A stretch of 64,000 nt of DNA from Brachyspira alvinipulli ATCC 51933. GTDB taxonomy: Bacteria > Spirochaetota > Brachyspiria > Brachyspirales > Brachyspiraceae. Positions 1 to 64,000 of the stretch are shown here, piece after piece (position 1 is the first letter of the stretch; the number at the start of each line of letters is the position of its first letter). The stretch spans positions 186,001 through 250,000 of the forward strand of contig NZ_KI912403.1 of assembly GCF_000518245.1 (NCBI RefSeq), given 5' to 3'. The notes under the pieces are model-generated. The model made no database searches. It was given only the letters and a program-made list of their open reading frames with translations, and was not told the origin of the DNA. Position numbers and translations under genes: made by a program.

Positions 1-534
1 ATCATAATAAATTTGAAGCCATTTTTTTATCAATTCTATATTACTAGTATTTTTTAATAAAAAGAAACAAGTTGCTGCTAGTTGATGAGTATCTATAATA
101 TTTGTATCATCTAATACATTAAAATAATTGAATAAATCTGATTTAGTCCACATTTTTTCTGGGTAAGATGTTTTAAAACATAATGCCCCTTTCTCTATAA
201 CAATATCTAAATATTCATAAAATATATTAATACTTTCTTTATTAAAATGGCAACCTATATCGGCATAAAATAAAATATCATCATCATCCATAGATTCTAA
301 TATATTTAATATAACAAATGGTTTCCAGCACCAATAACCAAAACCTCTACTAGATGACAATTTAGGACGAAGCAAACTTTCAAATTTTTTATCATAAGGT
401 AGATTATATTCATGATATATAAAAATTTCATCAAAGATATTAAAACTTTCTGCTTGTTTTTTAAATCTAATAGCAGAAGGATACAAATCCAAATTATGGA
501 ATGCACATAAATATACTTTTTTATCTTTATACAT
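1..534 (-). CDS. Glycosyltransferase-like protein, 3' end outside window
   Basis: An open frame of 178 codons starts at ATG 534 and leaves the window without a stop. AGGA lies 6 bases before that ATG; an in-frame stop at 570-568 rules out a long upstream extension. The protein begins MYKDKKVYLCAFHN. It carries a GFGYWCWKP segment followed by an ILFYADIGC segment, which I associate with putative sugar transferases of polysaccharide loci, the acidic pair resembling a DxD-like site. No signal peptide is seen, so it probably acts in the cytoplasm. The family assignment is from memory and moderately sure; donor and acceptor cannot be told. The short open frame at 306-506 is a shadow in another frame. 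Confidence 0.62.
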   Translation of the reverse strand, partial: MYKDKKVYLCAFHNLDLYPSAIRFKKQAESFNIFDEIFIYHEYNLPYDKKFESLLRPKLSSSRGFGYWCWKPFVILNILESMDDDDILFYADIGCHFNKESINIFYEYLDIVIEKGALCFKTSYPEKMWTKSDLFNYFNVLDDTNIIDTHQLAATCFFLLKNTSNIELIKKWLQIYYD

Positions 535-607
535 TGTGCATCCTATAAACATAATAAAAAATAAAATTTAAATTTTTTATTATGATAAAATAAAAATATA
601 TAAAGAT

Positions 608-636
608 ATTATAATGTTTAGTTACTTGACTTGACT
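608..636 (-). promoter_or_regulatory. Possible promoter of the glycosyltransferase gene
   Basis: On the minus strand a perfect TATAAT (608-613) lies 74 bases upstream of ATG 534. The -35 position at 17-base spacing (631-636) falls inside the pentanucleotide repeat and does not match the consensus well. The -10 is clear; the rest is inference. Confidence 0.4.
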
Positions 637-667
637 TGACTTGACTTGACTTGACTTGACTTGACTT
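624..667. repeat. Pentanucleotide tandem repeat (ACTTG), 8 full copies plus 4 bases
   Basis: ACTTG is repeated eight times without error, then a partial ACTT. It is intergenic: an in-frame stop at 570-568 separates it from the glycosyltransferase frame. It covers the expected -35 and upstream region of that gene's putative promoter, so changes in copy number could alter expression. Confidence 0.97.
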
Positions 668-743
668 CAAGTATGTTATCTAAAAACACAATATTTACAA
701 ACATATCTATATTATATAATAAAAAAAATATATTTCAATAAAA

Positions 744-783
744 AATAAAGGCTGTATAAAAAATTATACAACCTTTATTTTTT
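744..783 (-). terminator. Intrinsic terminator after floA
   Basis: A stem of AAATAAAGG-TGTATAA pairing with TTATACA-CCTTTATTT, with small internal mismatches and A/T-rich flanks, lies just past the floA stop. It probably also works on the other strand. Confidence 0.75.
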
Positions 784-801
784 AAAATTATTATTTAAAT
801 A

Positions 802-1815
802 TTATTTTGCAGATGAAGAATTATTATTTTTGCTTGCAGAGTCCATACAGGAAATACTGTAACGCATCTCTGTATCTGCCATAACATTTTTCATATTATA
901 ATAATCTAATACACCGATGTTTCCTTTTTTAAGAGCTTCAGCAATAGCAAGAGGCAATTGAGATTCAGCTTCTACAACTTTAGCTTTCATCTCTTCTACC
1001 ATAGCACGCATTTCCTGTTCGCGTGCAATAGCCATAACTCTTCTCTCTTCGGCTTTAGCCTGAGCAATCTTTTTATCAGCTTCAGCTTGGTCAATCTGTA
1101 AGAAAGCACCAATATTGCTTCCAACATCAACATCAGCAATATCTATAGAAAGTATTTCAAAAGCTGTACCTGAGTCTAAACCTTTAGCAAGCACAACCTG
1201 AGATATTCTGTCTGGATTTTCTAAAACTTCTTTATGAGAAGCAGAACTACCTATTGTAGTAACTATACCCTCTCCTACTCTGGCAATAATAGTTTCTTCT
1301 CCGGCACCTCCTACAAGTCTGTTAATATTAGTTCTTACAGTAACTCTTGCAGTAGCTTTAACTTGTATACCATCTTTAGCAACAGCAGCAATTAACGGAG
1401 TGGCTATTACCCTAGGAGAAACAGAAGTTCTTATAGCGTCAACTAAATCTCTTCCAGCTAAATCAATAGCAGCAGCACGCTCAAAACTTAAATCTAATGA
1501 AGCCTTATCAGCAGCAATTAAAGCATCAGCAACTGCAGTAGGATTTCCTCCAGCTAAATAATGCGCCTCAAGTTCATTGCTTCCTATTTTTAAACCTGCT
1601 TTCCATAATTTAATTTGATTCAAAACTATAAGTGATGGATTAACTCTTCTTAAACGCATTGTAAGAAGTGTTATCATATTAATTCTTACGCCAGAAAATA
1701 AAGCTGTAACCCAAAGACCTATAGGGAAAAAACGTAAGAAAATAAGTAAAAATACAAGTATTATAACTATACCAACAAACATTGGTATAATAGGCATATA
1801 ACCGAAGTCAAGCAT
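802..1815 (-). CDS. floA: Flotillin-like protein FloA
   Basis: This is a 337-residue protein, close to the roughly 330 residues usual for bacterial FloA. An N-terminal hydrophobic segment (about residues 7-40) is followed by an SPFH domain and a long Ala/Glu/Lys-rich helical stretch (about 240-300) typical of the flotillin coiled coil. FloA scaffolds membrane microdomains and helps membrane-protein oligomerisation. The start follows AAAGGAG at 5 bases. The gene lies 29 bases after pyrH and is probably cotranscribed with it, ending at the terminator at 744-783. The call rests on overall sequence character and length, and I am confident of it. Confidence 0.93.
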
Positions 1816-1844
1816 AAACTCTCCTTTAAAATAAACTTTATATA

Positions 1845-2549
1845 TTAATTATGAACATAAGTTCCTATAACTTCTCCAGTAATAGCTTTTGTAATATTAC
1901 CCATTTTATTCATATTAAATACTCTTATAGGCATATTATTATCATTAGCCATAGCAAAAGCTGTCATATCCATTACACGTAAATTCTGATTAATAGCTTC
2001 TTTAAATGTAATATCATCATACATTTTAGCATCTTTATTAGTTTTAGGATCTTTATCATATACACCATCAACATTAGTTCCTTTCAATACAATAGATGCT
2101 CCTATTTCTAATGCTCTTAATATTGCTGTACTGTCAGTCGTAAAATATGGATTGGATGTTCCGCCAGCTATAACTAAAACATTATCACGTTCCAATATAC
2201 GAATAGCTTTATCTCTTTCAAAACCTTCTATCATACCTTCTATATTAAAAGCAGAAAGTATTTGAGTAGGTATTCCGGCAGCCATAAATCTATCTTTTAA
2301 AGCTATAGCATTCATTATTGTAGCAAGCATTCCCATAGAATCGGCTGTAGCTCTAACCATTCCTGTTTTATCCGAAAGCTGCATACCTCTAAAAATATTA
2401 CCTCCGCCTACCACAACAGCTATTTGAGTATCATTACAGGCTTCTTTCATTTCTAATGCTATTCTATCAACAACATTATTATCTATACCATAATTTTTCT
2501 GACCAAGTAAAGCCTCTCCTGATATCTTAAGCAAGACTGTTTTTTTCAT
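1845..2549 (-). CDS. pyrH: UMP kinase
   Basis: This amino-acid-kinase-family enzyme phosphorylates UMP to UDP in pyrimidine nucleotide synthesis. The KISGEALLG segment near the N-terminus and GGGNIFRG near residue 50 form the phosphate-binding part; a [12 protein letters not shown] region lies in the C-terminal half. I chose ATG 2549 (234 residues) because AGAGG sits 9 bases upstream. The in-frame TTG three codons earlier directly abuts that Shine-Dalgarno sequence and is unlikely. floA follows 29 bases downstream. A promoter with a dyad lies upstream at 2572-2618. Confidence 0.95.
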
Positions 2550-2571
2550 ATGTTGCAACCTCTTAATTATT

Positions 2572-2618
2572 TATGAAATAAATTTCATATATTATACTAT
2601 TTTTTTTCATATTATCAA
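2572..2618 (-). promoter_or_regulatory. pyrH-floA promoter with dyad at the predicted start site
   Basis: On minus, TTGATA (2613-2618) and TATAAT (2591-2596) are 16 bases apart. Immediately downstream, at the expected transcription start, TATGAAAT and ATTTCATA (2572-2589) form a perfect 8-base inverted repeat around AA, resembling an operator. No regulator is identified. Confidence 0.6.
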
Positions 2619-2621
2619 GAA

Positions 2622-3101
2622 TTATAAAAATTTTTTCAATGCTTCATTAGTAAGTCTATATACTCTTGCATCCTTTACCATTTCAGCACCGGTGGATAAA
2701 TAAAACTCTATACTAGATTTATTCCAATCCAAACACCACCATTCAAATCTGCCGCAGTTACGTTCTAAAGCTATACCAGCAACTTTTTCAAATAATTTTT
2801 TTCCGTAACCTAAACCTCTGTATTTTTCATTAACATATAAATCATCTAAAAATAAACCATGCCTTCCTACAAAAGTAGAAAAAGTCTCAAAAAATACAGC
2901 ATGCCCAACAGGAATATCATCTTCAAAAGCAATTATAACCTCAGCTTTCTTTTTATCAAAAATATTTTCTTTTAAACTTTCTTCTGTAAGATTAAGCTCA
3001 TGCTCCAAACTCTCATAAGCAGCAAGCTCTTTTATAAATCTTAATATAGTAGGTATATCTTTTTCTTCAGCATATCTTATTGTGAATTTCTTATCATTCA
3101 T
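2622..3101 (-). CDS. GNAT acetyltransferase, SSAT-like (copy 2)
   Basis: This N-acetyltransferase of about 159 residues resembles diamine/spermidine acetyltransferases: IRYAEEKD start, an FSTFVGR-GLFLDDLYV core, the acetyl-CoA loop YRGLGYGKKL, and a C-terminal CLDWNKSSIEFY. The expected activity is acetyl transfer from acetyl-CoA to a small polyamine or amine; the substrate is inferred from the family. The internal ATG at 3101 aligns with the start of the neighbouring paralogue and has GGGG upstream. It is a tandem duplicate of the gene at 3120-3608. Confidence 0.8.
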   Translation of the reverse strand: MNDKKFTIRYAEEKDIPTILRFIKELAAYESLEHELNLTEESLKENIFDKKKAEVIIAFEDDIPVGHAVFFETFSTFVGRHGLFLDDLYVNEKYRGLGYGKKLFEKVAGIALERNCGRFEWWCLDWNKSSIEFYLSTGAEMVKDARVYRLTNEALKKFL

Positions 3102-3119
3102 AAATAACAACCCCATAAA

Positions 3120-3608
3120 TTATTCAGCAGCAAATTTTTTCAAATTATCATGGCTTAATCTGTATGTAGTCCACTCATCCATAGCGGAAGCATTTAATGA
3201 TAAATAAAAATCAATGCTTGGTTTATTCCAATCCAAACATTGCCAATCAAGTCTTTCGCATCCTCTTTCAACTGCAATTTTGGCTAATTCCTTTAATAAA
3301 GATTTACCATATCCCAAACCTCTGTAATTGGGACTTATATATAAATCTTCCAAATATATACCAGCTTTACCCAAAAAAGTTGAAAAATTATGAAAGAATA
3401 AAGCATATCCTATTTCAGCATCATCTTCTAAAGCTATTAAAACTTCTGCTTTTTCCTTTTCAAATATCCATTCTTTTAATATATCTTCAGTTGCTGTAAC
3501 CTCATGTTCTAATTTCTCATAAGCAGCAAGCTCTTTTATAAATCTTAATATAGTAGGTATATCTTTTAATTCAGCAAATCTAATACTAAATTTTTTATCT
3601 TTACTCAT
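3120..3608 (-). CDS. GNAT acetyltransferase, SSAT-like (copy 1)
   Basis: This is a 162-residue GNAT protein with the same layout as its downstream neighbour: IRFAELKD, then FSTFLGKAGIYLEDLYI, the acetyl-CoA loop YRGLGYGKSL, then CLDWNKPSIDFY and WTTYRL. These are the hallmarks of spermidine/spermine-type acetyltransferases. It lies 26 bases after the lipoprotein gene at 3635 and is followed directly by its duplicate, so all three may share a transcript. The exact substrate is unknown. Confidence 0.82.
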   Translation of the reverse strand: MSKDKKFSIRFAELKDIPTILRFIKELAAYEKLEHEVTATEDILKEWIFEKEKAEVLIALEDDAEIGYALFFHNFSTFLGKAGIYLEDLYISPNYRGLGYGKSLLKELAKIAVERGCERLDWQCLDWNKPSIDFYLSLNASAMDEWTTYRLSHDNLKKFAAE

Positions 3609-3634
3609 ATTTAATTATCCTATTATTTTATTAT

Positions 3635-5110
3635 TTACTTTTCAATCAGCCATTCATTACCATATTTTTTAACCTCTAAAATTACAGACTCTCCTGCCTC
3701 ATTGCTTATGCATAAAGAATCTCCTTCATCGCCATAATTTACTACATTTTTAAGAGTAATTTCATTAGTTATAATATTAAGATAATAATCCATTTCCTGA
3801 GTAGCTAAAAACCAGTCATAATCCATCCCCTCAACAGCTCCGTCATTTTGTTTATTTTCTTCCAAATTATTTTTTATTTCTTCAAAATTATTTTCTAAAT
3901 TTTTAATATAATTGTCAGAAAAATATCCCGAATTTTGAAATTTAGATATATAGAGATATACATTCTCCATATTAATCTCATAATATCCGCCACCCTCAAA
4001 ATCAAAATCTACAATTTTATTAAAAATATCACTTAATTCACTGTAATTTTCAGCATACCATCTGCAAGCATTATAATATGCTTTTTCTTTAGTGCTTTTA
4101 TCATTAGCATCTACAGAACCTGACATTCCATCAGATTTTTTATATATACCAGTAAAACCATAGCTTCCATTAGGCTCTGTTACCATAATAGTATCAATAT
4201 TTATAGGCTGAATAGATATAATATAACCTCCATCCATTCCTACTGTCTCTTCATAATCTAAAGTATGAGCACCTATACCGCATTCAGGTTCAACATATTG
4301 ATTTTCTTCTAATACCATTTTACTAACATCTGTACTTTGAATATTAGTTACTGTTTGTCCGTTTTCATCTGTAGTTATGCTAATAGCATACAAGTAAAAA
4401 GTTTCATCATTATTTTTCTTTAATTCTATAGAAGCATTATAAGCATTTGTATATACATTATTAAAATTATAATTATTGATATTGCCTACTTCTTCCGGTC
4501 TATAATCTGATTCTGATATTAATATGCCTTCCTGTCTTTCATTATATTTCTGAAAAGTTACATCTGCTTTATTCTCATAAGGGAAATTATCAAAGTTAGG
4601 ATTTTCTTTTACTTCTTTATAATAGTAATTAGAATAATAATTTTCTTTTTCCCATTTAGTAATTATAGTTTCATTAGGGTCGCTTTCATAACCTTGATAA
4701 TTATCTTCATAAAGAATTCCATTTTTTACAGAAAAGCCTTTATAATTTGTAGCAATATTACTTGGTCCTTCTTCGTACTTATCTTGTATATTATAAAGTT
4801 CATAATAATAAGCATTAGTTCCGTCTTTTGAGGATTCAAATATATAATTTTTATCCTCTCTATAACTTCCGGAATCATATACATATTCTATATCGCCGTT
4901 ATCTTTGAAAGTATATTTAGCCATACCGCTTATAATTATTTTATTCTTTACCTTTTCTACAAATGCTGCATCCTCCTGCGATAATATTTTTGCTGCTGAT
5001 ATAGTTTCATTTGACTGCACCGAAGCATCATTAGTTTGAGTATCTGTTTTATTACCGCATTGAATTATAATCAAAGACATTATTGTGATAAATAGGAATA
5101 TTTTTTTCAT
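3635..5110 (-). CDS. Lipoprotein, long paralogue (491 aa)
   Basis: An N-terminal signal peptide with a lipobox ending in IIQC-GNKT marks a lipid-anchored envelope protein. A Ser/Asn/Thr-rich linker is followed by an aromatic-rich region with many Tyr and Asn residues, suggesting an extracytoplasmic beta-rich fold. The first 330 or so residues closely match the next gene upstream (5268-6251). The last 160 or so residues are present only here and include Cys near the C-terminus. I recognise no family, so function is unknown. The start follows GAGGA. Confidence 0.85.
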   Translation of the reverse strand: MKKIFLFITIMSLIIIQCGNKTDTQTNDASVQSNETISAAKILSQEDAAFVEKVKNKIIISGMAKYTFKDNGDIEYVYDSGSYREDKNYIFESSKDGTNAYYYELYNIQDKYEEGPSNIATNYKGFSVKNGILYEDNYQGYESDPNETIITKWEKENYYSNYYYKEVKENPNFDNFPYENKADVTFQKYNERQEGILISESDYRPEEVGNINNYNFNNVYTNAYNASIELKKNNDETFYLYAISITTDENGQTVTNIQSTDVSKMVLEENQYVEPECGIGAHTLDYEETVGMDGGYIISIQPINIDTIMVTEPNGSYGFTGIYKKSDGMSGSVDANDKSTKEKAYYNACRWYAENYSELSDIFNKIVDFDFEGGGYYEINMENVYLYISKFQNSGYFSDNYIKNLENNFEEIKNNLEENKQNDGAVEGMDYDWFLATQEMDYYLNIITNEITLKNVVNYGDEGDSLCISNEAGESVILEVKKYGNEWLIEK

Positions 5111-5213
5111 AAACTATCCTCTAAGAATTGATACCGTAAGTATACTATATAGATATATTTATTTCAATAAAAACATTATTATCCTGCATCTATAGAATAT
5201 ACAAAAATAAAAA

Positions 5214-5243
5214 GGCTTTACCAATATAATAATTGATAAAGCC
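5214..5243 (-). terminator. Intrinsic terminator after the short lipoprotein gene
   Basis: GGCTTTAxCAAT (5214-5225) pairs with ATTGATAAAGCC (5232-5243) with one mismatch and a 6-base loop. A T-rich tract follows on the minus strand. It separates the two lipoprotein paralogues. Confidence 0.85.
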
Positions 5244-5267
5244 ATTAAATTTCAAACTAAATAAAAA

Positions 5268-6251
5268 TTAATTAGACTGCTTTTTAAAAACTCCGCTGAA
5301 TCCATAGCTTCCATTATTTTCAACTAAAACTAAAGCATCAGAACTTATAGGAGTTATATCTATAAAATATGTACCATCCGCACCAGAAACTTCTCCATAC
5401 TCCATAGAATTGTCAAATATTTCACAATAAGGTTCAACATACTGATTTTCTTCTAATACCATTTTACTAACATCTGTACTTTGAATATTAGTTACTGTTT
5501 GTCCGTTTTCATCTGTAGTTATGTTAATAGCATAGAAATAGAATGTTCCGTCATCATTTTTCTTTAACTCAATAGATGCATTATAACCATTTGTGTATAC
5601 ATTATCAAAATTATATTCATTAATATCACCTACTTCATCAAGTTTATAATCTGATTTTGATATTAACAAACCTCTTGCTATTCTATTGTATTTATCAAAA
5701 GTTACATCAGCTTTATTCTCATAAGGGAAATTATCGAAGTTAGGATTTTCTTTTACTTGTCTGTAATAGTAATTAGAATAATAATTTTCTTTTTCCCATT
5801 TAACCATTATAGTTTCAATGGGATCGCCTTCATAACCTTGATAATTATCTTCATAAAGAATTCCATTTATTATTGAAAAGCCTTTATAATTTGTAGCAAT
5901 ATTACTTGGTCCTTTTTCGTACTTATCTTGTATATTATAAGTTTCATAATAATAAGCATTACTTCCGTCTTTTGAAGATTCAAATGTTAAAAGAGAACCA
6001 GACATATATTCTAAATCTCCATTCTCTCTGAAAGTATATTGAGAATCTCCATCTATTACTATTTTATTTTTTACATTCTCTAAAAATGCTGTATCTGCCT
6101 GTGATAATATTTTTGTTGCTGGTATAGTGTCATTTGACTGTACTGCCTCATTTGTATTAACATCATTAGAAGCTGTTTGACTATCTGTTTTATTACCGCA
6201 TTGAATTATAGCTAAAGACATAATTGTGATTAATAAGAATATTTTTTTCAT
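5268..6251 (-). CDS. Lipoprotein, short paralogue (327 aa)
   Basis: This is a lipoprotein with signal peptide and lipobox IIQC-GNKT, nearly identical at the N-terminus to the adjacent 491-residue paralogue but lacking its C-terminal 160-residue extension. It ends shortly after a conserved GSYGFSGVFKK segment, at the equivalent GSYGFTGIYKK of the longer copy. Parts of the two genes are almost identical at DNA level (5430-5534 and 4286-4390), pointing to recent duplication or gene conversion. It has its own terminator (5214-5243), so it is a separate transcription unit. Function is unknown; envelope location is inferred from the lipobox. Confidence 0.85.
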   Translation of the reverse strand: MKKIFLLITIMSLAIIQCGNKTDSQTASNDVNTNEAVQSNDTIPATKILSQADTAFLENVKNKIVIDGDSQYTFRENGDLEYMSGSLLTFESSKDGSNAYYYETYNIQDKYEKGPSNIATNYKGFSIINGILYEDNYQGYEGDPIETIMVKWEKENYYSNYYYRQVKENPNFDNFPYENKADVTFDKYNRIARGLLISKSDYKLDEVGDINEYNFDNVYTNGYNASIELKKNDDGTFYFYAINITTDENGQTVTNIQSTDVSKMVLEENQYVEPYCEIFDNSMEYGEVSGADGTYFIDITPISSDALVLVENNGSYGFSGVFKKQSN

Positions 6252-6339
6252 AAGAAAATCCTTTATAGAATATTAATCACAATATACCATAAAGCCGTAT
6301 TTATTTCAATAAAAAGATGTTAAAATAAAAATAGAAAAA

Positions 6340-8115
6340 TTAATTTAATAATCTTGCAACTAAAAGAGTAATATCATCAAACTGAGGCATTTTATCTCTA
6401 AAAGATATTGTTTCTTCTACAATATCATTTACAAGCTCTTTTGCATTATCATAATCATTTTTTAAGATAGCTTTAAGTCTTTCTTCTCCGTATTCTTCAC
6501 CATCTTTATTAAAAGTTTCTGTTATACCATCGGTAAATAAAACTATTGTATCCGATTTGGAATAAGAAATTTGTTTATTCTGATATGTTGCATTCTCAAT
6601 AAAACCTAAAGGCTTACCATGAGTATGCATTTCATGTATGGAGTCTAAAGAACTAATATCATACTTTTTAATTAAAAATTGAGGTAAATGTCCTGCATTA
6701 GAATATGTAATTGTTTTATTTTCTGTATCAACAACAATCAAGAAACATGTAACAAACATGCCATTATTAGAATCTGCATATATATGTTTATTTGTACTTT
6801 CAAGTATCTTTGCAGGATCATCCATTTCAGAAAAATATACTCTTAATATAGAACGAGTCATAGTCATAAAGAATCCTGCCCCTAATCCTTTGCCTGATAC
6901 ATCAGCAATTACAAGACCATATTTAGTATCATTAATCTTCACATAATCATAAAAATCTCCGCCTACATTTTTACTTGGTATGCTGACAGCAGCCACATCA
7001 AATAAATCTTTATTAGGAAATTCTTTTGGAAGTACACTCTTTTGAAGCTGTTCCGTAAAATTAATTTCTTCTGTTAGAGATTCTTTTATTTTTGACTCTT
7101 CAGATAAAAGTATATGCATATAATTTTCACCAATCTGCTGAGCAAGCATTTCTAAAAGTGATAAATTACTTAGATTGAATGCTTTATTGATATTTCTCTC
7201 TGTAGCAGAAAGGAAACCAATTATCTCATCTTTTGCTATTATTGGTGCTACTATAAAGCTATTTCTAGTATATCTTAAACTTTTATTAGGTTTGAATCTG
7301 GAATCTTTATCTACATTTATAGAATATACCGGCTTTCCTGTACGGAGAACTTCAGCAAGAACATTGTCTTCAACAGTTACAACACCATATTTAATAACAT
7401 CCTCATCAATACCAATTCCTGCTTTAAATTTAAATACACCATTCTCTTTTATAATTACAGATACTCTATGTGCTTCAAATGCTTCACATACTATACTAAT
7501 ATTATCATTAAGTATTTCATCTATAGTTTCGCATTTATTAATAGATATAGACATTTGATATAAAGCACCAACCTCATAAGCCCTTGATTGAGATTTGTCA
7601 TATACCATCTTATTAACTAAAGCTAATGATACAATATTAGCAAATAATGACATTACAACTGTATCTTGTTCTATAAACTTTCCATTTTTTTTATTTATTA
7701 AAAATAATGAACCTATATTCTTTTTTCTTACTTTTAAAGGTACAAATAAAATATTTTTTAATTCATCTCCTAAAATTTCTTTCATAGGAGTAAAAGCAGA
7801 ATCCTCCTGAGGATCATTTGAATAAAGTGAACAAGATGTAGTATAAGCTCTTACTGATAAAGGTTTTTCACTATCTATAATATGTCCAAAAAATTTACTG
7901 CCTAATGGACCTATAGACATTTCATAATTTATATTAAATAATTCCTGATCTACTAAATAAAGTAAAATAGAATCTGTATACATTATTCTTTTTATTTCAG
8001 ATACAATAGCCACCAAAGTTTCATCATGATCATTGCTGGCATTCATTCTCTTTATAATAGAAGAAAAAACCTCAAGCTGCTTTTCAGGATTATCGACTAT
8101 ATCATAAATATCCAC
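6340..8115 (-). CDS. GAF-GAF-SpoIIE (PP2C-type) serine phosphatase
   Basis: This 591-residue protein appears to have two GAF-like sensor domains (about residues 15-170 and 185-335), a short helical linker, and a C-terminal SpoIIE/RsbU-type phosphatase (about 380-590). The phosphatase shows the metal-site segments VGGDFYDY and VIADVSGKG, and later SNAGHLP and FTDGITE. The family usually dephosphorylates anti-sigma-factor antagonists. No such partner is encoded nearby, so the target is unknown. The start is GTG with AGAGGT at 5 bases. A near-consensus promoter lies at 8153-8181. Confidence 0.9.
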   Translation of the reverse strand: MDIYDIVDNPEKQLEVFSSIIKRMNASNDHDETLVAIVSEIKRIMYTDSILLYLVDQELFNINYEMSIGPLGSKFFGHIIDSEKPLSVRAYTTSCSLYSNDPQEDSAFTPMKEILGDELKNILFVPLKVRKKNIGSLFLINKKNGKFIEQDTVVMSLFANIVSLALVNKMVYDKSQSRAYEVGALYQMSISINKCETIDEILNDNISIVCEAFEAHRVSVIIKENGVFKFKAGIGIDEDVIKYGVVTVEDNVLAEVLRTGKPVYSINVDKDSRFKPNKSLRYTRNSFIVAPIIAKDEIIGFLSATERNINKAFNLSNLSLLEMLAQQIGENYMHILLSEESKIKESLTEEINFTEQLQKSVLPKEFPNKDLFDVAAVSIPSKNVGGDFYDYVKINDTKYGLVIADVSGKGLGAGFFMTMTRSILRVYFSEMDDPAKILESTNKHIYADSNNGMFVTCFLIVVDTENKTITYSNAGHLPQFLIKKYDISSLDSIHEMHTHGKPLGFIENATYQNKQISYSKSDTIVLFTDGITETFNKDGEEYGEERLKAILKNDYDNAKELVNDIVEETISFRDKMPQFDDITLLVARLLN

Positions 8116-8152
8116 TTAATACCTCTAATTTTAATAAGAATCCTATTATATC

Positions 8153-8181
8153 ATTATATCATAGGGCATTTTTATAGTCAA
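8153..8181 (-). promoter_or_regulatory. Promoter of the GAF-SpoIIE phosphatase gene
   Basis: On minus, TTGACT (8176-8181), a 17-base spacer and TATAAT (8153-8158), preceded by TGA so that the extended -10 motif TGNTATAAT is present. The start codon lies about 38 bases downstream. Confidence 0.8.
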
Positions 8182-8223
8182 CATATATTTTTGATAGGCA
8201 GAATATATTAATATATAGAAAAA

Positions 8224-9153
8224 CTAAATACCATAAAATGATTTTATACAATCAGCTGTAATATCTATATCATTAGGTGTAATTCTTTTATGTTCTTCAC
8301 GCCTGAACCATGTAAGCTGTCTTTTAGCAAAATTTCTAGTACGTTTTTTGATAAGTTCAATAGTTTCTTCTAAATTTAAATAATCATTAACAATATAATC
8401 ATAACATTCTTTATAACCTATAGCCTGCATAGCTGTATTAGAATTATTAACTCCCATATCAATAATTCTCTTCACTTCATCAAGCAAACCTTTTTCAAAC
8501 ATCAAATCAACTCTCTTATTGATGTTATCATAAAGAATTTCTCTTTCAATATCTATAATGCAGCTTAAATACTCTAAATCAACAATAGGTTTTCTAGTTT
8601 TTCTAAGATCCGAAAACTTTTTACCTGTATTATAATACACCTCTAAAGCTCTTACAACACGTCTGCTGTTAAATCTGTCTATATTTTCTGCTGCTTCTTT
8701 GTCTATATCTAATAGTTCTAAATACAAACTTTCTAATCCGTATTTATCTATTCTATTATAAAGCTCTTTTCTTATATTTTGAGAACTCTCTTTATTATCA
8801 TTTTCTTCTTCAAATATACCATATTTAATGGCATCTATATAAAATCCTGTACCGCCTACTCCAAATATTATTTTATTATCATCTATATTAGATATTACAT
8901 CTTTAAATATATCAAGATAATCCTTTATATTAAAATTAACAGTAGGTTCAAGGATATCAACCATTTTATAATCATATTTGTTTATTTCTTCTACCGATGG
9001 CTTGGCAGAGCCTATATCCATATATTTATAGACCTGTATTGAGTCTATAGAGATTATGGAGGCATTATTATTGAAATATTTATCTATTAAGTTATGTACA
9101 AAACCGCTTTTACCGGAGGCTGTAGCTCCGGATATAAATACAATTTTCTTCAC
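8224..9153 (-). CDS. miaA: tRNA dimethylallyltransferase
   Basis: This enzyme transfers a dimethylallyl group to N6 of A37 in tRNAs reading UNN codons. The 309-residue protein has the P-loop GATASGKS at residues 9-16, then SIDSIQVYKYMDIGSAKP, the GGTGFYIDA segment, and a C-terminal KRQLTWFRRE motif, all typical of MiaA. It is the last gene of gmk-rpoZ-miaA, starting 5 bases after rpoZ. Confidence 0.96.
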   Translation of the reverse strand: MKKIVFISGATASGKSGFVHNLIDKYFNNNASIISIDSIQVYKYMDIGSAKPSVEEINKYDYKMVDILEPTVNFNIKDYLDIFKDVISNIDDNKIIFGVGGTGFYIDAIKYGIFEEENDNKESSQNIRKELYNRIDKYGLESLYLELLDIDKEAAENIDRFNSRRVVRALEVYYNTGKKFSDLRKTRKPIVDLEYLSCIIDIEREILYDNINKRVDLMFEKGLLDEVKRIIDMGVNNSNTAMQAIGYKECYDYIVNDYLNLEETIELIKKRTRNFAKRQLTWFRREEHKRITPNDIDITADCIKSFYGI

Positions 9154-9158
9154 TTTAT

Positions 9159-9551
9159 TTATTCATCTTTCTTTTTTGAAGCTCTTTTCTTTTTTTTAGG
9201 CTTATCCTCTTCTTCCTCATAATCATCAATATCAGATGAAACATATTCTACTTCATTATCTTCTACTACAGTTTCCTCTTCTGTAGAATATTCAGATTCA
9301 TTATATTCAATCTCAGAATGTTTAAAAGGTGCTTCCTCATCAACTACCATATCAACACCTTCTTCATATTCATATTTAATTTTACCATCTAATATATTTT
9401 TCATAACAGTAGGTATATATTTTCCACCTCTGTATTTAGTCTCCCCTTTTAATAAAGTTCCGCCGTTTTTAGCTAATTCTATCATAGCTCTGCTTAATTC
9501 ATAACGGTTACCTCTATATTCTATAAGTTTTTCCAACGGTATTATACCCAT
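9159..9551 (-). CDS. rpoZ: RNA polymerase omega subunit (probable)
   Basis: The first 65 or so residues (IPLEKLIEYRGNRYELSRAM, then a KYIPTVMKNI segment) resemble spirochaetal omega subunits, which stabilise RNA polymerase assembly. The remaining half is a very acidic tail ending in a Lys-rich stretch (KPKKKKRASKKKDE), making the protein longer (130 residues) than typical omega. The position directly after gmk is the usual bacterial context. GGAG lies 8 bases before ATG. Divergent sequence makes this probable rather than certain. Confidence 0.78.
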   Translation of the reverse strand: MGIIPLEKLIEYRGNRYELSRAMIELAKNGGTLLKGETKYRGGKYIPTVMKNILDGKIKYEYEEGVDMVVDEEAPFKHSEIEYNESEYSTEEETVVEDNEVEYVSSDIDDYEEEEDKPKKKKRASKKKDE

Positions 9552-9574
9552 ATATTAAACTCCATTATATAATT

Positions 9575-10126
9575 TTATAATTTTGAATTTATAGCTTCTT
9601 CAAGCTCTTTATAAGCCTTTTCTATATCATCATTTTCTATAACGATATCAAATTTATCTTTGAATGATATTTCTCTTTTAGCATTCCATATTCTTGTTTT
9701 AATACTTTCTTCTGTTTCTGTACCTCTGCCTTCCAATCTCTTTTTAAGATCTTCTATTGAAGGAGGCATTATAAATATATAATTTGCTTCTATTTCTTTG
9801 CTTTTAAGATATAAAGCACCTTGAATATCTATATCAAGTATTAAAATATTATCTTCATTATCTGCTTTTTCCAACTCTTTAAATGAAGTTCCATAATAAT
9901 TATCATGAACATTAGCCCATTCTATGAAATCGCCATCCGATATCATTTGTTCAAATTTTTCTTTGTCCACGAAATAATAATCTTTACCATCAACTTCGCC
10001 TGCTCTTGGTTCTCTAGTTGTATAAGAAACACTAAATGAAGCGTTAGGATGATTAGCCATATATTTTTTTATTAGAGTAGTTTTACCTGCAGCTGAGGGA
10101 GCTGTAATAACAACAATATTGCCCAT
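9575..10126 (-). CDS. gmk: Guanylate kinase
   Basis: Converts GMP and ATP to GDP and ADP. The 183-residue protein has a P-loop at residues 9-17 (APSAAGKTT), the GMP-binding segment SYTTREPRAGEVDGKDYYFV, EWANVHDNYYGT and LDIDIQGA, and a lid segment RRLEGRGTE-like (KKRLEGRGTETEE). It is the first gene of the gmk-rpoZ-miaA operon, with a recognisable promoter at 10154-10182. Confidence 0.97.
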   Translation of the reverse strand: MGNIVVITAPSAAGKTTLIKKYMANHPNASFSVSYTTREPRAGEVDGKDYYFVDKEKFEQMISDGDFIEWANVHDNYYGTSFKELEKADNEDNILILDIDIQGALYLKSKEIEANYIFIMPPSIEDLKKRLEGRGTETEESIKTRIWNAKREISFKDKFDIVIENDDIEKAYKELEEAINSKL

Positions 10127-10153
10127 AATACACCAAATATAGAATTACGATTA

Positions 10154-10182
10154 AGTATAACATAATATAAAAAAGATTTCAA
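10154..10182 (-). promoter_or_regulatory. gmk operon promoter
   Basis: On minus, TTGAAA (10177-10182), a 17-base spacer and TATACT (10154-10159), about 28 bases before the gmk ATG. Confidence 0.65.
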
Positions 10183-10234
10183 GTTCTATTGATAAAACAA
10201 ATAAAATTTATTTCGGCATAAAACTATTATTTAA

Positions 10235-10262
10235 TTGATATTTATTTGTTTTGATGTATAAT
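10235..10262 (+). promoter_or_regulatory. gltX promoter
   Basis: TTGATA (10235-10240), a 16-base spacer and TATAAT (10257-10262), about 34 bases before the gltX ATG. It is divergent from the gmk promoter. Confidence 0.7.
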
Positions 10263-10296
10263 AGTCGAAGTTTAAAGTAACAAGGAGTAAATTTTT

Positions 10297-11742
10297 ATGT
10301 CGGATATTAGAGTTCGTTTCGCTCCATCTCCAACTGGTTTTTTACATATAGGAAACGCTAGAACTGCATTATTTAATTGGCTGTATGCCAAAGCTATAAA
10401 TGGTAAATTGATTCTAAGAATAGAAGATACTGACCAAGAAAGAAGCACTAAAGAAGCTGTTGATATGGCTATAAAATCATTAAAATGGCTTGGAATAGAT
10501 TGGGACGAAGGTCCTGAAGTAGGCGGAGATTATGGTCCGTATTTTCAATCTGAAAGACTTGATATATATAAAAAATATACTGAAAAACTTATGGAAGAAG
10601 GAAAAGCATATTATTGTTTCTGTACTTCTGAGGAATTAGAAAAAAAATCAAATATGCAAAAAACTCTTAATCAGCCTATTATATATGACGGCAAATGTAA
10701 AGATATACCATTAGAAGAAGCTAAAAGAAGAGTAGCAAACGGAGAACCTGCTAAAATCAGATTTAGAGTTCCTAAAAATCAGGTTATTACATTTGATGAT
10801 TATGTAAGAGGTATCGTAAAAACTAACAGCGATGAAATTGGAGATATTATTATAGTAAGAGAAAATGGCTTCCCTACTTATAACTATGCTGTTGTTATAG
10901 ATGATATGCTTATGAAAATTACACATGTTATCAGAGGTGAAGATCATATATCAAATACTCCTAAACAGATACTAATATATGAGGCATTAGGTTCTGAAGT
11001 ACCTAGATTTGCACATACTTCTTCAATACTTGGAAATGACAGAAAAAAACTATCAAAAAGACATGGTGCAGCAACTTTAATGGAATACAAAGATGAAGGC
11101 TTCCTTCCTCAGGCTATGAGAAACTTCCTTGCTTTACTTGGATGGACTCACCCAGAAGCTATGGAAACTATGGTTGATGATGATATGATTAAAGCTTTCA
11201 AATTGGACAGATTTTCTAAAAGCCCCGCTATTTTTGATACTGCTAAATTAAGACATTTAAATGCTTGGCATATAAAAAATACAAATTTAGATGAAATCAC
11301 AGAACTTTTCATACCATACCTTGTTAATGGAGGCTTTTTAAAAGAAAACTATACAGAAGCTGAACATGCTTGGGCTAAAAAACTTGTTTCTGTTATAAGA
11401 CATAATTGTGTAGTTTTATCCGACATTGTAAAATATGTACCTGTTTTCTTTGAGAATGATTTTGAACTTACAGATGAAATGAAAGAACTCGTAAATAAAG
11501 AAGAAAGTAAAAACTTACTTAAATTTATAAAAAATGATATAGAAAGTACTGATGAAATTACAGATGAATATATGAAAGCCCTAATCAAAAAAGCACAAAA
11601 AGAAACCGGATTAAAAGGACCTAACCTATATCATCCTATACGTTATGTATTAACAGGAAGTGCGGCAGGAAGTGAACTATCTCATATATGTGAACTTTTA
11701 GGTAAAAAAAGTGTTCTTTATAGATTATCTAAATACATTTAA
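10297..11742 (+). CDS. gltX: Glutamyl-tRNA synthetase
   Basis: Charges tRNA-Glu with glutamate. This is a 481-residue class I synthetase with the HIGH signature as HIGN at residues 17-20, the RIEDTDQERS motif, VIRGEDHISNT, and the KMSKS equivalent KKLSKRHG. The C-terminal helical anticodon-binding region is complete. AAGGAG precedes ATG. Whether it also charges tRNA-Gln cannot be told from this window. A lone receiver-domain gene follows 22 bases downstream. Confidence 0.97.
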   Translation: MSDIRVRFAPSPTGFLHIGNARTALFNWLYAKAINGKLILRIEDTDQERSTKEAVDMAIKSLKWLGIDWDEGPEVGGDYGPYFQSERLDIYKKYTEKLMEEGKAYYCFCTSEELEKKSNMQKTLNQPIIYDGKCKDIPLEEAKRRVANGEPAKIRFRVPKNQVITFDDYVRGIVKTNSDEIGDIIIVRENGFPTYNYAVVIDDMLMKITHVIRGEDHISNTPKQILIYEALGSEVPRFAHTSSILGNDRKKLSKRHGAATLMEYKDEGFLPQAMRNFLALLGWTHPEAMETMVDDDMIKAFKLDRFSKSPAIFDTAKLRHLNAWHIKNTNLDEITELFIPYLVNGGFLKENYTEAEHAWAKKLVSVIRHNCVVLSDIVKYVPVFFENDFELTDEMKELVNKEESKNLLKFIKNDIESTDEITDEYMKALIKKAQKETGLKGPNLYHPIRYVLTGSAAGSELSHICELLGKKSVLYRLSKYI

Positions 11743-11764
11743 AATAATTATATGGGGATAAAAA

Positions 11765-12151
11765 ATGGTAAATGGTAAACCTTTGATACTAGCTGTAGAT
11801 GATGAAGAGCCTATAAGGAATCTTATAACATATACTTTTGAACCTCATAATCTTGAAGTAATTACAGCAGAAAATGGTAAATCAGCAATAACTATATTAG
11901 AACACAATCCTGTTGATGTTATTATTACAGATTTATTAATGCCTTCTATGACTGGACTTGCATTAATAAGAGAAATGAAAAAGAGAAAAAGTTCAATACC
12001 TATAATCATTATAACCGCTTATGGAAATACAGAAATGGTTAAAGAGATTATCGCAGAGGGAGTATTCAGACTTATAGAAAAACCTCTTGATTTCGATGTA
12101 TTAGTGCCCATAGTTCAAGAGGCCATAGAATACAAAAATAATAAAGAATAA
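11765..12151 (+). CDS. Stand-alone response regulator (CheY-like receiver)
   Basis: This 128-residue protein is a receiver domain only. It has the acidic pocket VDDEE (residues 11-15), phospho-acceptor Asp56 in ITDLLMP, the switch Thr in IIITAYG and the conserved Lys in LIEKPLD. There is no DNA-binding output. No histidine kinase is nearby, so its partner is unknown. It starts 22 bases after gltX, probably on the same transcript, and ends before a strong terminator. Confidence 0.9.
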   Translation: MVNGKPLILAVDDEEPIRNLITYTFEPHNLEVITAENGKSAITILEHNPVDVIITDLLMPSMTGLALIREMKKRKSSIPIIIITAYGNTEMVKEIIAEGVFRLIEKPLDFDVLVPIVQEAIEYKNNKE

Positions 12152-12171
12152 TAATTATATAGATTAGTTAC

Positions 12172-12221
12172 AAAATTATAAGATTCTATTTCAATAAATT
12201 GATATAAAATCTTATAATTTT
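12172..12221 (+). terminator. Terminator after gltX and the receiver gene
   Basis: AAAATTATAAGATT (12172-12185) and AATCTTATAATTTT (12208-12221) are perfect 14-base arms around a 22-base loop, followed by a T-rich tract. The A/T stem suggests it may terminate in both directions. Confidence 0.75.
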
Positions 12222-12270
12222 TCTTTTATATACTGTGTTCAAAATATTATAATAAAATCAAAATATATTT

Positions 12271-12299
12271 TTGACAATTTATGTTATTTTTATTATAAC
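12271..12299 (+). promoter_or_regulatory. Promoter of the small acidic protein gene
   Basis: TTGACA (12271-12276), a 17-base spacer and TATAAC (12294-12299). The predicted start near 12306 leaves a short leader to ATG 12319. The long open frame starting with TTG at 12271 begins on the -35 box itself, so it is not the true start. Confidence 0.8.
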
Positions 12300-12318
12300 A
12301 AATTTATTAGGAATTGGC

Positions 12319-12675
12319 ATGAATAATAATATACCTGACATATTATATGTAGTTGATCCGGATACTATAGATGAAAAAGTATTTGATAATCCTGATGATG
12401 CCCTTCAATATCAAGGCTATATTTTTCATAAAGGTATAGATGATTATATAGATAATAATTATGATGAATATTCTGATGAAAACAGTGATGATATTTTATT
12501 GGAAGCAGGTTATGAAGCTGGATACTGTGCTCCTATATTAAAAGTAAAATTAGATCATAAAACCAAAAAAGTTAAAATATTACTGGATGATGACAATTTT
12601 GATTATGGAAATGATTATAATATTTCTTATGACAGAATAATCAAAAAATATAAAAAAACATTAAGAGAGCAGTAA
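12319..12675 (+). CDS. Small acidic hypothetical protein (118 aa)
   Basis: I do not recognise this protein. It is Asp/Glu/Tyr-rich (stretches such as DDYIDNNYDEYSDENSDD), has no signal peptide or membrane segment and ends in a short basic tail. The start at ATG 12319 is set by AGGA six bases upstream and by the consensus promoter at 12271-12299. Its last 15 bases overlap tail-to-tail with the convergent ABC ATPase gene. Charge and size would fit a binding protein or inhibitor, but nothing shows this. Confidence 0.75.
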   Translation: MNNNIPDILYVVDPDTIDEKVFDNPDDALQYQGYIFHKGIDDYIDNNYDEYSDENSDDILLEAGYEAGYCAPILKVKLDHKTKKVKILLDDDNFDYGNDYNISYDRIIKKYKKTLREQ

Positions 12676-13449
12676 TTTATCGCTTAAAGCACCTTCTTCA
12701 GTCTCAAATTTCTTGAGTAAGTCAGATATCTCTAATGATTTCTTTTCTTCACCTGCAACATCATATATTATATGTCCGTCATTCATCATTATAAGCCTGT
12801 TTCCATAATGAATAGCATCTTTAATATTATGAGTAACCATAAATGCTGTAAGCTTGTCTTCTCTAATTATTTCCTCTGTAAGGTCTAATACTCTTTTAGC
12901 TGTTTTTGGGTCAAGTGCTGCAGTGTGTTCATCTAGTAGTAAAAGTCTTGGTTTTTTAAGAGTAGCCATGAGAAGAGTTAATGCCTGTCTTTGTCCGCCT
13001 GATAAAAGCCCTACTTTTGACTGAAGCCTTGTTTCAAGTCCTAAATCAAGTCTTTTTAATTTTTCAACATATTCCTCGCGCTCTGCCTTAGTTATACCCC
13101 ATCTTAAAGTTCTTCTTTTACCTTTTCTTTTAGCAAGTGCCAAATTTTCTTCTATACCCATATTAGAAGCAGTACCAACCATAGGATCTTGGAAAACTCT
13201 GCCGAAAAGTCCAGCCCTTGCATATTCTTTCTTATCTGTAATATCTACTCCATCAACGGATATAGTACCATAATCTACTTCATAAACTCCAGCAATCAAA
13301 TTCAAAAGAGTAGATTTTCCTGCTCCGTTTCCGCCTATAACAGTTACAAAATCTCCATCATTTAATTTAAGGTTAACACCCTTAATGGCTTTTTTTTCTG
13401 TAATTGTACCTTTATTAAATGTTTTATAAACTTCTTTTAATTCCAACAT
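12661..13449 (-). CDS. ABC transporter ATP-binding protein, TrpZ-like
   Basis: This is the ATPase of an importer with the permease and lipoprotein upstream. Walker A is GGNGAGKST at residues 39-47; a LLSGGQRQAL signature, Walker B LLLLDEHTAALDP and a switch His in VTHN follow. Length (262) and the three-gene order match the TrpXYZ-type family (PF04392-linked importers), for which tryptophan or tyrosine uptake is proposed. The substrate here is inferred. GGGAGG precedes ATG. The 3' end overlaps the convergent gene by 15 bases. Confidence 0.9.
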   Translation of the reverse strand: MLELKEVYKTFNKGTITEKKAIKGVNLKLNDGDFVTVIGGNGAGKSTLLNLIAGVYEVDYGTISVDGVDITDKKEYARAGLFGRVFQDPMVGTASNMGIEENLALAKRKGKRRTLRWGITKAEREEYVEKLKRLDLGLETRLQSKVGLLSGGQRQALTLLMATLKKPRLLLLDEHTAALDPKTAKRVLDLTEEIIREDKLTAFMVTHNIKDAIHYGNRLIMMNDGHIIYDVAGEEKKSLEISDLLKKFETEEGALSDKLLLS

Positions 13450-13465
13450 AATATTCCTCCCTATA

Positions 13466-14374
13466 TTACCCTTTTCTTTTTCCGCCTACAACTCTAGTAA
13501 CCTTTCTATTTAGTACAGGCACTGAAAGAGCAATAGCAACTATTATAGCTGTAAGAAGTTTTAAATCTGTAGCTTTCAATCCTAATTGAAGAACTATAGC
13601 TATTATTATTCTGTATATTATAGAACCCATCACAACAGAAGCGAGCTTGTACCAGAATGAGAATCTGTTTCCAAATACAACCTCCCCTATTATAACAGAG
13701 GCAAGTCCTATAACTATTGTACCAGTTCCCATACCTACATCGGCATATCCCTGACTTTGAGTAACCAAAGCACCAGACAAAGCAACCAAGGCATTTGATA
13801 TCATAAGTCCTATTATTTTCATAACATTAGTATCAACACCTAATGCTCTAATCATTCTTTCATTATTTCCTGTAGCCCTTATAGCACATCCCATCTCAGT
13901 ACCAAAAAACCAATACATTATAGCTATAATAATTACAGAAAATATAAATCCTACAAGCAAATCAGATAATACTTTATTTAAAGATAAGAAATTTTGTATT
14001 ATAGTTAAAGAAGTATCCATTCCCAAAAGCGGTATATTAGGTCTGTTTCCCATAACTCTAATATTAATAGAATATAAAGCTATCATAGTAAGAATACCAG
14101 CTAATATACCAGGAATTTGCAATTTTGTATTTAAAAAACCCGTTGCAAATCCAGCTAAAGAGCCTGCTAAAAATGCAAAAAACAAGGTAATAAAAGGATT
14201 CATACCATTTGATATAAGTATAGCACTCACAGCACCGCCCAATGCAAAACTACCATCAACTGTCAAATCAGGAAAATCCAATACTTTAAATGTTATATAA
14301 ACACCAAGCGTCATTACACCCCAAATTATCCCCTGAGATGCCGCACCTTGTATTGCAAGTAAAAGCCCTTCCAT
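13466..14374 (-). CDS. ABC transporter permease, TrpY-like
   Basis: This is a 302-residue integral membrane protein with many hydrophobic segments of the branched-chain-amino-acid permease type. Typical segments include GVYITFKVLDFPDLTVDGSFALGG near the N-terminus and RALGVDTNVMKIIGL in the cytoplasmic loop that contacts the ATPase. It forms the membrane channel between the lipoprotein (upstream) and ATPase (16 bases downstream). Substrate is inferred only from the family. Confidence 0.9.
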   Translation of the reverse strand: MEGLLLAIQGAASQGIIWGVMTLGVYITFKVLDFPDLTVDGSFALGGAVSAILISNGMNPFITLFFAFLAGSLAGFATGFLNTKLQIPGILAGILTMIALYSINIRVMGNRPNIPLLGMDTSLTIIQNFLSLNKVLSDLLVGFIFSVIIIAIMYWFFGTEMGCAIRATGNNERMIRALGVDTNVMKIIGLMISNALVALSGALVTQSQGYADVGMGTGTIVIGLASVIIGEVVFGNRFSFWYKLASVVMGSIIYRIIIAIVLQLGLKATDLKLLTAIIVAIALSVPVLNRKVTRVVGGKRKG

Positions 14375-14427
14375 AAAAAATGTTCCTCTACACTATTATT
14401 TTTCTATTGTTTTTATAAAATTATTAT

Positions 14428-15393
14428 TTATTTTTGATATAATGATTCTGGTATAGTAATACCTATGCTATTAACCATATTAGTATTTACAACTAAATCA
14501 AACTTTTTTAATTTTTCTATAGGCATTTCAGCAGGTTTTTTGATACCTTTTAATATAATTACAGCCTGAGAAGCTGTTAATTTTCCAAGTTCATAATAAC
14601 TTATAGCATAAGTGGCAGTACCTCCTAACATAGTCATACCACCCTCTCCACAAACTACAGGAAGTTTAGCAGGCTCAGCAACTAATGCAACTGTAGCCAT
14701 ACCAGCTGCTATCATATTATCAGTTGGTGTATAAATAGCTTCTACTTTTCCTATCAAACTTTGAACTACCTGCTGTATTTCATTAGCACTTGTAACTGTA
14801 GCATCTATATATTTTAATCCCATAGAATCTAATTTCTTTTTAGCTATGTCCATTTGAAATACTGAATTCTGCTCACTTGAACAATATAAAAGTCCTACTG
14901 TTTTTAAGTTAGGAGTAATTTCATTTAATAATTCAATTTGAGCTTCTACCGGAGTTAAATCAGAAGTACCTGTAACATTTCCTCCAGGAACTTTATTATC
15001 AGCCACTAAACTAGCAGCTGCAGGATCAGTAACTGCTGTAACAAGTATAGGTATATCTTTTGTCATATTTGCCACAGCCTGTGCTGCTGGTGTTGCTATT
15101 GCTAATATTAAATCGCTTTTATCATTAACAAACTTTTGTCCTATAGTAACACAATTAGCTTGCTCTCCTTGAGCATTCTGATAATCTATAATAATATTTT
15201 TTCCTTCTTCATAACCAGCCTCTTTAAGACCATCAACAAAACCTTTATAAGAAGCATCCAAAGCATCATGTTCAATTAATTGTAAAATTCCTATTTTGAA
15301 TACTTTATCAGATGATTCTTTATTGGAAGTTTGGGATGAACATGAAATAAAAATTAATGGTATTATAATTAAGAAAGAATATATGTACTTCAT
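14428..15393 (-). CDS. ABC substrate-binding lipoprotein, TrpX-like
   Basis: A signal peptide with lipobox FISC-SSQT is followed by a two-lobed periplasmic-binding fold (PF04392 type): FKIGILQLIEHDALD, GFVDGLKEAGY, IATPAAQA and TAVTDPAAASLV. The family is linked to aromatic amino acid uptake, so tryptophan or tyrosine is the first guess. It is the first gene of the three-gene operon, driven by a near-consensus promoter at 15433-15460. Confidence 0.9.
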   Translation of the reverse strand: MKYIYSFLIIIPLIFISCSSQTSNKESSDKVFKIGILQLIEHDALDASYKGFVDGLKEAGYEEGKNIIIDYQNAQGEQANCVTIGQKFVNDKSDLILAIATPAAQAVANMTKDIPILVTAVTDPAAASLVADNKVPGGNVTGTSDLTPVEAQIELLNEITPNLKTVGLLYCSSEQNSVFQMDIAKKKLDSMGLKYIDATVTSANEIQQVVQSLIGKVEAIYTPTDNMIAAGMATVALVAEPAKLPVVCGEGGMTMLGGTATYAISYYELGKLTASQAVIILKGIKKPAEMPIEKLKKFDLVVNTNMVNSIGITIPESLYQK

Positions 15394-15432
15394 AAATAAA
15401 CCTCTATATTTTATTAAAAACTATATATAGTA

Positions 15433-15460
15433 ATTATACTACATAAAATAATAATGTCAA
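15433..15460 (-). promoter_or_regulatory. Promoter of the TrpXYZ-type ABC operon
   Basis: On minus, consensus TTGACA (15455-15460), a 16-base spacer and consensus TATAAT (15433-15438), about 40 bases before the lipoprotein ATG. Confidence 0.82.
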
Positions 15461-15491
15461 TTAAGATATTGAGATATCAAAATAAAATTGA

Positions 15492-16121
15492 TTATTTATT
15501 AGTTTCATCATTTGAATTTATTATAAAATCAGAAACTTCATTGGATAAATTTTCCATAAATAATATTCTTGAGTTTATAGTATTAACAAAATAGTTATAA
15601 AAAACAACGGATGGAATTGCAATAATAAGTCCTGCTGCTGTTGTAAGAAGTGCATTAGCAATACCTCCTGCTAAAGCTGTAGGCTTTCCGCTTCCAACAA
15701 CGGACATAACTGCAAAAGATTGTATCATACCTAATATAGTACCTAATAAACCTAATAAAGGAGCTACTGTAGATATTGTAGAGAGAGTTGAAATAAATCT
15801 CTCCAATTTAGGTAATTCTTTATTAGACTGGCTTTGCATAAATTCTTTAGGCATATTAGTATTCTTTAATCCAGAAATTATTATATTAGATAAAGGAGAT
15901 TTATTGGTTTCACATAATGCAATGGCTGCTTTTATCTCATTGTCTTTAACTAAAGAAATTATCTTTGGAGCCAATGAATCATCCTGTGCTTTTATTCTTG
16001 TAAAGTATATAAATCTATCAATTATTATTGTAAGTGCTAATACTGAAGATATAATTAAACCAATCCAGCAAACTGTCATAGCTGAATTAAGCAAACTATC
16101 TGAATTAAATATACTATCCAT
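15492..16121 (-). CDS. MotA/TolQ/ExbB-family proton channel protein
   Basis: This 209-residue protein has an N-terminal membrane segment (about residues 13-38) and two more in the C-terminal half. It carries the family core LERFISTLSTISTVAPLLGLLGTILGMIQSF and a following TTAAGLIIAIPS segment. Such proteins use proton flow to energise outer-membrane transport, envelope constriction or motility. The usual ExbD/TolR partner is not adjacent on either side, so the exact complex is unclear; length and motif favour ExbB/TolQ over MotA. Confidence 0.85.
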   Translation of the reverse strand: MDSIFNSDSLLNSAMTVCWIGLIISSVLALTIIIDRFIYFTRIKAQDDSLAPKIISLVKDNEIKAAIALCETNKSPLSNIIISGLKNTNMPKEFMQSQSNKELPKLERFISTLSTISTVAPLLGLLGTILGMIQSFAVMSVVGSGKPTALAGGIANALLTTAAGLIIAIPSVVFYNYFVNTINSRILFMENLSNEVSDFIINSNDETNK

Positions 16122-16555
16122 CTATAAAATGCCTCATCAAAATATAAAAGTTATTACAATTAGTTAAAACATTATAATTGTAAGAATATAAAAAATCAAT
16201 AATTATAATTTATATTTTATGAATATTTTAAAGCTCAATATGTAAAGTTAATATTTATAATAATTCTTACTAAATATTTTAGATGAAACTTTATATATTA
16301 AATTTTTATAAAAAAAACTTAAAAAAATATAATAATAATACCAATACAATTAATATTAACAAAAATAATCACAAAATCATTGACATTTTTAAAAAAATAA
16401 AATATTATTATTGTCGATAGTAAATATATTAGGATTATCATTTATGTATAATTCATTACTACATTATTTATTTATACTAGGTAATTCATTAGTTTAATTC
16501 GTATTTCAATTCAAAAACATTCTAAATATACAAATCTTTATTACGGAGTTTATAA
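16122..16555. other. Intergenic region before the arginine operon
   Basis: These 434 bases separate the divergent ExbB-like and arg genes. They contain the promoter at 16380-16408 and, after it, a 17-codon open frame at 16444-16497 with AGGA nine bases upstream. That frame has many Leu codons and no Arg codon, so it is not an obvious arginine attenuator. The stretch 16140-16370 is A/T-rich with no other clear signal. Confidence 0.6.
16380..16408 (+). promoter_or_regulatory. Promoter of the argCJBD operon
   Basis: TTGACA (16380-16385), a 17-base spacer and TATTAT (16403-16408). Predicted transcription start is near 16415, giving an untranslated leader of about 140 bases before argC, unusually long for this window. 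Confidence 0.72.
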
Positions 16556-17614
16556 ATGATAAGAGTTTCAGTTATAGGAGCAACAGGATATGCAGGAGTA
16601 GAACTAATCAGACTTCTATTATCGCATCCTAAAGTAAAATTACAAAATCTATCTTCAAAAAGTTTTGTTGGTAAAACAATAGATGAAATATATGCTAATT
16701 TAAACAAAAATTGTAATAAAACTTTAATAGATGAAAATGAAATTTTTGAAGAAACAGATGTAGTATTTGCATCTCTTCCTCATGGTTTAAGCGAAGAAAT
16801 TGCAAATAAATGTTATGAAAAAAAAATACTATTTATTGACTTGGGAGCAGATTTCAGACTTTCTAATGAAGAAGATTATAAAAATTGGTATAAAAAAGAA
16901 TACAAATATAAAAATCTTCATGAAGCTGCAATTTATTCAATACCAGAGATAATTAAATATGATAATGTATTTAATAAAAAAGATTTAAAAAATGCTAAAA
17001 TCATAGGAAACCCAGGATGTTATCCTACATCTATAGGATTGGGATTAGCCCCTGTATTAGTAAATAAAATAATAGAAAAAGATGATATAATAATTGACTC
17101 AAAATCCGGTGCTACTGGAGCAGGAAGAGAATTAACCTTAAATACTCACTTTACAGAATGTAATGAAGCATTTGCTCCATACAAAATCGCTGAGCATAGA
17201 CATACACCGGAAATAGAACAAACATTATCAAATATTTATGGAGAAAACATAAAAGTAACTTTTGTACCTCATTTACTTCCGCTTAACAGAGGCATAGTTT
17301 CAACAATATATACTAAATTAAAAGATAAAAGCACATCATTAGAAAATATACATAAACTATATAAAGAATTCTATAAAGATTCAAAATTTATACGTGTGCT
17401 TGATATTGGAAATATAGCTAATTTAAAAAATATAAAATATTCAAATTACTGTGATATATCTTTGCATATAGATGGCAGAACTGGTAAATTAATAATAGTA
17501 TCAACTATAGACAATATGGTAAAGGGAGCAGCTGGTCAGGCAATTCAAAATATGAATATAGCATTAGGGTTAGATGAAGATACTGGATTAAACATCATTC
17601 CGCCTGCATTTTAA
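16556..17614 (+). CDS. argC: N-acetyl-gamma-glutamyl-phosphate reductase
   Basis: NADPH-dependent third step of arginine synthesis, reducing N-acetylglutamyl phosphate to the semialdehyde. The 352-residue protein has the nucleotide-binding start VIGATGYAGVELIRLL and the catalytic Cys in IGNPGCYPTS (about residue 150). It also has a KSGATGAGRE loop and HRHTPEIEQ. CGGAG lies 8 bases before ATG. It is the first gene of argC-argJ-argB-argD, spaced by 24-31 bases. Confidence 0.97.
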   Translation: MIRVSVIGATGYAGVELIRLLLSHPKVKLQNLSSKSFVGKTIDEIYANLNKNCNKTLIDENEIFEETDVVFASLPHGLSEEIANKCYEKKILFIDLGADFRLSNEEDYKNWYKKEYKYKNLHEAAIYSIPEIIKYDNVFNKKDLKNAKIIGNPGCYPTSIGLGLAPVLVNKIIEKDDIIIDSKSGATGAGRELTLNTHFTECNEAFAPYKIAEHRHTPEIEQTLSNIYGENIKVTFVPHLLPLNRGIVSTIYTKLKDKSTSLENIHKLYKEFYKDSKFIRVLDIGNIANLKNIKYSNYCDISLHIDGRTGKLIIVSTIDNMVKGAAGQAIQNMNIALGLDEDTGLNIIPPAF

Positions 17615-17645
17615 TATAAAAAAAAATTTATTTGGGAGAATAAAT

Positions 17646-18899
17646 ATGACACAAAATAACGATAACATAAAAAGAGTTGACGGCGGTGTATGTGCTGCTA
17701 AAGGTTTTTTTGCAAATGGAATATATGCTGGTATAAAAAAGAAAAAAGAGAAAAAAGATTTAGGGGTTATATACAGTAAAAGTATGTGTTCTGCTGCTGC
17801 TGTATACACTAAAAACAAAGTATGCGGAGCAAATATTATAGTTAGTAAAGAGCATTTAAAAAATGGACAAGCTAAGGCTATTATATGCAATTCAGGAAAT
17901 GCAAACACATGTAATAAAGATGGTGTTGAAGTGGCAAAAGAAATGTGCAAATATACTGCTATGCATTTAAATATAGATGAACAGGATGTTGTTGTTGCTT
18001 CTACGGGAGTTATAGGTATGTCTCTTCCTATAGATCCTATAAAAAATAATCTTAGAACTTTAATAGATAATGCACAAAATACAGCTGAATACTCTAAAAA
18101 TGCTGCGTTATCAATTTTAACAACTGATACATTCACAAAAGAAGTAGCATATTCTTTTGAATTGGACGGAAAAACTATTAGTATTGGTGGTATAGCAAAA
18201 GGAAGCGGAATGATACATCCTAATATGGCAACTATGCTTTCTTTTATTACAACAGATATCAATATTACACCTCAAATGCTTCAAAAGGCTTTAAGTGAAG
18301 ATGTTATAAATACATATAATATGATTAGTATTGATGGCGATTCATCCACTAATGATATGTGTGTAATACTTGCTAATGGAGAGGCTAATAATAAATTGAT
18401 TGATTCTGAAAATGATGATTACAAATTATTCTGCTGTGCTTTAAATAGATTGAATACTCATCTTTCAAAACTAATAGCAAAAGACGGAGAAGGTGCTACA
18501 AAATTAATAGAATGCGAAGTTATAAATGCAAATGATTTAGATACTGCAAGAAAAATAGCTAAATCTGTTATACAATCAAGCCTGGTAAAATCTGCTATAT
18601 TCGGATGCGATATGAACTGGGGAAGAATATTATGTGCTATAGGATATACAGATATTGATAGTATAGAAATAGACAAGATTATCGTAACTATTGGATCTAG
18701 TTTTGGTTCTATAGAAGTATTCAGAAATGGATATGGTTTAGAATTTGATGAAGATGAAGGTTTAAAAATACTTAAAGAAAATGAAATAAAAATAATGATA
18801 AATATGAACAGCCATAAGAATAACGGAGTGAGAGCTGTTTCTTGGGGATGTGATTTAACTTATGATTATGTAAAAATCAACAGTGCTTACAGAAGCTAA
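17646..18899 (+). CDS. argJ: Glutamate N-acetyltransferase (bifunctional-type ArgJ)
   Basis: ArgJ recycles acetyl from N-acetylornithine to glutamate, and in bifunctional forms also makes N-acetylglutamate from acetyl-CoA. The 417-residue precursor has the self-cleavage region GSGMIHPNMATMLSF, where the Thr of MATML becomes the nucleophile of the beta chain. SGNAN and the C-terminal WGRILCAIGY segment are also present. Having ArgJ means the pathway is the cyclic one. No argA-like gene is seen in the window. It lies 31 bases after argC. Confidence 0.96.
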   Translation: MTQNNDNIKRVDGGVCAAKGFFANGIYAGIKKKKEKKDLGVIYSKSMCSAAAVYTKNKVCGANIIVSKEHLKNGQAKAIICNSGNANTCNKDGVEVAKEMCKYTAMHLNIDEQDVVVASTGVIGMSLPIDPIKNNLRTLIDNAQNTAEYSKNAALSILTTDTFTKEVAYSFELDGKTISIGGIAKGSGMIHPNMATMLSFITTDINITPQMLQKALSEDVINTYNMISIDGDSSTNDMCVILANGEANNKLIDSENDDYKLFCCALNRLNTHLSKLIAKDGEGATKLIECEVINANDLDTARKIAKSVIQSSLVKSAIFGCDMNWGRILCAIGYTDIDSIEIDKIIVTIGSSFGSIEVFRNGYGLEFDEDEGLKILKENEIKIMINMNSHKNNGVRAVSWGCDLTYDYVKINSAYRS

Positions 18900-18923
18900 A
18901 CAAATAAAAAATAGGAATATATT

Positions 18924-19790
18924 ATGAGCCTTACAGATATATCAAATAAAGATAAAGCATATATTTTAAATCAGGCATTGCCTTATATACAAAAATATCA
19001 ACATAAAACCGTTGTTGTAAAATACGGCGGAAGTGTAATGGAAAACCATGAATTAAAAGAATCTGTTATGAGTGATGTTGCCTTACTATCAACTTTAGGT
19101 ATAAGAGTAATAGTTGTACATGGTGGCGGTAAAGATATAACAGAAATGCTTAACAGAGTCGGCATAGAATCTAAATTTATAAATGGACTTAGATATACAG
19201 ATAAAGAAACAGCTGAAATAGTAAAAATGGTTTTAGCCGGTAAAGTAAATAAAGAACTTGTTGGTATACTTAACAGCTGCGGAGGTCAATCTCTTGGAAT
19301 ATGCGGTATAGACGGCAATATGTTTAAAATAAAAAAATACGATTCTAATGATGATTTAGGATTTGTAGGTGATGTTGAAGAAGTTAATGCCCATTTATTG
19401 GAAACTATCATAACAAATAAATATACTCCTGTAGTTGCTACTATCGGATGTGATAGCGAAGGAAACGTATACAATATAAATGCTGATACTGCTGCTGCTA
19501 AAATAGCTGAAAGTCTTAAAGCTGAAACTTTAATGTTTATGACTGATACACCAGGGCTTCTTAAAGATAAGGACGATGAAGCTACTTTAATACAAAGAAT
19601 AAAAGTTAATGATTTAGACAAATTATTAAAAGACGGTACTATTTCCGGAGGTATGATACCAAAAGTAAAACATTGTATTAATGCTGTTCAAAATGGCGTA
19701 AAAAGAGTATTCATAATGGATGGAAGAATACCTCATTCAATGATAATACAAATGTTTACTGATGAAGGTATAGGAACAATGTTCTATTAA
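18924..19790 (+). CDS. argB: Acetylglutamate kinase
   Basis: Second step of arginine synthesis, phosphorylating N-acetylglutamate. This 288-residue amino-acid-kinase protein has VVKYGGSVM near residue 30, VIVVHGGGKDI, NGLRYTDKET and INADTAAAKIAESL, and ends in the usual HSMIIQMFTDEGIGTMFY-like tail. The N-terminal helix (ILNQALPYIQKYQHKTVVV) is the kind found in arginine-sensitive hexameric enzymes, so feedback inhibition is plausible. It lies 24 bases after argJ. Confidence 0.97.
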   Translation: MSLTDISNKDKAYILNQALPYIQKYQHKTVVVKYGGSVMENHELKESVMSDVALLSTLGIRVIVVHGGGKDITEMLNRVGIESKFINGLRYTDKETAEIVKMVLAGKVNKELVGILNSCGGQSLGICGIDGNMFKIKKYDSNDDLGFVGDVEEVNAHLLETIITNKYTPVVATIGCDSEGNVYNINADTAAAKIAESLKAETLMFMTDTPGLLKDKDDEATLIQRIKVNDLDKLLKDGTISGGMIPKVKHCINAVQNGVKRVFIMDGRIPHSMIIQMFTDEGIGTMFY

Positions 19791-19820
19791 TAAAAAATAT
19801 AATAAAAATCGGAGAATAAA

Positions 19821-21053
19821 ATGCCTACAAAAAAACCTGTTAATAAAGTTAATAAAGAAAAGGAATCTAAATTAAAAAAAGAGTATATTAGCAACAGTAA
19901 AAAATATGTAGCTAATACTTATGCCAGATTTGATTTAGTATTAGAATCAGGAAAAGATGCTAAATTAAAAGATATTGACGGTAAAGAGTATATAGATTTA
20001 GGAAGCGGTATTGGCGTTAATAGTATAGGATATGCAAACAAAAATTGGGTTGATGCGGTTTCAAAACAGCTAAAAACTTTACAGCATACATCAAATCTAT
20101 ATTACAATAAATCTTATATAGAATTAGCAAAAAAATTATGTGCTATTACAAAACATGATAAAGTATTTTTCTGCAATTCTGGTGCTGAAGCTAATGAAGC
20201 TGCTATAAAATGTGCAAGAAAATACTCATTCAATAAATACGGACAAGATGCTGATTATAAAAGATATAACATAGTAACATTAAAAAATTCATTTCATGGC
20301 AGAACTATGGCAACTATTTCTGCTACTGGTCAGGATGTATTTCATAATTTCTTTTTCCCATTTTTGGAAGGATTTTTATTTGCTGAAGCTAATAATTATG
20401 AAGATACTATATCCAAATTACAAAATAATGCCTGTGCTGTAATGATGGAGCTTATACAAGGAGAAGGTGGAGTTATACCTCTTGATAAAGAGTACGTACA
20501 AAAAGTAAAAAAATACTGTGAAGAAAATGATATACTTTTTATAGTTGATGAAGTTCAAACTGGTGTAGGAAGAACTGGTAAATTCTTATGCTCTGAACAT
20601 TTTGATATTAAGCCTGATATAACAACATTAGCAAAAGGTTTAGGAGGAGGACTTCCAATAGGTGCAATACTTATGAGTAAAAAATGCTCTGATGTATTCG
20701 TTCCTGGAGATCATGCTTCTACTTTTGGTTCTAATCCTGCAGTTACATGCGGAGCTTTAGAAGTTATAAAAATAATAGACAAAAATTTACTTAAAAGCGT
20801 AGAGAAAAAATCAAAATACATAAAAAATAAATTATCAAAATTAGATAATGTAGTAAGCGTAGATGGAATTGGTTTAATGCTTGGAATTGGTCTTAAAGAC
20901 GGATTAAATGCCAGAGAAATAGTAGAAAAATGTATAGAAAAAGGGGCTATTCCATTAACTGCTAAAAATAAGATAAGACTTCTTCCTCCTCTTACAATAA
21001 CAGATAAGGAACTAGAAAAAGCTGTTTCAATACTTTGTGAATGCATAGGATAA
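19821..21053 (+). CDS. argD: Acetylornithine aminotransferase
   Basis: PLP enzyme converting N-acetylglutamate semialdehyde to N-acetylornithine. This 410-residue class III aminotransferase shows FCNSGAEANEAAIK, SFHGRTMATISATGQ, the DEVQTGVGRTG segment binding the cofactor, and the Schiff-base Lys in TTLAKGLGGGLPIGA. A basic Lys-rich N-terminal extension of about 20 residues precedes the enzyme. It is the last gene of the arg operon and is followed by a terminator. ArgF, ArgG and ArgH are not in the window. Confidence 0.95.
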   Translation: MPTKKPVNKVNKEKESKLKKEYISNSKKYVANTYARFDLVLESGKDAKLKDIDGKEYIDLGSGIGVNSIGYANKNWVDAVSKQLKTLQHTSNLYYNKSYIELAKKLCAITKHDKVFFCNSGAEANEAAIKCARKYSFNKYGQDADYKRYNIVTLKNSFHGRTMATISATGQDVFHNFFFPFLEGFLFAEANNYEDTISKLQNNACAVMMELIQGEGGVIPLDKEYVQKVKKYCEENDILFIVDEVQTGVGRTGKFLCSEHFDIKPDITTLAKGLGGGLPIGAILMSKKCSDVFVPGDHASTFGSNPAVTCGALEVIKIIDKNLLKSVEKKSKYIKNKLSKLDNVVSVDGIGLMLGIGLKDGLNAREIVEKCIEKGAIPLTAKNKIRLLPPLTITDKELEKAVSILCECIG

Positions 21054-21070
21054 AATAGACTATAATAAAT

Positions 21071-21105
21071 AAAGGCTTTGCTTTTAATTCAAGCAGAGCC
21101 TTTTT
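21071..21105. terminator. Bidirectional terminator between argD and a convergent GNAT gene
   Basis: AAAGGCTTTGCTT (21071-21083) pairs with AAGCAGAGCCTTTTT (21091-21105), with one internal mismatch and a 7-base loop. T-rich ends on both strands serve both convergent units. Confidence 0.88.
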
Positions 21106-21658
21106 AAATTTCATCATTCAATATAACCATATGTATATGATCTTCCCATTTTCCATTAATTTTCAAATATTTTTTTGACAACCCCTCATATTGAAATCCA
21201 AGTCTTTTAACAAGTTCTATCGATGGCTTATTATGAGGCATTATATTAGCTTCTATTCTATGAAGACCTACTTCTTTAAATACTATTACTATTGCCGCAT
21301 GCAAAGCCTCTGTCATATATCCTTTATGCTGTTCATACTCATCTAGTTTATAACCTACAGTAGTTGATAAAAAAACTCCCTTAAAAATATTGGCAAAATT
21401 AATCATTCCTATAATTCTTTTTTTATCTTCTATCTTATATATCCAAAACTTTAACATTCTTCCGCTTTTTACTTCTTCAAGCTCTCTCTTAATAATATCT
21501 TTATGAGTTGAAACCCTATAAAAAGCATCTGTTCTGTAAGGGTCAAAAGCTTTAAAGAAATCTTTATTTCTGCTATAAAAATCAACTATTTGTTCTGCCA
21601 TATTAATATTAGGCTGTACAAGAAAGAGTCTGTTGGTTTTATAAGTCTTTTTAAGCAT
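21104..21658 (-). CDS. GNAT acetyltransferase, RimJ/RimL-like
   Basis: This 184-residue protein has the layout of ribosomal-protein-type N-acetyltransferases: TNRLFLVQPN start, a WIYKIEDKKRIIGMINFANI sheet, STTVGYKLDEYEQHKGYMTEAL at the acetyl-CoA site, and LHRIEANIMPHNKPSIELVKRLGF near the C-terminus. Proteins of this type acetylate N-terminal amines of ribosomal proteins or other targets; which is unknown. It begins a few bases after the MGMT gene on the same strand and ends at the terminator shared with argD. Confidence 0.85.
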   Translation of the reverse strand: MLKKTYKTNRLFLVQPNINMAEQIVDFYSRNKDFFKAFDPYRTDAFYRVSTHKDIIKRELEEVKSGRMLKFWIYKIEDKKRIIGMINFANIFKGVFLSTTVGYKLDEYEQHKGYMTEALHAAIVIVFKEVGLHRIEANIMPHNKPSIELVKRLGFQYEGLSKKYLKINGKWEDHIHMVILNDEI

Positions 21659-21667
21659 AGAACAAAC

Positions 21668-22204
21668 CTATTTAGAATCAGTAATTATTTTAGAATTTAC
21701 TATATTAAAACCTTCATGCCTTAATAGATACTCTTTTTTTTCTAATCCTCCAGCATATCCAGTAAGTTTTTTATTAGCACCCACTACCCTATGACAAGGT
21801 ATTATTATAGCTATATTATTCTTTCCTTCAGCATTTCCAACAGCACGTGATATGCTTCCAATACTGTCAGAAACTTTTTTGGATATATCTGAATAAGTTA
21901 CAATATTCCCAAAAGGTATTTTATAGGTTTCAATCCAAACTTTATATTGAAAATCCGTACCATATAATGCTAAAGGTACTGTAAATGTTTTAACTCTATT
22001 TGAAAAATATGCATCTAATTCTTTTTTTGTTTTTTTTATAACAGCAGGCTCATCATAAACAATTTTCATATCATCACCTAAGTGGAAGGTTAATGATGTA
22101 ATATATTTTGAAGTATTATCTACTGAAAGTATTAAATCGCCTATTGGGCTTTTATATATATATGCTCTATTATTTTCCTTTTTATCAAGTCTTATTATAT
22201 TCAC
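21668..22204 (-). CDS. ogt: Methylated-DNA-protein cysteine methyltransferase
   Basis: Suicide repair protein that moves alkyl groups from O6-alkylguanine to its own Cys. The active-site PCHRV has Cys at residue 137 of 178, preceded by TYSDISKKV and SRAVGNA (helix-turn-helix and Arg finger) and followed by YAGGLEKKEYLLRHE. The start is GTG, overlapping the upstream nicotinamidase stop as GTGA, with AAGG at 8 bases, so translation is probably coupled. Whether it is Ogt or Ada C-terminal type cannot be settled by eye. Confidence 0.93.
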   Translation of the reverse strand: MNIIRLDKKENNRAYIYKSPIGDLILSVDNTSKYITSLTFHLGDDMKIVYDEPAVIKKTKKELDAYFSNRVKTFTVPLALYGTDFQYKVWIETYKIPFGNIVTYSDISKKVSDSIGSISRAVGNAEGKNNIAIIIPCHRVVGANKKLTGYAGGLEKKEYLLRHEGFNIVNSKIITDSK

Positions 22205-22842
22205 AATCTTACCTTTTTAAGATTGATAATAGGACAAGAAGAATATAAACCTTCTATTGCATCAGGATTAACAGCAACAGAAGCATATTCAAGTACATTA
22301 ACACTGACTAAATATTCTGCATCAATAGAAGCAACGTATTCTGCTGTATCTCTAGCTGTATAAAATACGCAATAATCAAGAGATACACCCACAAAATCTA
22401 ATATTAATGTTTCCTTATTTTCTCTGGCTGCATCTATAAACTCTTTATGCATATAAGAAAAACCAGAGTTTCCTTCATCATCAGGATCAACACCTTTTTG
22501 TACATATATATAATCTCTTTTCTTTCTTAAGCCATCGACTATGGCAGAACCATAAGTTCTTGCTACACAATGACGCGGCCATAAAGTTAAAGATTCCTCG
22601 TCTCCCGTATCCTGATCTATAACTTTTACTTTGGAAAAAGGTTCTTTTCCATGAGTTGAAGCAAAAGATATATGATTGGACGGATGCCAATCCTGAGTAG
22701 CAATTATGGCATCATACTCGCCATTCTTTATAAGATCATTTATTACAGGTACAAGTTTAGCAGCCCCTTTAACAGCCATAGGACCGCCTTCCATATAATC
22801 GTTTTGCATATCTACTATTGTAAGTATTTTTATTCTGCTCAT
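22201..22842 (-). CDS. pncA: Nicotinamidase
   Basis: Hydrolyses nicotinamide to nicotinate for NAD salvage. It is an isochorismatase-fold protein of 213 residues with catalytic Asp11 in IVDMQNDYMEGG, the metal-binding segment TQDWHPSNHISF, LWPRHCV, and the nucleophile Cys in VSLDYCVFYTARD. The family triad Asp-Lys-Cys appears intact. It overlaps the MGMT gene by 4 bases. Confidence 0.95.
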   Translation of the reverse strand: MSRIKILTIVDMQNDYMEGGPMAVKGAAKLVPVINDLIKNGEYDAIIATQDWHPSNHISFASTHGKEPFSKVKVIDQDTGDEESLTLWPRHCVARTYGSAIVDGLRKKRDYIYVQKGVDPDDEGNSGFSYMHKEFIDAARENKETLILDFVGVSLDYCVFYTARDTAEYVASIDAEYLVSVNVLEYASVAVNPDAIEGLYSSCPIINLKKVRL

Positions 22843-22867
22843 AATTCAAGTCCATCAATACTTTAAT

Positions 22868-23440
22868 TTATGAAATTTTTTTAAGACCTATACTTTCCTG
22901 TATAGGAATAAGTGCATCTATAGTTTCCTTTATTAAATCATCAATAGGAACTCCCAACATTTCAGCACCTTTATTTATAACCGTTCTATCAACCTTGGCA
23001 GCAAATGCTTTATCCTTTAGTTTTTTCTTAACAGATTTAACTTCTAAATCTTCTAAACTTTTTGAAGGTCTAACTAAAGCACAGGCTGTAATAAAACCGG
23101 CAAGTTCATCAACAGCATATAAAGTTTTTTCCATATTATTTATAGGCTCTATATCAGTACAAAAGCCATAACCATGACTTTGTATAGCTCTTATAAAACT
23201 TTCCGGTAATCCTTCAGATTCTAATATTTCTTTCACTTTAATACAATGCTCATCAGGATATTTTTCATAATCCATATCATGCAAAAAACCAACCATACCC
23301 CATTCATCTTCATCTTCGCCGTTCTTTTTAGCAAAATATCTCATAACTGCCTCAACTGATAATGCATGTTTAAACAAAGAATGTTCTTCGTTATATTTCT
23401 TAAATAATTCTAATGCTCTTTCTCTATCTATGCTAGCCAT
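22868..23440 (-). CDS. HD-domain phosphohydrolase-like protein
   Basis: This 190-residue protein has HALSVEAVMRYFAKK, the paired metal motif FLHDMDYEKYPDEH and a later SHGYG, the order H...HD...H expected for HD hydrolases. It is similar to small HDIG proteins found in many anaerobes, whose substrate is not known. AGGAGG precedes ATG by 8 bases. It lies 25 bases before pncA on the same strand and may be cotranscribed with it. Confidence 0.82.
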   Translation of the reverse strand: MASIDRERALELFKKYNEEHSLFKHALSVEAVMRYFAKKNGEDEDEWGMVGFLHDMDYEKYPDEHCIKVKEILESEGLPESFIRAIQSHGYGFCTDIEPINNMEKTLYAVDELAGFITACALVRPSKSLEDLEVKSVKKKLKDKAFAAKVDRTVINKGAEMLGVPIDDLIKETIDALIPIQESIGLKKIS

Positions 23441-23617
23441 TAAAAAAACCTCCTAAGGATTAGAATAAGTATATATTATATTTTTCTATTTTTCAATATT
23501 TTTATTCTTATATTTATATGATATTTTACTAATATATCACAAAAAAGTTATAATAATAAAGTGCATAAAAACGATTATTATTATAATAATATAAAAAATA
23601 AATAGGGATTATTAAAA

Positions 23618-24913
23618 ATGCTAATAAAAAAACTTATTATATTTATAACTATTTTAGAACTTATATCAATACAAATATATGCAATGACTGAAAATGAAAA
23701 AAATATGATAACAGCTGTAAAAGCTGGGGACACTAAAAGCATACAAACACTTCTCTCACAAAATGTAAATCCTAATATGAAAGATGAAAGAGGATATTCT
23801 CTTATACATATAGCTGCTGAAAATAATAAAATAGAATCTATAAAAGCATTAAAGAATTCAGCTTATACAGATTTTAATGCACTTTTGCAAAACAATTCAA
23901 TAATAAATATACAGAATAATATAACCTTAGATGCCTCATATTATTCTGCTATGGATATTGCAACTGTAAATAATAATTTTGATATTGTAAAACTATTAAT
24001 AGATTATGGAGCAAATATAAATTTTCAAATGGAGTATAAACCTAGAAGTGAATTTTTAGCTTCAAGATATTCAACTCCTAGAATTTTAGAGTTATATTTA
24101 AATAAAAACATATATTTACTTATGAACAGTGAAGATGTTATATCATTAATAAAATCTGCAGTGTTGGGAAATAATATTCCAAATATCAATTATTTAGTTA
24201 AAAATTTAGGTATAGATGTTGATACTAAAGATACAAATACAATGCTGCACTATGCCGTTGGAGAAGGTTCTGTAGAGGCTCTAAATGAACTTATAAAATT
24301 AAGGGCAAATGTTAATAATACAAACTCTAATTTTCAAACACCTTTACATTATGCAATTGAAAATAATTCATACAGAATGAAAGAAAGTGTATCTTCATTA
24401 CTATTATCAAAAGCTAATCCTAATATAAAAGATAAAAACGGAAATACTGCTTTACACTTAGCTGTAATGAATGCATATAAATCAACAGATTACATAGATA
24501 TTATGAATAATTTAATAAAAAATAATGCTGACGTAAATATCATTAATAATAACAATCAAAATGCATTAAATATAGCTGTTGAAAATAATAATACTGATGC
24601 TTCAAATATACTTATAAATGCTAAAGCTAATTTAAATAATATTCATGACGGCTATGCTCCTATTCATATTGCTGTAAAAAATAATAATATATCAATACTT
24701 AGAAATTTATTATTAAATAAAGCTTATATAGATATTAAAGATGAAAAAAAAGGATATACTTCTTTATGTATAGCAATAGAAAATAATAATTTTGATATAT
24801 GCAAAATGCTTATAACAAATAATGCTTCAATGGATAATAATGCAATAAATCTTATAAAAAATTCTACTAATGAAAATATTAAAAGACTGCTTGAATCCAG
24901 CAAGGTTAATTAA
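23618..24913 (+). CDS. Secreted ankyrin-repeat protein (431 aa)
   Basis: A signal peptide of about 22 residues ends at IYA-MTENEK. About ten ankyrin units follow, with typical segments such as GYSLIHIAAENNK, GNTALHLAVMNAY and GYAPIHIAVKNNN. A less regular stretch at residues 90-190 interrupts them. Ankyrin arrays bind other proteins; with a signal peptide this one probably works in the periplasm or at the surface. The partner is unknown. Many Asn codons reflect the AT-rich genome. Confidence 0.88.
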   Translation: MLIKKLIIFITILELISIQIYAMTENEKNMITAVKAGDTKSIQTLLSQNVNPNMKDERGYSLIHIAAENNKIESIKALKNSAYTDFNALLQNNSIINIQNNITLDASYYSAMDIATVNNNFDIVKLLIDYGANINFQMEYKPRSEFLASRYSTPRILELYLNKNIYLLMNSEDVISLIKSAVLGNNIPNINYLVKNLGIDVDTKDTNTMLHYAVGEGSVEALNELIKLRANVNNTNSNFQTPLHYAIENNSYRMKESVSSLLLSKANPNIKDKNGNTALHLAVMNAYKSTDYIDIMNNLIKNNADVNIINNNNQNALNIAVENNNTDASNILINAKANLNNIHDGYAPIHIAVKNNNISILRNLLLNKAYIDIKDEKKGYTSLCIAIENNNFDICKMLITNNASMDNNAINLIKNSTNENIKRLLESSKVN

Positions 24914-24952
24914 TAATATACTAATAAAAAAATATTATTTACAATTTTTTCA

Positions 24953-26356
24953 TTAATAATCTTTAAATTCTATTAAATATTTTTGAAAAATTGTAAATAG
25001 TATATAATCTATTTTAACCTCATCTTTTAGGAAATTATCATACATATAGTTAACAATATCAATATTTGTATTAATTTCATTGAAACAAACTTCATATTTG
25101 TATTTCAATAAATCATATATATCCAATATTTCCAAAATCTTAACGGGATAATATACAGATGACGTAAAATTTAATATATCCCTAGAATCAAAACTAATTA
25201 AATATTGATATTCAAAATTAGGTCTTTTAGATTTCATAGCTTCATACAAAGTTATAGCTAATCCATATCCGTATCCATAATACTCATGATGAAGTCCAAC
25301 TGCCAAATTTATATCATAATTATTAGATATAGAACATTTCAAATAATTATATGACTTTATTGAATGTGAATACAAATCATTATTAGTATTGACACTTTCT
25401 ATAGGCAGATAATTAATTATTTCAGTTAAAGTAATATCATGCAAAAATGCTGCTATTGAAATATTGACTATTTCCATATTATCAAAATGTCTTATTCCTA
25501 ATTTGAATACATTATCCAATTTTCCTATATCTCTAATAAATTTATATTTATTTGCTATCTTCAGATAATAAGGCATAAACTCATTTTTCCATTTTGCTCT
25601 TATTTTAGACAACATACCCATATTAATATTTCTATTATAGAATATCATAAATTCCATAGTATTAATAAAAAGTCTATTACTATGATCTATTATATTGTAT
25701 CCTGTAAATCCAACAACATCATTAAATATATCAGGTTTTTCATAATTTTTATTAAGCAAAACAAAAACGCTCTCAGCTACACTTCTTATTAAATCTTCAT
25801 AATTTATATTATATACTTTCATGTTAAATTTGGAGTCATTATTAATATCCCCAATAACATTTATTCTATTTATTAATCCTAACTTTATTAATATTTCACC
25901 AATAATCTCAGCAGCTTTGCACGTGAATTTTTCTCTTGATTCTTCAGCCTCAAGAGTTTTTATTAATTTTTTTATATGCTCAACTCTTTCATAAGGAGTA
26001 ATGGATAATATTTCTTCCAACATTGCAGATTCTTTATCAGAAACCTCTTTTATAGGATCCTTACAATTTGTAAAAATAGAATAAAAATAATCTTTATTAT
26101 TCAATTTAGCAGGATCCACAAAAAATTTTATCATTTCAAGATATGAACTATATATATAATATTTTGAATTATTAAACAAAATATTATTTTTCATAGTATC
26201 ATCAAAAATAAGATCTATTTTATTATAAGGTATTACATTTATGATACCATCTTCATTTTTAGAAATTATTTCTATTTTGTCTTTAAGAAATAATTCTTTA
26301 TAATCTCTAAGTTTTTCTATTTCTATTTCCGAATAATTATCTAAATTTATTTCCAT
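24953..26356 (-). CDS. Degenerate HD-GYP-like protein
   Basis: The N-terminal 160 or so residues are not recognised. The C-terminal half resembles an HD-GYP cyclic-di-GMP phosphodiesterase: AAFLHDITLTEI carries the HD pair, YSHSIKSYNYLK the next His, and GLHHEYYGYGYG corresponds to the HHE...GYP signature with the final Pro changed to Gly. Metal ligands seem mostly kept, so activity is possible but altered specificity is likely. I chose ATG 26356 (467 residues) with GGA upstream over the GTG ten codons earlier, which lacks a good ribosome site. Confidence 0.68.
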   Translation of the reverse strand: MEINLDNYSEIEIEKLRDYKELFLKDKIEIISKNEDGIINVIPYNKIDLIFDDTMKNNILFNNSKYYIYSSYLEMIKFFVDPAKLNNKDYFYSIFTNCKDPIKEVSDKESAMLEEILSITPYERVEHIKKLIKTLEAEESREKFTCKAAEIIGEILIKLGLINRINVIGDINNDSKFNMKVYNINYEDLIRSVAESVFVLLNKNYEKPDIFNDVVGFTGYNIIDHSNRLFINTMEFMIFYNRNINMGMLSKIRAKWKNEFMPYYLKIANKYKFIRDIGKLDNVFKLGIRHFDNMEIVNISIAAFLHDITLTEIINYLPIESVNTNNDLYSHSIKSYNYLKCSISNNYDINLAVGLHHEYYGYGYGLAITLYEAMKSKRPNFEYQYLISFDSRDILNFTSSVYYPVKILEILDIYDLLKYKYEVCFNEINTNIDIVNYMYDNFLKDEVKIDYILFTIFQKYLIEFKDY

Positions 26357-26514
26357 AATTAATCCATAAATATAATAATTTATCACTCATATTTATTATA
26401 TACAATAAATACAATAAAAGGAAGATTTTGTAGTAAAAAATGTTGGAAAAAAGAAAAAAATTATTATATTTATAAATATGGATGAGAGTATTCACTAAAG
26501 AAAACGGAGGAAAG

Positions 26515-27180
26515 ATGGAAAACAACTACGAATACACCAAGGAAGATCTTGCTATACTGAACTCATATAAAATACTATCTCAATCTTTAGCGACTTATTT
26601 AGGTGAAAATGTAGAAATTATCTTATACTCCTTTGAAAATGAACAATGTAATATCATACATATCGTAAATGAACATCTATCAAATAAAAAATTAGGTTCT
26701 CCAATATCTGATATGGATAAAACTATAATGTTGGAAATATTATCAAATAATGAAAATCATAAAAATAATTTTGTACAATCTGTAACAGGAGAATGCAATA
26801 AATCAAATTATACTATATTAAAGAATAATTATGGAGTTCCTATTGGAATGATGTGTATAAATTGGCATTTTGACATATCTGTAATAAATATATTAAGTGC
26901 TTTTATACCTGATAATATAAGTGTAAGCAAAGAAAAATCTAATAATAGATCTGAAGAAATAATACTAGATGCTATAAAAAAGGTTATTATAGGTGTAGAT
27001 AGAGATGAAGTAGGAGCATCTGTATATAATAAAACTATAATAAAAAAGTTATTTAGTCAGGGAATATTTGAATTTAAAGAAGCAGTGCAAATTGTATCAA
27101 ATTATTTACATATATCTCATCACACTGTCTATTTGCACCTTAGAAGCATCAAAAAATCAAAAAAGTATAAAAATAATTAA
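26515..27180 (+). CDS. YheO-like PAS/HTH transcriptional regulator
   Basis: The protein has a YheO-type PAS domain in its first 120 or so residues (ENVEIILYSFENEQCNIIHI, IGMMCINWHFDISVI) and a C-terminal helix-turn-helix (FKEAVQIVSNYLHISHHTVYLHLR). This matches the PAS_6 plus HTH_22 family of DNA-binding regulators whose ligand is generally unknown. Start ATG 26515 follows GGAGG. It is divergent from the HD-GYP-like gene. Its stop overlaps the convergent xer gene at a shared TTAA. Confidence 0.88.
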   Translation: MENNYEYTKEDLAILNSYKILSQSLATYLGENVEIILYSFENEQCNIIHIVNEHLSNKKLGSPISDMDKTIMLEILSNNENHKNNFVQSVTGECNKSNYTILKNNYGVPIGMMCINWHFDISVINILSAFIPDNISVSKEKSNNRSEEIILDAIKKVIIGVDRDEVGASVYNKTIIKKLFSQGIFEFKEAVQIVSNYLHISHHTVYLHLRSIKKSKKYKNN

Positions 27181-28097
27181 TTATTTGAATGCGGATGAAA
27201 TTTATTATAAACCTCAAATAATCTTGAATTAGTAACATGCGTATATCTTTGTGTAGTTGCTATTGTTTCATGTCCCAACAATTCCTGAACACCTCTAATT
27301 TCTGCATCATTATTAAGCAAATGTGTAGCAAAAGTATGTCTTAATGTATGAGGTGAAAAATCTATAGATATATTAGAATTTCTAATTAAACGTTTCATAG
27401 ATGTTCTTATGCTTCTATCACTTATAGGCTTTCCAAACCTATTTATAAATATATAATCATTAGTTTCACCATATTCTTTTTGTATAATCCTTCTTTTATC
27501 CATATAAATATCCCAATTTTCATATATTATAGGAAGAAGAGGAATATCTCTAACCTTAGAACCTTTACCGCATACTCTTAAAGTTTCAGAACCTTTCTTT
27601 ATCATGCTAAGTCTTAGAGAAGCTAATTCTGATACTCTTAATCCAATTGTATACATAAATAAAGCCATCATTTTATCTCTAAGTAATGTAAACTCTCCAT
27701 TATCATCTATATTAAGTATACTATCCATATCTGATATTGATAAAAATTTAGCTATATGTTCTTCCCTTTTAGGACTTTTCATATCAACTATTCTTCTTTT
27801 ATCCGAATAGTTATTTCTTATCAAATATTTATAGAATTTTTTTATAGAAGATAAATGTCTTGAAGTTGTAGAATTAGTTAATCCTTTATTCTTTAAAAAT
27901 GTTAAATAATCTCTAACTGCATAATGATCAGCATCTTCTATCAATATATTTTTACTTTCTAAAAATTTAGCATATTCTTTTAAGTCTTTATTATAGCTGT
28001 TAATAGTATGTGCTGCAAAATTTAAAGTTTGCAAATAATCACAAAACTCTTCAAGAAAATCATAAAATTTATTATCAGTAGAAACCCCATTATCCAT
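27177..28097 (-). CDS. xerD: Tyrosine recombinase, XerC/XerD type
   Basis: Site-specific recombinase expected to resolve chromosome dimers at a dif site. An N-terminal SAM-like core-binding domain (FCDYLQTLNFAAHTINSYNKDL) is followed by the catalytic domain with Arg in TIGLRVSELASL, HTLRHTFATHLL, the His of LLGHETIATTQ and the nucleophile Tyr in RYTHV. At 306 residues it is full length. Only one Xer gene is in the window; XerC versus XerD is not decidable, and the symbol is tentative. Nothing suggests an integron or phage context. Confidence 0.9.
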   Translation of the reverse strand: MDNGVSTDNKFYDFLEEFCDYLQTLNFAAHTINSYNKDLKEYAKFLESKNILIEDADHYAVRDYLTFLKNKGLTNSTTSRHLSSIKKFYKYLIRNNYSDKRRIVDMKSPKREEHIAKFLSISDMDSILNIDDNGEFTLLRDKMMALFMYTIGLRVSELASLRLSMIKKGSETLRVCGKGSKVRDIPLLPIIYENWDIYMDKRRIIQKEYGETNDYIFINRFGKPISDRSIRTSMKRLIRNSNISIDFSPHTLRHTFATHLLNNDAEIRGVQELLGHETIATTQRYTHVTNSRLFEVYNKFHPHSNN

Positions 28098-28257
28098 AAT
28101 AAAGCCTTCATTAAAAATTATTATATAGAAATATTATCGAAAGTTTATATTATAAATTTATGAAGTATGTTAACTAGATAAAATTTTTTCAAAAATAAAT
28201 TTATTATTTTTTAATAAAAAATATATTAATTAATAATTAAATTTATTTAATTTCTCC

Positions 28258-29136
28258 TTATCTGTAAGCCTCTATATGTATAGTAGGTTCTATACCTAAT
28301 TTATTTCTTATAGCATTTTCAAAAATAGTTGCTTTCTCATGAGCATCAAATACAGTCATATCTTTTGGGAAACGCATATGGAATGTTATTTCACTATGAT
28401 CTCCATAAGTATGTATATGAAAATGATGCAGATTCAAATCTGAATTATCAATATTAATTTCTTCTGCTATTTTTTTTATATTTTCTATAGTCTCTTCTGA
28501 AGGATATTCACCTATTAAAGGCTTTATACTTGATTTAATAACATCAAAAGCAGCATAAAATATTACAAGTGAAACTAATATACTTAATACGCTGTCAATC
28601 CACCAGAAATTTTTTCCTAATAAAATACCAACTAATATAATTATAGATGTAACACTGTCGCTTCTATGATGCCATCCGTCAGCGTATAAGGATTTAGATC
28701 CGGATTTTCTATATCCCCAAAAAGAATACTGAGCAAGCAATTCTTTTATTAAAATAGAAACAATCATAGCAATTATGGATATCATTGTAAATGAAGCAGT
28801 TTTTCTATTCATAATATTTTTTATAGCCTCAGAAAAAAAGCTATATCCAATAAATACAAGCATAATACCAACTACAAAACTTGTTATTAATTCTATTCTT
28901 CCATGTCCGAAAGGATGTTCCTTATCAGGAGGTCTCTTTGAAAAAATACCTCCTATTATAACAATAATACTGCTTATACAATCGCTTAATGAATGCCAAG
29001 CGTCAGCCATAATAGAAAGAGAGCCTGTTAATAAGCCTACTGCATATTTAAAAGCAAATAATAATATATTAATAATTACAGATACTATACCTTCTACTAT
29101 CATATATTTAGATTTTTTTTCATTACTAATATTCAT
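28258..29136 (-). CDS. Cation diffusion facilitator transporter
   Basis: A proton-coupled divalent cation exporter of the CDF family (zinc, iron or manganese). The 292-residue protein has about six membrane segments. Metal-site motifs in the membrane are MADAWHSLSDCI and YADGWHHRSDSV; a cytoplasmic C-terminal domain carries LHHFHIHTYGDHSEITFHM, rich in His. The second His-His pair in a HHRSD context favours zinc or iron over manganese, but this is inference. No metal regulator is nearby. Confidence 0.92.
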   Translation of the reverse strand: MNISNEKKSKYMIVEGIVSVIINILLFAFKYAVGLLTGSLSIMADAWHSLSDCISSIIVIIGGIFSKRPPDKEHPFGHGRIELITSFVVGIMLVFIGYSFFSEAIKNIMNRKTASFTMISIIAMIVSILIKELLAQYSFWGYRKSGSKSLYADGWHHRSDSVTSIIILVGILLGKNFWWIDSVLSILVSLVIFYAAFDVIKSSIKPLIGEYPSEETIENIKKIAEEINIDNSDLNLHHFHIHTYGDHSEITFHMRFPKDMTVFDAHEKATIFENAIRNKLGIEPTIHIEAYR

Positions 29137-29275
29137 ATTTTATAACCCTAAAATAATTTTATATATTTTTTAAAGATAATGAATTTAATAAAAAATGTCA
29201 ATTATTCAAATATAAATTGTTGTTTACAGATTAGAAGATTTTAACTTTTAATAAAAGTATATAACTTATATTAGC

Positions 29276-29312
29276 TTTATCAAAACAAGATTAAGTGCTT
29301 GATAAAACTTAA
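29276..29312. repeat. Interleaved inverted repeats upstream of fabD
   Basis: TTTATCAA (29276-29283) and TTGATAAA (29299-29306) are perfect 8-base arms. TTAAGT inside their loop (29291-29296) is complementary to ACTTAA just outside (29307-29312). The site lies before a possible fabD -10 (TATAAT, 29358-29363), so it could be an operator or pseudoknot-forming RNA. Confidence 0.6.
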
Positions 29313-29380
29313 CTTTTTTGTTAATATTTCTGTTAAATAAATTAAGTAAAAAATAGATATAATAAAAAAGGAGAATAAAC

Positions 29381-30292
29381 ATGTCAAATACAGCATTTCT
29401 ATTTCCTGGTCAAGGTTCTCAATGCGTAGGTATGGGAAAATCTTTGTATGATAATGTATCTGAATCTAAAGTAATATTTGATAAAGCTGCTAATATTTTA
29501 GATGATGTTGATATCAAGGCGTTATGTTTTGAAGGAACTGAAGAAGATCTTAAAAAAACAGAAAATACTCAGCCTGCTTTAGTAACAGTAGGTATGGCAG
29601 CTTATGAAGCATTAAAAGCAAAAGGAGTTAAAGGAAATTTATTTGCAGGACATAGTTTGGGAGAAATCACAGCTCTTTGTGCTGCTGGTTATATATCATT
29701 TGAAGATGCAGTAAAGATTGCAAGAACAAGAGGTTTATTAATGGCTAAAGCAGGTGCAGATGCCCCTTACGGAATGGCTGCAGTTATGGGATTGGATTAT
29801 GATACAGTTTCAAAATGCATGCCTGAAAGCAAAGAGGTTGTTGCTGCTAATTATAATTTAAAAGATCAAATAGTTATATCCGGTTTATTAAGTGCAATTG
29901 AAGCAGTTACACCAAAACTTCAAGAAGCAGGAGCTAAAAGAGTATTGCCTCTAAAAGTATCCGGGGCTTTCCATTCACCATTTATGAAACCTGCTGCTGA
30001 CAGTTTAAAAGAATTTTTAGAAAAAATAGAATTACATAATAATGATAATAAAGTAATGTCTAATGTTACAGCTGAAGTTCATGTATTTGATTCAATAAAA
30101 GAAAATTTATACAAGCAAATGTTTTCAACTGTTAGATGGTATGACAGCATGATTAATATTCAAAATATGGGTATTACAAAAATATATGAATGCGGCCCTG
30201 GTAAAGTATTAATAGGTATGTCTAAAAAAATTACTCCTGATATTGAAGCATTACCTGTATTTGATATTGATTCATTAAACGCTGCTTTATAA
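29381..30292 (+). CDS. fabD: Malonyl-CoA:ACP transacylase
   Basis: Loads malonyl groups onto acyl carrier protein to start fatty acid elongation. The 303-residue protein has the PGQGSQ oxyanion loop at residues 9-14, the nucleophile Ser92 in GHSLGE, and SGAFHSPFM with the catalytic His. AAGGAG precedes ATG. No other fab gene is adjacent; it is a single-gene unit closed by a strong terminator at 30316-30359. Confidence 0.96.
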   Translation: MSNTAFLFPGQGSQCVGMGKSLYDNVSESKVIFDKAANILDDVDIKALCFEGTEEDLKKTENTQPALVTVGMAAYEALKAKGVKGNLFAGHSLGEITALCAAGYISFEDAVKIARTRGLLMAKAGADAPYGMAAVMGLDYDTVSKCMPESKEVVAANYNLKDQIVISGLLSAIEAVTPKLQEAGAKRVLPLKVSGAFHSPFMKPAADSLKEFLEKIELHNNDNKVMSNVTAEVHVFDSIKENLYKQMFSTVRWYDSMINIQNMGITKIYECGPGKVLIGMSKKITPDIEALPVFDIDSLNAAL

Positions 30293-30315
30293 TTCAAGTA
30301 TATTAAGTACATAAT

Positions 30316-30359
30316 AAGAGTAAAAAATTAATATTAGCAATAATAAATTTTTTACTCTT
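30316..30359 (+). terminator. Terminator after fabD
   Basis: AAGAGTAAAAAATT (30316-30329) pairs perfectly with AATTTTTTACTCTT (30346-30359), 14 bases each, with a T-rich tail. Confidence 0.88.
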
Positions 30360-30391
30360 TTATTTTTTTATCTTACATTAAAGAGATTATT

Positions 30392-31030
30392 ATGAAATCT
30401 ATATTTTATTCTATAGTTATAATATTTTTTACATCTGCTCTAACCTTTTCTAATAATCATTTTTTTGTTGCAGTACATAAAGGTGATATTAATTCAGTAT
30501 CTCAATATTTAAAAAATGGCATCGATATAAATATGCAAGACAATAGAAAAAGAACAGCTTTAATGATAGCTGTTTATAAAAATGATATAAATATGGTGAA
30601 GCTTTTAGTAGATAATAATGCCGATGTTAATATACAAGATGAGAATTTAAACTCTCCTTTTCTATATGCAGGTGCCAGAGGTTTGCTTGATATATTAAAA
30701 TTATTATATAAAAAAGCTGATACTATAAATGTTCTTAATATTTATGGAGGAAATGCATTAATACCGGCATGTGAAAAAGGTCATTTAGAAACTGTAAGAT
30801 TTTTACTTGAAAATACGAATATAAATGTTAATCATGTTAACAAATTATCTTGGACTGCCCTATTAGAAGTTGTTATACTTGGAGATGACAGTTACAATTA
30901 TGTTGAGATAGTAAAGTTATTATTAAAACATGGTGCTGACAAAAATATAAAAGATAATAGAGGTAATGATGCATTATATTATGCCAAAACTAAAGGATTT
31001 AAAAATATAGAAAAACTATTAGCAAATTAA
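30392..31030 (+). CDS. Secreted ankyrin-repeat protein (212 aa)
   Basis: A signal peptide of about 20 residues (ending TFS-NNHFF) precedes about five ankyrin units, including KRTALMIAVYKNDINMVKLL and GNDALYYAKTKGFKNIEKLL. It is the smallest of the secreted ankyrin proteins here. A short ankyrin stack usually caps or clamps one partner protein; the partner is unknown. It is flanked by terminators on both sides and so forms its own unit. Confidence 0.88.
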   Translation: MKSIFYSIVIIFFTSALTFSNNHFFVAVHKGDINSVSQYLKNGIDINMQDNRKRTALMIAVYKNDINMVKLLVDNNADVNIQDENLNSPFLYAGARGLLDILKLLYKKADTINVLNIYGGNALIPACEKGHLETVRFLLENTNINVNHVNKLSWTALLEVVILGDDSYNYVEIVKLLLKHGADKNIKDNRGNDALYYAKTKGFKNIEKLLAN

Positions 31031-31040
31031 TTTTTTGAAT

Positions 31041-31078
31041 AAAAAAGGACATATAAAATTAATTATATGCCCTTTTTT
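31041..31078. terminator. Bidirectional terminator between ankyrin gene and ahpC
   Basis: AAAAAAGG-CATATAA (31041-31056) pairs with TTATATG-CCTTTTTT (31063-31078) with a single mismatch; both sides are homopolymeric, suiting the convergent genes. Confidence 0.88.
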
Positions 31079-31101
31079 ATTTATACTATATTATACAGAA
31101 A

Positions 31102-31665
31102 TTATAGCTTTCCAACTAAATCAATTCCTGGTTTTAATGTATTAGCACCAGGTTTCCATTTAGCAGGACAAACTTCACCGCCATGCTCAGCTACATATTG
31201 AGCAGCTTGTACTTTACGTAATAATTCATTAGCATCTCTACCAATACCCATATCATGCACTTCATAAGCTTTGATTAAACCTTCAGGATTTACTATAAAG
31301 CTTCCGCGTAAAGCCTGACCTGCTTCTTCTACATATACTTCAAAGAATTTAGCTAAAACACCTGTTGGGTCTCCAAGCATTGTATATTTAAGATTTTTAA
31401 TAGTAGGAGTAGCATCTGCCCAAGCTTTGTGTACAAAATGAGTGTCTTCAGATACTGAATACACCTCACAGTTAATTTTCTTTAATTCATCATAAACTGT
31501 ACCTAAATCAGCTAATTCTGTAGGACATACAAATGTGAAATCTGCAGGATAGAAAAAGAATACACTCCATTTGCCTAATACATCTTTTGTTTCAACTGTT
31601 TTAAATTCTCCATTCTGATAGGCTTCTACTTTAAAATCTATAAGTTTTTTATTGATTAAACTCAT
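31102..31665 (-). CDS. ahpC: Peroxiredoxin AhpC
   Basis: This 2-Cys peroxiredoxin removes hydrogen peroxide and organic peroxides. The peroxidatic Cys47 is in FTFVCPTE and the resolving Cys166 in GEVCPAKW. Length (187 from the chosen start) matches AhpC. The ATG at 31665 follows GGAG by 7 bases; thirteen more in-frame codons upstream have no ribosome site and reach into the promoter region. Its reductant AhpF is not nearby, so electrons must come from elsewhere. A near-consensus promoter is at 31701-31729. Confidence 0.95.
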   Translation of the reverse strand: MSLINKKLIDFKVEAYQNGEFKTVETKDVLGKWSVFFFYPADFTFVCPTELADLGTVYDELKKINCEVYSVSEDTHFVHKAWADATPTIKNLKYTMLGDPTGVLAKFFEVYVEEAGQALRGSFIVNPEGLIKAYEVHDMGIGRDANELLRKVQAAQYVAEHGGEVCPAKWKPGANTLKPGIDLVGKL

Positions 31666-31700
31666 TTTATAACTCCTTTTATTAATGTTTGTATATTCTA

Positions 31701-31729
31701 ACAATACAATAAATAATACTTTTTGTCAA
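31701..31729 (-). promoter_or_regulatory. ahpC promoter
   Basis: On minus, TTGACA (31724-31729), a 17-base spacer and TATTGT (31701-31706), about 35 bases before ATG 31665. No PerR-like box was obvious. Confidence 0.7.
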
Positions 31730-31860
31730 GTAGAAAATATTATAAATTGATAAAAATTACTAAAAAAATGAATATTATTGCTGATGAATATAAAAATATC
31801 TATATTGTAAAAATAATTTTTTAATATATAATAATTTTGATATTATTAAGGAGTGAATAT

Positions 31861-32622
31861 ATGAATGAAGATATAAAATTTATAACAGATTTTTTAAAAT
31901 GCGATTATGAAATATTAGAAGGCGGACTTGAAGATGACAGCAAAATAATGAGCTGGTACAAAGAAAATTTGGAAAAAGGAAAAAAAGAAGGGTACACTCC
32001 TTTAATTATAATACCTACAGATACACTTACTGAAGCGATTAAAGTTTTTTTGGAAGATAATGACAGCGAAATTGAAGATTCCAAAAAGTTAATTAACGAG
32101 TATATTGAAAAATCAAAAGAAATAGATTACAAGCAATATTTAAATCAGAATATAGAAGATATTTATGATGATAAAGAGTATATTGAAGAAATAAAAAAAT
32201 CATTTAATGCCCCTATAATAGAAGGATTTGAAGTATTGGATAGTTTTGGTTCTTATTATGATTATGAAACAGAAAAGACAGTTGATTTAATATTAGCTAA
32301 AATTCCTACTGTTAATCCTTATGAATTAGCTTGTTATATTCCTATGGGCGGATTCAATGATTGCCCTAATCCAGAAACACAAACTTCAATATTCAAATAC
32401 TGGTATGAAAAATATAATGCCTATCCTGCAGTAGTAGGTTTTGATACTTGTGAACTTTTTGTAGAAAAACAGCCTCAAACAGAAGAGGAAGCCAGAGAAC
32501 TTGCTATAGAACATTATTATTTTTGTTTAGACAGAGTGGATCAATACAGCGAAGATTATAATATTGGAAAACTAGCAGGTACATTATTAAAATCAAGTGT
32601 TTGGTATTTTTGGTGGGATTAA
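31861..32622 (+). CDS. DUF4253 family protein
   Basis: The C-terminal 120 or so residues match what I know of DUF4253: NPYELACYIPMGGFNDCPNP, a KYWYEKY segment with VVGFDTCELFV, EEARELAIEHYYFCLDRVDQ, and the end WYFWWD. The N-terminal part is acidic. Function of the family is unknown. AAGGAG sits before ATG 31861, so the in-frame TTG eight codons earlier is not used. The 3' end lies at a strong terminator shared with the convergent ROK gene. Confidence 0.85.
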   Translation: MNEDIKFITDFLKCDYEILEGGLEDDSKIMSWYKENLEKGKKEGYTPLIIIPTDTLTEAIKVFLEDNDSEIEDSKKLINEYIEKSKEIDYKQYLNQNIEDIYDDKEYIEEIKKSFNAPIIEGFEVLDSFGSYYDYETEKTVDLILAKIPTVNPYELACYIPMGGFNDCPNPETQTSIFKYWYEKYNAYPAVVGFDTCELFVEKQPQTEEEARELAIEHYYFCLDRVDQYSEDYNIGKLAGTLLKSSVWYFWWD

Positions 32623-32633
32623 TAAAAACAATA

Positions 32634-32663
32634 AAAAAGCCTATACTCAAAGTATAGGCTTTT
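32634..32663. terminator. Bidirectional terminator, DUF4253 gene and ROK kinase
   Basis: AAAAAGCCTATACT (32634-32647) and AGTATAGGCTTTT (32651-32663) form a perfect stem with a 3-base loop and T/A-rich flanks on both strands. Confidence 0.94.
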
Positions 32664-32679
32664 ATTTTTTATTAAAAAA

Positions 32680-33636
32680 TTAATTATTTCTAAAAAATAA
32701 AGCAGCACATCCTAAAACCCCAGCATCATTACCTAAAGAGGCAGGTTTTATTTCAACATTATTAACCATCATTCTAAGTCCGTAATTTCTTACCCCTCTT
32801 TTAATATGCTCTATCATCATATCAAAATCTTTACATAATCCTCCGCCTATAAGAACTAAATCCAAATCAAGCATATTTAAAGCTTGTGCTATAGACATAC
32901 CTAAATAATACGAACATTCCGCAATAGTTTCCTTAGCAAGAATATCTCCATTTTTAGCAGCATCAAATAAAGCCTTAGCTTTTCCAGTATCTAATTTTTC
33001 ATAAGTTAAAGCTGTAGGTATAACTCCCTTATGTATTTTCTGCTTAGCCATTGCAATAAAACCAGTAGCAGAAGCATAACGTTCAATACATCCGCTTGAA
33101 CCGCAGTTACATTTATCACCATCAGGAACTACAAATACATGTCCAATCTCTCCGGCACCGCCTAAAGAACCTGTGAATAATTTTCCATTAAGAACTAATC
33201 CGCCTCCTACACCGGTACCCAAAGTAACAAGCATTACAGACTGATAATCTTTCTCCTTTCCTGTTCCGTATTTAGCTTCTCCTAATGCAGCCATACTGGC
33301 ATCATTAGCTGTTTTTATAGGAAGATTAAATCTATCTCCTATATCAGAAAATTTCAATCCATGAAGCCCAGGAACATTTTCAGCTCCTCCAATATGTAAA
33401 GTATCTCTATTCATAACTCCAGGACAATCTATACCCAAACCTATAGGCTTATAACCATCTGGTATATTACTTTTTAATTTTTCTATAAATTTTGATATAG
33501 CTTCTTTATGTTCTTCTGTATTATGACTAGGATTAACATCGCAATTATCTTTATACAAAATATTTCCATTCTCCTCTATAACAGCACCTTTCATAGAAGT
33601 GCCTCCAATATCTATAGCTATAACAACATCTTTCAT
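32680..33636 (-). CDS. ROK-family sugar kinase (glucokinase-like)
   Basis: This sugar kinase phosphorylates a hexose at the expense of ATP. Of 318 residues, the ATP-binding start is AIDIGGTSMKG (residues 7-17). The catalytic Asp lies in TANDASMAALGE, with GTGVGGGL following, and the ROK zinc motif is CNCGSSGCIE. Glucose is the most likely substrate by resemblance to ROK glucokinases, but other sugars are possible. AGGAGG precedes ATG. No sugar transporter is adjacent. Confidence 0.9.
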   Translation of the reverse strand: MKDVVIAIDIGGTSMKGAVIEENGNILYKDNCDVNPSHNTEEHKEAISKFIEKLKSNIPDGYKPIGLGIDCPGVMNRDTLHIGGAENVPGLHGLKFSDIGDRFNLPIKTANDASMAALGEAKYGTGKEKDYQSVMLVTLGTGVGGGLVLNGKLFTGSLGGAGEIGHVFVVPDGDKCNCGSSGCIERYASATGFIAMAKQKIHKGVIPTALTYEKLDTGKAKALFDAAKNGDILAKETIAECSYYLGMSIAQALNMLDLDLVLIGGGLCKDFDMMIEHIKRGVRNYGLRMMVNNVEIKPASLGNDAGVLGCAALFFRNN

Positions 33637-33713
33637 GCAATTATCCTCCTAGTTTATAATTTATTAATGTCACAATTTTAGTATAAGAATTAAAATTGTC
33701 AATATCATAAAAA

Positions 33714-34463
33714 TTATCTTACAGCACCGTATTTTATTAATAGTTCAGCCATACTATAATTTTTATTTTCTTCAGCCATAGTTAAAGCTGTTTTATTATA
33801 ATTATTTCTTTTATTTACATCCGCACCATTTTTTATGAATATCTCAGCAAAGTTTCTATAATCCAAAACGGCAGAATACATTAAAGCAGTGTATCCATGA
33901 ATATCTTGAATATTAATATCAGCTCCAAGATTAATAAATGTATTGATCATATTAACATCAGCATCCTTTAAAACATTATACATCAAAGCTGTCTTGCCGT
34001 CTAAATTTTGTGCATTAATATCAGCACCGGATTCTACAAGAAATCTTATAATATCAGGATCTCTGTTTGCAGCGTATATAAATGCTGTAGATTTATAATT
34101 ATCAGTTATATTAATATCCGCTTTATACCATATAAGCATTTCTATCATATCAAAATCACAAAATTGACATGCATACATCAATGCTGTTTTTCCGCTGTCA
34201 TTTTTCATATCTGTATCAGCACCATTTTTTAATAATAATTCCAATATATATATATTTCTATTGAGTACGGCATGCATTAAAGGAGTTACACCATATTTAT
34301 CGCAAATATTAACATTAACATCTTTTTCATTTAATATCCTTCTTACCATAACTATATCAGAAGTTTCAGCAGCTACTAATAAATCATTCTCATCTTGAGT
34401 AAATGTATATACAACAGAATGTATACTAGTAAACAAAACAAATATAATTAATATATTCTTCAT
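33714..34463 (-). CDS. Secreted ankyrin-repeat protein (249 aa)
   Basis: A signal peptide of about 20 residues precedes roughly six ankyrin units, all regular: GVTPLMHAVLNRNIYILELLL, GKTALMYACQF, GYTALMYSAVLDY, NKTALTMAEENKN. It is similar in build to the other secreted ankyrin proteins at 23618 and 30392. The upstream ribosome site is weak. It lies between the Old Yellow Enzyme gene and the ROK kinase on the same strand. The binding partner is unknown. Confidence 0.88.
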   Translation of the reverse strand: MKNILIIFVLFTSIHSVVYTFTQDENDLLVAAETSDIVMVRRILNEKDVNVNICDKYGVTPLMHAVLNRNIYILELLLKNGADTDMKNDSGKTALMYACQFCDFDMIEMLIWYKADINITDNYKSTAFIYAANRDPDIIRFLVESGADINAQNLDGKTALMYNVLKDADVNMINTFINLGADINIQDIHGYTALMYSAVLDYRNFAEIFIKNGADVNKRNNYNKTALTMAEENKNYSMAELLIKYGAVR

Positions 34464-34534
34464 AATTTACATACTAACAATTAATATAATATAATTCTAT
34501 TATTAAATAAAAATATATCAAGACAATAAAAACA

Positions 34535-34574
34535 AAAAAGCCTGACTATACAATAATGTATAATCAGACTTTTT
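34535..34574 (-). terminator. Terminator after the Old Yellow Enzyme gene
   Basis: AAAAAG-CTGA-TATACA (34535-34552) pairs with TGTATA-TCAG-CTTTTT (34557-34574) with two single mismatches and a 4-base loop. Confidence 0.8.
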
Positions 34575-34597
34575 AATATTCTTATAACAATATATAA

Positions 34598-35632
34598 TTA
34601 TCTTTTAGCCTGTTCGTACTGTTTAGGGAATGGTACATCAATACCTAAAGTTCTAGCAGCCTGCAATGCCCAATACGGATTTCTTAAAAGCTCTCTTCCT
34701 ATATAGATAGCATCAGCAGCACCATTTCTTACCATCATATTAGCCATTTTAGGATCATATATAAGTCCCCCTCCTATACAAGGAACTGACATATACTGTT
34801 TTAATTCACGGCAGAAAGGAACTTGATATCCTTCATAAGGAATAATCTTTCCGTCAGCAGTAACAGCACCTGTACTAACATTTATAGAATCAAATAATCC
34901 TTCCTGTTCTAAAGGCTTTAACATATCAGCAAAATCTTTTACTGTATTTCCGCCTTCTCTCCAATCATAAGATGATATTCTAATTTGTATAGGATAATCT
35001 TTACCTACAGCTTCTCTGCCTTTTCTTAAAATCTCTTCTAAAATTTTAACTCTGTTTTTACCATATTCATCAGTTCTTTTATTTGATAAAGGAGATAGGA
35101 ATGTAGAAATTAAATATCCATGAGCAGCATGAATTTCTATCATATCAAAACCAGCTTTCTTAGCCCTTACAAATGCTTTAACAAATGCATCAACAACTTC
35201 ATTAATATCTTCTTTTGTCATCTCAACCGGAGTTCTGTATTTATCATTAAATGCTTCAGCTGTAGGAGCATATATCTTATCAACTTTTTTAGATTCGCAT
35301 TTTCTTCCAGCATGATTTATCTGTATTCCGATTGCAGCTCCATTGCTTTTAACAGCTTTTACCAATTTAGATAAACCGTCAATATATTTATCATCCCATA
35401 TTGCTAAATCTCCGTCTGTGATAGAACTAACATAAGGAAGTACTCCTGTAGCTTCAACTATGATTAATCCTGTTCCTCCTATAGCTCTTGTAACATAATG
35501 CTGAATATACCAATCATTAACATATCCGTCTTCAGCAGAATACATACACATTGGAGGCATTACTACACGGTTTTTTATTTCAAGATTACCTATTTTTAAA
35601 GGTGTAAAAAGATTACTTTTTTCTGGTTTCAT
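34598..35632 (-). CDS. Old Yellow Enzyme family NADH:flavin oxidoreductase
   Basis: FMN-dependent ene-reductase fold of 344 residues, close to NamA/YqjM: FTPLKIGNLEIKNRVVMPPMCMYSAEDGYV start, GGTGLIIVEAT, IGIQINHAGRK, and the active-site helix HAAHGYLISTFLSP. It reduces activated C=C bonds in unknown substrates, perhaps in detoxification. The real start is ATG 35632; the TTG five codons upstream lies on the GAAGGAG ribosome site. No partner gene is adjacent, and it has its own terminator. Confidence 0.92.
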   Translation of the reverse strand: MKPEKSNLFTPLKIGNLEIKNRVVMPPMCMYSAEDGYVNDWYIQHYVTRAIGGTGLIIVEATGVLPYVSSITDGDLAIWDDKYIDGLSKLVKAVKSNGAAIGIQINHAGRKCESKKVDKIYAPTAEAFNDKYRTPVEMTKEDINEVVDAFVKAFVRAKKAGFDMIEIHAAHGYLISTFLSPLSNKRTDEYGKNRVKILEEILRKGREAVGKDYPIQIRISSYDWREGGNTVKDFADMLKPLEQEGLFDSINVSTGAVTADGKIIPYEGYQVPFCRELKQYMSVPCIGGGLIYDPKMANMMVRNGAADAIYIGRELLRNPYWALQAARTLGIDVPFPKQYEQAKR

Positions 35633-35789
35633 TAAAAACTCCTTCAAATATTATTGCTTTTTATACTACTATATAGTATATACAAGATGATGTATATTTC
35701 AATTTCACAATATAATTAATTTATTATTATATAATATGTAATTATATGTGACAATAAAAAACTACACATTTATAACACATATAAAACAT

Positions 35790-38300
35790 TTATTTTTTCA
35801 ATAAATCTGAGGCTGATATGCCGGCATTATTTTCTATATCCATTCTGGCACCTCTTCTTACTAACAAACTTATTGTACTATTATAACCTTTTTCTATGGC
35901 ATAATGCAAAGGCGTATTACCATCATTATCCTTAGCATTAATACTTAAAAATGTATTTGATAAATAATAAGATATAGCATTATCATTTCCATACATAGCA
36001 GCATAATGTATTACAGTTCTTCCGCTTAAAGATTTTTCTCTTGTCAAAGAAGAATCTTTTTCTAATAAGAAATGTATCATATCAGAATCGCAAAAAGCAG
36101 ATGCATAAAATAAACTGCTGTAACCATTATAATCTTTCTTCTTCATATCTGCTTTACTTTCTATAAGTAAATTAACAGTATTTGTATTTCCTTTATATAT
36201 AGCATACTGTAATGGAGTTGTTCCATTAAATAAAACTTCACCACTAAAATTTTTTCCTTTGACAGAATAAGTATTAGAATAATTATTTAAAGGCATTTCT
36301 ATATCAATATTGCTGAAACTTAAAAGAGCTTTTATAGCTTCTAATTTATCATAATTAATAGCATAAAGCAAAGGAGTAAAGCCTTCTTCATTTCTAGAAT
36401 TTATATTTGCACCATTTGAGATAGCTTTAAGCATATCACCTATATTATTATTATATATAGCATCAAAGATAGGTTTATTTGCATCATATATATGAGAATA
36501 ATCATCACTAGTATCAGGTTCAACATAATCATCATCTTCAATACTTTTTTCATCGCTATATTCATATATCAAATCATCAGCAAAAGTATTAACATTGATA
36601 GCATTAATTCCATTAAAATTATTATAATTGTATATTGAATTGGTATTATTATCGAATAGACTATTATTTAAATTTGTATTTACTTTATCATTAAATGTAT
36701 TATTGGTATTAAAGCTATTTATTATATTTTCTATATTGTATCCGCTATCTTCATATAATAAATCTGATGCAGTTTTTCCATCATAATTTTTTATAGTGTA
36801 GTCAGCACCTTTTAATAATAAGAATCTATATGTATTACTATTATTATTTTTTACAGCTAAATGCAAAGGTGTATTTCCATCAATATCTTGTACATTTATA
36901 TTAATAGGAGTTCTATTCATAAGTGCAGTCAAAGTATTGGTATTTCCTAATAATGCTGCATTATGCAAAGGAGTATCACCATAAACATCAACAACTCTAT
37001 AGGAATTGCTTGAATAATTTAAAATTGTATCAATAATTTCTTCATTTCCATAACTTGCTGCGTACATTAAAGCATTATTTCCTAAGCTGTCTTTTCTGTT
37101 TATATCAGCCCCATATTTTAAAAGAGTATTTATAATATTAGTATTTCCTTTGAATATAGCATATTGTAAAGGACTAGCATCTCCCAAATATATATTACCT
37201 GTAAACTCTACCCTACTTTCATTAAAATAAACATGATCTGCCGGTATAAAAGAAGTTTCTATATTGATAATATTAGTATTATTTTTTCTATAACTTAAAA
37301 GCTCATTAACAATATCATATTTATCAAGATGTATAGCATAAGTAAGAGGAGTTTCATAAGCTATAATTACAGAATTCATATTAAAATTAGAATACATCAT
37401 TATATTTCTTAAAGCATTAGTATCTGATGTACGAATAATTTCTGCAATGAACATATTCTCATCATCAGTATTTGTAAGTAAATTATCATCATTACTATTA
37501 GAGTTATCATCTAAATCAACAGCAGAACTTCCTCCTGATAAAACATATTCAGGCTTAACACCGTAATTATCCCCTATATCCTTATTAGCACCAAGTTTAA
37601 TAAGAAGATTATATGCATCCTTTTTTGCATAGTAAGCGGCATAATATAAAGCAGTACATCCGTTCGAATCTCTGTCATTTATATTCATATTAACATTTTT
37701 CACTAAAAAATTTATATTCTCTAAATTGTTAAGAGAAGCAGCGTAATGAAGACCATTAATATTTCCATTAGATGTTTTATCATTAACTAAAGCTCTATCT
37801 TTTACAAGAAGCATCCTTATAATATTTCCGTTTCCAAAACCGCATGCATATAAAAATACAGAAGTTCCTTCATTATCTCTGGCTTTAACATCAGCATTTT
37901 TATCTATTAATTGTTTAACTATTCTTGGATTACTTTTGAATATAGCAAACATTAAAGGAGTAGCCCCTCCTATATTAAAGCTATCGCCTTCAACTCTATT
38001 TATATATGGATAATCTGCAAAATCATCAGGGAGTCTATATTCTATATTAACGTCTTTATATTCAAGTAATACTCTTATGGCTCTTTCATTACCGCATTCA
38101 ATAGCATACAAAAGCGGAGTTAATCCTCTTTCATTTGTAGCATTCAAATCCATTTTATATCTTAAAAGATTTTTTAATTGTGCTTCATATTTATTTTCTT
38201 TTATAGCATTAAAAAATTCCTGCTCCTTTGAAGTAAGAGCGAACATATTAAAAGTAATAGAAAAAAGCAATATAATAAATAAAAATCCGTTTCTAATCAT
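35790..38300 (-). CDS. Large secreted ankyrin-repeat protein (836 aa)
   Basis: A signal peptide of about 21 residues (ending MFA-LTSKE) precedes three similar supermodules starting near residues 50, 310 and 625. Each combines ankyrin units with a recurring 25-30 residue insert before a TPL-YAI-K-N unit (for example GGATPLMFAIFKSN, GDASPLQYAIFKGN, FNGTTPLQYAIYKGN). An Asn/Asp-rich region at 545-615 separates the last module. The repeated long insert is unusual for ankyrin arrays. Location is inferred as periplasm or cell surface. It follows the 502-residue paralogue on the same strand. Confidence 0.88.
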   Translation of the reverse strand: MIRNGFLFIILLFSITFNMFALTSKEQEFFNAIKENKYEAQLKNLLRYKMDLNATNERGLTPLLYAIECGNERAIRVLLEYKDVNIEYRLPDDFADYPYINRVEGDSFNIGGATPLMFAIFKSNPRIVKQLIDKNADVKARDNEGTSVFLYACGFGNGNIIRMLLVKDRALVNDKTSNGNINGLHYAASLNNLENINFLVKNVNMNINDRDSNGCTALYYAAYYAKKDAYNLLIKLGANKDIGDNYGVKPEYVLSGGSSAVDLDDNSNSNDDNLLTNTDDENMFIAEIIRTSDTNALRNIMMYSNFNMNSVIIAYETPLTYAIHLDKYDIVNELLSYRKNNTNIINIETSFIPADHVYFNESRVEFTGNIYLGDASPLQYAIFKGNTNIINTLLKYGADINRKDSLGNNALMYAASYGNEEIIDTILNYSSNSYRVVDVYGDTPLHNAALLGNTNTLTALMNRTPININVQDIDGNTPLHLAVKNNNSNTYRFLLLKGADYTIKNYDGKTASDLLYEDSGYNIENIINSFNTNNTFNDKVNTNLNNSLFDNNTNSIYNYNNFNGINAINVNTFADDLIYEYSDEKSIEDDDYVEPDTSDDYSHIYDANKPIFDAIYNNNIGDMLKAISNGANINSRNEEGFTPLLYAINYDKLEAIKALLSFSNIDIEMPLNNYSNTYSVKGKNFSGEVLFNGTTPLQYAIYKGNTNTVNLLIESKADMKKKDYNGYSSLFYASAFCDSDMIHFLLEKDSSLTREKSLSGRTVIHYAAMYGNDNAISYYLSNTFLSINAKDNDGNTPLHYAIEKGYNSTISLLVRRGARMDIENNAGISASDLLKK

Positions 38301-38393
38301 AACATCAATTTCCTAAATATATTTATTCTAATAAGTAAACATAATATCAGAATTATATAACAATAATCAATTAATAACAACAAAATTTATTTT

Positions 38394-39902
38394 TTATTGT
38401 AAAACATCAGCAGGCTTTAAACCTTCATTATTTGCTATATTCTTATCAGCACCAAGTTTGAGGAGTAATTTATAGGCATCTTTTTTATTATTAATTGCGG
38501 CATAATAAAGAGCAGTCCATCCGTCATCATCCTGAGCATCTATATTTATATTCAGTTTTTCAACTAAATATTTAATATTTTCTAAATTATCATAAACAAC
38601 AGCCATATGCAAAGCTGTAGCATTGTCTTTAGTTTTTGTATTTATAAGCTTTCTATTTTTATAATAAAGACTTCCAAGAATATCAGGATTACCAAATGCT
38701 GCAGCATACAAAAATGCAGACCAACTCTCTTCATCTCTCGCATTAACATTTGCACCTTTTTTTATAAGCATATTTACTATTCTGCTGTCTCCATTACTTT
38801 TTAATATTGCATATAAAAGAGGAGTAGCTCTTCCTATATAAATAGCATCTGCCTGTTCATTGACTAAATGTGTAAAATATCCTTCCGGAAGTTCGGCCTC
38901 CAAATTAATATTTCTATTACCAAGCAATATTTTAACAGCATCTAAATTATTATTTTTTATGGCAAAATGTAAAGCACTTAAACCATATCCATCTTTAGTA
39001 TTTACATTAGCACCTGCTCTTATTAGATTTCTCATGGTTTTAATACCATTAGTTTCTATAGCTTTTAATAAATTATTATCAATTTCTCTAAACTGATTAT
39101 TTTCATGCTCTATTTTTCTCTCTAAAACTGTAGAAGGTAAAACATTATCATTATCACCTATATTAGTATCAGCACCCAATCTTATAAGTAAATTGTACGC
39201 TTCTATACTTTTAGAATTAGCAGCATGATAAAGAGAAGTCCAACCGTCTATATCTCGTTCATTTATATCAATATTAGAATTAGTGCATAAATACATTATT
39301 GCTTCGAGGTTATTATGATCGCTTGCTATATGAAGAGGATTAACATGGAATTCTGTTTTGGAATTAATTAATGTCTCATCCTTTTCTATAAGCATAACAA
39401 GTGTATTAATGTCAGAAAATGCAGCAGCATACATTATGCTATTCCAAGTTTTAAAATCTTTAATATTTAAATTAGCCCCATTTTCTATTAAAAGTCTAGT
39501 GATATCTGTATTATTTTTGTATATTGAATATAAAAGCGGTGTAGCACCGGATAAATTATTAGTATAATTATCAGGAAGTCTAACATTTAAATTTATACCG
39601 TTTATTATAAGTTCTTTTATATATTCTATATTATTATTATCTATTGCTTCATATAATACACTAATCCCATTATTATTAGTAATATTTACAATATTATTTG
39701 TATGAACATTATTATTTGTTTGAATAACCTCATCATACTGCTGCTCATTATCATTTGAATAAACATCATCGTATTGCTGCTCATTATCATTTGACTGAAT
39801 ATCATCATATTGCTGTATATTATCATTTGAATAAACATCATCATATTGCTGCCCATAAATAAAGGCAAATAAAAATAACATTACAAATAAAATATTTCTC
39901 AT
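38394..39902 (-). CDS. Secreted ankyrin-repeat protein (502 aa) with N-terminal 12-residue repeats
   Basis: A signal peptide (MRNILFVMLFLFAFIYG) is followed directly by four 12-residue repeats of type QQYDDVYSNDN (residues 18-65). Two ankyrin supermodules like those of the 836-residue neighbour follow, with LSGATPLLYSIYKNN and IGRATPLLYAILKSN after the inserts. I chose ATG 39902 because it begins the signal peptide, has AGGG upstream, and starts 22 bases after lptD. The frame remains open for 45 codons more, but those have no ribosome site and run into lptD. The protein is probably exported and may be cotranscribed with lptD. Confidence 0.86.
   Translation of the reverse strand: MRNILFVMLFLFAFIYGQQYDDVYSNDNIQQYDDIQSNDNEQQYDDVYSNDNEQQYDEVIQTNNNVHTNNIVNITNNNGISVLYEAIDNNNIEYIKELIINGINLNVRLPDNYTNNLSGATPLLYSIYKNNTDITRLLIENGANLNIKDFKTWNSIMYAAAFSDINTLVMLIEKDETLINSKTEFHVNPLHIASDHNNLEAIMYLCTNSNIDINERDIDGWTSLYHAANSKSIEAYNLLIRLGADTNIGDNDNVLPSTVLERKIEHENNQFREIDNNLLKAIETNGIKTMRNLIRAGANVNTKDGYGLSALHFAIKNNNLDAVKILLGNRNINLEAELPEGYFTHLVNEQADAIYIGRATPLLYAILKSNGDSRIVNMLIKKGANVNARDEESWSAFLYAAAFGNPDILGSLYYKNRKLINTKTKDNATALHMAVVYDNLENIKYLVEKLNINIDAQDDDGWTALYYAAINNKKDAYKLLLKLGADKNIANNEGLKPADVLQ
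39708..39851. repeat. 36-bp tandem repeats within ankyrin gene (4 units)
   Basis: Four 36-base units encode QQYDDVYSNDNI, QQYDDIQSNDNE, QQYDDVYSNDNE and a degenerate QQYDEVIQTNNN, just after the signal peptide. The units are in frame, so copy changes alter only linker length. Confidence 0.9.
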
Positions 39903-39924
39903 AAAAATAACCCTTTTATTATTG

Positions 39925-42846
39925 TTATGGTGTAATTGTTGTTGCAGAACTATCTTGTAAATCAGTAATTGTACTGTTAAGATCATATTCTTTTCTAGGC
40001 AATCCGACACCAGGAAAGTCTGTAAGAGTAAATTCAATCCAAAACTCTTTATTCCAATAAATTCCTTTAACTGAACCGCTGGTAATATCTGAAGGAAGAG
40101 TAGAAGGTCTTACGGCAAAAGTAGCAAGTATCTGCCATCCATCCAATTCATGCCAAATGCTTGCTTCTATAGATTCAAGTTTAAATAAGCTGTCAGTTCT
40201 TTTTTGCGGATCATTAAAATTAAATGAATTTATAATATCCCAAAATGGATTTACCCAAGTTTCATTTTCTCTCTCAGCATAAGATTTAATATATCTGTAA
40301 GCCTTTTCATTTGCACTTGTAGTTGCTATTCTAAATTTCCATTGATCTATTACTTGCAATTCTATACCAAATGTAAATGCAGCTGTATTATATTTATAGT
40401 TAATAAAATCATGAGTAAATGCAAAACCAAAATATAAATTAAAATCATTTATAACACCATCAAAAAATGGCTTTCTATTATTTTTTACAAGTATCCAGTC
40501 TGTTATCTTTCCAAGAGGTATAGGCAAATGTAAATATGAAGTAATACGGTTAAGGGTTAAATTTGTTCCAAGCATGTTTCTTGAAATATCATAAGATACA
40601 TAAGATTGATTATAAAAAAGTCTTGCTGAAGAACCCACTTCTGTAGTAAGCATATTATTTGTAGAAAACTGTACTTCATAAAGCTTAGTTTCCGGATTAT
40701 ATGTAGGTCTAAAATCATATCCTGTTCTTATAAATGATTCTAAATTAAGATTCAAATCAGGAAGGAAAAATAAACTATACCCTGTTCCTCCAACAGTTAA
40801 TTTAGTAGTTAAATTATGCGAGTTAAATTCTCCATTTTGGGCTGTAATAGAGTCTGTATCAATATACTTCTCTTTAAATCTATATCCTAAACTGTAAGTA
40901 GTATCCCATCTTACAATAGGTTCAAAATAGTGAGTAAAATTATACGGTAATATATTATAAGGTAAAAACATAGAAAAATTAACACCAGCACCTAATCCTA
41001 GATAAGTGTTGTCTTTATCATAAATTAAATCTTCAGCTGAAGGATTAATACTATTTTGATATGAATACTCCATATTAACACTTGGTACAAATCTTAAAAA
41101 ATCATTAGTAAAAGTTCTTGATAAGCCTCCATACAAATTTAAATTATCCCTTTCTGCAAGCTTATCATTCAATTGATCATCACGCAACGGATTATTATAA
41201 AAAGCAATACCTTCAGAAGTTTTATAATTAATTGTATGATTATAATTAGCTCTTAAATCATAATTTAACTTAAGATTCGGAAAATAATAAGAAGTTTCAT
41301 CTCCAAATACAGAACTGTAACTAGCCTCAATAGAAGGAAGAACAAGTTTATAAGGCTTAGGCATATAATAATCAAAATTTGTATTAACATCAACAGATAT
41401 ATTTCTAACAGCTTCTAAATCCCATTCAGCACCAGCTTTTAAATTTACCCCATAAATATTATTATTAATATATACAGAATTTTCAATGTAGCTCTCAGGA
41501 TAAGAATCTCCAATATCCTGCAAATTTCCAGTAACAGAAGTAAAGAAAGTTAATATATCAAAACGCCCTCTTTGATTATAGAAATCTGATTTAAAATATA
41601 AATCACTATTTAAATTTAATTTACCAGTAACATAACTATTAATATTCTGACTACTGTACAACTGTAAAGTATGATCATATTCAAATTTGTATCTAGGTAC
41701 AAATTTACCAGGCTGACCTGTAGCAAAATAGTTAACATATCTAGTACCATAACCTATACTAGAAGTTATATATGAATCTAATAAATAATACTGTCTTCCC
41801 AAGGCAAACATTGCATCTAATGCAAAATCATTATATTGGCTTGTATATCTTATTTCATCACCTATTAAAAAACCTAATTTTTGATAGGCATCTAATCTTA
41901 TTTTATGCTGAACTCCATATATATCAAATACTTTAGAGTTCTGCATATATACGCCTTCTCTTAAAGACTCACCAAATGAAGATATAATACCTGTACCCAT
42001 ATAATTTTGCATAAACAGAGGAAAATAGAATACCGGCTGTCTTCCAACTCTATAGATACTGTTAAATATCATCATTTTTTTGGTATCCCATAGATAAACT
42101 CTGCTGGTTAAAAAGTCATGTGCTACCGGGCTTAAACGTGAAAAACTAACACTGCTGTTTTCTGCAAAAAAACGCTCATCATTAAATTTAATTATATCTC
42201 CTTGAACAGTAAATACCTGAAATTTAGTACCTCCTCCAAATAGAACTCCTTTTTTATTCTCTCTATTAAGCATAAACCATTCGCCTGTAAGAGTACTCTC
42301 ACCAGCCTTTACCGTTAAATTACCAGAAGCAAACACTTCTCCTGTTTTCAAACTATAAACAACTTTATCAGCAATTAATGTATTATTATACATACGCATG
42401 GTAACATTACCATATAATGATATAAGTTCTTCCTCAGCTTCTTTTATCTCATAACGCTCTACAAAATCAGCACCAATAAGTTCAACCTGAGCTCCTCCCC
42501 TATTAATAGTGGTTCTTGCTACCTCTTTAACCTGTTCACTTCCTGATACTATTTCAGCCTTAATATTAACCTGTCTTTCTATAATTCTTGCCCTTAAAGT
42601 TGCTTCTGTATCATAAGGGTATATTTCTATATTATTTATTCTAGCATATTCTCTTAATACATAAAAAGGTGTAAAATTTACTAAATTAATAAATGATATT
42701 GGATTTCTTCTCGCATCAAATCTATTTATCTGCATTATTGCATTTTCACTTGCATTAGCAGGAATATTATTATTTACAGCATTAGTATCCTGTGCATACA
42801 AATATGCATTGAATATCAATATAAATAATAAGATTAAGATACGCAT
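39925..42846 (-). CDS. lptD: LptD/OstA-like outer-membrane LPS-assembly protein
   Basis: A signal peptide (ending LYA-QDTN) is followed by an N-terminal OstA-like domain (about residues 115-250, with LISLYGNVTMRMYNNTLIADKV and ASGNLTVKAGESTLTG). A long aromatic-rich beta-barrel region follows to the C-terminus. LptD inserts lipopolysaccharide into the outer leaflet; here it would be lipo-oligosaccharide of a spirochaete, which is inference. It starts 32 bases after tyrS and is followed 22 bases later by the 502-residue ankyrin gene. Length (973) is above many LptD proteins. Confidence 0.85.
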   Translation of the reverse strand: MRILILLFILIFNAYLYAQDTNAVNNNIPANASENAIMQINRFDARRNPISFINLVNFTPFYVLREYARINNIEIYPYDTEATLRARIIERQVNIKAEIVSGSEQVKEVARTTINRGGAQVELIGADFVERYEIKEAEEELISLYGNVTMRMYNNTLIADKVVYSLKTGEVFASGNLTVKAGESTLTGEWFMLNRENKKGVLFGGGTKFQVFTVQGDIIKFNDERFFAENSSVSFSRLSPVAHDFLTSRVYLWDTKKMMIFNSIYRVGRQPVFYFPLFMQNYMGTGIISSFGESLREGVYMQNSKVFDIYGVQHKIRLDAYQKLGFLIGDEIRYTSQYNDFALDAMFALGRQYYLLDSYITSSIGYGTRYVNYFATGQPGKFVPRYKFEYDHTLQLYSSQNINSYVTGKLNLNSDLYFKSDFYNQRGRFDILTFFTSVTGNLQDIGDSYPESYIENSVYINNNIYGVNLKAGAEWDLEAVRNISVDVNTNFDYYMPKPYKLVLPSIEASYSSVFGDETSYYFPNLKLNYDLRANYNHTINYKTSEGIAFYNNPLRDDQLNDKLAERDNLNLYGGLSRTFTNDFLRFVPSVNMEYSYQNSINPSAEDLIYDKDNTYLGLGAGVNFSMFLPYNILPYNFTHYFEPIVRWDTTYSLGYRFKEKYIDTDSITAQNGEFNSHNLTTKLTVGGTGYSLFFLPDLNLNLESFIRTGYDFRPTYNPETKLYEVQFSTNNMLTTEVGSSARLFYNQSYVSYDISRNMLGTNLTLNRITSYLHLPIPLGKITDWILVKNNRKPFFDGVINDFNLYFGFAFTHDFINYKYNTAAFTFGIELQVIDQWKFRIATTSANEKAYRYIKSYAERENETWVNPFWDIINSFNFNDPQKRTDSLFKLESIEASIWHELDGWQILATFAVRPSTLPSDITSGSVKGIYWNKEFWIEFTLTDFPGVGLPRKEYDLNSTITDLQDSSATTITP

Positions 42847-42878
42847 TATATCCTCTAAAATTCAATTATCATTTTTAT

Positions 42879-44075
42879 TTAAGAAAATTTTATTTTAAAG
42901 AAATTGCGTTTGCCAACTTTTAAAATACCTTCTTTAGAAATAACTGCATTTATATCACTAATTTTTTCATTATCTAAAGTAACGCTTCCTTGCGAAACTA
43001 ATCTTTTCAAATTTGATTTACTTTCAGAAGACATACAAACAGATAATATATTCAAAATATTGTCATCTTTCTTAACAGATACTTCTTCTATTTCATCCGG
43101 AAGTCCTTTAGAACTGAATATTCTTTTGAACTCTTCCTCAGCATTTAATGCTTCTTCTTCTCCATGATATATTTTAACTATCTCTTTGGCAAGTATTCCT
43201 TTTATATTTCTAGGATTTTCACCATTTTCCATAGACTTAACATAATTCTTTATATCTTCTATAGGTATATCTGTAAGAAGTTCCATATACTTAGAGATTA
43301 AACTATCAGGTATGCTCATAGCTTTACCGTACATATCTTTAGGACTATCATATATACCAATATAATTACCAAGAGATTTACTCATCTTTTCAACACCGTC
43401 CAATCCTTCTAATAATGGTACTGTAATAACTGCCTGAGGAGATAATCCGTATTCTTTCATCAAAGTTCTTCCTACAAGCAAATTAAATTTCTGGTCATTA
43501 CCTCCAAGCTCAACATCACATTCTAAAGCAACAGAATCATACCCTTGAGCTAATGGGTACATAAATTCCATCATACTAATAGGCTGACCATTTTTATATC
43601 TTTTAGCAAAATCATCTCTCTCTATCATCTGTGCTACTGTATATCTTGAAGTTAATCCTAATACATCAGCAAAACTCATTTTTTCAAGCCATTTTGAGTT
43701 AAATTCTACTATAGTTTTTTCAGGATCTAAAATTTTAAATACCTGCTGCTTATAAGTTTCTGCATTTCTTAAAACATCTTCCAATGTAAGTCTTGGTCTT
43801 GTTTTAGTTTTACCAGAAGGATCTCCTATTCTTCCTGTAAAGTCACCTATTAAAAATATAACCTTATGCCCCAATAATTGGAAATGTCTCATTTTTCTTA
43901 AAAGTACAGTATGTCCCAAATGTATATCAGGTGCAGTAGGATCGAAACCTGCTTTTACTGTTAATTGTTTTCCACTTTTTAATTTTTCTTTTATCTCATC
44001 TAATCCTATAGCTTCACTTATACCTCGTGTAATCAATTCTATAGATTCTTCTACACTGTATTGTTTATTCTCCAT
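42879..44075 (-). CDS. tyrS: Tyrosyl-tRNA synthetase, TyrZ-type
   Basis: Charges tRNA-Tyr. This 398-residue class I enzyme has HLGH at residues 52-55 and the signature [11 protein letters not shown]. The KMSKS form, rather than KFGKT/KFGKS, marks the TyrZ subgroup. A C-terminal S4-like RNA-binding part ([14 protein letters not shown]) is present. It lies upstream of lptD and probably shares its transcript. GGG lies before ATG. Confidence 0.96.
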
Positions 44076-44194
44076 ATTTACTATCCCTTTTATAACAATA
44101 AATTACATATTTACATATAATATTGAGTATTAATAATAATGTAAATTTCAATTAAAGTCAAATAAAGAATTTTATTATGTTAATTTTATAGTTA

Positions 44195-45271
44195 TTATTT
44201 TACTATGATTTCTTTTGTAAAACTATTCAAATCTTTATAACCATCTTTAGTAACAAGTATTAAATCTTCTATTCTAACACCTATTTTTTTATCACTACAG
44301 TATACACCAGGTTCTATTGAAAATATCATACCATCTTTTAATTGTGCATGATGTATAGAACTAACATCCCCATATTCATGTACATCCATACCTATACAAT
44401 GTCCTGTTCTATGAGTAAAATATTCACCATATCCATTTTCTGTAATATATGAACGTGCCTCATTATCTATATCAGAAAATTTTACTTTTTCACTTACTTT
44501 ATTAATAGCCTTTTCATTAGCTGTTTTCACTATATTATATATTTTTTTAGCTTCATCACTAGGATCTCCGAAAAATATAGTTCTAGTCATATCTGAACAA
44601 TATCCATCATGCATACAGCCCATATCTATAACTAAACATCCGTTATCTCCTATAACTGCATTGCCTGTAGAATAATGAGGATTAGCAGCATTAACTCCAA
44701 AAGCTATAATAGGAGTAAATGAAAATCCTCCGTCCGCTCCGTTTCTTTTATATATAAGTTTCAATTCCTCTAAAACATCAATTTCTTTCATACCTACTTT
44801 TACAAAATCAATAATATCTTTCATGCTTTTATCATTAATTTCTGAAGCTTTCATCATCTTTTTTATTTCATCTTCATCTTTTTGCATTCTTACATAATCC
44901 ATACAATGAGAAGCATTTATATAATTTTTTGCAATATCAATATCCATCATTTCCAATAAAAAGTTAGATGTCATTGATTTATCTATACCAATATTTTTAT
45001 CTTTATGCACAAATTTAGACATTTTTTTTACAGCACTTTCTGTATCAGAATAGTATAATATATCTATATCATTATTACTCAAAGGAAAAAGATAATTATT
45101 AATAAGATGAACTTCATTATCCTGATTTATATAAAGCCCAAAAAATCTTTCTCCTGAATATATATTAATATTAGTAAGATAATATATTGACATTCTATCT
45201 GTTATTACAAATTGATAAATATTTTTTTCTTTCATGGAATTAATAACTCTTTTCAATCTGTTAATATTCAT
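44195..45271 (-). CDS. M24 family metallopeptidase (Xaa-Pro aminopeptidase-like)
   Basis: This 358-residue creatinase/aminopeptidase-fold protein has an N-terminal domain and a C-terminal pita-bread domain. Metal ligands appear intact: Asp in VIDMGCMHDGYCSDMTRT, His in GHCIGMDVHEYGDV, Glu in FSIEPGVYC and Glu in GVRIEDLILV. Enzymes of this type cleave N-terminal residues before proline in peptides and are used in peptide catabolism. It is separated by 135 bases from thiM and has its own ribosome site (GAGGA). Confidence 0.9.
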   Translation of the reverse strand: MNINRLKRVINSMKEKNIYQFVITDRMSIYYLTNINIYSGERFFGLYINQDNEVHLINNYLFPLSNNDIDILYYSDTESAVKKMSKFVHKDKNIGIDKSMTSNFLLEMMDIDIAKNYINASHCMDYVRMQKDEDEIKKMMKASEINDKSMKDIIDFVKVGMKEIDVLEELKLIYKRNGADGGFSFTPIIAFGVNAANPHYSTGNAVIGDNGCLVIDMGCMHDGYCSDMTRTIFFGDPSDEAKKIYNIVKTANEKAINKVSEKVKFSDIDNEARSYITENGYGEYFTHRTGHCIGMDVHEYGDVSSIHHAQLKDGMIFSIEPGVYCSDKKIGVRIEDLILVTKDGYKDLNSFTKEIIVK

Positions 45272-45406
45272 AAATTAATCCTCTTTAATAAAAAATAATA
45301 TGATGAAAAACATACTTAAGAATTATATACCAAAAAAAGAATTTTTGTATATTTAATAAAAATAAAACATTAATTATTTAATTTATAAAATCAATATCAT
45401 TTATTA

Positions 45407-46198
45407 TTACCTTACTCTATTGGCAGCATCATTGATATCAAGTTTATAAAGCTCATCTATAAAAACAACAGCAAAACTAGCAGGACCTTCAGATTTTTTT
45501 GAAGCTTTTTCTCCAGCTGAAGCCATTATGCACATAGCAGAAGAAGCGGCAATCAAAGGCTCAGCAACCGCAAGCATAGCACCTGTTATAGCAGTGGAAG
45601 TGCAGCCCATACCAGTATTAACAGGCATTAAAGGAGAACCTCCGCTAACATATAAAACTTTATTTCCGTCTGTTATAATATCAGTTTCACCGCTTATGCT
45701 TACAACTGTATTATATTCTTTGGCTAAATGCTTACCTGCCTCAAGTGCCATATTAACATTAGCTGTGCTGTCTACCCCTTTAGTTTTTATGCTCTCTCCG
45801 GCAAGAACCATTATTTCAGAAGCATTTCCTCTGACAACTTTAGGATTATAATTTTTAATCAAATCAATAGCTGTTTTAGTTCTTAATTTTGTAGCTCCTG
45901 CTCCTACTGGATCAAGCACAAAAGGAACATTTTTTTTATTTGCTATTTCACAAGCTTTATACATAGCCTCAATAGAAGTCTTAGTCAATGTTCCAATATT
46001 AACAACAAGAGATGAAGCAATAGAAAGCATATCTTCAAACTCCTCTTTCTCGAATGTCATCACAGGAGAAGCTCCAACAGCAAGCAAAGCATTAGCTGTA
46101 ATTTGCATAACTACAAAATTAGTAATATTATGAACTAATGGAGATTTTGACTTCATATTTGTTATGGATTGAAATATTTCTTCTTGTAATGTACTCAT
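45407..46198 (-). CDS. thiM: Hydroxyethylthiazole kinase
   Basis: Phosphorylates 4-methyl-5-(2-hydroxyethyl)thiazole for thiamine salvage. The 263-residue ribokinase-like protein has SPLVHNITNFVVMQITANALLAVGASPVM, the VLDPVGAGAT segment and VNTGMGCTSTAITGAM with the catalytic Cys. It is the third gene of an operon behind a TPP riboswitch, 18 bases after the PhzF-like gene. The other thiamine genes (thiD, thiE) are not in this window. Confidence 0.96.
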   Translation of the reverse strand: MSTLQEEIFQSITNMKSKSPLVHNITNFVVMQITANALLAVGASPVMTFEKEEFEDMLSIASSLVVNIGTLTKTSIEAMYKACEIANKKNVPFVLDPVGAGATKLRTKTAIDLIKNYNPKVVRGNASEIMVLAGESIKTKGVDSTANVNMALEAGKHLAKEYNTVVSISGETDIITDGNKVLYVSGGSPLMPVNTGMGCTSTAITGAMLAVAEPLIAASSAMCIMASAGEKASKKSEGPASFAVVFIDELYKLDINDAANRVR

Positions 46199-46216
46199 TT
46201 TATAACTCCTTATAAT

Positions 46217-47008
46217 TTAAATAAAAATCTCAGAAATACAATATAAACATGCCTTTCCGGCTATTTTTAATTTATTATTTTTAATATCGCAATATAAAAC
46301 TCCTGTTCTTGGAGAAGCCTGAAATGCAGTAAAATAATCTTTATTCAATTTCTTTGAAAGCAAAGGTATAATATGACAATGCCCTGATCCGCATACATCA
46401 ACTTCATCTGCGTCCAATTTCGGACCGAAAGTTCTAGTGATGCTGTCATATTGATTATTTTCTTTATCTTTTACATCAGATGTTATATGAAATAGAAGTC
46501 CGTCTAATTTCTTTATAATTTCTAAATTGGGTTTTGCATTTATAACCTGATTTTCATCTTCCAATACGCATACAATATCACGTCCTATATAAGCCTCTAA
46601 AGGTTTTATTCCTCCTATTGCTTCTATTATATCAGCTGTAATTTCTATAGGCTTCAAATCATAATTAGGAGTATCCATTTCATAAAGATCATCTTTTTTT
46701 CTAATGGTTAATATACCCTCTTTAGTATTTAAACTCACCTCATTAGATTCTTTTTCAGCAAAATTTAATATAGCATAAGCCACGGCAAGTACAGCATGTC
46801 CGCAAAAATCTATTTCGCATTTAGGAGTAAACCAATACACATCATAATTATTTCCATTCTTTATAGTGAAAACCGTTTCTGAAATATTATTCTCCATAGC
46901 AATATTCTGCATAAGTTCATGAGAAATGTTTTTTTCTAATATGCAAACTGCTGTAGGATTACCTTTGAAAACCTCATCAGCAAAAGAATCTATAATATAG
47001 TATTTCAT
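46217..47008 (-). CDS. PhzF-family protein
   Basis: This 263-residue protein of the PhzF (diaminopimelate-epimerase-like) fold starts IIDSFADEVFKGNPTAVCIL. The catalytic Glu in NNISETVFT is intact, with FCGHAVLAVAYAIL following and DEVDVCGSGHCHIIPLL near the end. The family includes isomerases and unknown enzymes. The start at ATG 47008 follows GTGAG. It lies between a TPP-riboswitch-controlled membrane gene and thiM, suggesting a link to thiamine or its precursors, which is only inferred. Confidence 0.88.
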   Translation of the reverse strand: MKYYIIDSFADEVFKGNPTAVCILEKNISHELMQNIAMENNISETVFTIKNGNNYDVYWFTPKCEIDFCGHAVLAVAYAILNFAEKESNEVSLNTKEGILTIRKKDDLYEMDTPNYDLKPIEITADIIEAIGGIKPLEAYIGRDIVCVLEDENQVINAKPNLEIIKKLDGLLFHITSDVKDKENNQYDSITRTFGPKLDADEVDVCGSGHCHIIPLLSKKLNKDYFTAFQASPRTGVLYCDIKNNKLKIAGKACLYCISEIFI

Positions 47009-47039
47009 AATTAATCTCACACTTATTATATACTAATTA

Positions 47040-48392
47040 TCAACTAAGAAAGAAATATGCAAAAGGCACAGCGAATATCAATGAAAGTATTATTCTCTCA
47101 ACCCATATTATCATCATATCTCTTATCTTTATAGGTATTCCTACAGCCAATATCACTGGAATAGGAGCAGCAAAATATAAAATCTCAGCAACGCATACCA
47201 CAGCAACTACAGACTTAGCAAATTGACTAGCATACATTACAATACTTGAAGAACATGACATTTCAACTAATGTAACAGAACAAGCCTTTGCCACTATATA
47301 AGCCTCATCTCCAAGTCCTAATAATTTAGTTACAGGTAAAAATATATAACTAATAACATCAAAGAAAGGTGTATAATTAACTATTAAAAGTCCTATAAAT
47401 GTTATAGCCATAAAGTTAGGCATTACTGAAATAGAAACCATAAGCCCTTCTTTAAGATTCTTAACAATGCTATTTAACACACTATCTGAATGACTAGCAA
47501 CTTCAGCAGCTTCATTCAATGCCAGCTTAAAAATATTTCCTCCTTTGTATATAGGCTCTTCAGCAACTTCTTTATCCATATATCCGTCGCTAGGTTTATT
47601 TCTTAATGGATAAAGTCTTACAGTTATGGCAGTTACTATAAATGTTATTAACATAGTGCCAAAAAAATATATATTCCATTTATCTATAACATTAAACATC
47701 TTGGCAACAACTATCATAAAAGTAGTTGAAACTGTAGAAAATCCTGTAGCTATTATGCAGGCTTCTTTTTTAGAATAAAAACCTTTCTTATAAACTTTAC
47801 TTGTCATTAAAAGAGCAATAGAATAACTTCCTACAAATGAAGCTATAGCATCTAAAGATGATCTTCCTGAAGTTTTCCATATAGGCTTCATTATACATCG
47901 CATAAATATACCAGCAAATGACATAAGCCCGTAATCTACCAAAAATGATAAAAATATAAAACCTATACTATTAATCAATGCTATTTGAGTGAGTAAATTA
48001 TAAGAAAAAAGAAGCATATTAGGTTTATGAAAATCAGCAGGCCCTAATCCAAAATACGCCATTATTATAAATGGTATTGATGTAAGTTTGATAAATGAAA
48101 ATACTATTTCTGTTTTATTTTTATTCCAAGACTTATTTATAAAAGGATATATACCGCCGAACATAGTTATCAAAATACCATAATAAGGATCTACAAAAGG
48201 AATTTTTCTTATAAAACTTACTAAATGATCTATAGGTATTGATTTAACATCGCCTATCTTAATTGGTATAAATAGCATAAATATACCTATAAAACTAAGT
48301 ATGATAAATTTTAAATAAATTGATTTACTAAATTTAATATTAGCTAAATCATTACTGCTTAAAACACTTTCAGAATTTGAAACATTATCCAT
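47040..48392 (-). CDS. YjiH-like nucleoside-recognition (GATE) membrane protein
   Basis: This 450-residue protein has about ten hydrophobic segments, GRSSLDAIASFVGSYSIALL and the late LGLGDEAYIVAKACSVTLVEM, in the style of YjiH/GATE-domain proteins. It is the first gene after the TPP riboswitch, so its expression should fall when thiamine pyrophosphate is plentiful. It is followed at 31 bases by the PhzF-like gene and then thiM. Uptake of thiamine, thiazole or a related precursor is the best guess; the family is not known for this. AGGA precedes ATG by 7 bases. Confidence 0.87.
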   Translation of the reverse strand: MDNVSNSESVLSSNDLANIKFSKSIYLKFIILSFIGIFMLFIPIKIGDVKSIPIDHLVSFIRKIPFVDPYYGILITMFGGIYPFINKSWNKNKTEIVFSFIKLTSIPFIIMAYFGLGPADFHKPNMLLFSYNLLTQIALINSIGFIFLSFLVDYGLMSFAGIFMRCIMKPIWKTSGRSSLDAIASFVGSYSIALLMTSKVYKKGFYSKKEACIIATGFSTVSTTFMIVVAKMFNVIDKWNIYFFGTMLITFIVTAITVRLYPLRNKPSDGYMDKEVAEEPIYKGGNIFKLALNEAAEVASHSDSVLNSIVKNLKEGLMVSISVMPNFMAITFIGLLIVNYTPFFDVISYIFLPVTKLLGLGDEAYIVAKACSVTLVEMSCSSSIVMYASQFAKSVVAVVCVAEILYFAAPIPVILAVGIPIKIRDMMIIWVERIILSLIFAVPFAYFFLS

Positions 48393-48506
48393 AAAAATTT
48401 CCTTAAATATAAATTAATATTTTAGAGAAACCTTAATGAAAATAATGAGTGTATAAGAATTAAAAAGAAAATAATTTTAGAAAACTTATTTTAATAAATA
48501 AAAATA

Positions 48507-48583
48507 TTTCCCTACACTGGCATTATCCAACAGGTTATAAGGGTCTAAGTTATTAAACTTACTCTCAGCTTTTAAGCTCCCCT
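48507..48583 (-). promoter_or_regulatory. TPP riboswitch (THI element)
   Basis: Read on the minus strand from 48583: GGGGAGC, GCTGAGAG, AGACCC, ACCTG, then GGATAATGCCAG and GTAGGGAAA. These are the conserved blocks of the thiamine-pyrophosphate aptamer in order. The next ATG downstream (48392) is the YjiH-like gene, 115 bases after the aptamer, leaving room for an expression platform. It should repress the YjiH-PhzF-ThiM operon when TPP is high. Confidence 0.95.
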
Positions 48584-48629
48584 AATTTTTATAATATTAT
48601 ATAACAAAATAAAATTATTTCAATTACTA

Positions 48630-49394
48630 TTAATGATATTTTTTAGATTTTATTATAATCATCATTGGGCGTCTTAATTCATTTTTCATTTGTTTATTAT
48701 CTTTAAGCATTGTTTCCGGAGGCATAGGCTCTGTAATATTTTCTATAATAAAACCATTATTTATAAGAGTGTTAATATATGTTGTTATTGTTCTATGATA
48801 TTTAATAATACTTTCACCCAAAAACTTTGTATTTCTTCTACCCTCATAAAAATAATTATCAATGGGAAAACAAACTATTTCCCCATTATCATCATACAAC
48901 CAATCCTGAGTTCCATAAGCTGTAAATATTGGATGCTCTACTGAAAATACAAAATATCCGTCATCTTTCAAAAGTCCTTTTACTGTTTTAACTACGCTGT
49001 CAAAATTTTCTATATAATGCAAAGCCAAAGAACTTAAAACTATATCAAATTTTATATCCTTTAATTCTTCATTACTTTTTATATTTTCATCAATATTTTC
49101 AATAGAAGACAGAATCAATTTTATATTATTAATATTTTTAGTTTTCTCTCTTGCCACATCAAGCATTTTATCGGATATATCAGCACCAACTGCCAAATTA
49201 GCTTTATTTTCAATAGCATAAATCAAATGCCATCCGTAACCGCATCCCAAATCTAAAATATTTTCATTCTCAAAAGAAGGAAGTATATTTTTTAAGCTCT
49301 CCCATTCTCCTGCAGCATTAAGTCCAAATTTAGACCTTTCCATTTCACTGTATTTATTAAAAAAAATTTCATCATTATATTTATTTTCTTTCAT
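48630..49394 (-). CDS. Class I SAM-dependent methyltransferase
   Basis: This 254-residue protein has the SAM-binding motif ILDLGCGYGWHL (about residue 46), VGADISDKMLDVA and the later DIVLSSLALHYIENF, typical of class I methyltransferases. A late stretch with EHPIFTAYGTQDW and WLYDDNGEI resembles small-molecule methyltransferases found across bacteria. Substrate unknown. The ribosome site is weak. The gene's 3' end lies 46 bases before the riboswitch of the thiamine operon, in the same direction. Confidence 0.88.
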   Translation of the reverse strand: MKENKYNDEIFFNKYSEMERSKFGLNAAGEWESLKNILPSFENENILDLGCGYGWHLIYAIENKANLAVGADISDKMLDVAREKTKNINNIKLILSSIENIDENIKSNEELKDIKFDIVLSSLALHYIENFDSVVKTVKGLLKDDGYFVFSVEHPIFTAYGTQDWLYDDNGEIVCFPIDNYFYEGRRNTKFLGESIIKYHRTITTYINTLINNGFIIENITEPMPPETMLKDNKQMKNELRRPMMIIIKSKKYH

Positions 49395-49424
49395 AATTAA
49401 TTATTACTATAATATTATAGAAAA

Positions 49425-49760
49425 TCATTTTCCTTTTCTCTTTGCAAGAATATAAGCAAAACTGTCAAAATATTTCATAATTCTTTCATCTGTATTATAT
49501 TCATTATCTCCAATCAAATAATCGCATAATACTTCTCTTAATCTTGTAAACTCTTTTATTTTATGTTTTTTATATTGTGCTTCTATAGTCAAATCTATTA
49601 ACTCCAATGCTCTGTAAAGTGAATTAACAGAATATTCTAAATTATTTTTCTTTTTAAATTTTATTGCTCTGTAAACTTCGCTTCCTATATTAGCCATCTG
49701 TTCAGCTAAACTTAGAGTTTTCCATTTTCCTGCTGCCAAATCTTTATGCATATAATTCAT
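49425..49760 (-). CDS. Conserved hypothetical protein, MHKDLAAGKW family (111 aa)
   Basis: A small helical protein with the opening MHKDLAAGKWKTLSLAEQMAN, then IGSEVYRAIKFKKK and LYRALELIDLTIE. I recall similar hypothetical proteins in Treponema and Firmicutes, without function. AGGG lies 7 bases before ATG 49760, favouring it over ATG 49751, three codons later. No signal peptide is seen. It lies 18 bases after a DUF5674 gene and may be cotranscribed with it and the methyltransferase. Confidence 0.75.
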   Translation of the reverse strand: MNYMHKDLAAGKWKTLSLAEQMANIGSEVYRAIKFKKKNNLEYSVNSLYRALELIDLTIEAQYKKHKIKEFTRLREVLCDYLIGDNEYNTDERIMKYFDSFAYILAKRKGK

Positions 49761-49778
49761 AAATCTGCCCTTATATAA

Positions 49779-50120
49779 TTATCTTATTATTAAATTATTA
49801 ACTATATTTATTATTTCATTTCTAATACTTTCATTTTCTACATATCTACTTTTATTATTATCTGAAGGCCGTATATTAATTAAAGAATCAAATTCTAAGA
49901 AATCTTCATCATCTAAATTAGGATATATATTAATACCCCATAAATCATTTTGCAAAGAACCATTTTCTATGAGTAAAGACTCTAAATCACTATGAAGCTC
50001 TGCATCTAATGCTAATTCTTTTTTTTCAACATCAACAACACCTTTAACCATATCTGTAAAAAAATTTCCAAGCATATTTTTTAATTCATCAATTTTTATA
50101 CTTTCTTTAACAATTATCAT
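49779..50120 (-). CDS. DUF5674-like protein (113 aa)
   Basis: Features I associate with DUF5674: MIIVKESIKIDEL start, MVKGVVDVEKKELALDAELHSDLE, ENGSLQNDLWGINIYP and INIRPSDNNKSRYVE. Function is unknown. I chose ATG 50120; the in-frame GTG/ATG codons further upstream would add a short hydrophobic stretch, and GGAG lies ten bases before ATG 50120. The gene lies before the MHKDL-type gene on the same strand. Confidence 0.72.
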   Translation of the reverse strand: MIIVKESIKIDELKNMLGNFFTDMVKGVVDVEKKELALDAELHSDLESLLIENGSLQNDLWGINIYPNLDDEDFLEFDSLINIRPSDNNKSRYVENESIRNEIINIVNNLIIR

Positions 50121-50276
50121 AATAGTAATACTCCACATAAATATTAACGGTAAATAAAATTCAATCATAATGTTTTTTATACTTATACATTCCGATAATT
50201 AATAAGTCTTTTTATGATAGAAAATTCAATCATAAAAAAATAATAAAAAAATTTTAGATTATTACGAGAATGATAA

Positions 50277-50285
50277 TGATATAAT
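50277..50285 (+). promoter_or_regulatory. Extended -10 promoter of flgL
   Basis: TGATATAAT (50277-50285) is a perfect extended -10 motif 33 bases before the flgL ATG. No good -35 was seen, as usual for extended -10 promoters, and no clear sigma-28 box. Confidence 0.6.
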
Positions 50286-50318
50286 AATCACTTCTATATT
50301 AAAAACAGGAGATAAAAA

Positions 50319-51572
50319 ATGAGAGTTACTGAACAAGCCCAATTTAATAGAACAGTTAGTACAATAAAAAGAAACTATAGTGAGATGGAAGCTTCTCAAA
50401 CTAGATTATCTACTGGTCAAAGGGTGCAGTACCCTCACCAGAATGTTACATCAACTATTAATTCTATATATTACAGAACTAGAATGTCATCTGTTGATAG
50501 ATATCAAAATAATATAGTTGATGGAAAAGAAAAATTAAGTGTTGCACATGATTCTATGTCTGCTATAACAGAAGCTTTAAATAGAGCAAGAGATTTAGCA
50601 GTACAGGGTGCTAATAGTACTTATGGTGCTGATGACAGAGCTAAAATGGCTATGGAAGTTGAAGAAATGTTAGAAAGAATATATGACATATCTAAAACTC
50701 AAAGCAAAGGAGAATTTGTATTTTCCGGAACAAGCACTAAAACTGCCCCATTCAGAGCTCTTTACGGATATGATGAAAAAGCAGGACGTTCAATAGTAAA
50801 ATCTGTTATATATGAAGGCGATGGAAATGCTCAAAATAGAGAAGTAGAAAACGGACAGCTTATCAATGTAGCAACTCCTGGAAATTATGCATTCTGGGGA
50901 ACAAATATGGAAATTATATCTACTACAGATGCTTCTACATATATAGCTGCTGAAAATCAAGACATTATGATAGATGATATGGTTATCAATATTAAACAAG
51001 GCGATAATATTGAAGCTATAGTTCAAAGAATAAATGATGCTAATGGAAATGTAAGTGCCAGCATAGGAGATTTAAAAGGCGGTGCTAAAGTTATACAATT
51101 AAAAACAGGAACACCTCATAAAATTCTTTTACAAGATTTAGCAGGCGGTACTGTATTACAAGATATAGGTTTAGTTAGAGTTGGTGCTGCAAACAACCCT
51201 GAAAATAACTATGAGCCTAGTGCATTAGTAACAGGCAAAAGCGTATTTGAAAGTCTTATTTATTTAAGAGATGCTATGCTTAATGATGATGTAAGAGCTA
51301 TAGGAAGCGAGGCTTTAGGTTATATAGATAGTTCTTTAGACAATGTTGCAACTGTACAAGCAAATGCTTCATCTAAAGTAACAAGACTTGATATGGGATA
51401 TACAAGTTTTGAAAATCAAAAATTATCAATTCAAGAGGCTTTAGCTAAGAATGAAAATATAGATTATGCTGAAGAAATTGTTAACTTTAATATGTGGCAA
51501 TATGCTCATAATGCTTCTTTACAAACCGCTGGAAGAATATTGGGCAGAACTCTTATGGATTATTTAAGATAA
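50319..51572 (+). CDS. flgL: Flagellar hook-filament junction protein FlgL
   Basis: Connects the hook to the filament. The 417-residue protein has conserved flagellin-like ends: RVTEQAQFNRTVSTI at the N-terminus and NFNMWQYAHNASLQTAGRILGRTLMDYLR-type residues at the C-terminus. The central part (about residues 150-330) is variable. In spirochaetes the filament lies in the periplasm. AGGAG precedes ATG. It is the first gene of flgL-fliW-csrA. Confidence 0.95.
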   Translation: MRVTEQAQFNRTVSTIKRNYSEMEASQTRLSTGQRVQYPHQNVTSTINSIYYRTRMSSVDRYQNNIVDGKEKLSVAHDSMSAITEALNRARDLAVQGANSTYGADDRAKMAMEVEEMLERIYDISKTQSKGEFVFSGTSTKTAPFRALYGYDEKAGRSIVKSVIYEGDGNAQNREVENGQLINVATPGNYAFWGTNMEIISTTDASTYIAAENQDIMIDDMVINIKQGDNIEAIVQRINDANGNVSASIGDLKGGAKVIQLKTGTPHKILLQDLAGGTVLQDIGLVRVGAANNPENNYEPSALVTGKSVFESLIYLRDAMLNDDVRAIGSEALGYIDSSLDNVATVQANASSKVTRLDMGYTSFENQKLSIQEALAKNENIDYAEEIVNFNMWQYAHNASLQTAGRILGRTLMDYLR

Positions 51573-51626
51573 TAATTAGAATTTATTGTAAATAATAATT
51601 AATTTTAATAAAAAAGGAAATAATTT

Positions 51627-52091
51627 ATGCCAGAAATAGAATCTAGGATATTAGGAAAAGTAGAGGTTTCAGATGATTCACTTTATCATCTGAATGGAAC
51701 GATACTAGCCTTTGAAGACTATGATGAGTTTTATCTTGTTAATATGGATAAAGAAGGTACTTTTAAAATCCTACAATCTAAAGATGATAAAAATGTATGT
51801 TTTATACTAATAGATCCGTTTTTGGTATTTAAAGATTATGAACCTGATGTGCATGACGATGATATAAAATATTTAGGTATAGAAAATCATGAAGATTTAT
51901 ATCTATTAACAATAGTCAGCATACCAAATGATGATTTTAAAACTATGAGTGCTAATTTAATAGCACCCGTAGTTTTTAATATAAAAAATCATAAAGCAAA
52001 ACAGTGTACTGTTTCTGGGGACAAATATACTACAAGACATTATATATTATCTGAAGAATCAGAAAATAAAACAGAAGAAAGGAGTTCATAA
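51627..52091 (+). CDS. fliW: Flagellar assembly factor FliW
   Basis: FliW binds flagellin and, in its absence, binds and inhibits CsrA, coupling filament assembly to flagellin translation. The 154-residue protein has [23 protein letters not shown] near its start and [26 protein letters not shown], the family core. csrA starts one base after its stop, and the csrA ribosome site lies inside fliW, so the two are linked at translation. Confidence 0.95.
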
Positions 52092-52092
52092 A

Positions 52093-52335
52093 ATGCTTGT
52101 ACTTTCTAGAAAAATCAATCAAAGCATAGTAATTGGGGATAATATAGAAATAATGTTGGTTGATATACGGGGAGATCAAATAAAACTTGGTATCAATGCT
52201 CCGAAAAATGTAAAAATCTTTAGAAAAGAAGTATACGAAGAGATAGAAAGTCAAAACTTAGAAGCATCTAAAGAAGCTACAGCCGATAAATTAAATATAT
52301 TAACAAGTTTCGTAAAAAACAAATTTGGAAAATAA
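52093..52335 (+). CDS. csrA: Carbon storage regulator CsrA
   Basis: RNA-binding dimer recognising GGA motifs in leaders, where it represses translation. The 80-residue protein has the full core [20 protein letters not shown] and [24 protein letters not shown]-terminal tail of about 20 residues extends beyond the core. AAGGAG lies 8 bases upstream inside fliW. Its flagellin target is not in the window. Confidence 0.97.
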
Positions 52336-52347
52336 AAACCTTCCTTT

Positions 52348-52387
52348 TTATTATATTTAATTACTAATTATTATATTTAATTACTAA
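52348..52387. repeat. Perfect 20-bp tandem duplication
   Basis: TTATTATATTTAATTACTAA occurs twice head to tail (52348-52367, 52368-52387). The second copy contains the stop codon of the convergent membrane protein gene; the first lies beyond it. It looks like a slippage duplication. Confidence 0.95.
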
Positions 52388-53285
52388 ATGGATTAATAAA
52401 ACCGCCGTTTCTTATCATATTAATAGGTGTTAGAATGATATATGATATTATAACATTAAATAATGATATAATACAAGAAAATATCAAAAGCATATTATAA
52501 GTTTCAAGAATTCCATTGATAAATACATAAACTGAGCTTGGCACATCAAATTTAAAAAATACTTTCATCATTATTAAAAATGTATTCAATATTAAAGATA
52601 CTGCAAAGATAACTATTATTCCTTTCCAAGCATGAGAAATATCTGCAGGACTTAATTCCATATGTGATGCTATTGATATAGATAAATATAAAAATACCCA
52701 AAATGTTATACTTTTAAATGAAGAATTGACAATAACATTTTTAATGATATTAACAAAAATATTATAGGTATACACAAAAAAACTTGATATAGTATAGTAT
52801 ACAATCGATAAAATTTCTGAATTGAATACTTGTTTGTATTTAATATTAGGAATTGTAAATATATTTTCTTTTAATTCCGGTGCCAATAATAAAAATAATA
52901 TATATACTATCAATGTCCCTACAATAATTGGACCCACTCCTATAAAAAAATTACCTATTTGCTGATACCAGCTTCTGGAATCATAACTATGAAGCACATA
53001 TCCTATGGTATCTGACTTTGCATTAAAAAGTTTAATATCATTGATTTTATGTCTAAATAAAATGCAAAACAATGCATGTGAAAGTTCATGTATAGGGGCA
53101 CCTATCCAGCCTGTAATATAAACTTCTATTCTTGAACCCAATGTTTTAGCAAATATCCTTCTTGTCATAGAAGATAATATATACAAAATAAATCCGAATA
53201 TTATAATACTGCCGAATAATCTAAACAGATCAATTACTGTTTTAGAAAATATTATTATTATAAAATATAAAAAGTCCTTTATCAT
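52377..53285 (-). CDS. Membrane protein with HExxH motif, M50-like
   Basis: This 302-residue integral membrane protein has seven or so hydrophobic segments and HELSHALFC (about residue 68) after GAPI, the zinc-protease-like HExxH of site-2 or M50-type proteins. A second conserved stretch is WYQQIGNFFIGVGPIIVGT. No second metal motif was seen. It might be a membrane protease or a non-catalytic relative. A ribosome site before ATG 53285 is not obvious. Confidence 0.65.
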   Translation of the reverse strand: MIKDFLYFIIIIFSKTVIDLFRLFGSIIIFGFILYILSSMTRRIFAKTLGSRIEVYITGWIGAPIHELSHALFCILFRHKINDIKLFNAKSDTIGYVLHSYDSRSWYQQIGNFFIGVGPIIVGTLIVYILFLLLAPELKENIFTIPNIKYKQVFNSEILSIVYYTISSFFVYTYNIFVNIIKNVIVNSSFKSITFWVFLYLSISIASHMELSPADISHAWKGIIVIFAVSLILNTFLIMMKVFFKFDVPSSVYVFINGILETYNMLLIFSCIISLFNVIISYIILTPINMIRNGGFINPFSN

Positions 53286-53463
53286 TTGTAGATTTATCGG
53301 AAGAAAAAAGAATTAATTAATGTAAAAATGTATAATAGATGATTTAATAGGTACTTGAAAAAATAGTATTTCTACTATAAACTATCATGAAAAAATATTG
53401 AACTAATTATTACAATATTAAATAATATCTGTTTTTATAAAAATATTGTAAAGTGGAGAGAAG

Positions 53464-54558
53464 ATGAAAAAAGTTATTTGTTTATTGATGCTATTAAATT
53501 CTTTTGTATTTGCTATAGATGATATTCTAGATAAAGATAATATGCATAATCTAATAGAAGGTGTAACATCAACAAGATTTGGTACAGACAGAGTTAGCAC
53601 AATATACGACTTTGCTCCGCTTATGAATCATAATACCCCTTTCAAATTGGGAGTTGCATTATTAGATTTAACACAGATAGTAAATAATGATACAATAGAT
53701 GCAAATGGAAAAAGAAAATTAGCCTTCTTACCAAAAGGTTTTATTGGTTTAAGTTATGGAATGTTTTCTATTGGTTATCAATTTAATTTATATAATGACC
53801 TTACAGACAAAAATTCACCTATAGCACATAGCCATTCATTTTCATTTGGTTTTGTTAACGAAAGATATAGATTATCTCTTCCTGTATCAGTATCTATATC
53901 AGATCCAAATTATTATGGAGGAAAATTATCTGTAAGTACTACTCCTAAATTTTCTTTTATGTTTAGGAGCGGTTTATTAGATGAATTTACAATAGCTCTT
54001 CATTACGGAATTCAGCTTTCTACTGTTACTAACCCAGTAGGAAATACTAATATAGCTCCTATGGTTATAGGAGGTTCTCTATATGGAGAAATAATGCTTA
54101 CAAGATTTGATAATTATCCTGTTCAAATTAGTATACCAGCTAAATTAGCTTTCTATTATGGTATAGGAGCAAGATGGGCTACTATAGATGCTGGATATGC
54201 TGAGGATGCTTTAATAAACTATTTATACAGTGATGAGGCACAAACAGAAAGAGCTACGGATAGTATGAGATTCTATGTTTTACTTCCAGCTAAATTTGAA
54301 ATGAAATTAGGAGCTATATACACTTATTTAATGCCTAGATTAATGTTTGAAGGAAATATTTATAAAACAGATGGAAATTATAATCTGCATTATGGTATGG
54401 AAGGAGAAATGCGTGTTACTTTAGTTGAAAATTTAACATTTGGTTTTACAGCATATGCAGAAGGTCAAAGAATCACTAGAAAAGCTGCTGATTTTGAAAT
54501 AAATAGTGCAAATGCATTTGATGGCGGATTGGATATTTGGGGAATATGGAGATATTAA
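53464..54558 (+). CDS. Outer-membrane-type beta-barrel protein (364 aa)
   Basis: A signal peptide ends near FVFA-IDDI. The rest alternates aromatic and polar residues in beta-strand style (GFIGLSYGMFSIGYQFN, FSFGFVNERYRLSLPV, LTFGFTAYAEGQ), ending in DIWGIWRY with a terminal aromatic residue, as in barrel proteins. No family recognised; not similar to the Vsp surface proteins I know. GGAG precedes ATG. A small conserved open frame follows after ten bases. Confidence 0.8.
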   Translation: MKKVICLLMLLNSFVFAIDDILDKDNMHNLIEGVTSTRFGTDRVSTIYDFAPLMNHNTPFKLGVALLDLTQIVNNDTIDANGKRKLAFLPKGFIGLSYGMFSIGYQFNLYNDLTDKNSPIAHSHSFSFGFVNERYRLSLPVSVSISDPNYYGGKLSVSTTPKFSFMFRSGLLDEFTIALHYGIQLSTVTNPVGNTNIAPMVIGGSLYGEIMLTRFDNYPVQISIPAKLAFYYGIGARWATIDAGYAEDALINYLYSDEAQTERATDSMRFYVLLPAKFEMKLGAIYTYLMPRLMFEGNIYKTDGNYNLHYGMEGEMRVTLVENLTFGFTAYAEGQRITRKAADFEINSANAFDGGLDIWGIWRY

Positions 54559-54568
54559 AATAACTGCA

Positions 54569-54649
54569 ATGATAAAAAATTTCTCTAAGTCAAAAATAAT
54601 AGCAGCCATTGCTTATTTATCAAAAAAATATACTAGACATATATTATAA
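54569..54649 (+). CDS. Conserved 26-residue small protein, copy 1
   Basis: ATG 54569 opens a 26-codon frame ending at 54649, ten bases after the barrel gene stop. Its last 11 residues (YLSKKYTRHIL) match exactly those encoded upstream of the second YjiM-like gene at 55944-56024. The frames align without gaps through the stop, and several codon differences are synonymous (Ile2, Phe5, Leu17, Ser18, Tyr21, Thr22, Leu26), which points to selection on the peptide. There is no Shine-Dalgarno; a weak TTGGAT/TATTAA promoter (54529-54558) would start the RNA close to the ATG. Function unknown; a leader peptide or accessory subunit are the options. Confidence 0.72.
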   Translation: MIKNFSKSKIIAAIAYLSKKYTRHIL

Positions 54650-54655
54650 TATTTA

Positions 54656-54672
54656 TTCTATAGGATATAGAA
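54656..54672 (+). promoter_or_regulatory. Dyad between small ORF and YjiM-like gene, copy 1
   Basis: TTCTATA-GGA-TATAGAA is a perfect 7-base inverted repeat. The identical sequence plus following TCCATTTCTAT stands before the second copy. In RNA, GGAT...ATCC pairing is an alternative stem. Confidence 0.7.
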
Positions 54673-54715
54673 TCCATTTCTATTAAAAAATAAATATATT
54701 TTATGGAGTAATATA

Positions 54716-55867
54716 ATGTCTAATAACAATTTACCAGAAATTTTTGAAACATTTACAGATGCACGTAAAAAAGGCTTTCTTACTATGAAAGAAGAAAAAG
54801 ATAAAGGCAGAAAAGTAGTAGGAAGTTTTTGTACTTATACACCAAAAGAAGTAATATATGCTGCTGATGCTATAAGCGTATCATTATGTTCTACAAATGA
54901 AGAAACTATACCAGAAGCTGAAAAATATCTGCCTAAAAACCTATGTCCGTTAATAAAATCAAGCTATGGTTTTGCGATAACTGATAGATGCCCTTATATG
55001 TACTTTTCTGACTTAATAATTGGCGAAACTACATGCGATGGTAAGAAAAAAATGTACGAACTTTTAGGAGAAATAAAAAATACTTATGTTATGCAATTGC
55101 CTCATTTCCAAAATGAATATTCATTAGCACTTTGGAAAAATGAAATTGCTGAACTTATAAAAAGATTAGAAAAAGAATTTAATATTGAAATCACTGAAGA
55201 AAAATTAAAAGAATCTATTAAACTATTTAATGAAGAAAGAAAAGTAATAAAAGAATTATATGAACTAGGAAAACTTAATCCTTCTCCTATAAAAGGCAGT
55301 GAAATGCATGAAGCTTTGCATTCATCAAATTATAAATTCGACAGATTGGCATATATAAATGAAATAAAAGAGTTAATAAAAAATTTAAAAGAAATGCATT
55401 CACAAAATAATCAAAAAGAATATAATCAAAATACCCCAAGAATATTAATAACAGGATGCCCTACTGGAGGACTTGTTGATAAAGTTATAAAGCAAATAGA
55501 AGAAGTTGGGGCCAGTGTTGTTTGCTTTGAAAGCTGTTTAGGAAGCAAAAATTTTGAAATACTTGTTGATGAAAATAAAGATCCTATAGAAGCAATTGCA
55601 GAAAAATATTTAAATATACCTTGTTCTGTTATGAGTCCTAATGATGATAGAATGGATATAATAAAGAAATATATAGAAGAATATAATGTTGATGGTGTAG
55701 TAGAGGTTACGCTTACTTCATGCCATACTTATGCTATAGAAACTGAAAAAGTTAGACGTACAGTTGAAAGTATGGGAAAGTCATATCTAAATATAGAAAC
55801 AAATTATTCTAACAGCGATGCCCCTCAGCTTAGAACAAGATTGGAAGCATTTGTTGAAATGTTGTAA
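54716..55867 (+). CDS. YjiM-like 2-hydroxyacyl-CoA dehydratase-family (double-cubane type) protein, copy 1
   Basis: The 383-residue protein matches E. coli YjiM and the double-cubane cluster protein family from memory. Conserved Cys are at 39, 58, 77, 92 and 107, with NLCPLIKSSYGFAITDRCPY and GETTCDGKKKMYE; later ones lie in ILITGCPTGG and TSCHTYAIETEK. Such proteins carry iron-sulfur clusters and, with an ATP-driven activator, perform low-potential reductions; the substrate is unknown. The activator (58473) and a cysteine desulfurase (57307) follow. GGAG lies 7 bases before ATG, and the paralogue at 56094 is nearly the same length. Confidence 0.88.
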   Translation: MSNNNLPEIFETFTDARKKGFLTMKEEKDKGRKVVGSFCTYTPKEVIYAADAISVSLCSTNEETIPEAEKYLPKNLCPLIKSSYGFAITDRCPYMYFSDLIIGETTCDGKKKMYELLGEIKNTYVMQLPHFQNEYSLALWKNEIAELIKRLEKEFNIEITEEKLKESIKLFNEERKVIKELYELGKLNPSPIKGSEMHEALHSSNYKFDRLAYINEIKELIKNLKEMHSQNNQKEYNQNTPRILITGCPTGGLVDKVIKQIEEVGASVVCFESCLGSKNFEILVDENKDPIEAIAEKYLNIPCSVMSPNDDRMDIIKKYIEEYNVDGVVEVTLTSCHTYAIETEKVRRTVESMGKSYLNIETNYSNSDAPQLRTRLEAFVEML

Positions 55868-55907
55868 TAATTCATATTTATATTTTTTAGAAAAATAAAT
55901 TATTTAA

Positions 55908-55936
55908 TTGACAAACATAAATATTTTTATTATAAT
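55908..55936 (+). promoter_or_regulatory. Consensus promoter of the second small ORF and YjiM-like gene
   Basis: TTGACA (55908-55913), a 17-base spacer and TATAAT (55931-55936), both perfect. The predicted transcription start (about 55942-55944) coincides with the ATG at 55944 of the small ORF. Confidence 0.9.
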
Positions 55937-55943
55937 TTTATCT

Positions 55944-56024
55944 ATGATTACTAATTTTGCTGTAAACAAATTGATAGTAGCCATTTCTTATCTATCCAAA
56001 AAATACACAAGACATATACTTTAA
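55944..56024 (+). CDS. Conserved 26-residue small protein, copy 2 (predicted leaderless)
   Basis: A 26-codon frame with the same C-terminal YLSKKYTRHIL as copy 1 at 54569 and a similar start (MITNF against MIKNF). Codons for Leu17, Ser18, Tyr21, Thr22 and Leu26 differ but keep the amino acid. The perfect promoter just upstream predicts an RNA beginning at or within two bases of the ATG, so translation would be leaderless. The amphipathic centre (residues 9-16 hydrophobic, then basic) could sit on a membrane or a protein. Not in any family I know. Confidence 0.75.
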   Translation: MITNFAVNKLIVAISYLSKKYTRHIL

Positions 56025-56032
56025 GTATTCAA

Positions 56033-56049
56033 TTCTATAGGATATAGAA
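56033..56049 (+). promoter_or_regulatory. Dyad between small ORF and YjiM-like gene, copy 2
   Basis: The same TTCTATA-GGA-TATAGAA dyad as at 54656-54672, nine bases after the small-ORF stop and 45 bases before the next ATG. The flanking sequence to that ATG is also nearly identical between copies. Confidence 0.7.
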
Positions 56050-56093
56050 TCCATTTCTATTTAAAAAACAAATATATTTTAGGGAGTAATATA

Positions 56094-57242
56094 ATGTCTA
56101 ATAATAATTTACCAGAAATTTTTGAAACATTTGCCGATGCACGTAAAAAAGGTTTTTTAGCAATGAAAGCTGAAAAAGATAAAGGCAGAAATGTAGTAGG
56201 AACTTTTTGCACCTATACACCTAGAGAATTAATATATGCTGCTGATGCTCTAAGCGTATCATTATGTTCAACAAGTGATGAAACTATACCTGAAGCTGAA
56301 AAATATCTGCCTAAAAACTTATGTCCATTAATAAAATCAAGCTATGGTTTTGCAATAACTGATAAATGTCCTTATATGTATTTTTCTGATTTAATAATTG
56401 GTGAAACTACATGCGATGGTAAGAAAAAAATGTATGAACTTTTAGGTGAAATAAAAGATACTCATGTTATGCAATTGCCTCATACAAGAAATTATCATTC
56501 TTTTGAACTTTGGAAAAATGAATTGAATGTACTTATTAAAAGATTAGAAGAAAAATTTAATGTTGAAATTACAGAAGATAAATTAAAAGATGCTATAAAG
56601 CTATGTAATGAAGAGAGAACTATTATGAAAGAATTTTTCTCCCTTGCTAAATTAGTACCTTCTCCTGTTAAAGGAGCAGAAATGCATGATGTTATGAATT
56701 CTTCTAATTTCAAATTTGATAAAAAACAATTTTTTGAAGAAATTAAACAGACTATCAAAAATGTTAAAGAAAAATATGAAAAAGGTGAAACTCCATTTTC
56801 TAAAGATGCACCTAGAATATTAATAACAGGATGTCCTACAGGAGGAGTTGTGGATAAAGTAATAAAACAAATAGAAGAAATAGGCGGTTCTGTAGTATGT
56901 ATTGAAAATTGTATAGGAACAAAAAATTTTGAAATGTTAGTTGATGAGAATAAAGATCCTATAGAAGCTATTGCTGAAAGATATCTAAATATTCCTTGTT
57001 CTATTATGGTAAATAATGACGGCAGAATGGAAAGAATAAAAGAATATATAAATGATTATAAAGTTGATGGTGTTGTTGATGTTACTCTTAGTGCATGCCA
57101 TACTTATGCTATAGAAACAGAAAAAGTAAGACGTACTGTAGAAGGATTAGGAAAATCATATTTAGCAATAGAAACTAATTATTCTAATAGTGACGCTCCT
57201 CAAGTTAGAACTAGATTAGAAGCATTCATTGAAATGCTATAA
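56094..57242 (+). CDS. YjiM-like 2-hydroxyacyl-CoA dehydratase-family (double-cubane type) protein, copy 2
   Basis: A 382-residue paralogue of the gene at 54716 with the same five N-terminal Cys positions and ILITGCPTGG, CIENCIGTKNF and ACHTYAIETEK in the C-terminal half. The two differ mainly in the middle third (about residues 130-240). They could form a heterodimer, like the two subunits of 2-hydroxyacyl-CoA dehydratases, or be separately regulated homodimers; the separate promoter supports the second. A hairpin terminator follows directly. Confidence 0.88.
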   Translation: MSNNNLPEIFETFADARKKGFLAMKAEKDKGRNVVGTFCTYTPRELIYAADALSVSLCSTSDETIPEAEKYLPKNLCPLIKSSYGFAITDKCPYMYFSDLIIGETTCDGKKKMYELLGEIKDTHVMQLPHTRNYHSFELWKNELNVLIKRLEEKFNVEITEDKLKDAIKLCNEERTIMKEFFSLAKLVPSPVKGAEMHDVMNSSNFKFDKKQFFEEIKQTIKNVKEKYEKGETPFSKDAPRILITGCPTGGVVDKVIKQIEEIGGSVVCIENCIGTKNFEMLVDENKDPIEAIAERYLNIPCSIMVNNDGRMERIKEYINDYKVDGVVDVTLSACHTYAIETEKVRRTVEGLGKSYLAIETNYSNSDAPQVRTRLEAFIEML

Positions 57243-57262
57243 ATAAAATATTAACTTAATCA

Positions 57263-57295
57263 GCAAGGTGCTTTTTTAAAGTACCTTGCTTTTAT
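57263..57295 (+). terminator. Terminator-like hairpin between YjiM copy 2 and cysteine desulfurase
   Basis: AGCAAGGTGCTTT (57263-57275) and AAAGTACCTTGCT (57279-57291) form a 13-pair stem with one G-U and a 3-base loop, followed by TTTTATT. It ends 12 bases before the next ATG, leaving no space for a promoter. Confidence 0.9.
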
Positions 57296-57306
57296 TAGGA
57301 CACATA

Positions 57307-58455
57307 ATGATATACTTTGATAATGCAGCAACAACATTAAAAAAACCTGAAACTGTTGCCAAAGCAGTTTTTAACGCTATAAATAATTTTGCAAATGCTT
57401 CAAGAGGTTCTTATGAATCATCTTTAAATAGCGAAAGAGTTATACTAAGCACAAGAGAAAGAATTGTAAAACTCTTTAATGGCTACAGTCCTAATTATGT
57501 TGCATTCACAAGCAATTCAACAGAAGCATTGAATACTGCAATTAAAGGCTTAATAGAAAATTATAAAGATTCTCATATTATAACAACCTCTTTAGAACAT
57601 AATAGTGTATTAAGACCTCTTTATGAAATGCAGGAACTTGGCACGGAATTAACTATAATAAAAGCAAATATTAAAGGAGAAATAAATTACTCAGATATAG
57701 AAAAAAGTATAAAAACAAACACTAAAGCTATTGTATGTACGCATGCATCTAATGTTATAGGAGATGTTTTGGATATAGATTTTATAGGCAATTTATGCTC
57801 AAAACATAATATATTATTTATTCTTGATGCTTCTCAAAGTGCAGGTTCTATAAATATAGATATGAAAAAAAATAATATCGATATAGTATGTTTTACCGGA
57901 CATAAAGGTTTAATGGGACCTCAAGGTACTGGCGGATTATGTATAAAAAAATGGATAAGTATAAAACCATTAAAAAGCGGAGGCTCCGGAATAAAAACTT
58001 ATTCTAAAACTCAGCCTGAAAATATGCCCACAAGACTTGAAGCTGGTACTTTAAATAGTCATTCTATAGCAGGACTTAATGCTGCATTAGAATTTATAGA
58101 AAATGAAGGATTAGAAAAAATTAGAAAGCATGAAAAAAAATTAGCAGATTATTTTTATAATGAAATAAAAAATATGGATAATATTAAATTTTATGGTAAT
58201 TATAATACTGATAATAGAACATCAATAGTGGCATTGAATATAGGTGAAATAGATTCTGCAAAAATATCTGATATACTTGCAAATGAATATGATATAGCTA
58301 CTAGGTCAGGAGGACATTGTGCCCCTCTTATGCATGAATCATTAAATACTGTAAAACAGGGTATTGTAAGATTTAGTTTTTCTTATTTCAATACAGAAGA
58401 AGAAATAGAAAAAGGTATTAAAGCTATAAAAGAAATTAGTAAAAAATTTTCATAA
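57307..58455 (+). CDS. Class V aminotransferase, cysteine desulfurase-like
   Basis: PLP enzyme of 382 residues similar to the am_tr_V_EF2568 type of cysteine desulfurases. It has YFDNAATTLKKP at the start, THASNVIGDVLD, LDASQSAG and the Schiff-base Lys in FTGHKGLMGPQGTGGL. The sulfur-carrying Cys is in RSGGHCAPLMHE. It would provide persulfide sulfur. AGGA lies 6 bases before ATG 57307; the in-frame TTG upstream lies inside the terminator stem. Next to an activator with DUF3343, it probably feeds sulfur to the cluster-bearing system; this is inference. Confidence 0.9.
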   Translation: MIYFDNAATTLKKPETVAKAVFNAINNFANASRGSYESSLNSERVILSTRERIVKLFNGYSPNYVAFTSNSTEALNTAIKGLIENYKDSHIITTSLEHNSVLRPLYEMQELGTELTIIKANIKGEINYSDIEKSIKTNTKAIVCTHASNVIGDVLDIDFIGNLCSKHNILFILDASQSAGSINIDMKKNNIDIVCFTGHKGLMGPQGTGGLCIKKWISIKPLKSGGSGIKTYSKTQPENMPTRLEAGTLNSHSIAGLNAALEFIENEGLEKIRKHEKKLADYFYNEIKNMDNIKFYGNYNTDNRTSIVALNIGEIDSAKISDILANEYDIATRSGGHCAPLMHESLNTVKQGIVRFSFSYFNTEEEIEKGIKAIKEISKKFS

Positions 58456-58472
58456 ATTAAAGGAAAATAAAA

Positions 58473-59546
58473 ATGTATTATATTGGTATAGATATAGGTT
58501 CAACTGCTTCAAAAGTTGCTGTTTATGATGATAATGTTAATGATTTAATTGATTTATTTATGATTCCTACAGGATGGTCTGGAATTGAAGCTGCTGCAAA
58601 GATACTTGAAATGTTAAAAGAAAAAAATATCAATAAAGAAAATTCATATTTCGTAGGCACAGGATATGGAAGAGTATCTATAGAATATGCTGATAAAACA
58701 ATAACAGAAATAACATGTCATGCCAAAGGAGCCAATTTTTTATTTAATAATTTAGACGGCACTTTAATTGATATAGGCGGACAGGATACTAAAATAATAA
58801 ATATAAAAAATGGAAAAGTTGATAATTTTATTATGAATGATAAATGTTCTGCTGGTACAGGCAGATTTATAGAATTAATGTCAAATTCTTTAGGATGTTC
58901 TATACCTACACTTCTTGAAGAAGCTTCAAAATGCAAAGAAACTGATGTAATTATAAGCTCAATGTGTACAGTATTTGCAGAAACAGAAGTTATAAGTCTT
59001 AAATCCAGCGGAAAGCAAAAAAGTGAAATTGCTTATGCTATAGTAAATTCTGTTGCAAACAAGGTTGCATCACTTTGCGGAAAGTTTAAAGATGATACTT
59101 ACTTCCTTACAGGAGGATTATGCGTATTTGATTATTTAGTTAAAAACTTAGAAAAAACTCTAGGAGGTAAAGTTATTACTGACAGCAGAGGACAATATGC
59201 TGGAGCAATAGGAGCTGCTATCATAGGATTTGAAAAAAATTCTGATAATAAAGTAATAAAGAAAAATATATCTGCAAATGAAAATACTGAACCAAAAGAA
59301 AACAATGAAAAAAGATTAGTTATAACTTTTAATACTACAACTGATGTTATGAGAGCAGAAAAAGTTTTTAAAGATGTTATGTTAACAACAAACCAAATGC
59401 TTGGAAAAATAATATCAATACCTAGTGAAATATCTGCAGGATGCGGTATGTCTTGGGAAAGCGAAATTAATTTTAAAGATAATCTTATTAATATATTAAA
59501 AGAAAATGATATAGAATATGATAATTTTTATGAAATATCCAAATAA
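58473..59546 (+). CDS. YjiL-like ATPase activator fused to DUF3343
   Basis: Residues 1-255 or so are a BadF/HgdC-type activator with the nucleotide site GIDIGSTASK (5-14), DIGGQDTK (100-107), and the two Cys that bind the bridging 4Fe4S cluster in CSAGTG (Cys125) and SSMC (Cys165). ATP hydrolysis drives one electron into the dehydratase-type partner. Residues 275-357 resemble DUF3343, a putative Se/S-carrier domain with VITFNTTTDVMRAEK and ISAGCGMSW (Cys324). E. coli YjiL lacks that part. It starts 17 bases after the desulfurase gene. Confidence 0.86.
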   Translation: MYYIGIDIGSTASKVAVYDDNVNDLIDLFMIPTGWSGIEAAAKILEMLKEKNINKENSYFVGTGYGRVSIEYADKTITEITCHAKGANFLFNNLDGTLIDIGGQDTKIINIKNGKVDNFIMNDKCSAGTGRFIELMSNSLGCSIPTLLEEASKCKETDVIISSMCTVFAETEVISLKSSGKQKSEIAYAIVNSVANKVASLCGKFKDDTYFLTGGLCVFDYLVKNLEKTLGGKVITDSRGQYAGAIGAAIIGFEKNSDNKVIKKNISANENTEPKENNEKRLVITFNTTTDVMRAEKVFKDVMLTTNQMLGKIISIPSEISAGCGMSWESEINFKDNLINILKENDIEYDNFYEISK

Positions 59547-59645
59547 ATAAAAATAATAATAACTCTATTTTATTATTTTTAAGTTGTAATATATTGATAA
59601 TATTATATCATAATCTTATGACAATATATCTTTGGGGTAATCATT

Positions 59646-62018
59646 ATGAATAATAAATATCAAGAACAAATCAAAGAGTTAATGAAAGAATTAACATTGG
59701 AAGAAAAAGTATCTCTCTTGAGCGGTAAAGATTTTTGGTCAACTAAACCAATATACCGATTAAAGATAGATTCCCTATATTTAACTGATGGTCCTCATGG
59801 AGTTAGAAAACAAAGTACAGAATCAGATGAATTAAGTTTGCAAAATTCAACAGCTGCAACATGTTTTCCAACAGCCTGCTGCAGTGCATGTTCATTCGAT
59901 CCTAATATAATGTATGAAATGGGAGAAGCTATATCAAAAGAAGCTAAGGCTAATAAAGTTTCTACCGTATTAGGACCTGGAATCAATATTAAACGCTCTC
60001 CTCTTTGCGGACGTAATTTTGAATATTTTTCTGAAGATCCTTATTTAGCTGGAAAAATGGCAAGCGGATGGATAAGCGGTTTAGAAGATAATGGAATTGC
60101 TTCAAGCTTAAAACATTTTGCTGCCAATAATCAGGAAACTTTAAGACTTGTAATAGATAGTATTGTAGATGAAAGAGCCTTAAGAGAAATATATTTGCAG
60201 GCTTTTGAAATAGCAATAAAAGAATCAAACCCTTCTACTGTGATGTGTTCTTATAACAGAGTAAATGGTGATTTCGCATCTGAAAGTAAATATTTACTTA
60301 ATGATATATTAAGAGAAGAATGGGGATTTGAAGGAATAGTTATTTCGGATTGGGGTGCTGTTAATGACAGAGTTGAAGCATTAAAGGCTGGTTTAGATTT
60401 ACAAATGCCTTCTACTAATGGATATGATGATAAAAAAGTTTATGAAGCTGTAAAAAATAGTATTATTGATGAAAGCGTACTAGATAAGGTTATTATAAGA
60501 CTTCTTGATTTTTCTCTAAACTGTATGCATAATATATATCAAAATTTTTCTTATGATAAAGAAGAAAATCATAAAATAGCAAGAAAAATTGCAGAAAATT
60601 CTATAGTATTATTAAAGAATGAAGATAAAATACTTCCTGCAAAAAAAGAAAGTAAAATTGCTGTTATTGGAGAGTTTGCCCAAAAACCTAGATATCAAGG
60701 AAATGGAAGTTCATTAATAAATGCTTATAAAATAGATACAGCAGAAGAATATTTTAGAGAACATAATATAGAATTCAATTATGCTAAAGGGTATGATTCT
60801 AATTCTTCAAATATAGATAATGCATTAATAGAAGAAGCAGTGAATATTTCCAAAGATAAAGACATAGTTATAATTTTTGCTGGTTTGATAAACTCTTATG
60901 AATCTGAAGGATTTGATAGAAAACATCTTAATCTTCCTGAAAATCATAATCATTTAATAGAAGAAATTTCAAAAGTTAATAAAAATATAGTTGTTGTGCT
61001 TTCTATTGGAGCACCTGTTTTAATGCCTTGGATTGATAAAGTAAAAGGTGTTGTTAATTTATATTTAGCAGGAGAGGCTGCTGTAAGTGCTGCATTCAAT
61101 ATTATATTTGGTATAGTTAATCCAAGCGGAAAACTTGCTGAAACTTTCCCTTTAAAATTGGAAGATAATCCAAGTTACAAATATTTCCCTGGAGGCAATA
61201 AGTCTGTAGAATACAGAGAATCAATATTTGTTGGATACAGATATTATGATAAAACAGAAAAAGATGTTTTATTCCCTTTTGGTTTTGGGTTATCATATAC
61301 TAGTTTTGAATTTTCTAATCTCATAATTTCTGATGCTAATACCATTGCTGGATTAGATAATATACATGTTGTTTTTGATATAAAAAATACAGGAGAAATG
61401 TTTGGATGTGAGGTAGCTCAAATATATATTTCTACTCCTGAAAATAATATATTTAAAGCAAAAAAAGAATTAAAAGGATTTATCAAGGTATTCTTAGAAC
61501 CAAATGAAACAAAAACTGTTATAATTAAATTAAATAAGAGAAGTTTCTCTTTTTATAATGTTGAAACAAAACAGTATGAAATAGAAAATGGAATATATAC
61601 TATATATGTTGGAAACTCATCAAGAAATTTAATTTTAAGTAAGAGTATGGAAATAAATTCAAATGATTACAATAATGAAAAATTATATAGTTATTTTAAC
61701 ATTAAAGATATTAATATTTCAGATGAGGATTTTGAAAAATTATTAGGAAGAAAATTGAAACCTATTAATATAAAAGCATGTAAGCCTTATAATCTTAATA
61801 ATAACTTAGCAGATCTTTTACATGAAGAAATAGCCAAAGATTTTTATAATAAACTTTTAATAGGACTTGATGAAATGTTCAAAGATGATAAAACAGATAC
61901 AAAAAAGATGTTTGAAAGCATGATGCTTGAAACACCTCTGCGTTCTCTTTACACAATGAGCGGAGGATTGATAAGCAGAAACGATATAGAAAACTTACTT
62001 CAATCTTTGAATAATTAA
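59646..62018 (+). CDS. Glycoside hydrolase family 3 beta-glucosidase
   Basis: This 790-residue GH3 enzyme splits terminal beta-linked glucose or xylose. The N-terminal TIM-barrel shows LTDGPHGVR, VLGPGINIKRSP, KHFAANNQE and the nucleophile Asp in VISDWGAV. The C-terminal alpha/beta part has VVVLSIGAPV and LYLAGEAA, followed by a fibronectin-III-like domain (about 600-665) and an extra 100-residue helical end. No signal peptide is seen, so the substrate is taken up first. GGGG lies before ATG. Confidence 0.94.
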   Translation: MNNKYQEQIKELMKELTLEEKVSLLSGKDFWSTKPIYRLKIDSLYLTDGPHGVRKQSTESDELSLQNSTAATCFPTACCSACSFDPNIMYEMGEAISKEAKANKVSTVLGPGINIKRSPLCGRNFEYFSEDPYLAGKMASGWISGLEDNGIASSLKHFAANNQETLRLVIDSIVDERALREIYLQAFEIAIKESNPSTVMCSYNRVNGDFASESKYLLNDILREEWGFEGIVISDWGAVNDRVEALKAGLDLQMPSTNGYDDKKVYEAVKNSIIDESVLDKVIIRLLDFSLNCMHNIYQNFSYDKEENHKIARKIAENSIVLLKNEDKILPAKKESKIAVIGEFAQKPRYQGNGSSLINAYKIDTAEEYFREHNIEFNYAKGYDSNSSNIDNALIEEAVNISKDKDIVIIFAGLINSYESEGFDRKHLNLPENHNHLIEEISKVNKNIVVVLSIGAPVLMPWIDKVKGVVNLYLAGEAAVSAAFNIIFGIVNPSGKLAETFPLKLEDNPSYKYFPGGNKSVEYRESIFVGYRYYDKTEKDVLFPFGFGLSYTSFEFSNLIISDANTIAGLDNIHVVFDIKNTGEMFGCEVAQIYISTPENNIFKAKKELKGFIKVFLEPNETKTVIIKLNKRSFSFYNVETKQYEIENGIYTIYVGNSSRNLILSKSMEINSNDYNNEKLYSYFNIKDINISDEDFEKLLGRKLKPINIKACKPYNLNNNLADLLHEEIAKDFYNKLLIGLDEMFKDDKTDTKKMFESMMLETPLRSLYTMSGGLISRNDIENLLQSLNN

Positions 62019-62114
62019 ATAATAATTTTTTTTATTTGTTTATTCAAGCAGAATTAATAAAAACATATTTGTTGATAATAAATAAAAATATGTTAATATT
62101 ATATTGGATGATAT

Positions 62115-62294
62115 ATGAAAAATATTGATAAAAATTTTATTAATTCTATTTGCATTCTGGATACTAGTGCAATTTTACATAAAAATTCTATTATAGAGGA
62201 TTCAATAGCTTATTTTAAAAAAGTAATAATACCAAAAATTGTACTCCTAGAGCTTGATTATCAAAAGAATAAAAAAATAAAGACGCTTCAATAG
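62115..62294 (+). pseudogene. PIN-domain N-terminal half, cut by a frameshift
   Basis: ATG 62115, with GGA six bases upstream, opens a 59-codon frame. It reads CILDTSAILHKNS (PIN catalytic Asp), then KVIIPKIVLLELDYQKN (conserved Glu) and stops at 62294. In the frame that continues into the ankyrin gene, open from 62273, DASIAISTINKYI and later VYIVNNDKSFF give the second half of the same PIN domain. The two join without a gap if the run of seven A at 62271-62277 had eight. The fold resembles PhoH-associated PIN domains. Assembly error, real mutation, or slippage on the A-run are all possible. Confidence 0.8.
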
Positions 62295-62476
62295 CCATTT
62301 CTACTATAAATAAATATATTTCTAAAATACTTATAGAAGAATTTAGATGTGAAAAATCAGAAAATGAGAATAATGATGATATTATAGTAAAATATTCTGA
62401 ATATGTAGCAAATAAGTTTAATTTAAAAGTATATATAGTAAATAATGATAAAAGCTTTTTTACAAGAACTAAATCT

Positions 62477-63172
62477 ATGGAGAATGTTTTTTCATTATCA
62501 TTGGATGAATATGAAAAGCATAACAGAAATGAGGAATATGATTCTCAATATACTTCAAAGTTATTGGAAGCTGTAGAGAATGATGATTTAAATATGGTAA
62601 TAGATATTATACATGGGGATTATAATGCTGATGTTAATGCTTTTTACTCTAATGGCACTACTCCTTTGATTAGGGCTATAGAGAATAGGAATATTGATAT
62701 AGTTAAAGAATTACTTTCCTCTAAGAATATAGATATTGATATATTGGATAATCATAAATATAAGGTTAGTGCTTTGTCATATTGTGTATTTAAAAAGAAT
62801 TTGCAGATGCTTAAGATTCTTGTATCAAACGGAGCCAGAGCTGACAAGGGAGAAAGGGGAAAAAATGAAAATAATACTCCTTTTTTAATAGCATGCTGGG
62901 ACGGATGGCTTGACGGTGTAAAGTATTTTTCTTCTATTAAACATTTATCTCTTAATCATACTGATAAAAATGGATTTACAGGACTAATAAAGGCGGTTAT
63001 AAGGGATAGATTAAATATTGTTGATTTTTTATGCTCATACGGTAAAAATATAGATTTTTATATAAGATGCTATAACGGGAAAAATGCTATGGATTATTGC
63101 AAAGAAAATATGAAAAATAACAATAAAAATGCTAAAATAATATATAACATTATCAGGAAATATTATGATTGA
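62477..63172 (+). CDS. Ankyrin-repeat protein, C-terminal part of a PIN-ankyrin fusion
   Basis: This frame encodes 231 residues from ATG 62477, but it is open from 62273. The upstream 68 codons complete a PIN domain, so the intact gene would run 62115-63172 as one PIN-ankyrin protein of about 350 residues. Ankyrin units include GTTPLIRAIENRNIDIVKELL, NTPFLIACWDGWLDGVKYF and GFTGLIKAVIRDRLNIVDFL. Unlike the other ankyrin proteins here there is no signal peptide; it acts in the cytoplasm. The 3' end overlaps a radical-SAM gene by 8 bases. Confidence 0.75.
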   Translation: MENVFSLSLDEYEKHNRNEEYDSQYTSKLLEAVENDDLNMVIDIIHGDYNADVNAFYSNGTTPLIRAIENRNIDIVKELLSSKNIDIDILDNHKYKVSALSYCVFKKNLQMLKILVSNGARADKGERGKNENNTPFLIACWDGWLDGVKYFSSIKHLSLNHTDKNGFTGLIKAVIRDRLNIVDFLCSYGKNIDFYIRCYNGKNAMDYCKENMKNNNKNAKIIYNIIRKYYD

Positions 63173-64000
63173 CAGGGCTTGTATTTCAATAAATAATTAC
63201 TGTAATCTTAACTGTTCATATTGTTATTTTTATGAAAGAGAGGATATTCATACTGATAAGCTTAAATGCTTTGATGCTGGGGAATTAAAAATTATAATTG
63301 ATAATATTATTGAATATATTAATCATTTTAATAATACGGATAAGAAGTTTACTATAGGAATAGTTGGAAGCGGAGAGCCTTTGCTTAGTTTTAATGAGAT
63401 AAAGTATGCTGCGGAGTATATAAAGTCTAATATGTATGATAAACGCTTGAGGCTTTATACTATATCTAATGGTTATAGAATGGATAGAGGAATAATAGAT
63501 TTTTTTTATGAGAATAGGGATTTAATTTCTTTATCATTTTTTTTGGATGGATTTAAAGATTTGCATGATAGGTTTAGAGTTAAATTAATAAATGGAAAGT
63601 ATGTTGGATCTTTTGAAAAGGTAATGGAGAGCATAAAATATTATGAAGAGCTTTTTGGAAATAAGCCTGCTATAAACTGTACTGTTTCTTCATATACTTT
63701 GAAGTTTAAAAAGCAGCTTGAGGAATTTTTTTTGAATAATAAATTTTATAATATTACTTTTTCAAAGATATTTGATGTTTCTGATGATTTGAGCATATCA
63801 TATGATGATTTTGATAACTTTGTCAATTCATTCAGCAATGATATTACTATAAGAAATATAGAGGCAGCAAAAAATAAGAAGCTGGATTGTTCTATGTATG
63901 GAGCTGTTTGCGGGGTTGGAATTACTAATATATTTTATGCTAATAAAAAAATTTATCCATGCGGAAGATTTACTGATAATGATAAGTTTGTTTTGGCTAA
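63165..64000 (+). CDS. Radical SAM/SPASM-like protein, 3' end outside window
   Basis: The open frame from ATG 63165 continues past the window end. Near its start the three iron-sulfur Cys are in CNLNCSYC (residues 13, 17 and 20), then GIVGSGEPLLSF (the GGE-type motif). Later CSMYGAVCGVG and KKIYPCGRF look like a SPASM cluster domain, as in peptide- and sulfatase-maturing enzymes. AGGA lies 8 bases before ATG; the start overlaps the ankyrin gene by 8 bases, so translation is probably coupled. A substrate peptide is not visible here. Confidence 0.88.
   Translation, partial: MIDRACISINNYCNLNCSYCYFYEREDIHTDKLKCFDAGELKIIIDNIIEYINHFNNTDKKFTIGIVGSGEPLLSFNEIKYAAEYIKSNMYDKRLRLYTISNGYRMDRGIIDFFYENRDLISLSFFLDGFKDLHDRFRVKLINGKYVGSFEKVMESIKYYEELFGNKPAINCTVSSYTLKFKKQLEEFFLNNKFYNITFSKIFDVSDDLSISYDDFDNFVNSFSNDITIRNIEAAKNKKLDCSMYGAVCGVGITNIFYANKKIYPCGRFTDNDKFVLA

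Follow-up and report, generated by a model that had tools for sequence, protein, structure and literature searches.

A conserved short coding frame, a candidate leader peptide, precedes double-cubane reductase genes in Brachyspira

Cis-acting leader peptides of the ErmCL, TnaC and SpeFL type are encoded by a short conserved ORF that lies before one structural gene, with structured RNA between the two. Leaderless small upstream ORFs, whose transcription starts at the ATG and which carry a run of cysteine codons, occur in actinobacteria. The CD1871A family CXXC protein (NF040920), which is also very small, is encoded in Clostridia close to double-cubane and selenium genes. To our knowledge, little has been established about the natural substrates or the regulation of most double-cubane enzymes, which carry out difficult reductions.

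The window analysed here, a stretch of 64,000 nucleotides from Brachyspira alvinipulli ATCC 51933, contains two short frames that each precede a YjiM-like gene matching the NF040772 model "double-cubane-cluster-containing anaerobic reductase" (cut-off 350 bits; Table 1). Both had been noticed in a sequence-only reading as frames that align without gaps from ATG to TAA, and our coordinates and translations agree with it. The 11 C-terminal residues are indeed the same in both frames despite five codon differences (TTA/CTA, TCA/TCC, TAT/TAC, ACT/ACA and TTA/CTT, the last at two positions), and the distance to the ATG of the double-cubane gene, put at about 70 bases in that reading, is 66 nt for copy A and 69 nt for copy B. 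We call the corresponding leaders type A and type B.

Like ErmCL, TnaC and SpeFL, the Brachyspira leader is conserved at the amino-acid level and, at type-A loci, is associated with predicted sequestration of a start codon. Unlike them, it has no known ligand or arrest motif, ends at varying positions, shows sequestration at only some of its loci, and is followed by a weak hairpin. Type-B loci resemble the actinobacterial leaderless ORFs in that the promoter puts the predicted transcription start at the ATG of the small upstream ORF, but there is no cysteine-codon run, the phylum is different, and the peptide itself is conserved. The Brachyspira peptide contains no Cys and has no counterpart among the Pfam and NCBIfam models, and NF040920 finds no match over its cut-off in any Brachyspira genome; identity with the CD1871A family was rejected on the lack of a family match and of Cys. 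The E. coli yjiM-yjiL-ytiA genes correspond to the Brachyspira locus in enzyme, activase and Se/S carrier-like protein, but E. coli yjiM has no such leader ORF, and in B. alvinipulli activase and carrier domain form a single fused protein.

Table 1. Coordinates of features at the two double-cubane loci, numbered from the first base of the window
Feature	Position	Strand	Basis or remark
Porin-like outer-membrane protein gene, upstream of leader A	53464..54558	+	no Pfam or NCBIfam match
Leader ORF type A, 26 aa	54569..54649	+	MIKNFSKSKIIAAIAYLSKKYTRHIL, ATG to TAA
AGACAT, codons R23-H24, complementary to ATGTCT at enzyme start codon (54716-54721)	54635..54640	+	folds, duplex test, opening energies
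Hairpin or inverted repeat TTCTATA-GGA-TATAGAA, copy A	54656..54672	+	conserved
GGAG, ribosome-binding site of double-cubane gene A	54705..54708	+	sequence
Double-cubane-cluster reductase gene, copy A, 383 aa	54716..55867	+	NF040772, 530 bits
Promoter TTGACA-17-TATAAT, 12 of 12	55908..55936	+	ends 7 nt before leader B ATG
Leader ORF type B, 26 aa	55944..56024	+	MITNFAVNKLIVAISYLSKKYTRHIL, ATG to TAA
Hairpin or inverted repeat TTCTATA-GGA-TATAGAA, copy B	56033..56049	+	conserved
Double-cubane-cluster reductase gene, copy B, 382 aa	56094..57242	+	NF040772, 535 bits
Cysteine desulfurase family / SclA-like gene	57307..58455	+	TIGR01977
Acyl-CoA dehydratase activase (YjiL-like) with C-terminal Se/S carrier-like domain (PF11823), fused	58473..59546	+	

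The nearest solved chains to double-cubane reductase copy A are 6eno and 7yyl, and nine Cys columns are invariant in 25 double-cubane proteins. Downstream of copy B, a strong hairpin resembling an intrinsic terminator (57262-57290) lies before the cysteine desulfurase gene and suggests separate or attenuated transcription of the desulfurase and activase pair. In genome G001 (L133:8649-9684), the activase and the Se/S carrier-like domain are on separate, slightly overlapping ORFs.

A search of 26 Brachyspira genomes detected 17 homologous frames in 13 species, and the 18 NF040772 double-cubane genes of the genus reside in the same 13 of the 26 species. The sequence-only reading had proposed looking in other Brachyspira genomes for the frame and the gene that follows it; it recurs there before 17 of the 18 YjiM-like genes, with ATG, frame and a stop all kept, so that every double-cubane gene copy except one has its own leader. 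None of the 13 genomes that lack a double-cubane gene has an intact frame. The one double-cubane gene without an intact leader is copy A of genome G018, whose leader (locus L034) has lost its start codon and suffered deletions, while its hairpin is retained and stronger; copy B of the same genome is intact. A broken frame within a conserved nucleotide region had been named beforehand as the pattern that would speak against coding, and it is seen, with the RNA element kept, in this one case, where the genome also carries an intact copy. At this degraded leader (L034:1300-1465), the hairpin is extended into a long stem with ATTTTTAT behind it and appears terminator-like.

Weak matches in G007, G009 and G015 were rejected, each being a frame with no gene of its own that appears to run antisense to a different coding sequence. 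In GTDB contigs seven loci were found, all in Brachyspira, and the viral contigs and plasmids searched contained no relatives of the frame. Among 393 Spirochaetota genomes there were only weak, chance-level matches; inspection of the sequence upstream of 17 other spirochaete double-cubane genes revealed no such ORF, nor was one present upstream of the double-cubane gene in Acetoanaerobium or E. coli. A selenium trait (selD) was considered as the cause of the distribution over 13 of 26 species and rejected, since selD is present in 25 of the 26.

The 17 homologous frames share a pattern of about 24 essential residues, M-I-x-x-F-x-x-x-K-x-I-x4-Y-L-x-x-K-x-T-x-H, with invariant residues distributed along the full length of the peptide. 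Beyond His24 the sequence is variable and the stop position shifts, giving lengths of 25 to 29 aa. The codon-substitution test that the sequence-only reading had suggested was decisive, as were its frame and shuffle controls. A codon model of codons 1-24 in the 17 sequences, on a fixed tree of the enzyme genes, gave a dN/dS (omega) of 0.083 and lnL -439.8, versus a best lnL of -483.2 at omega 1 (2ΔlnL about 87). When the model was re-run as a control on codons 2-24, omega was 0.089 and 2ΔlnL 81.5 in the true frame, whereas the other two frames had omega above 1 and 2ΔlnL of at most 17.5, and eight column shuffles reached at most 11.9. None of 1500 column permutations of amino-acid similarity reached the observed BLOSUM score. 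By these measures the frames are almost certainly genuine coding sequences under selection and presumably translated cistrons.

The strength of this statement derives from type A and from the comparison of A with B. In type A alone, omega is 0.04 (2ΔlnL 68.8), with free variation at synonymous sites but not in the amino acids; in type B alone, where changes are few, omega is 0.475 (2ΔlnL 5.2). Type-B leaders have unusually few synonymous differences relative to their genes, ranking in the bottom 1% of gene windows of equal length, although the test is confounded where it includes the swapped loci described below, whose leaders possibly share more recent ancestry. This low synonymous change points to nucleotide-level constraint that overlaps the peptide at type-B loci. 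The earlier proposal of selection on a peptide and not on a conserved RNA is therefore upheld in its first half; its second half conflicts with the type-B synonymous depression, with a repeat present at every locus and with start-codon pairing at type-A loci.

This repeat, TTCTATA-NNN-TATAGAA or a close variant, is 17 nt long and is found directly past the frame at all 18 loci, starting about 5-9 nt after the leader stop; at G007A it overlaps the frame end. In an alignment of 13 rows, 98.9% of cells pair in the 7-bp hairpin, and in two rows, G001A and G018A, the outermost pair has changed on both sides (U-A to G-C and C-G). This pattern fits an RNA hairpin, though the repeat might also be a DNA palindrome. 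As an RNA structure it has a short stem rich in A+T (-1.6 to -3.9 kcal/mol), and the leader region has no Rfam match. A regulon-wide or genome-wide operator was rejected, there being 0-2 other sites per genome. We also rejected a classical amino-acid attenuator: unlike in such attenuators, the leader frames contain no run of one amino acid's codons that could be regulatory, and no canonical terminator or terminator-like site lies between ORF and gene at the loci in the window.

The two leader types differ in what precedes them. Type-A leaders begin about 5-30 nt past a porin-like gene, with no clear promoter; in B. alvinipulli, 10 nt separate the stop codon of that gene from the leader start, and in G001 the porin-like gene is apparently reduced to its last codons. 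At all nine type-B loci, the promoter ends 7-10 nt before the ATG. The sequence from the -10 element to the ATG is variable and conservation starts at the ATG, as would be expected for a leaderless start, and the type-B transcript is predicted to begin at the ATG. A 5' hairpin in type B was no more stable than shuffled sequences. The leaderless layout is credible in the B. alvinipulli genome because this spacing of promoter and ATG occurs in it at 28 distinct sites, versus one in the control, and about half of these start long ORFs. Perfect sigma-70 promoters 5-10 nt before an ATG recur across genome G000 (L097-L126). About ten of them start paralogous genes that share an N-terminal N-x-LNDYF-x-RY motif, which suggests a family of leaderless genes.

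Leader type does not always follow enzyme type. In the enzyme tree, G010, G012, G013 and G016 group with type-A enzymes (support 96-100), but they carry type-B leaders (support 99); the changeover lies close to the enzyme start codon. This arrangement indicates that leader and promoter move as a cassette.

At type-A loci, leader codons 22-24 and the bases that follow are predicted to pair with the ribosome-binding site (RBS) and start codon of the enzyme gene. Opening the RBS is predicted to cost 9.7-14.6 kcal/mol with the leader free versus 3.5-6.2 kcal/mol with it occupied at seven of eight type-A loci, so that occupancy lowers the cost by 3.6-11 kcal/mol; the exception is G001A, where pairing is weak. 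This drop exceeds that of shuffled ORFs at five type-A loci. In a duplex test, native leader/start pairs were better than swapped pairs within type A (p about 0.02), but not when all loci were pooled (p 0.51). At most type-B loci, RBS pairing was either missing or did not exceed chance, and universal RBS sequestration was therefore rejected.

These features lead us to consider the frames as a translated, genus-specific leader cistron that would control expression of the double-cubane gene in cis, a reading to which we give an even chance. Translation of the leader would set expression of the adjacent gene. In type A, a ribosome passing or pausing at the leader end could open the RBS and start codon of the enzyme, which are otherwise paired. 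In type B, the leader would be the leaderless first cistron of the mRNA, with weak RBS pairing. The step common to both types is likely to be the encounter of a ribosome at the leader end with the conserved hairpin. Because the amino-acid sequence itself is conserved, we infer that the nascent peptide might influence ribosome pausing, perhaps in answer to a redox or sulfur/selenium signal. The variable residues after His24 and the variable stop argue against a stall at the stop codon. We favour cis over trans action because a conserved element lies between leader and gene, because the leader is retained copy by copy, and because cassettes have been swapped; the preference is slight, because the peptide matches the enzyme in constraint and stays conserved at loci that lack predicted RBS pairing.

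The main competitor, which we rate somewhat below even, is a small protein acting in trans: an accessory factor or chaperone, 26 residues long, that would be translated from the operon's first cistron and would assist the double-cubane reductase or the delivery of its cluster. The peptide in type A is under amino-acid constraint like that on the enzyme (pN/pS 0.094/0.42 for the leader versus 0.098/0.46), its invariant residues span its whole length, it persists where RBS pairing is absent, and the sole lost leader belongs to G018, whose other copy is intact, all as would be expected of a protein. A trans-acting product is harder to reconcile with a conserved cis element behind the leader at every locus and with the retention of a separate leader by nearly every gene copy. 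Also, type-B leaders serve type-A enzymes, which argues against paralogue-specific pairing, no relative was found in the other organisms examined that have the same enzyme, and the helical amphipathic moment of the peptide is not significant, being no higher than that of shuffled peptides. A more specific form, in which the peptide is a dedicated partner or chaperone of double-cubane [8Fe-9S] reductases, confined to Brachyspira, and would be the first small accessory protein for enzymes of this class, is correspondingly more tentative. Thus, where the sequence-only reading spoke of a small protein, the conserved peptide stands, whereas a free-standing product does not follow from it, and a cis-acting leader peptide fits at least equally well.

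Simple translational coupling, in which translation as such would have the effect and the sequence conservation would come from pairing of the RNA with the enzyme start region, could draw on the predicted start-codon sequestration at type-A loci, but we consider it improbable: in type A the synonymous sites are free to vary and the amino acids are not, and the peptide is common to A and B while the pairing is not. That the region is a conserved operator or untranslated RNA in which a frame happens to be open is most improbable, given the codon-model test with its frame controls, the low omega of type A alone, the rarity of the repeat elsewhere and the missing Rfam match, even though the repeat is universal and type-B leaders show so little synonymous change.

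With the cis-acting leader peptide as the favoured reading, a leader conserved in sequence across the genus and placed before nearly every gene copy would give access to the signal that the cell reads before it makes the enzyme, or, if the product acts in trans, may reveal a missing protein partner. The type-B frame would add a leaderless small coding gene in spirochaetes, and at 26 aa such a gene is short enough for ordinary gene calling to miss. Within one genome, a single leader occurs in two architectures.
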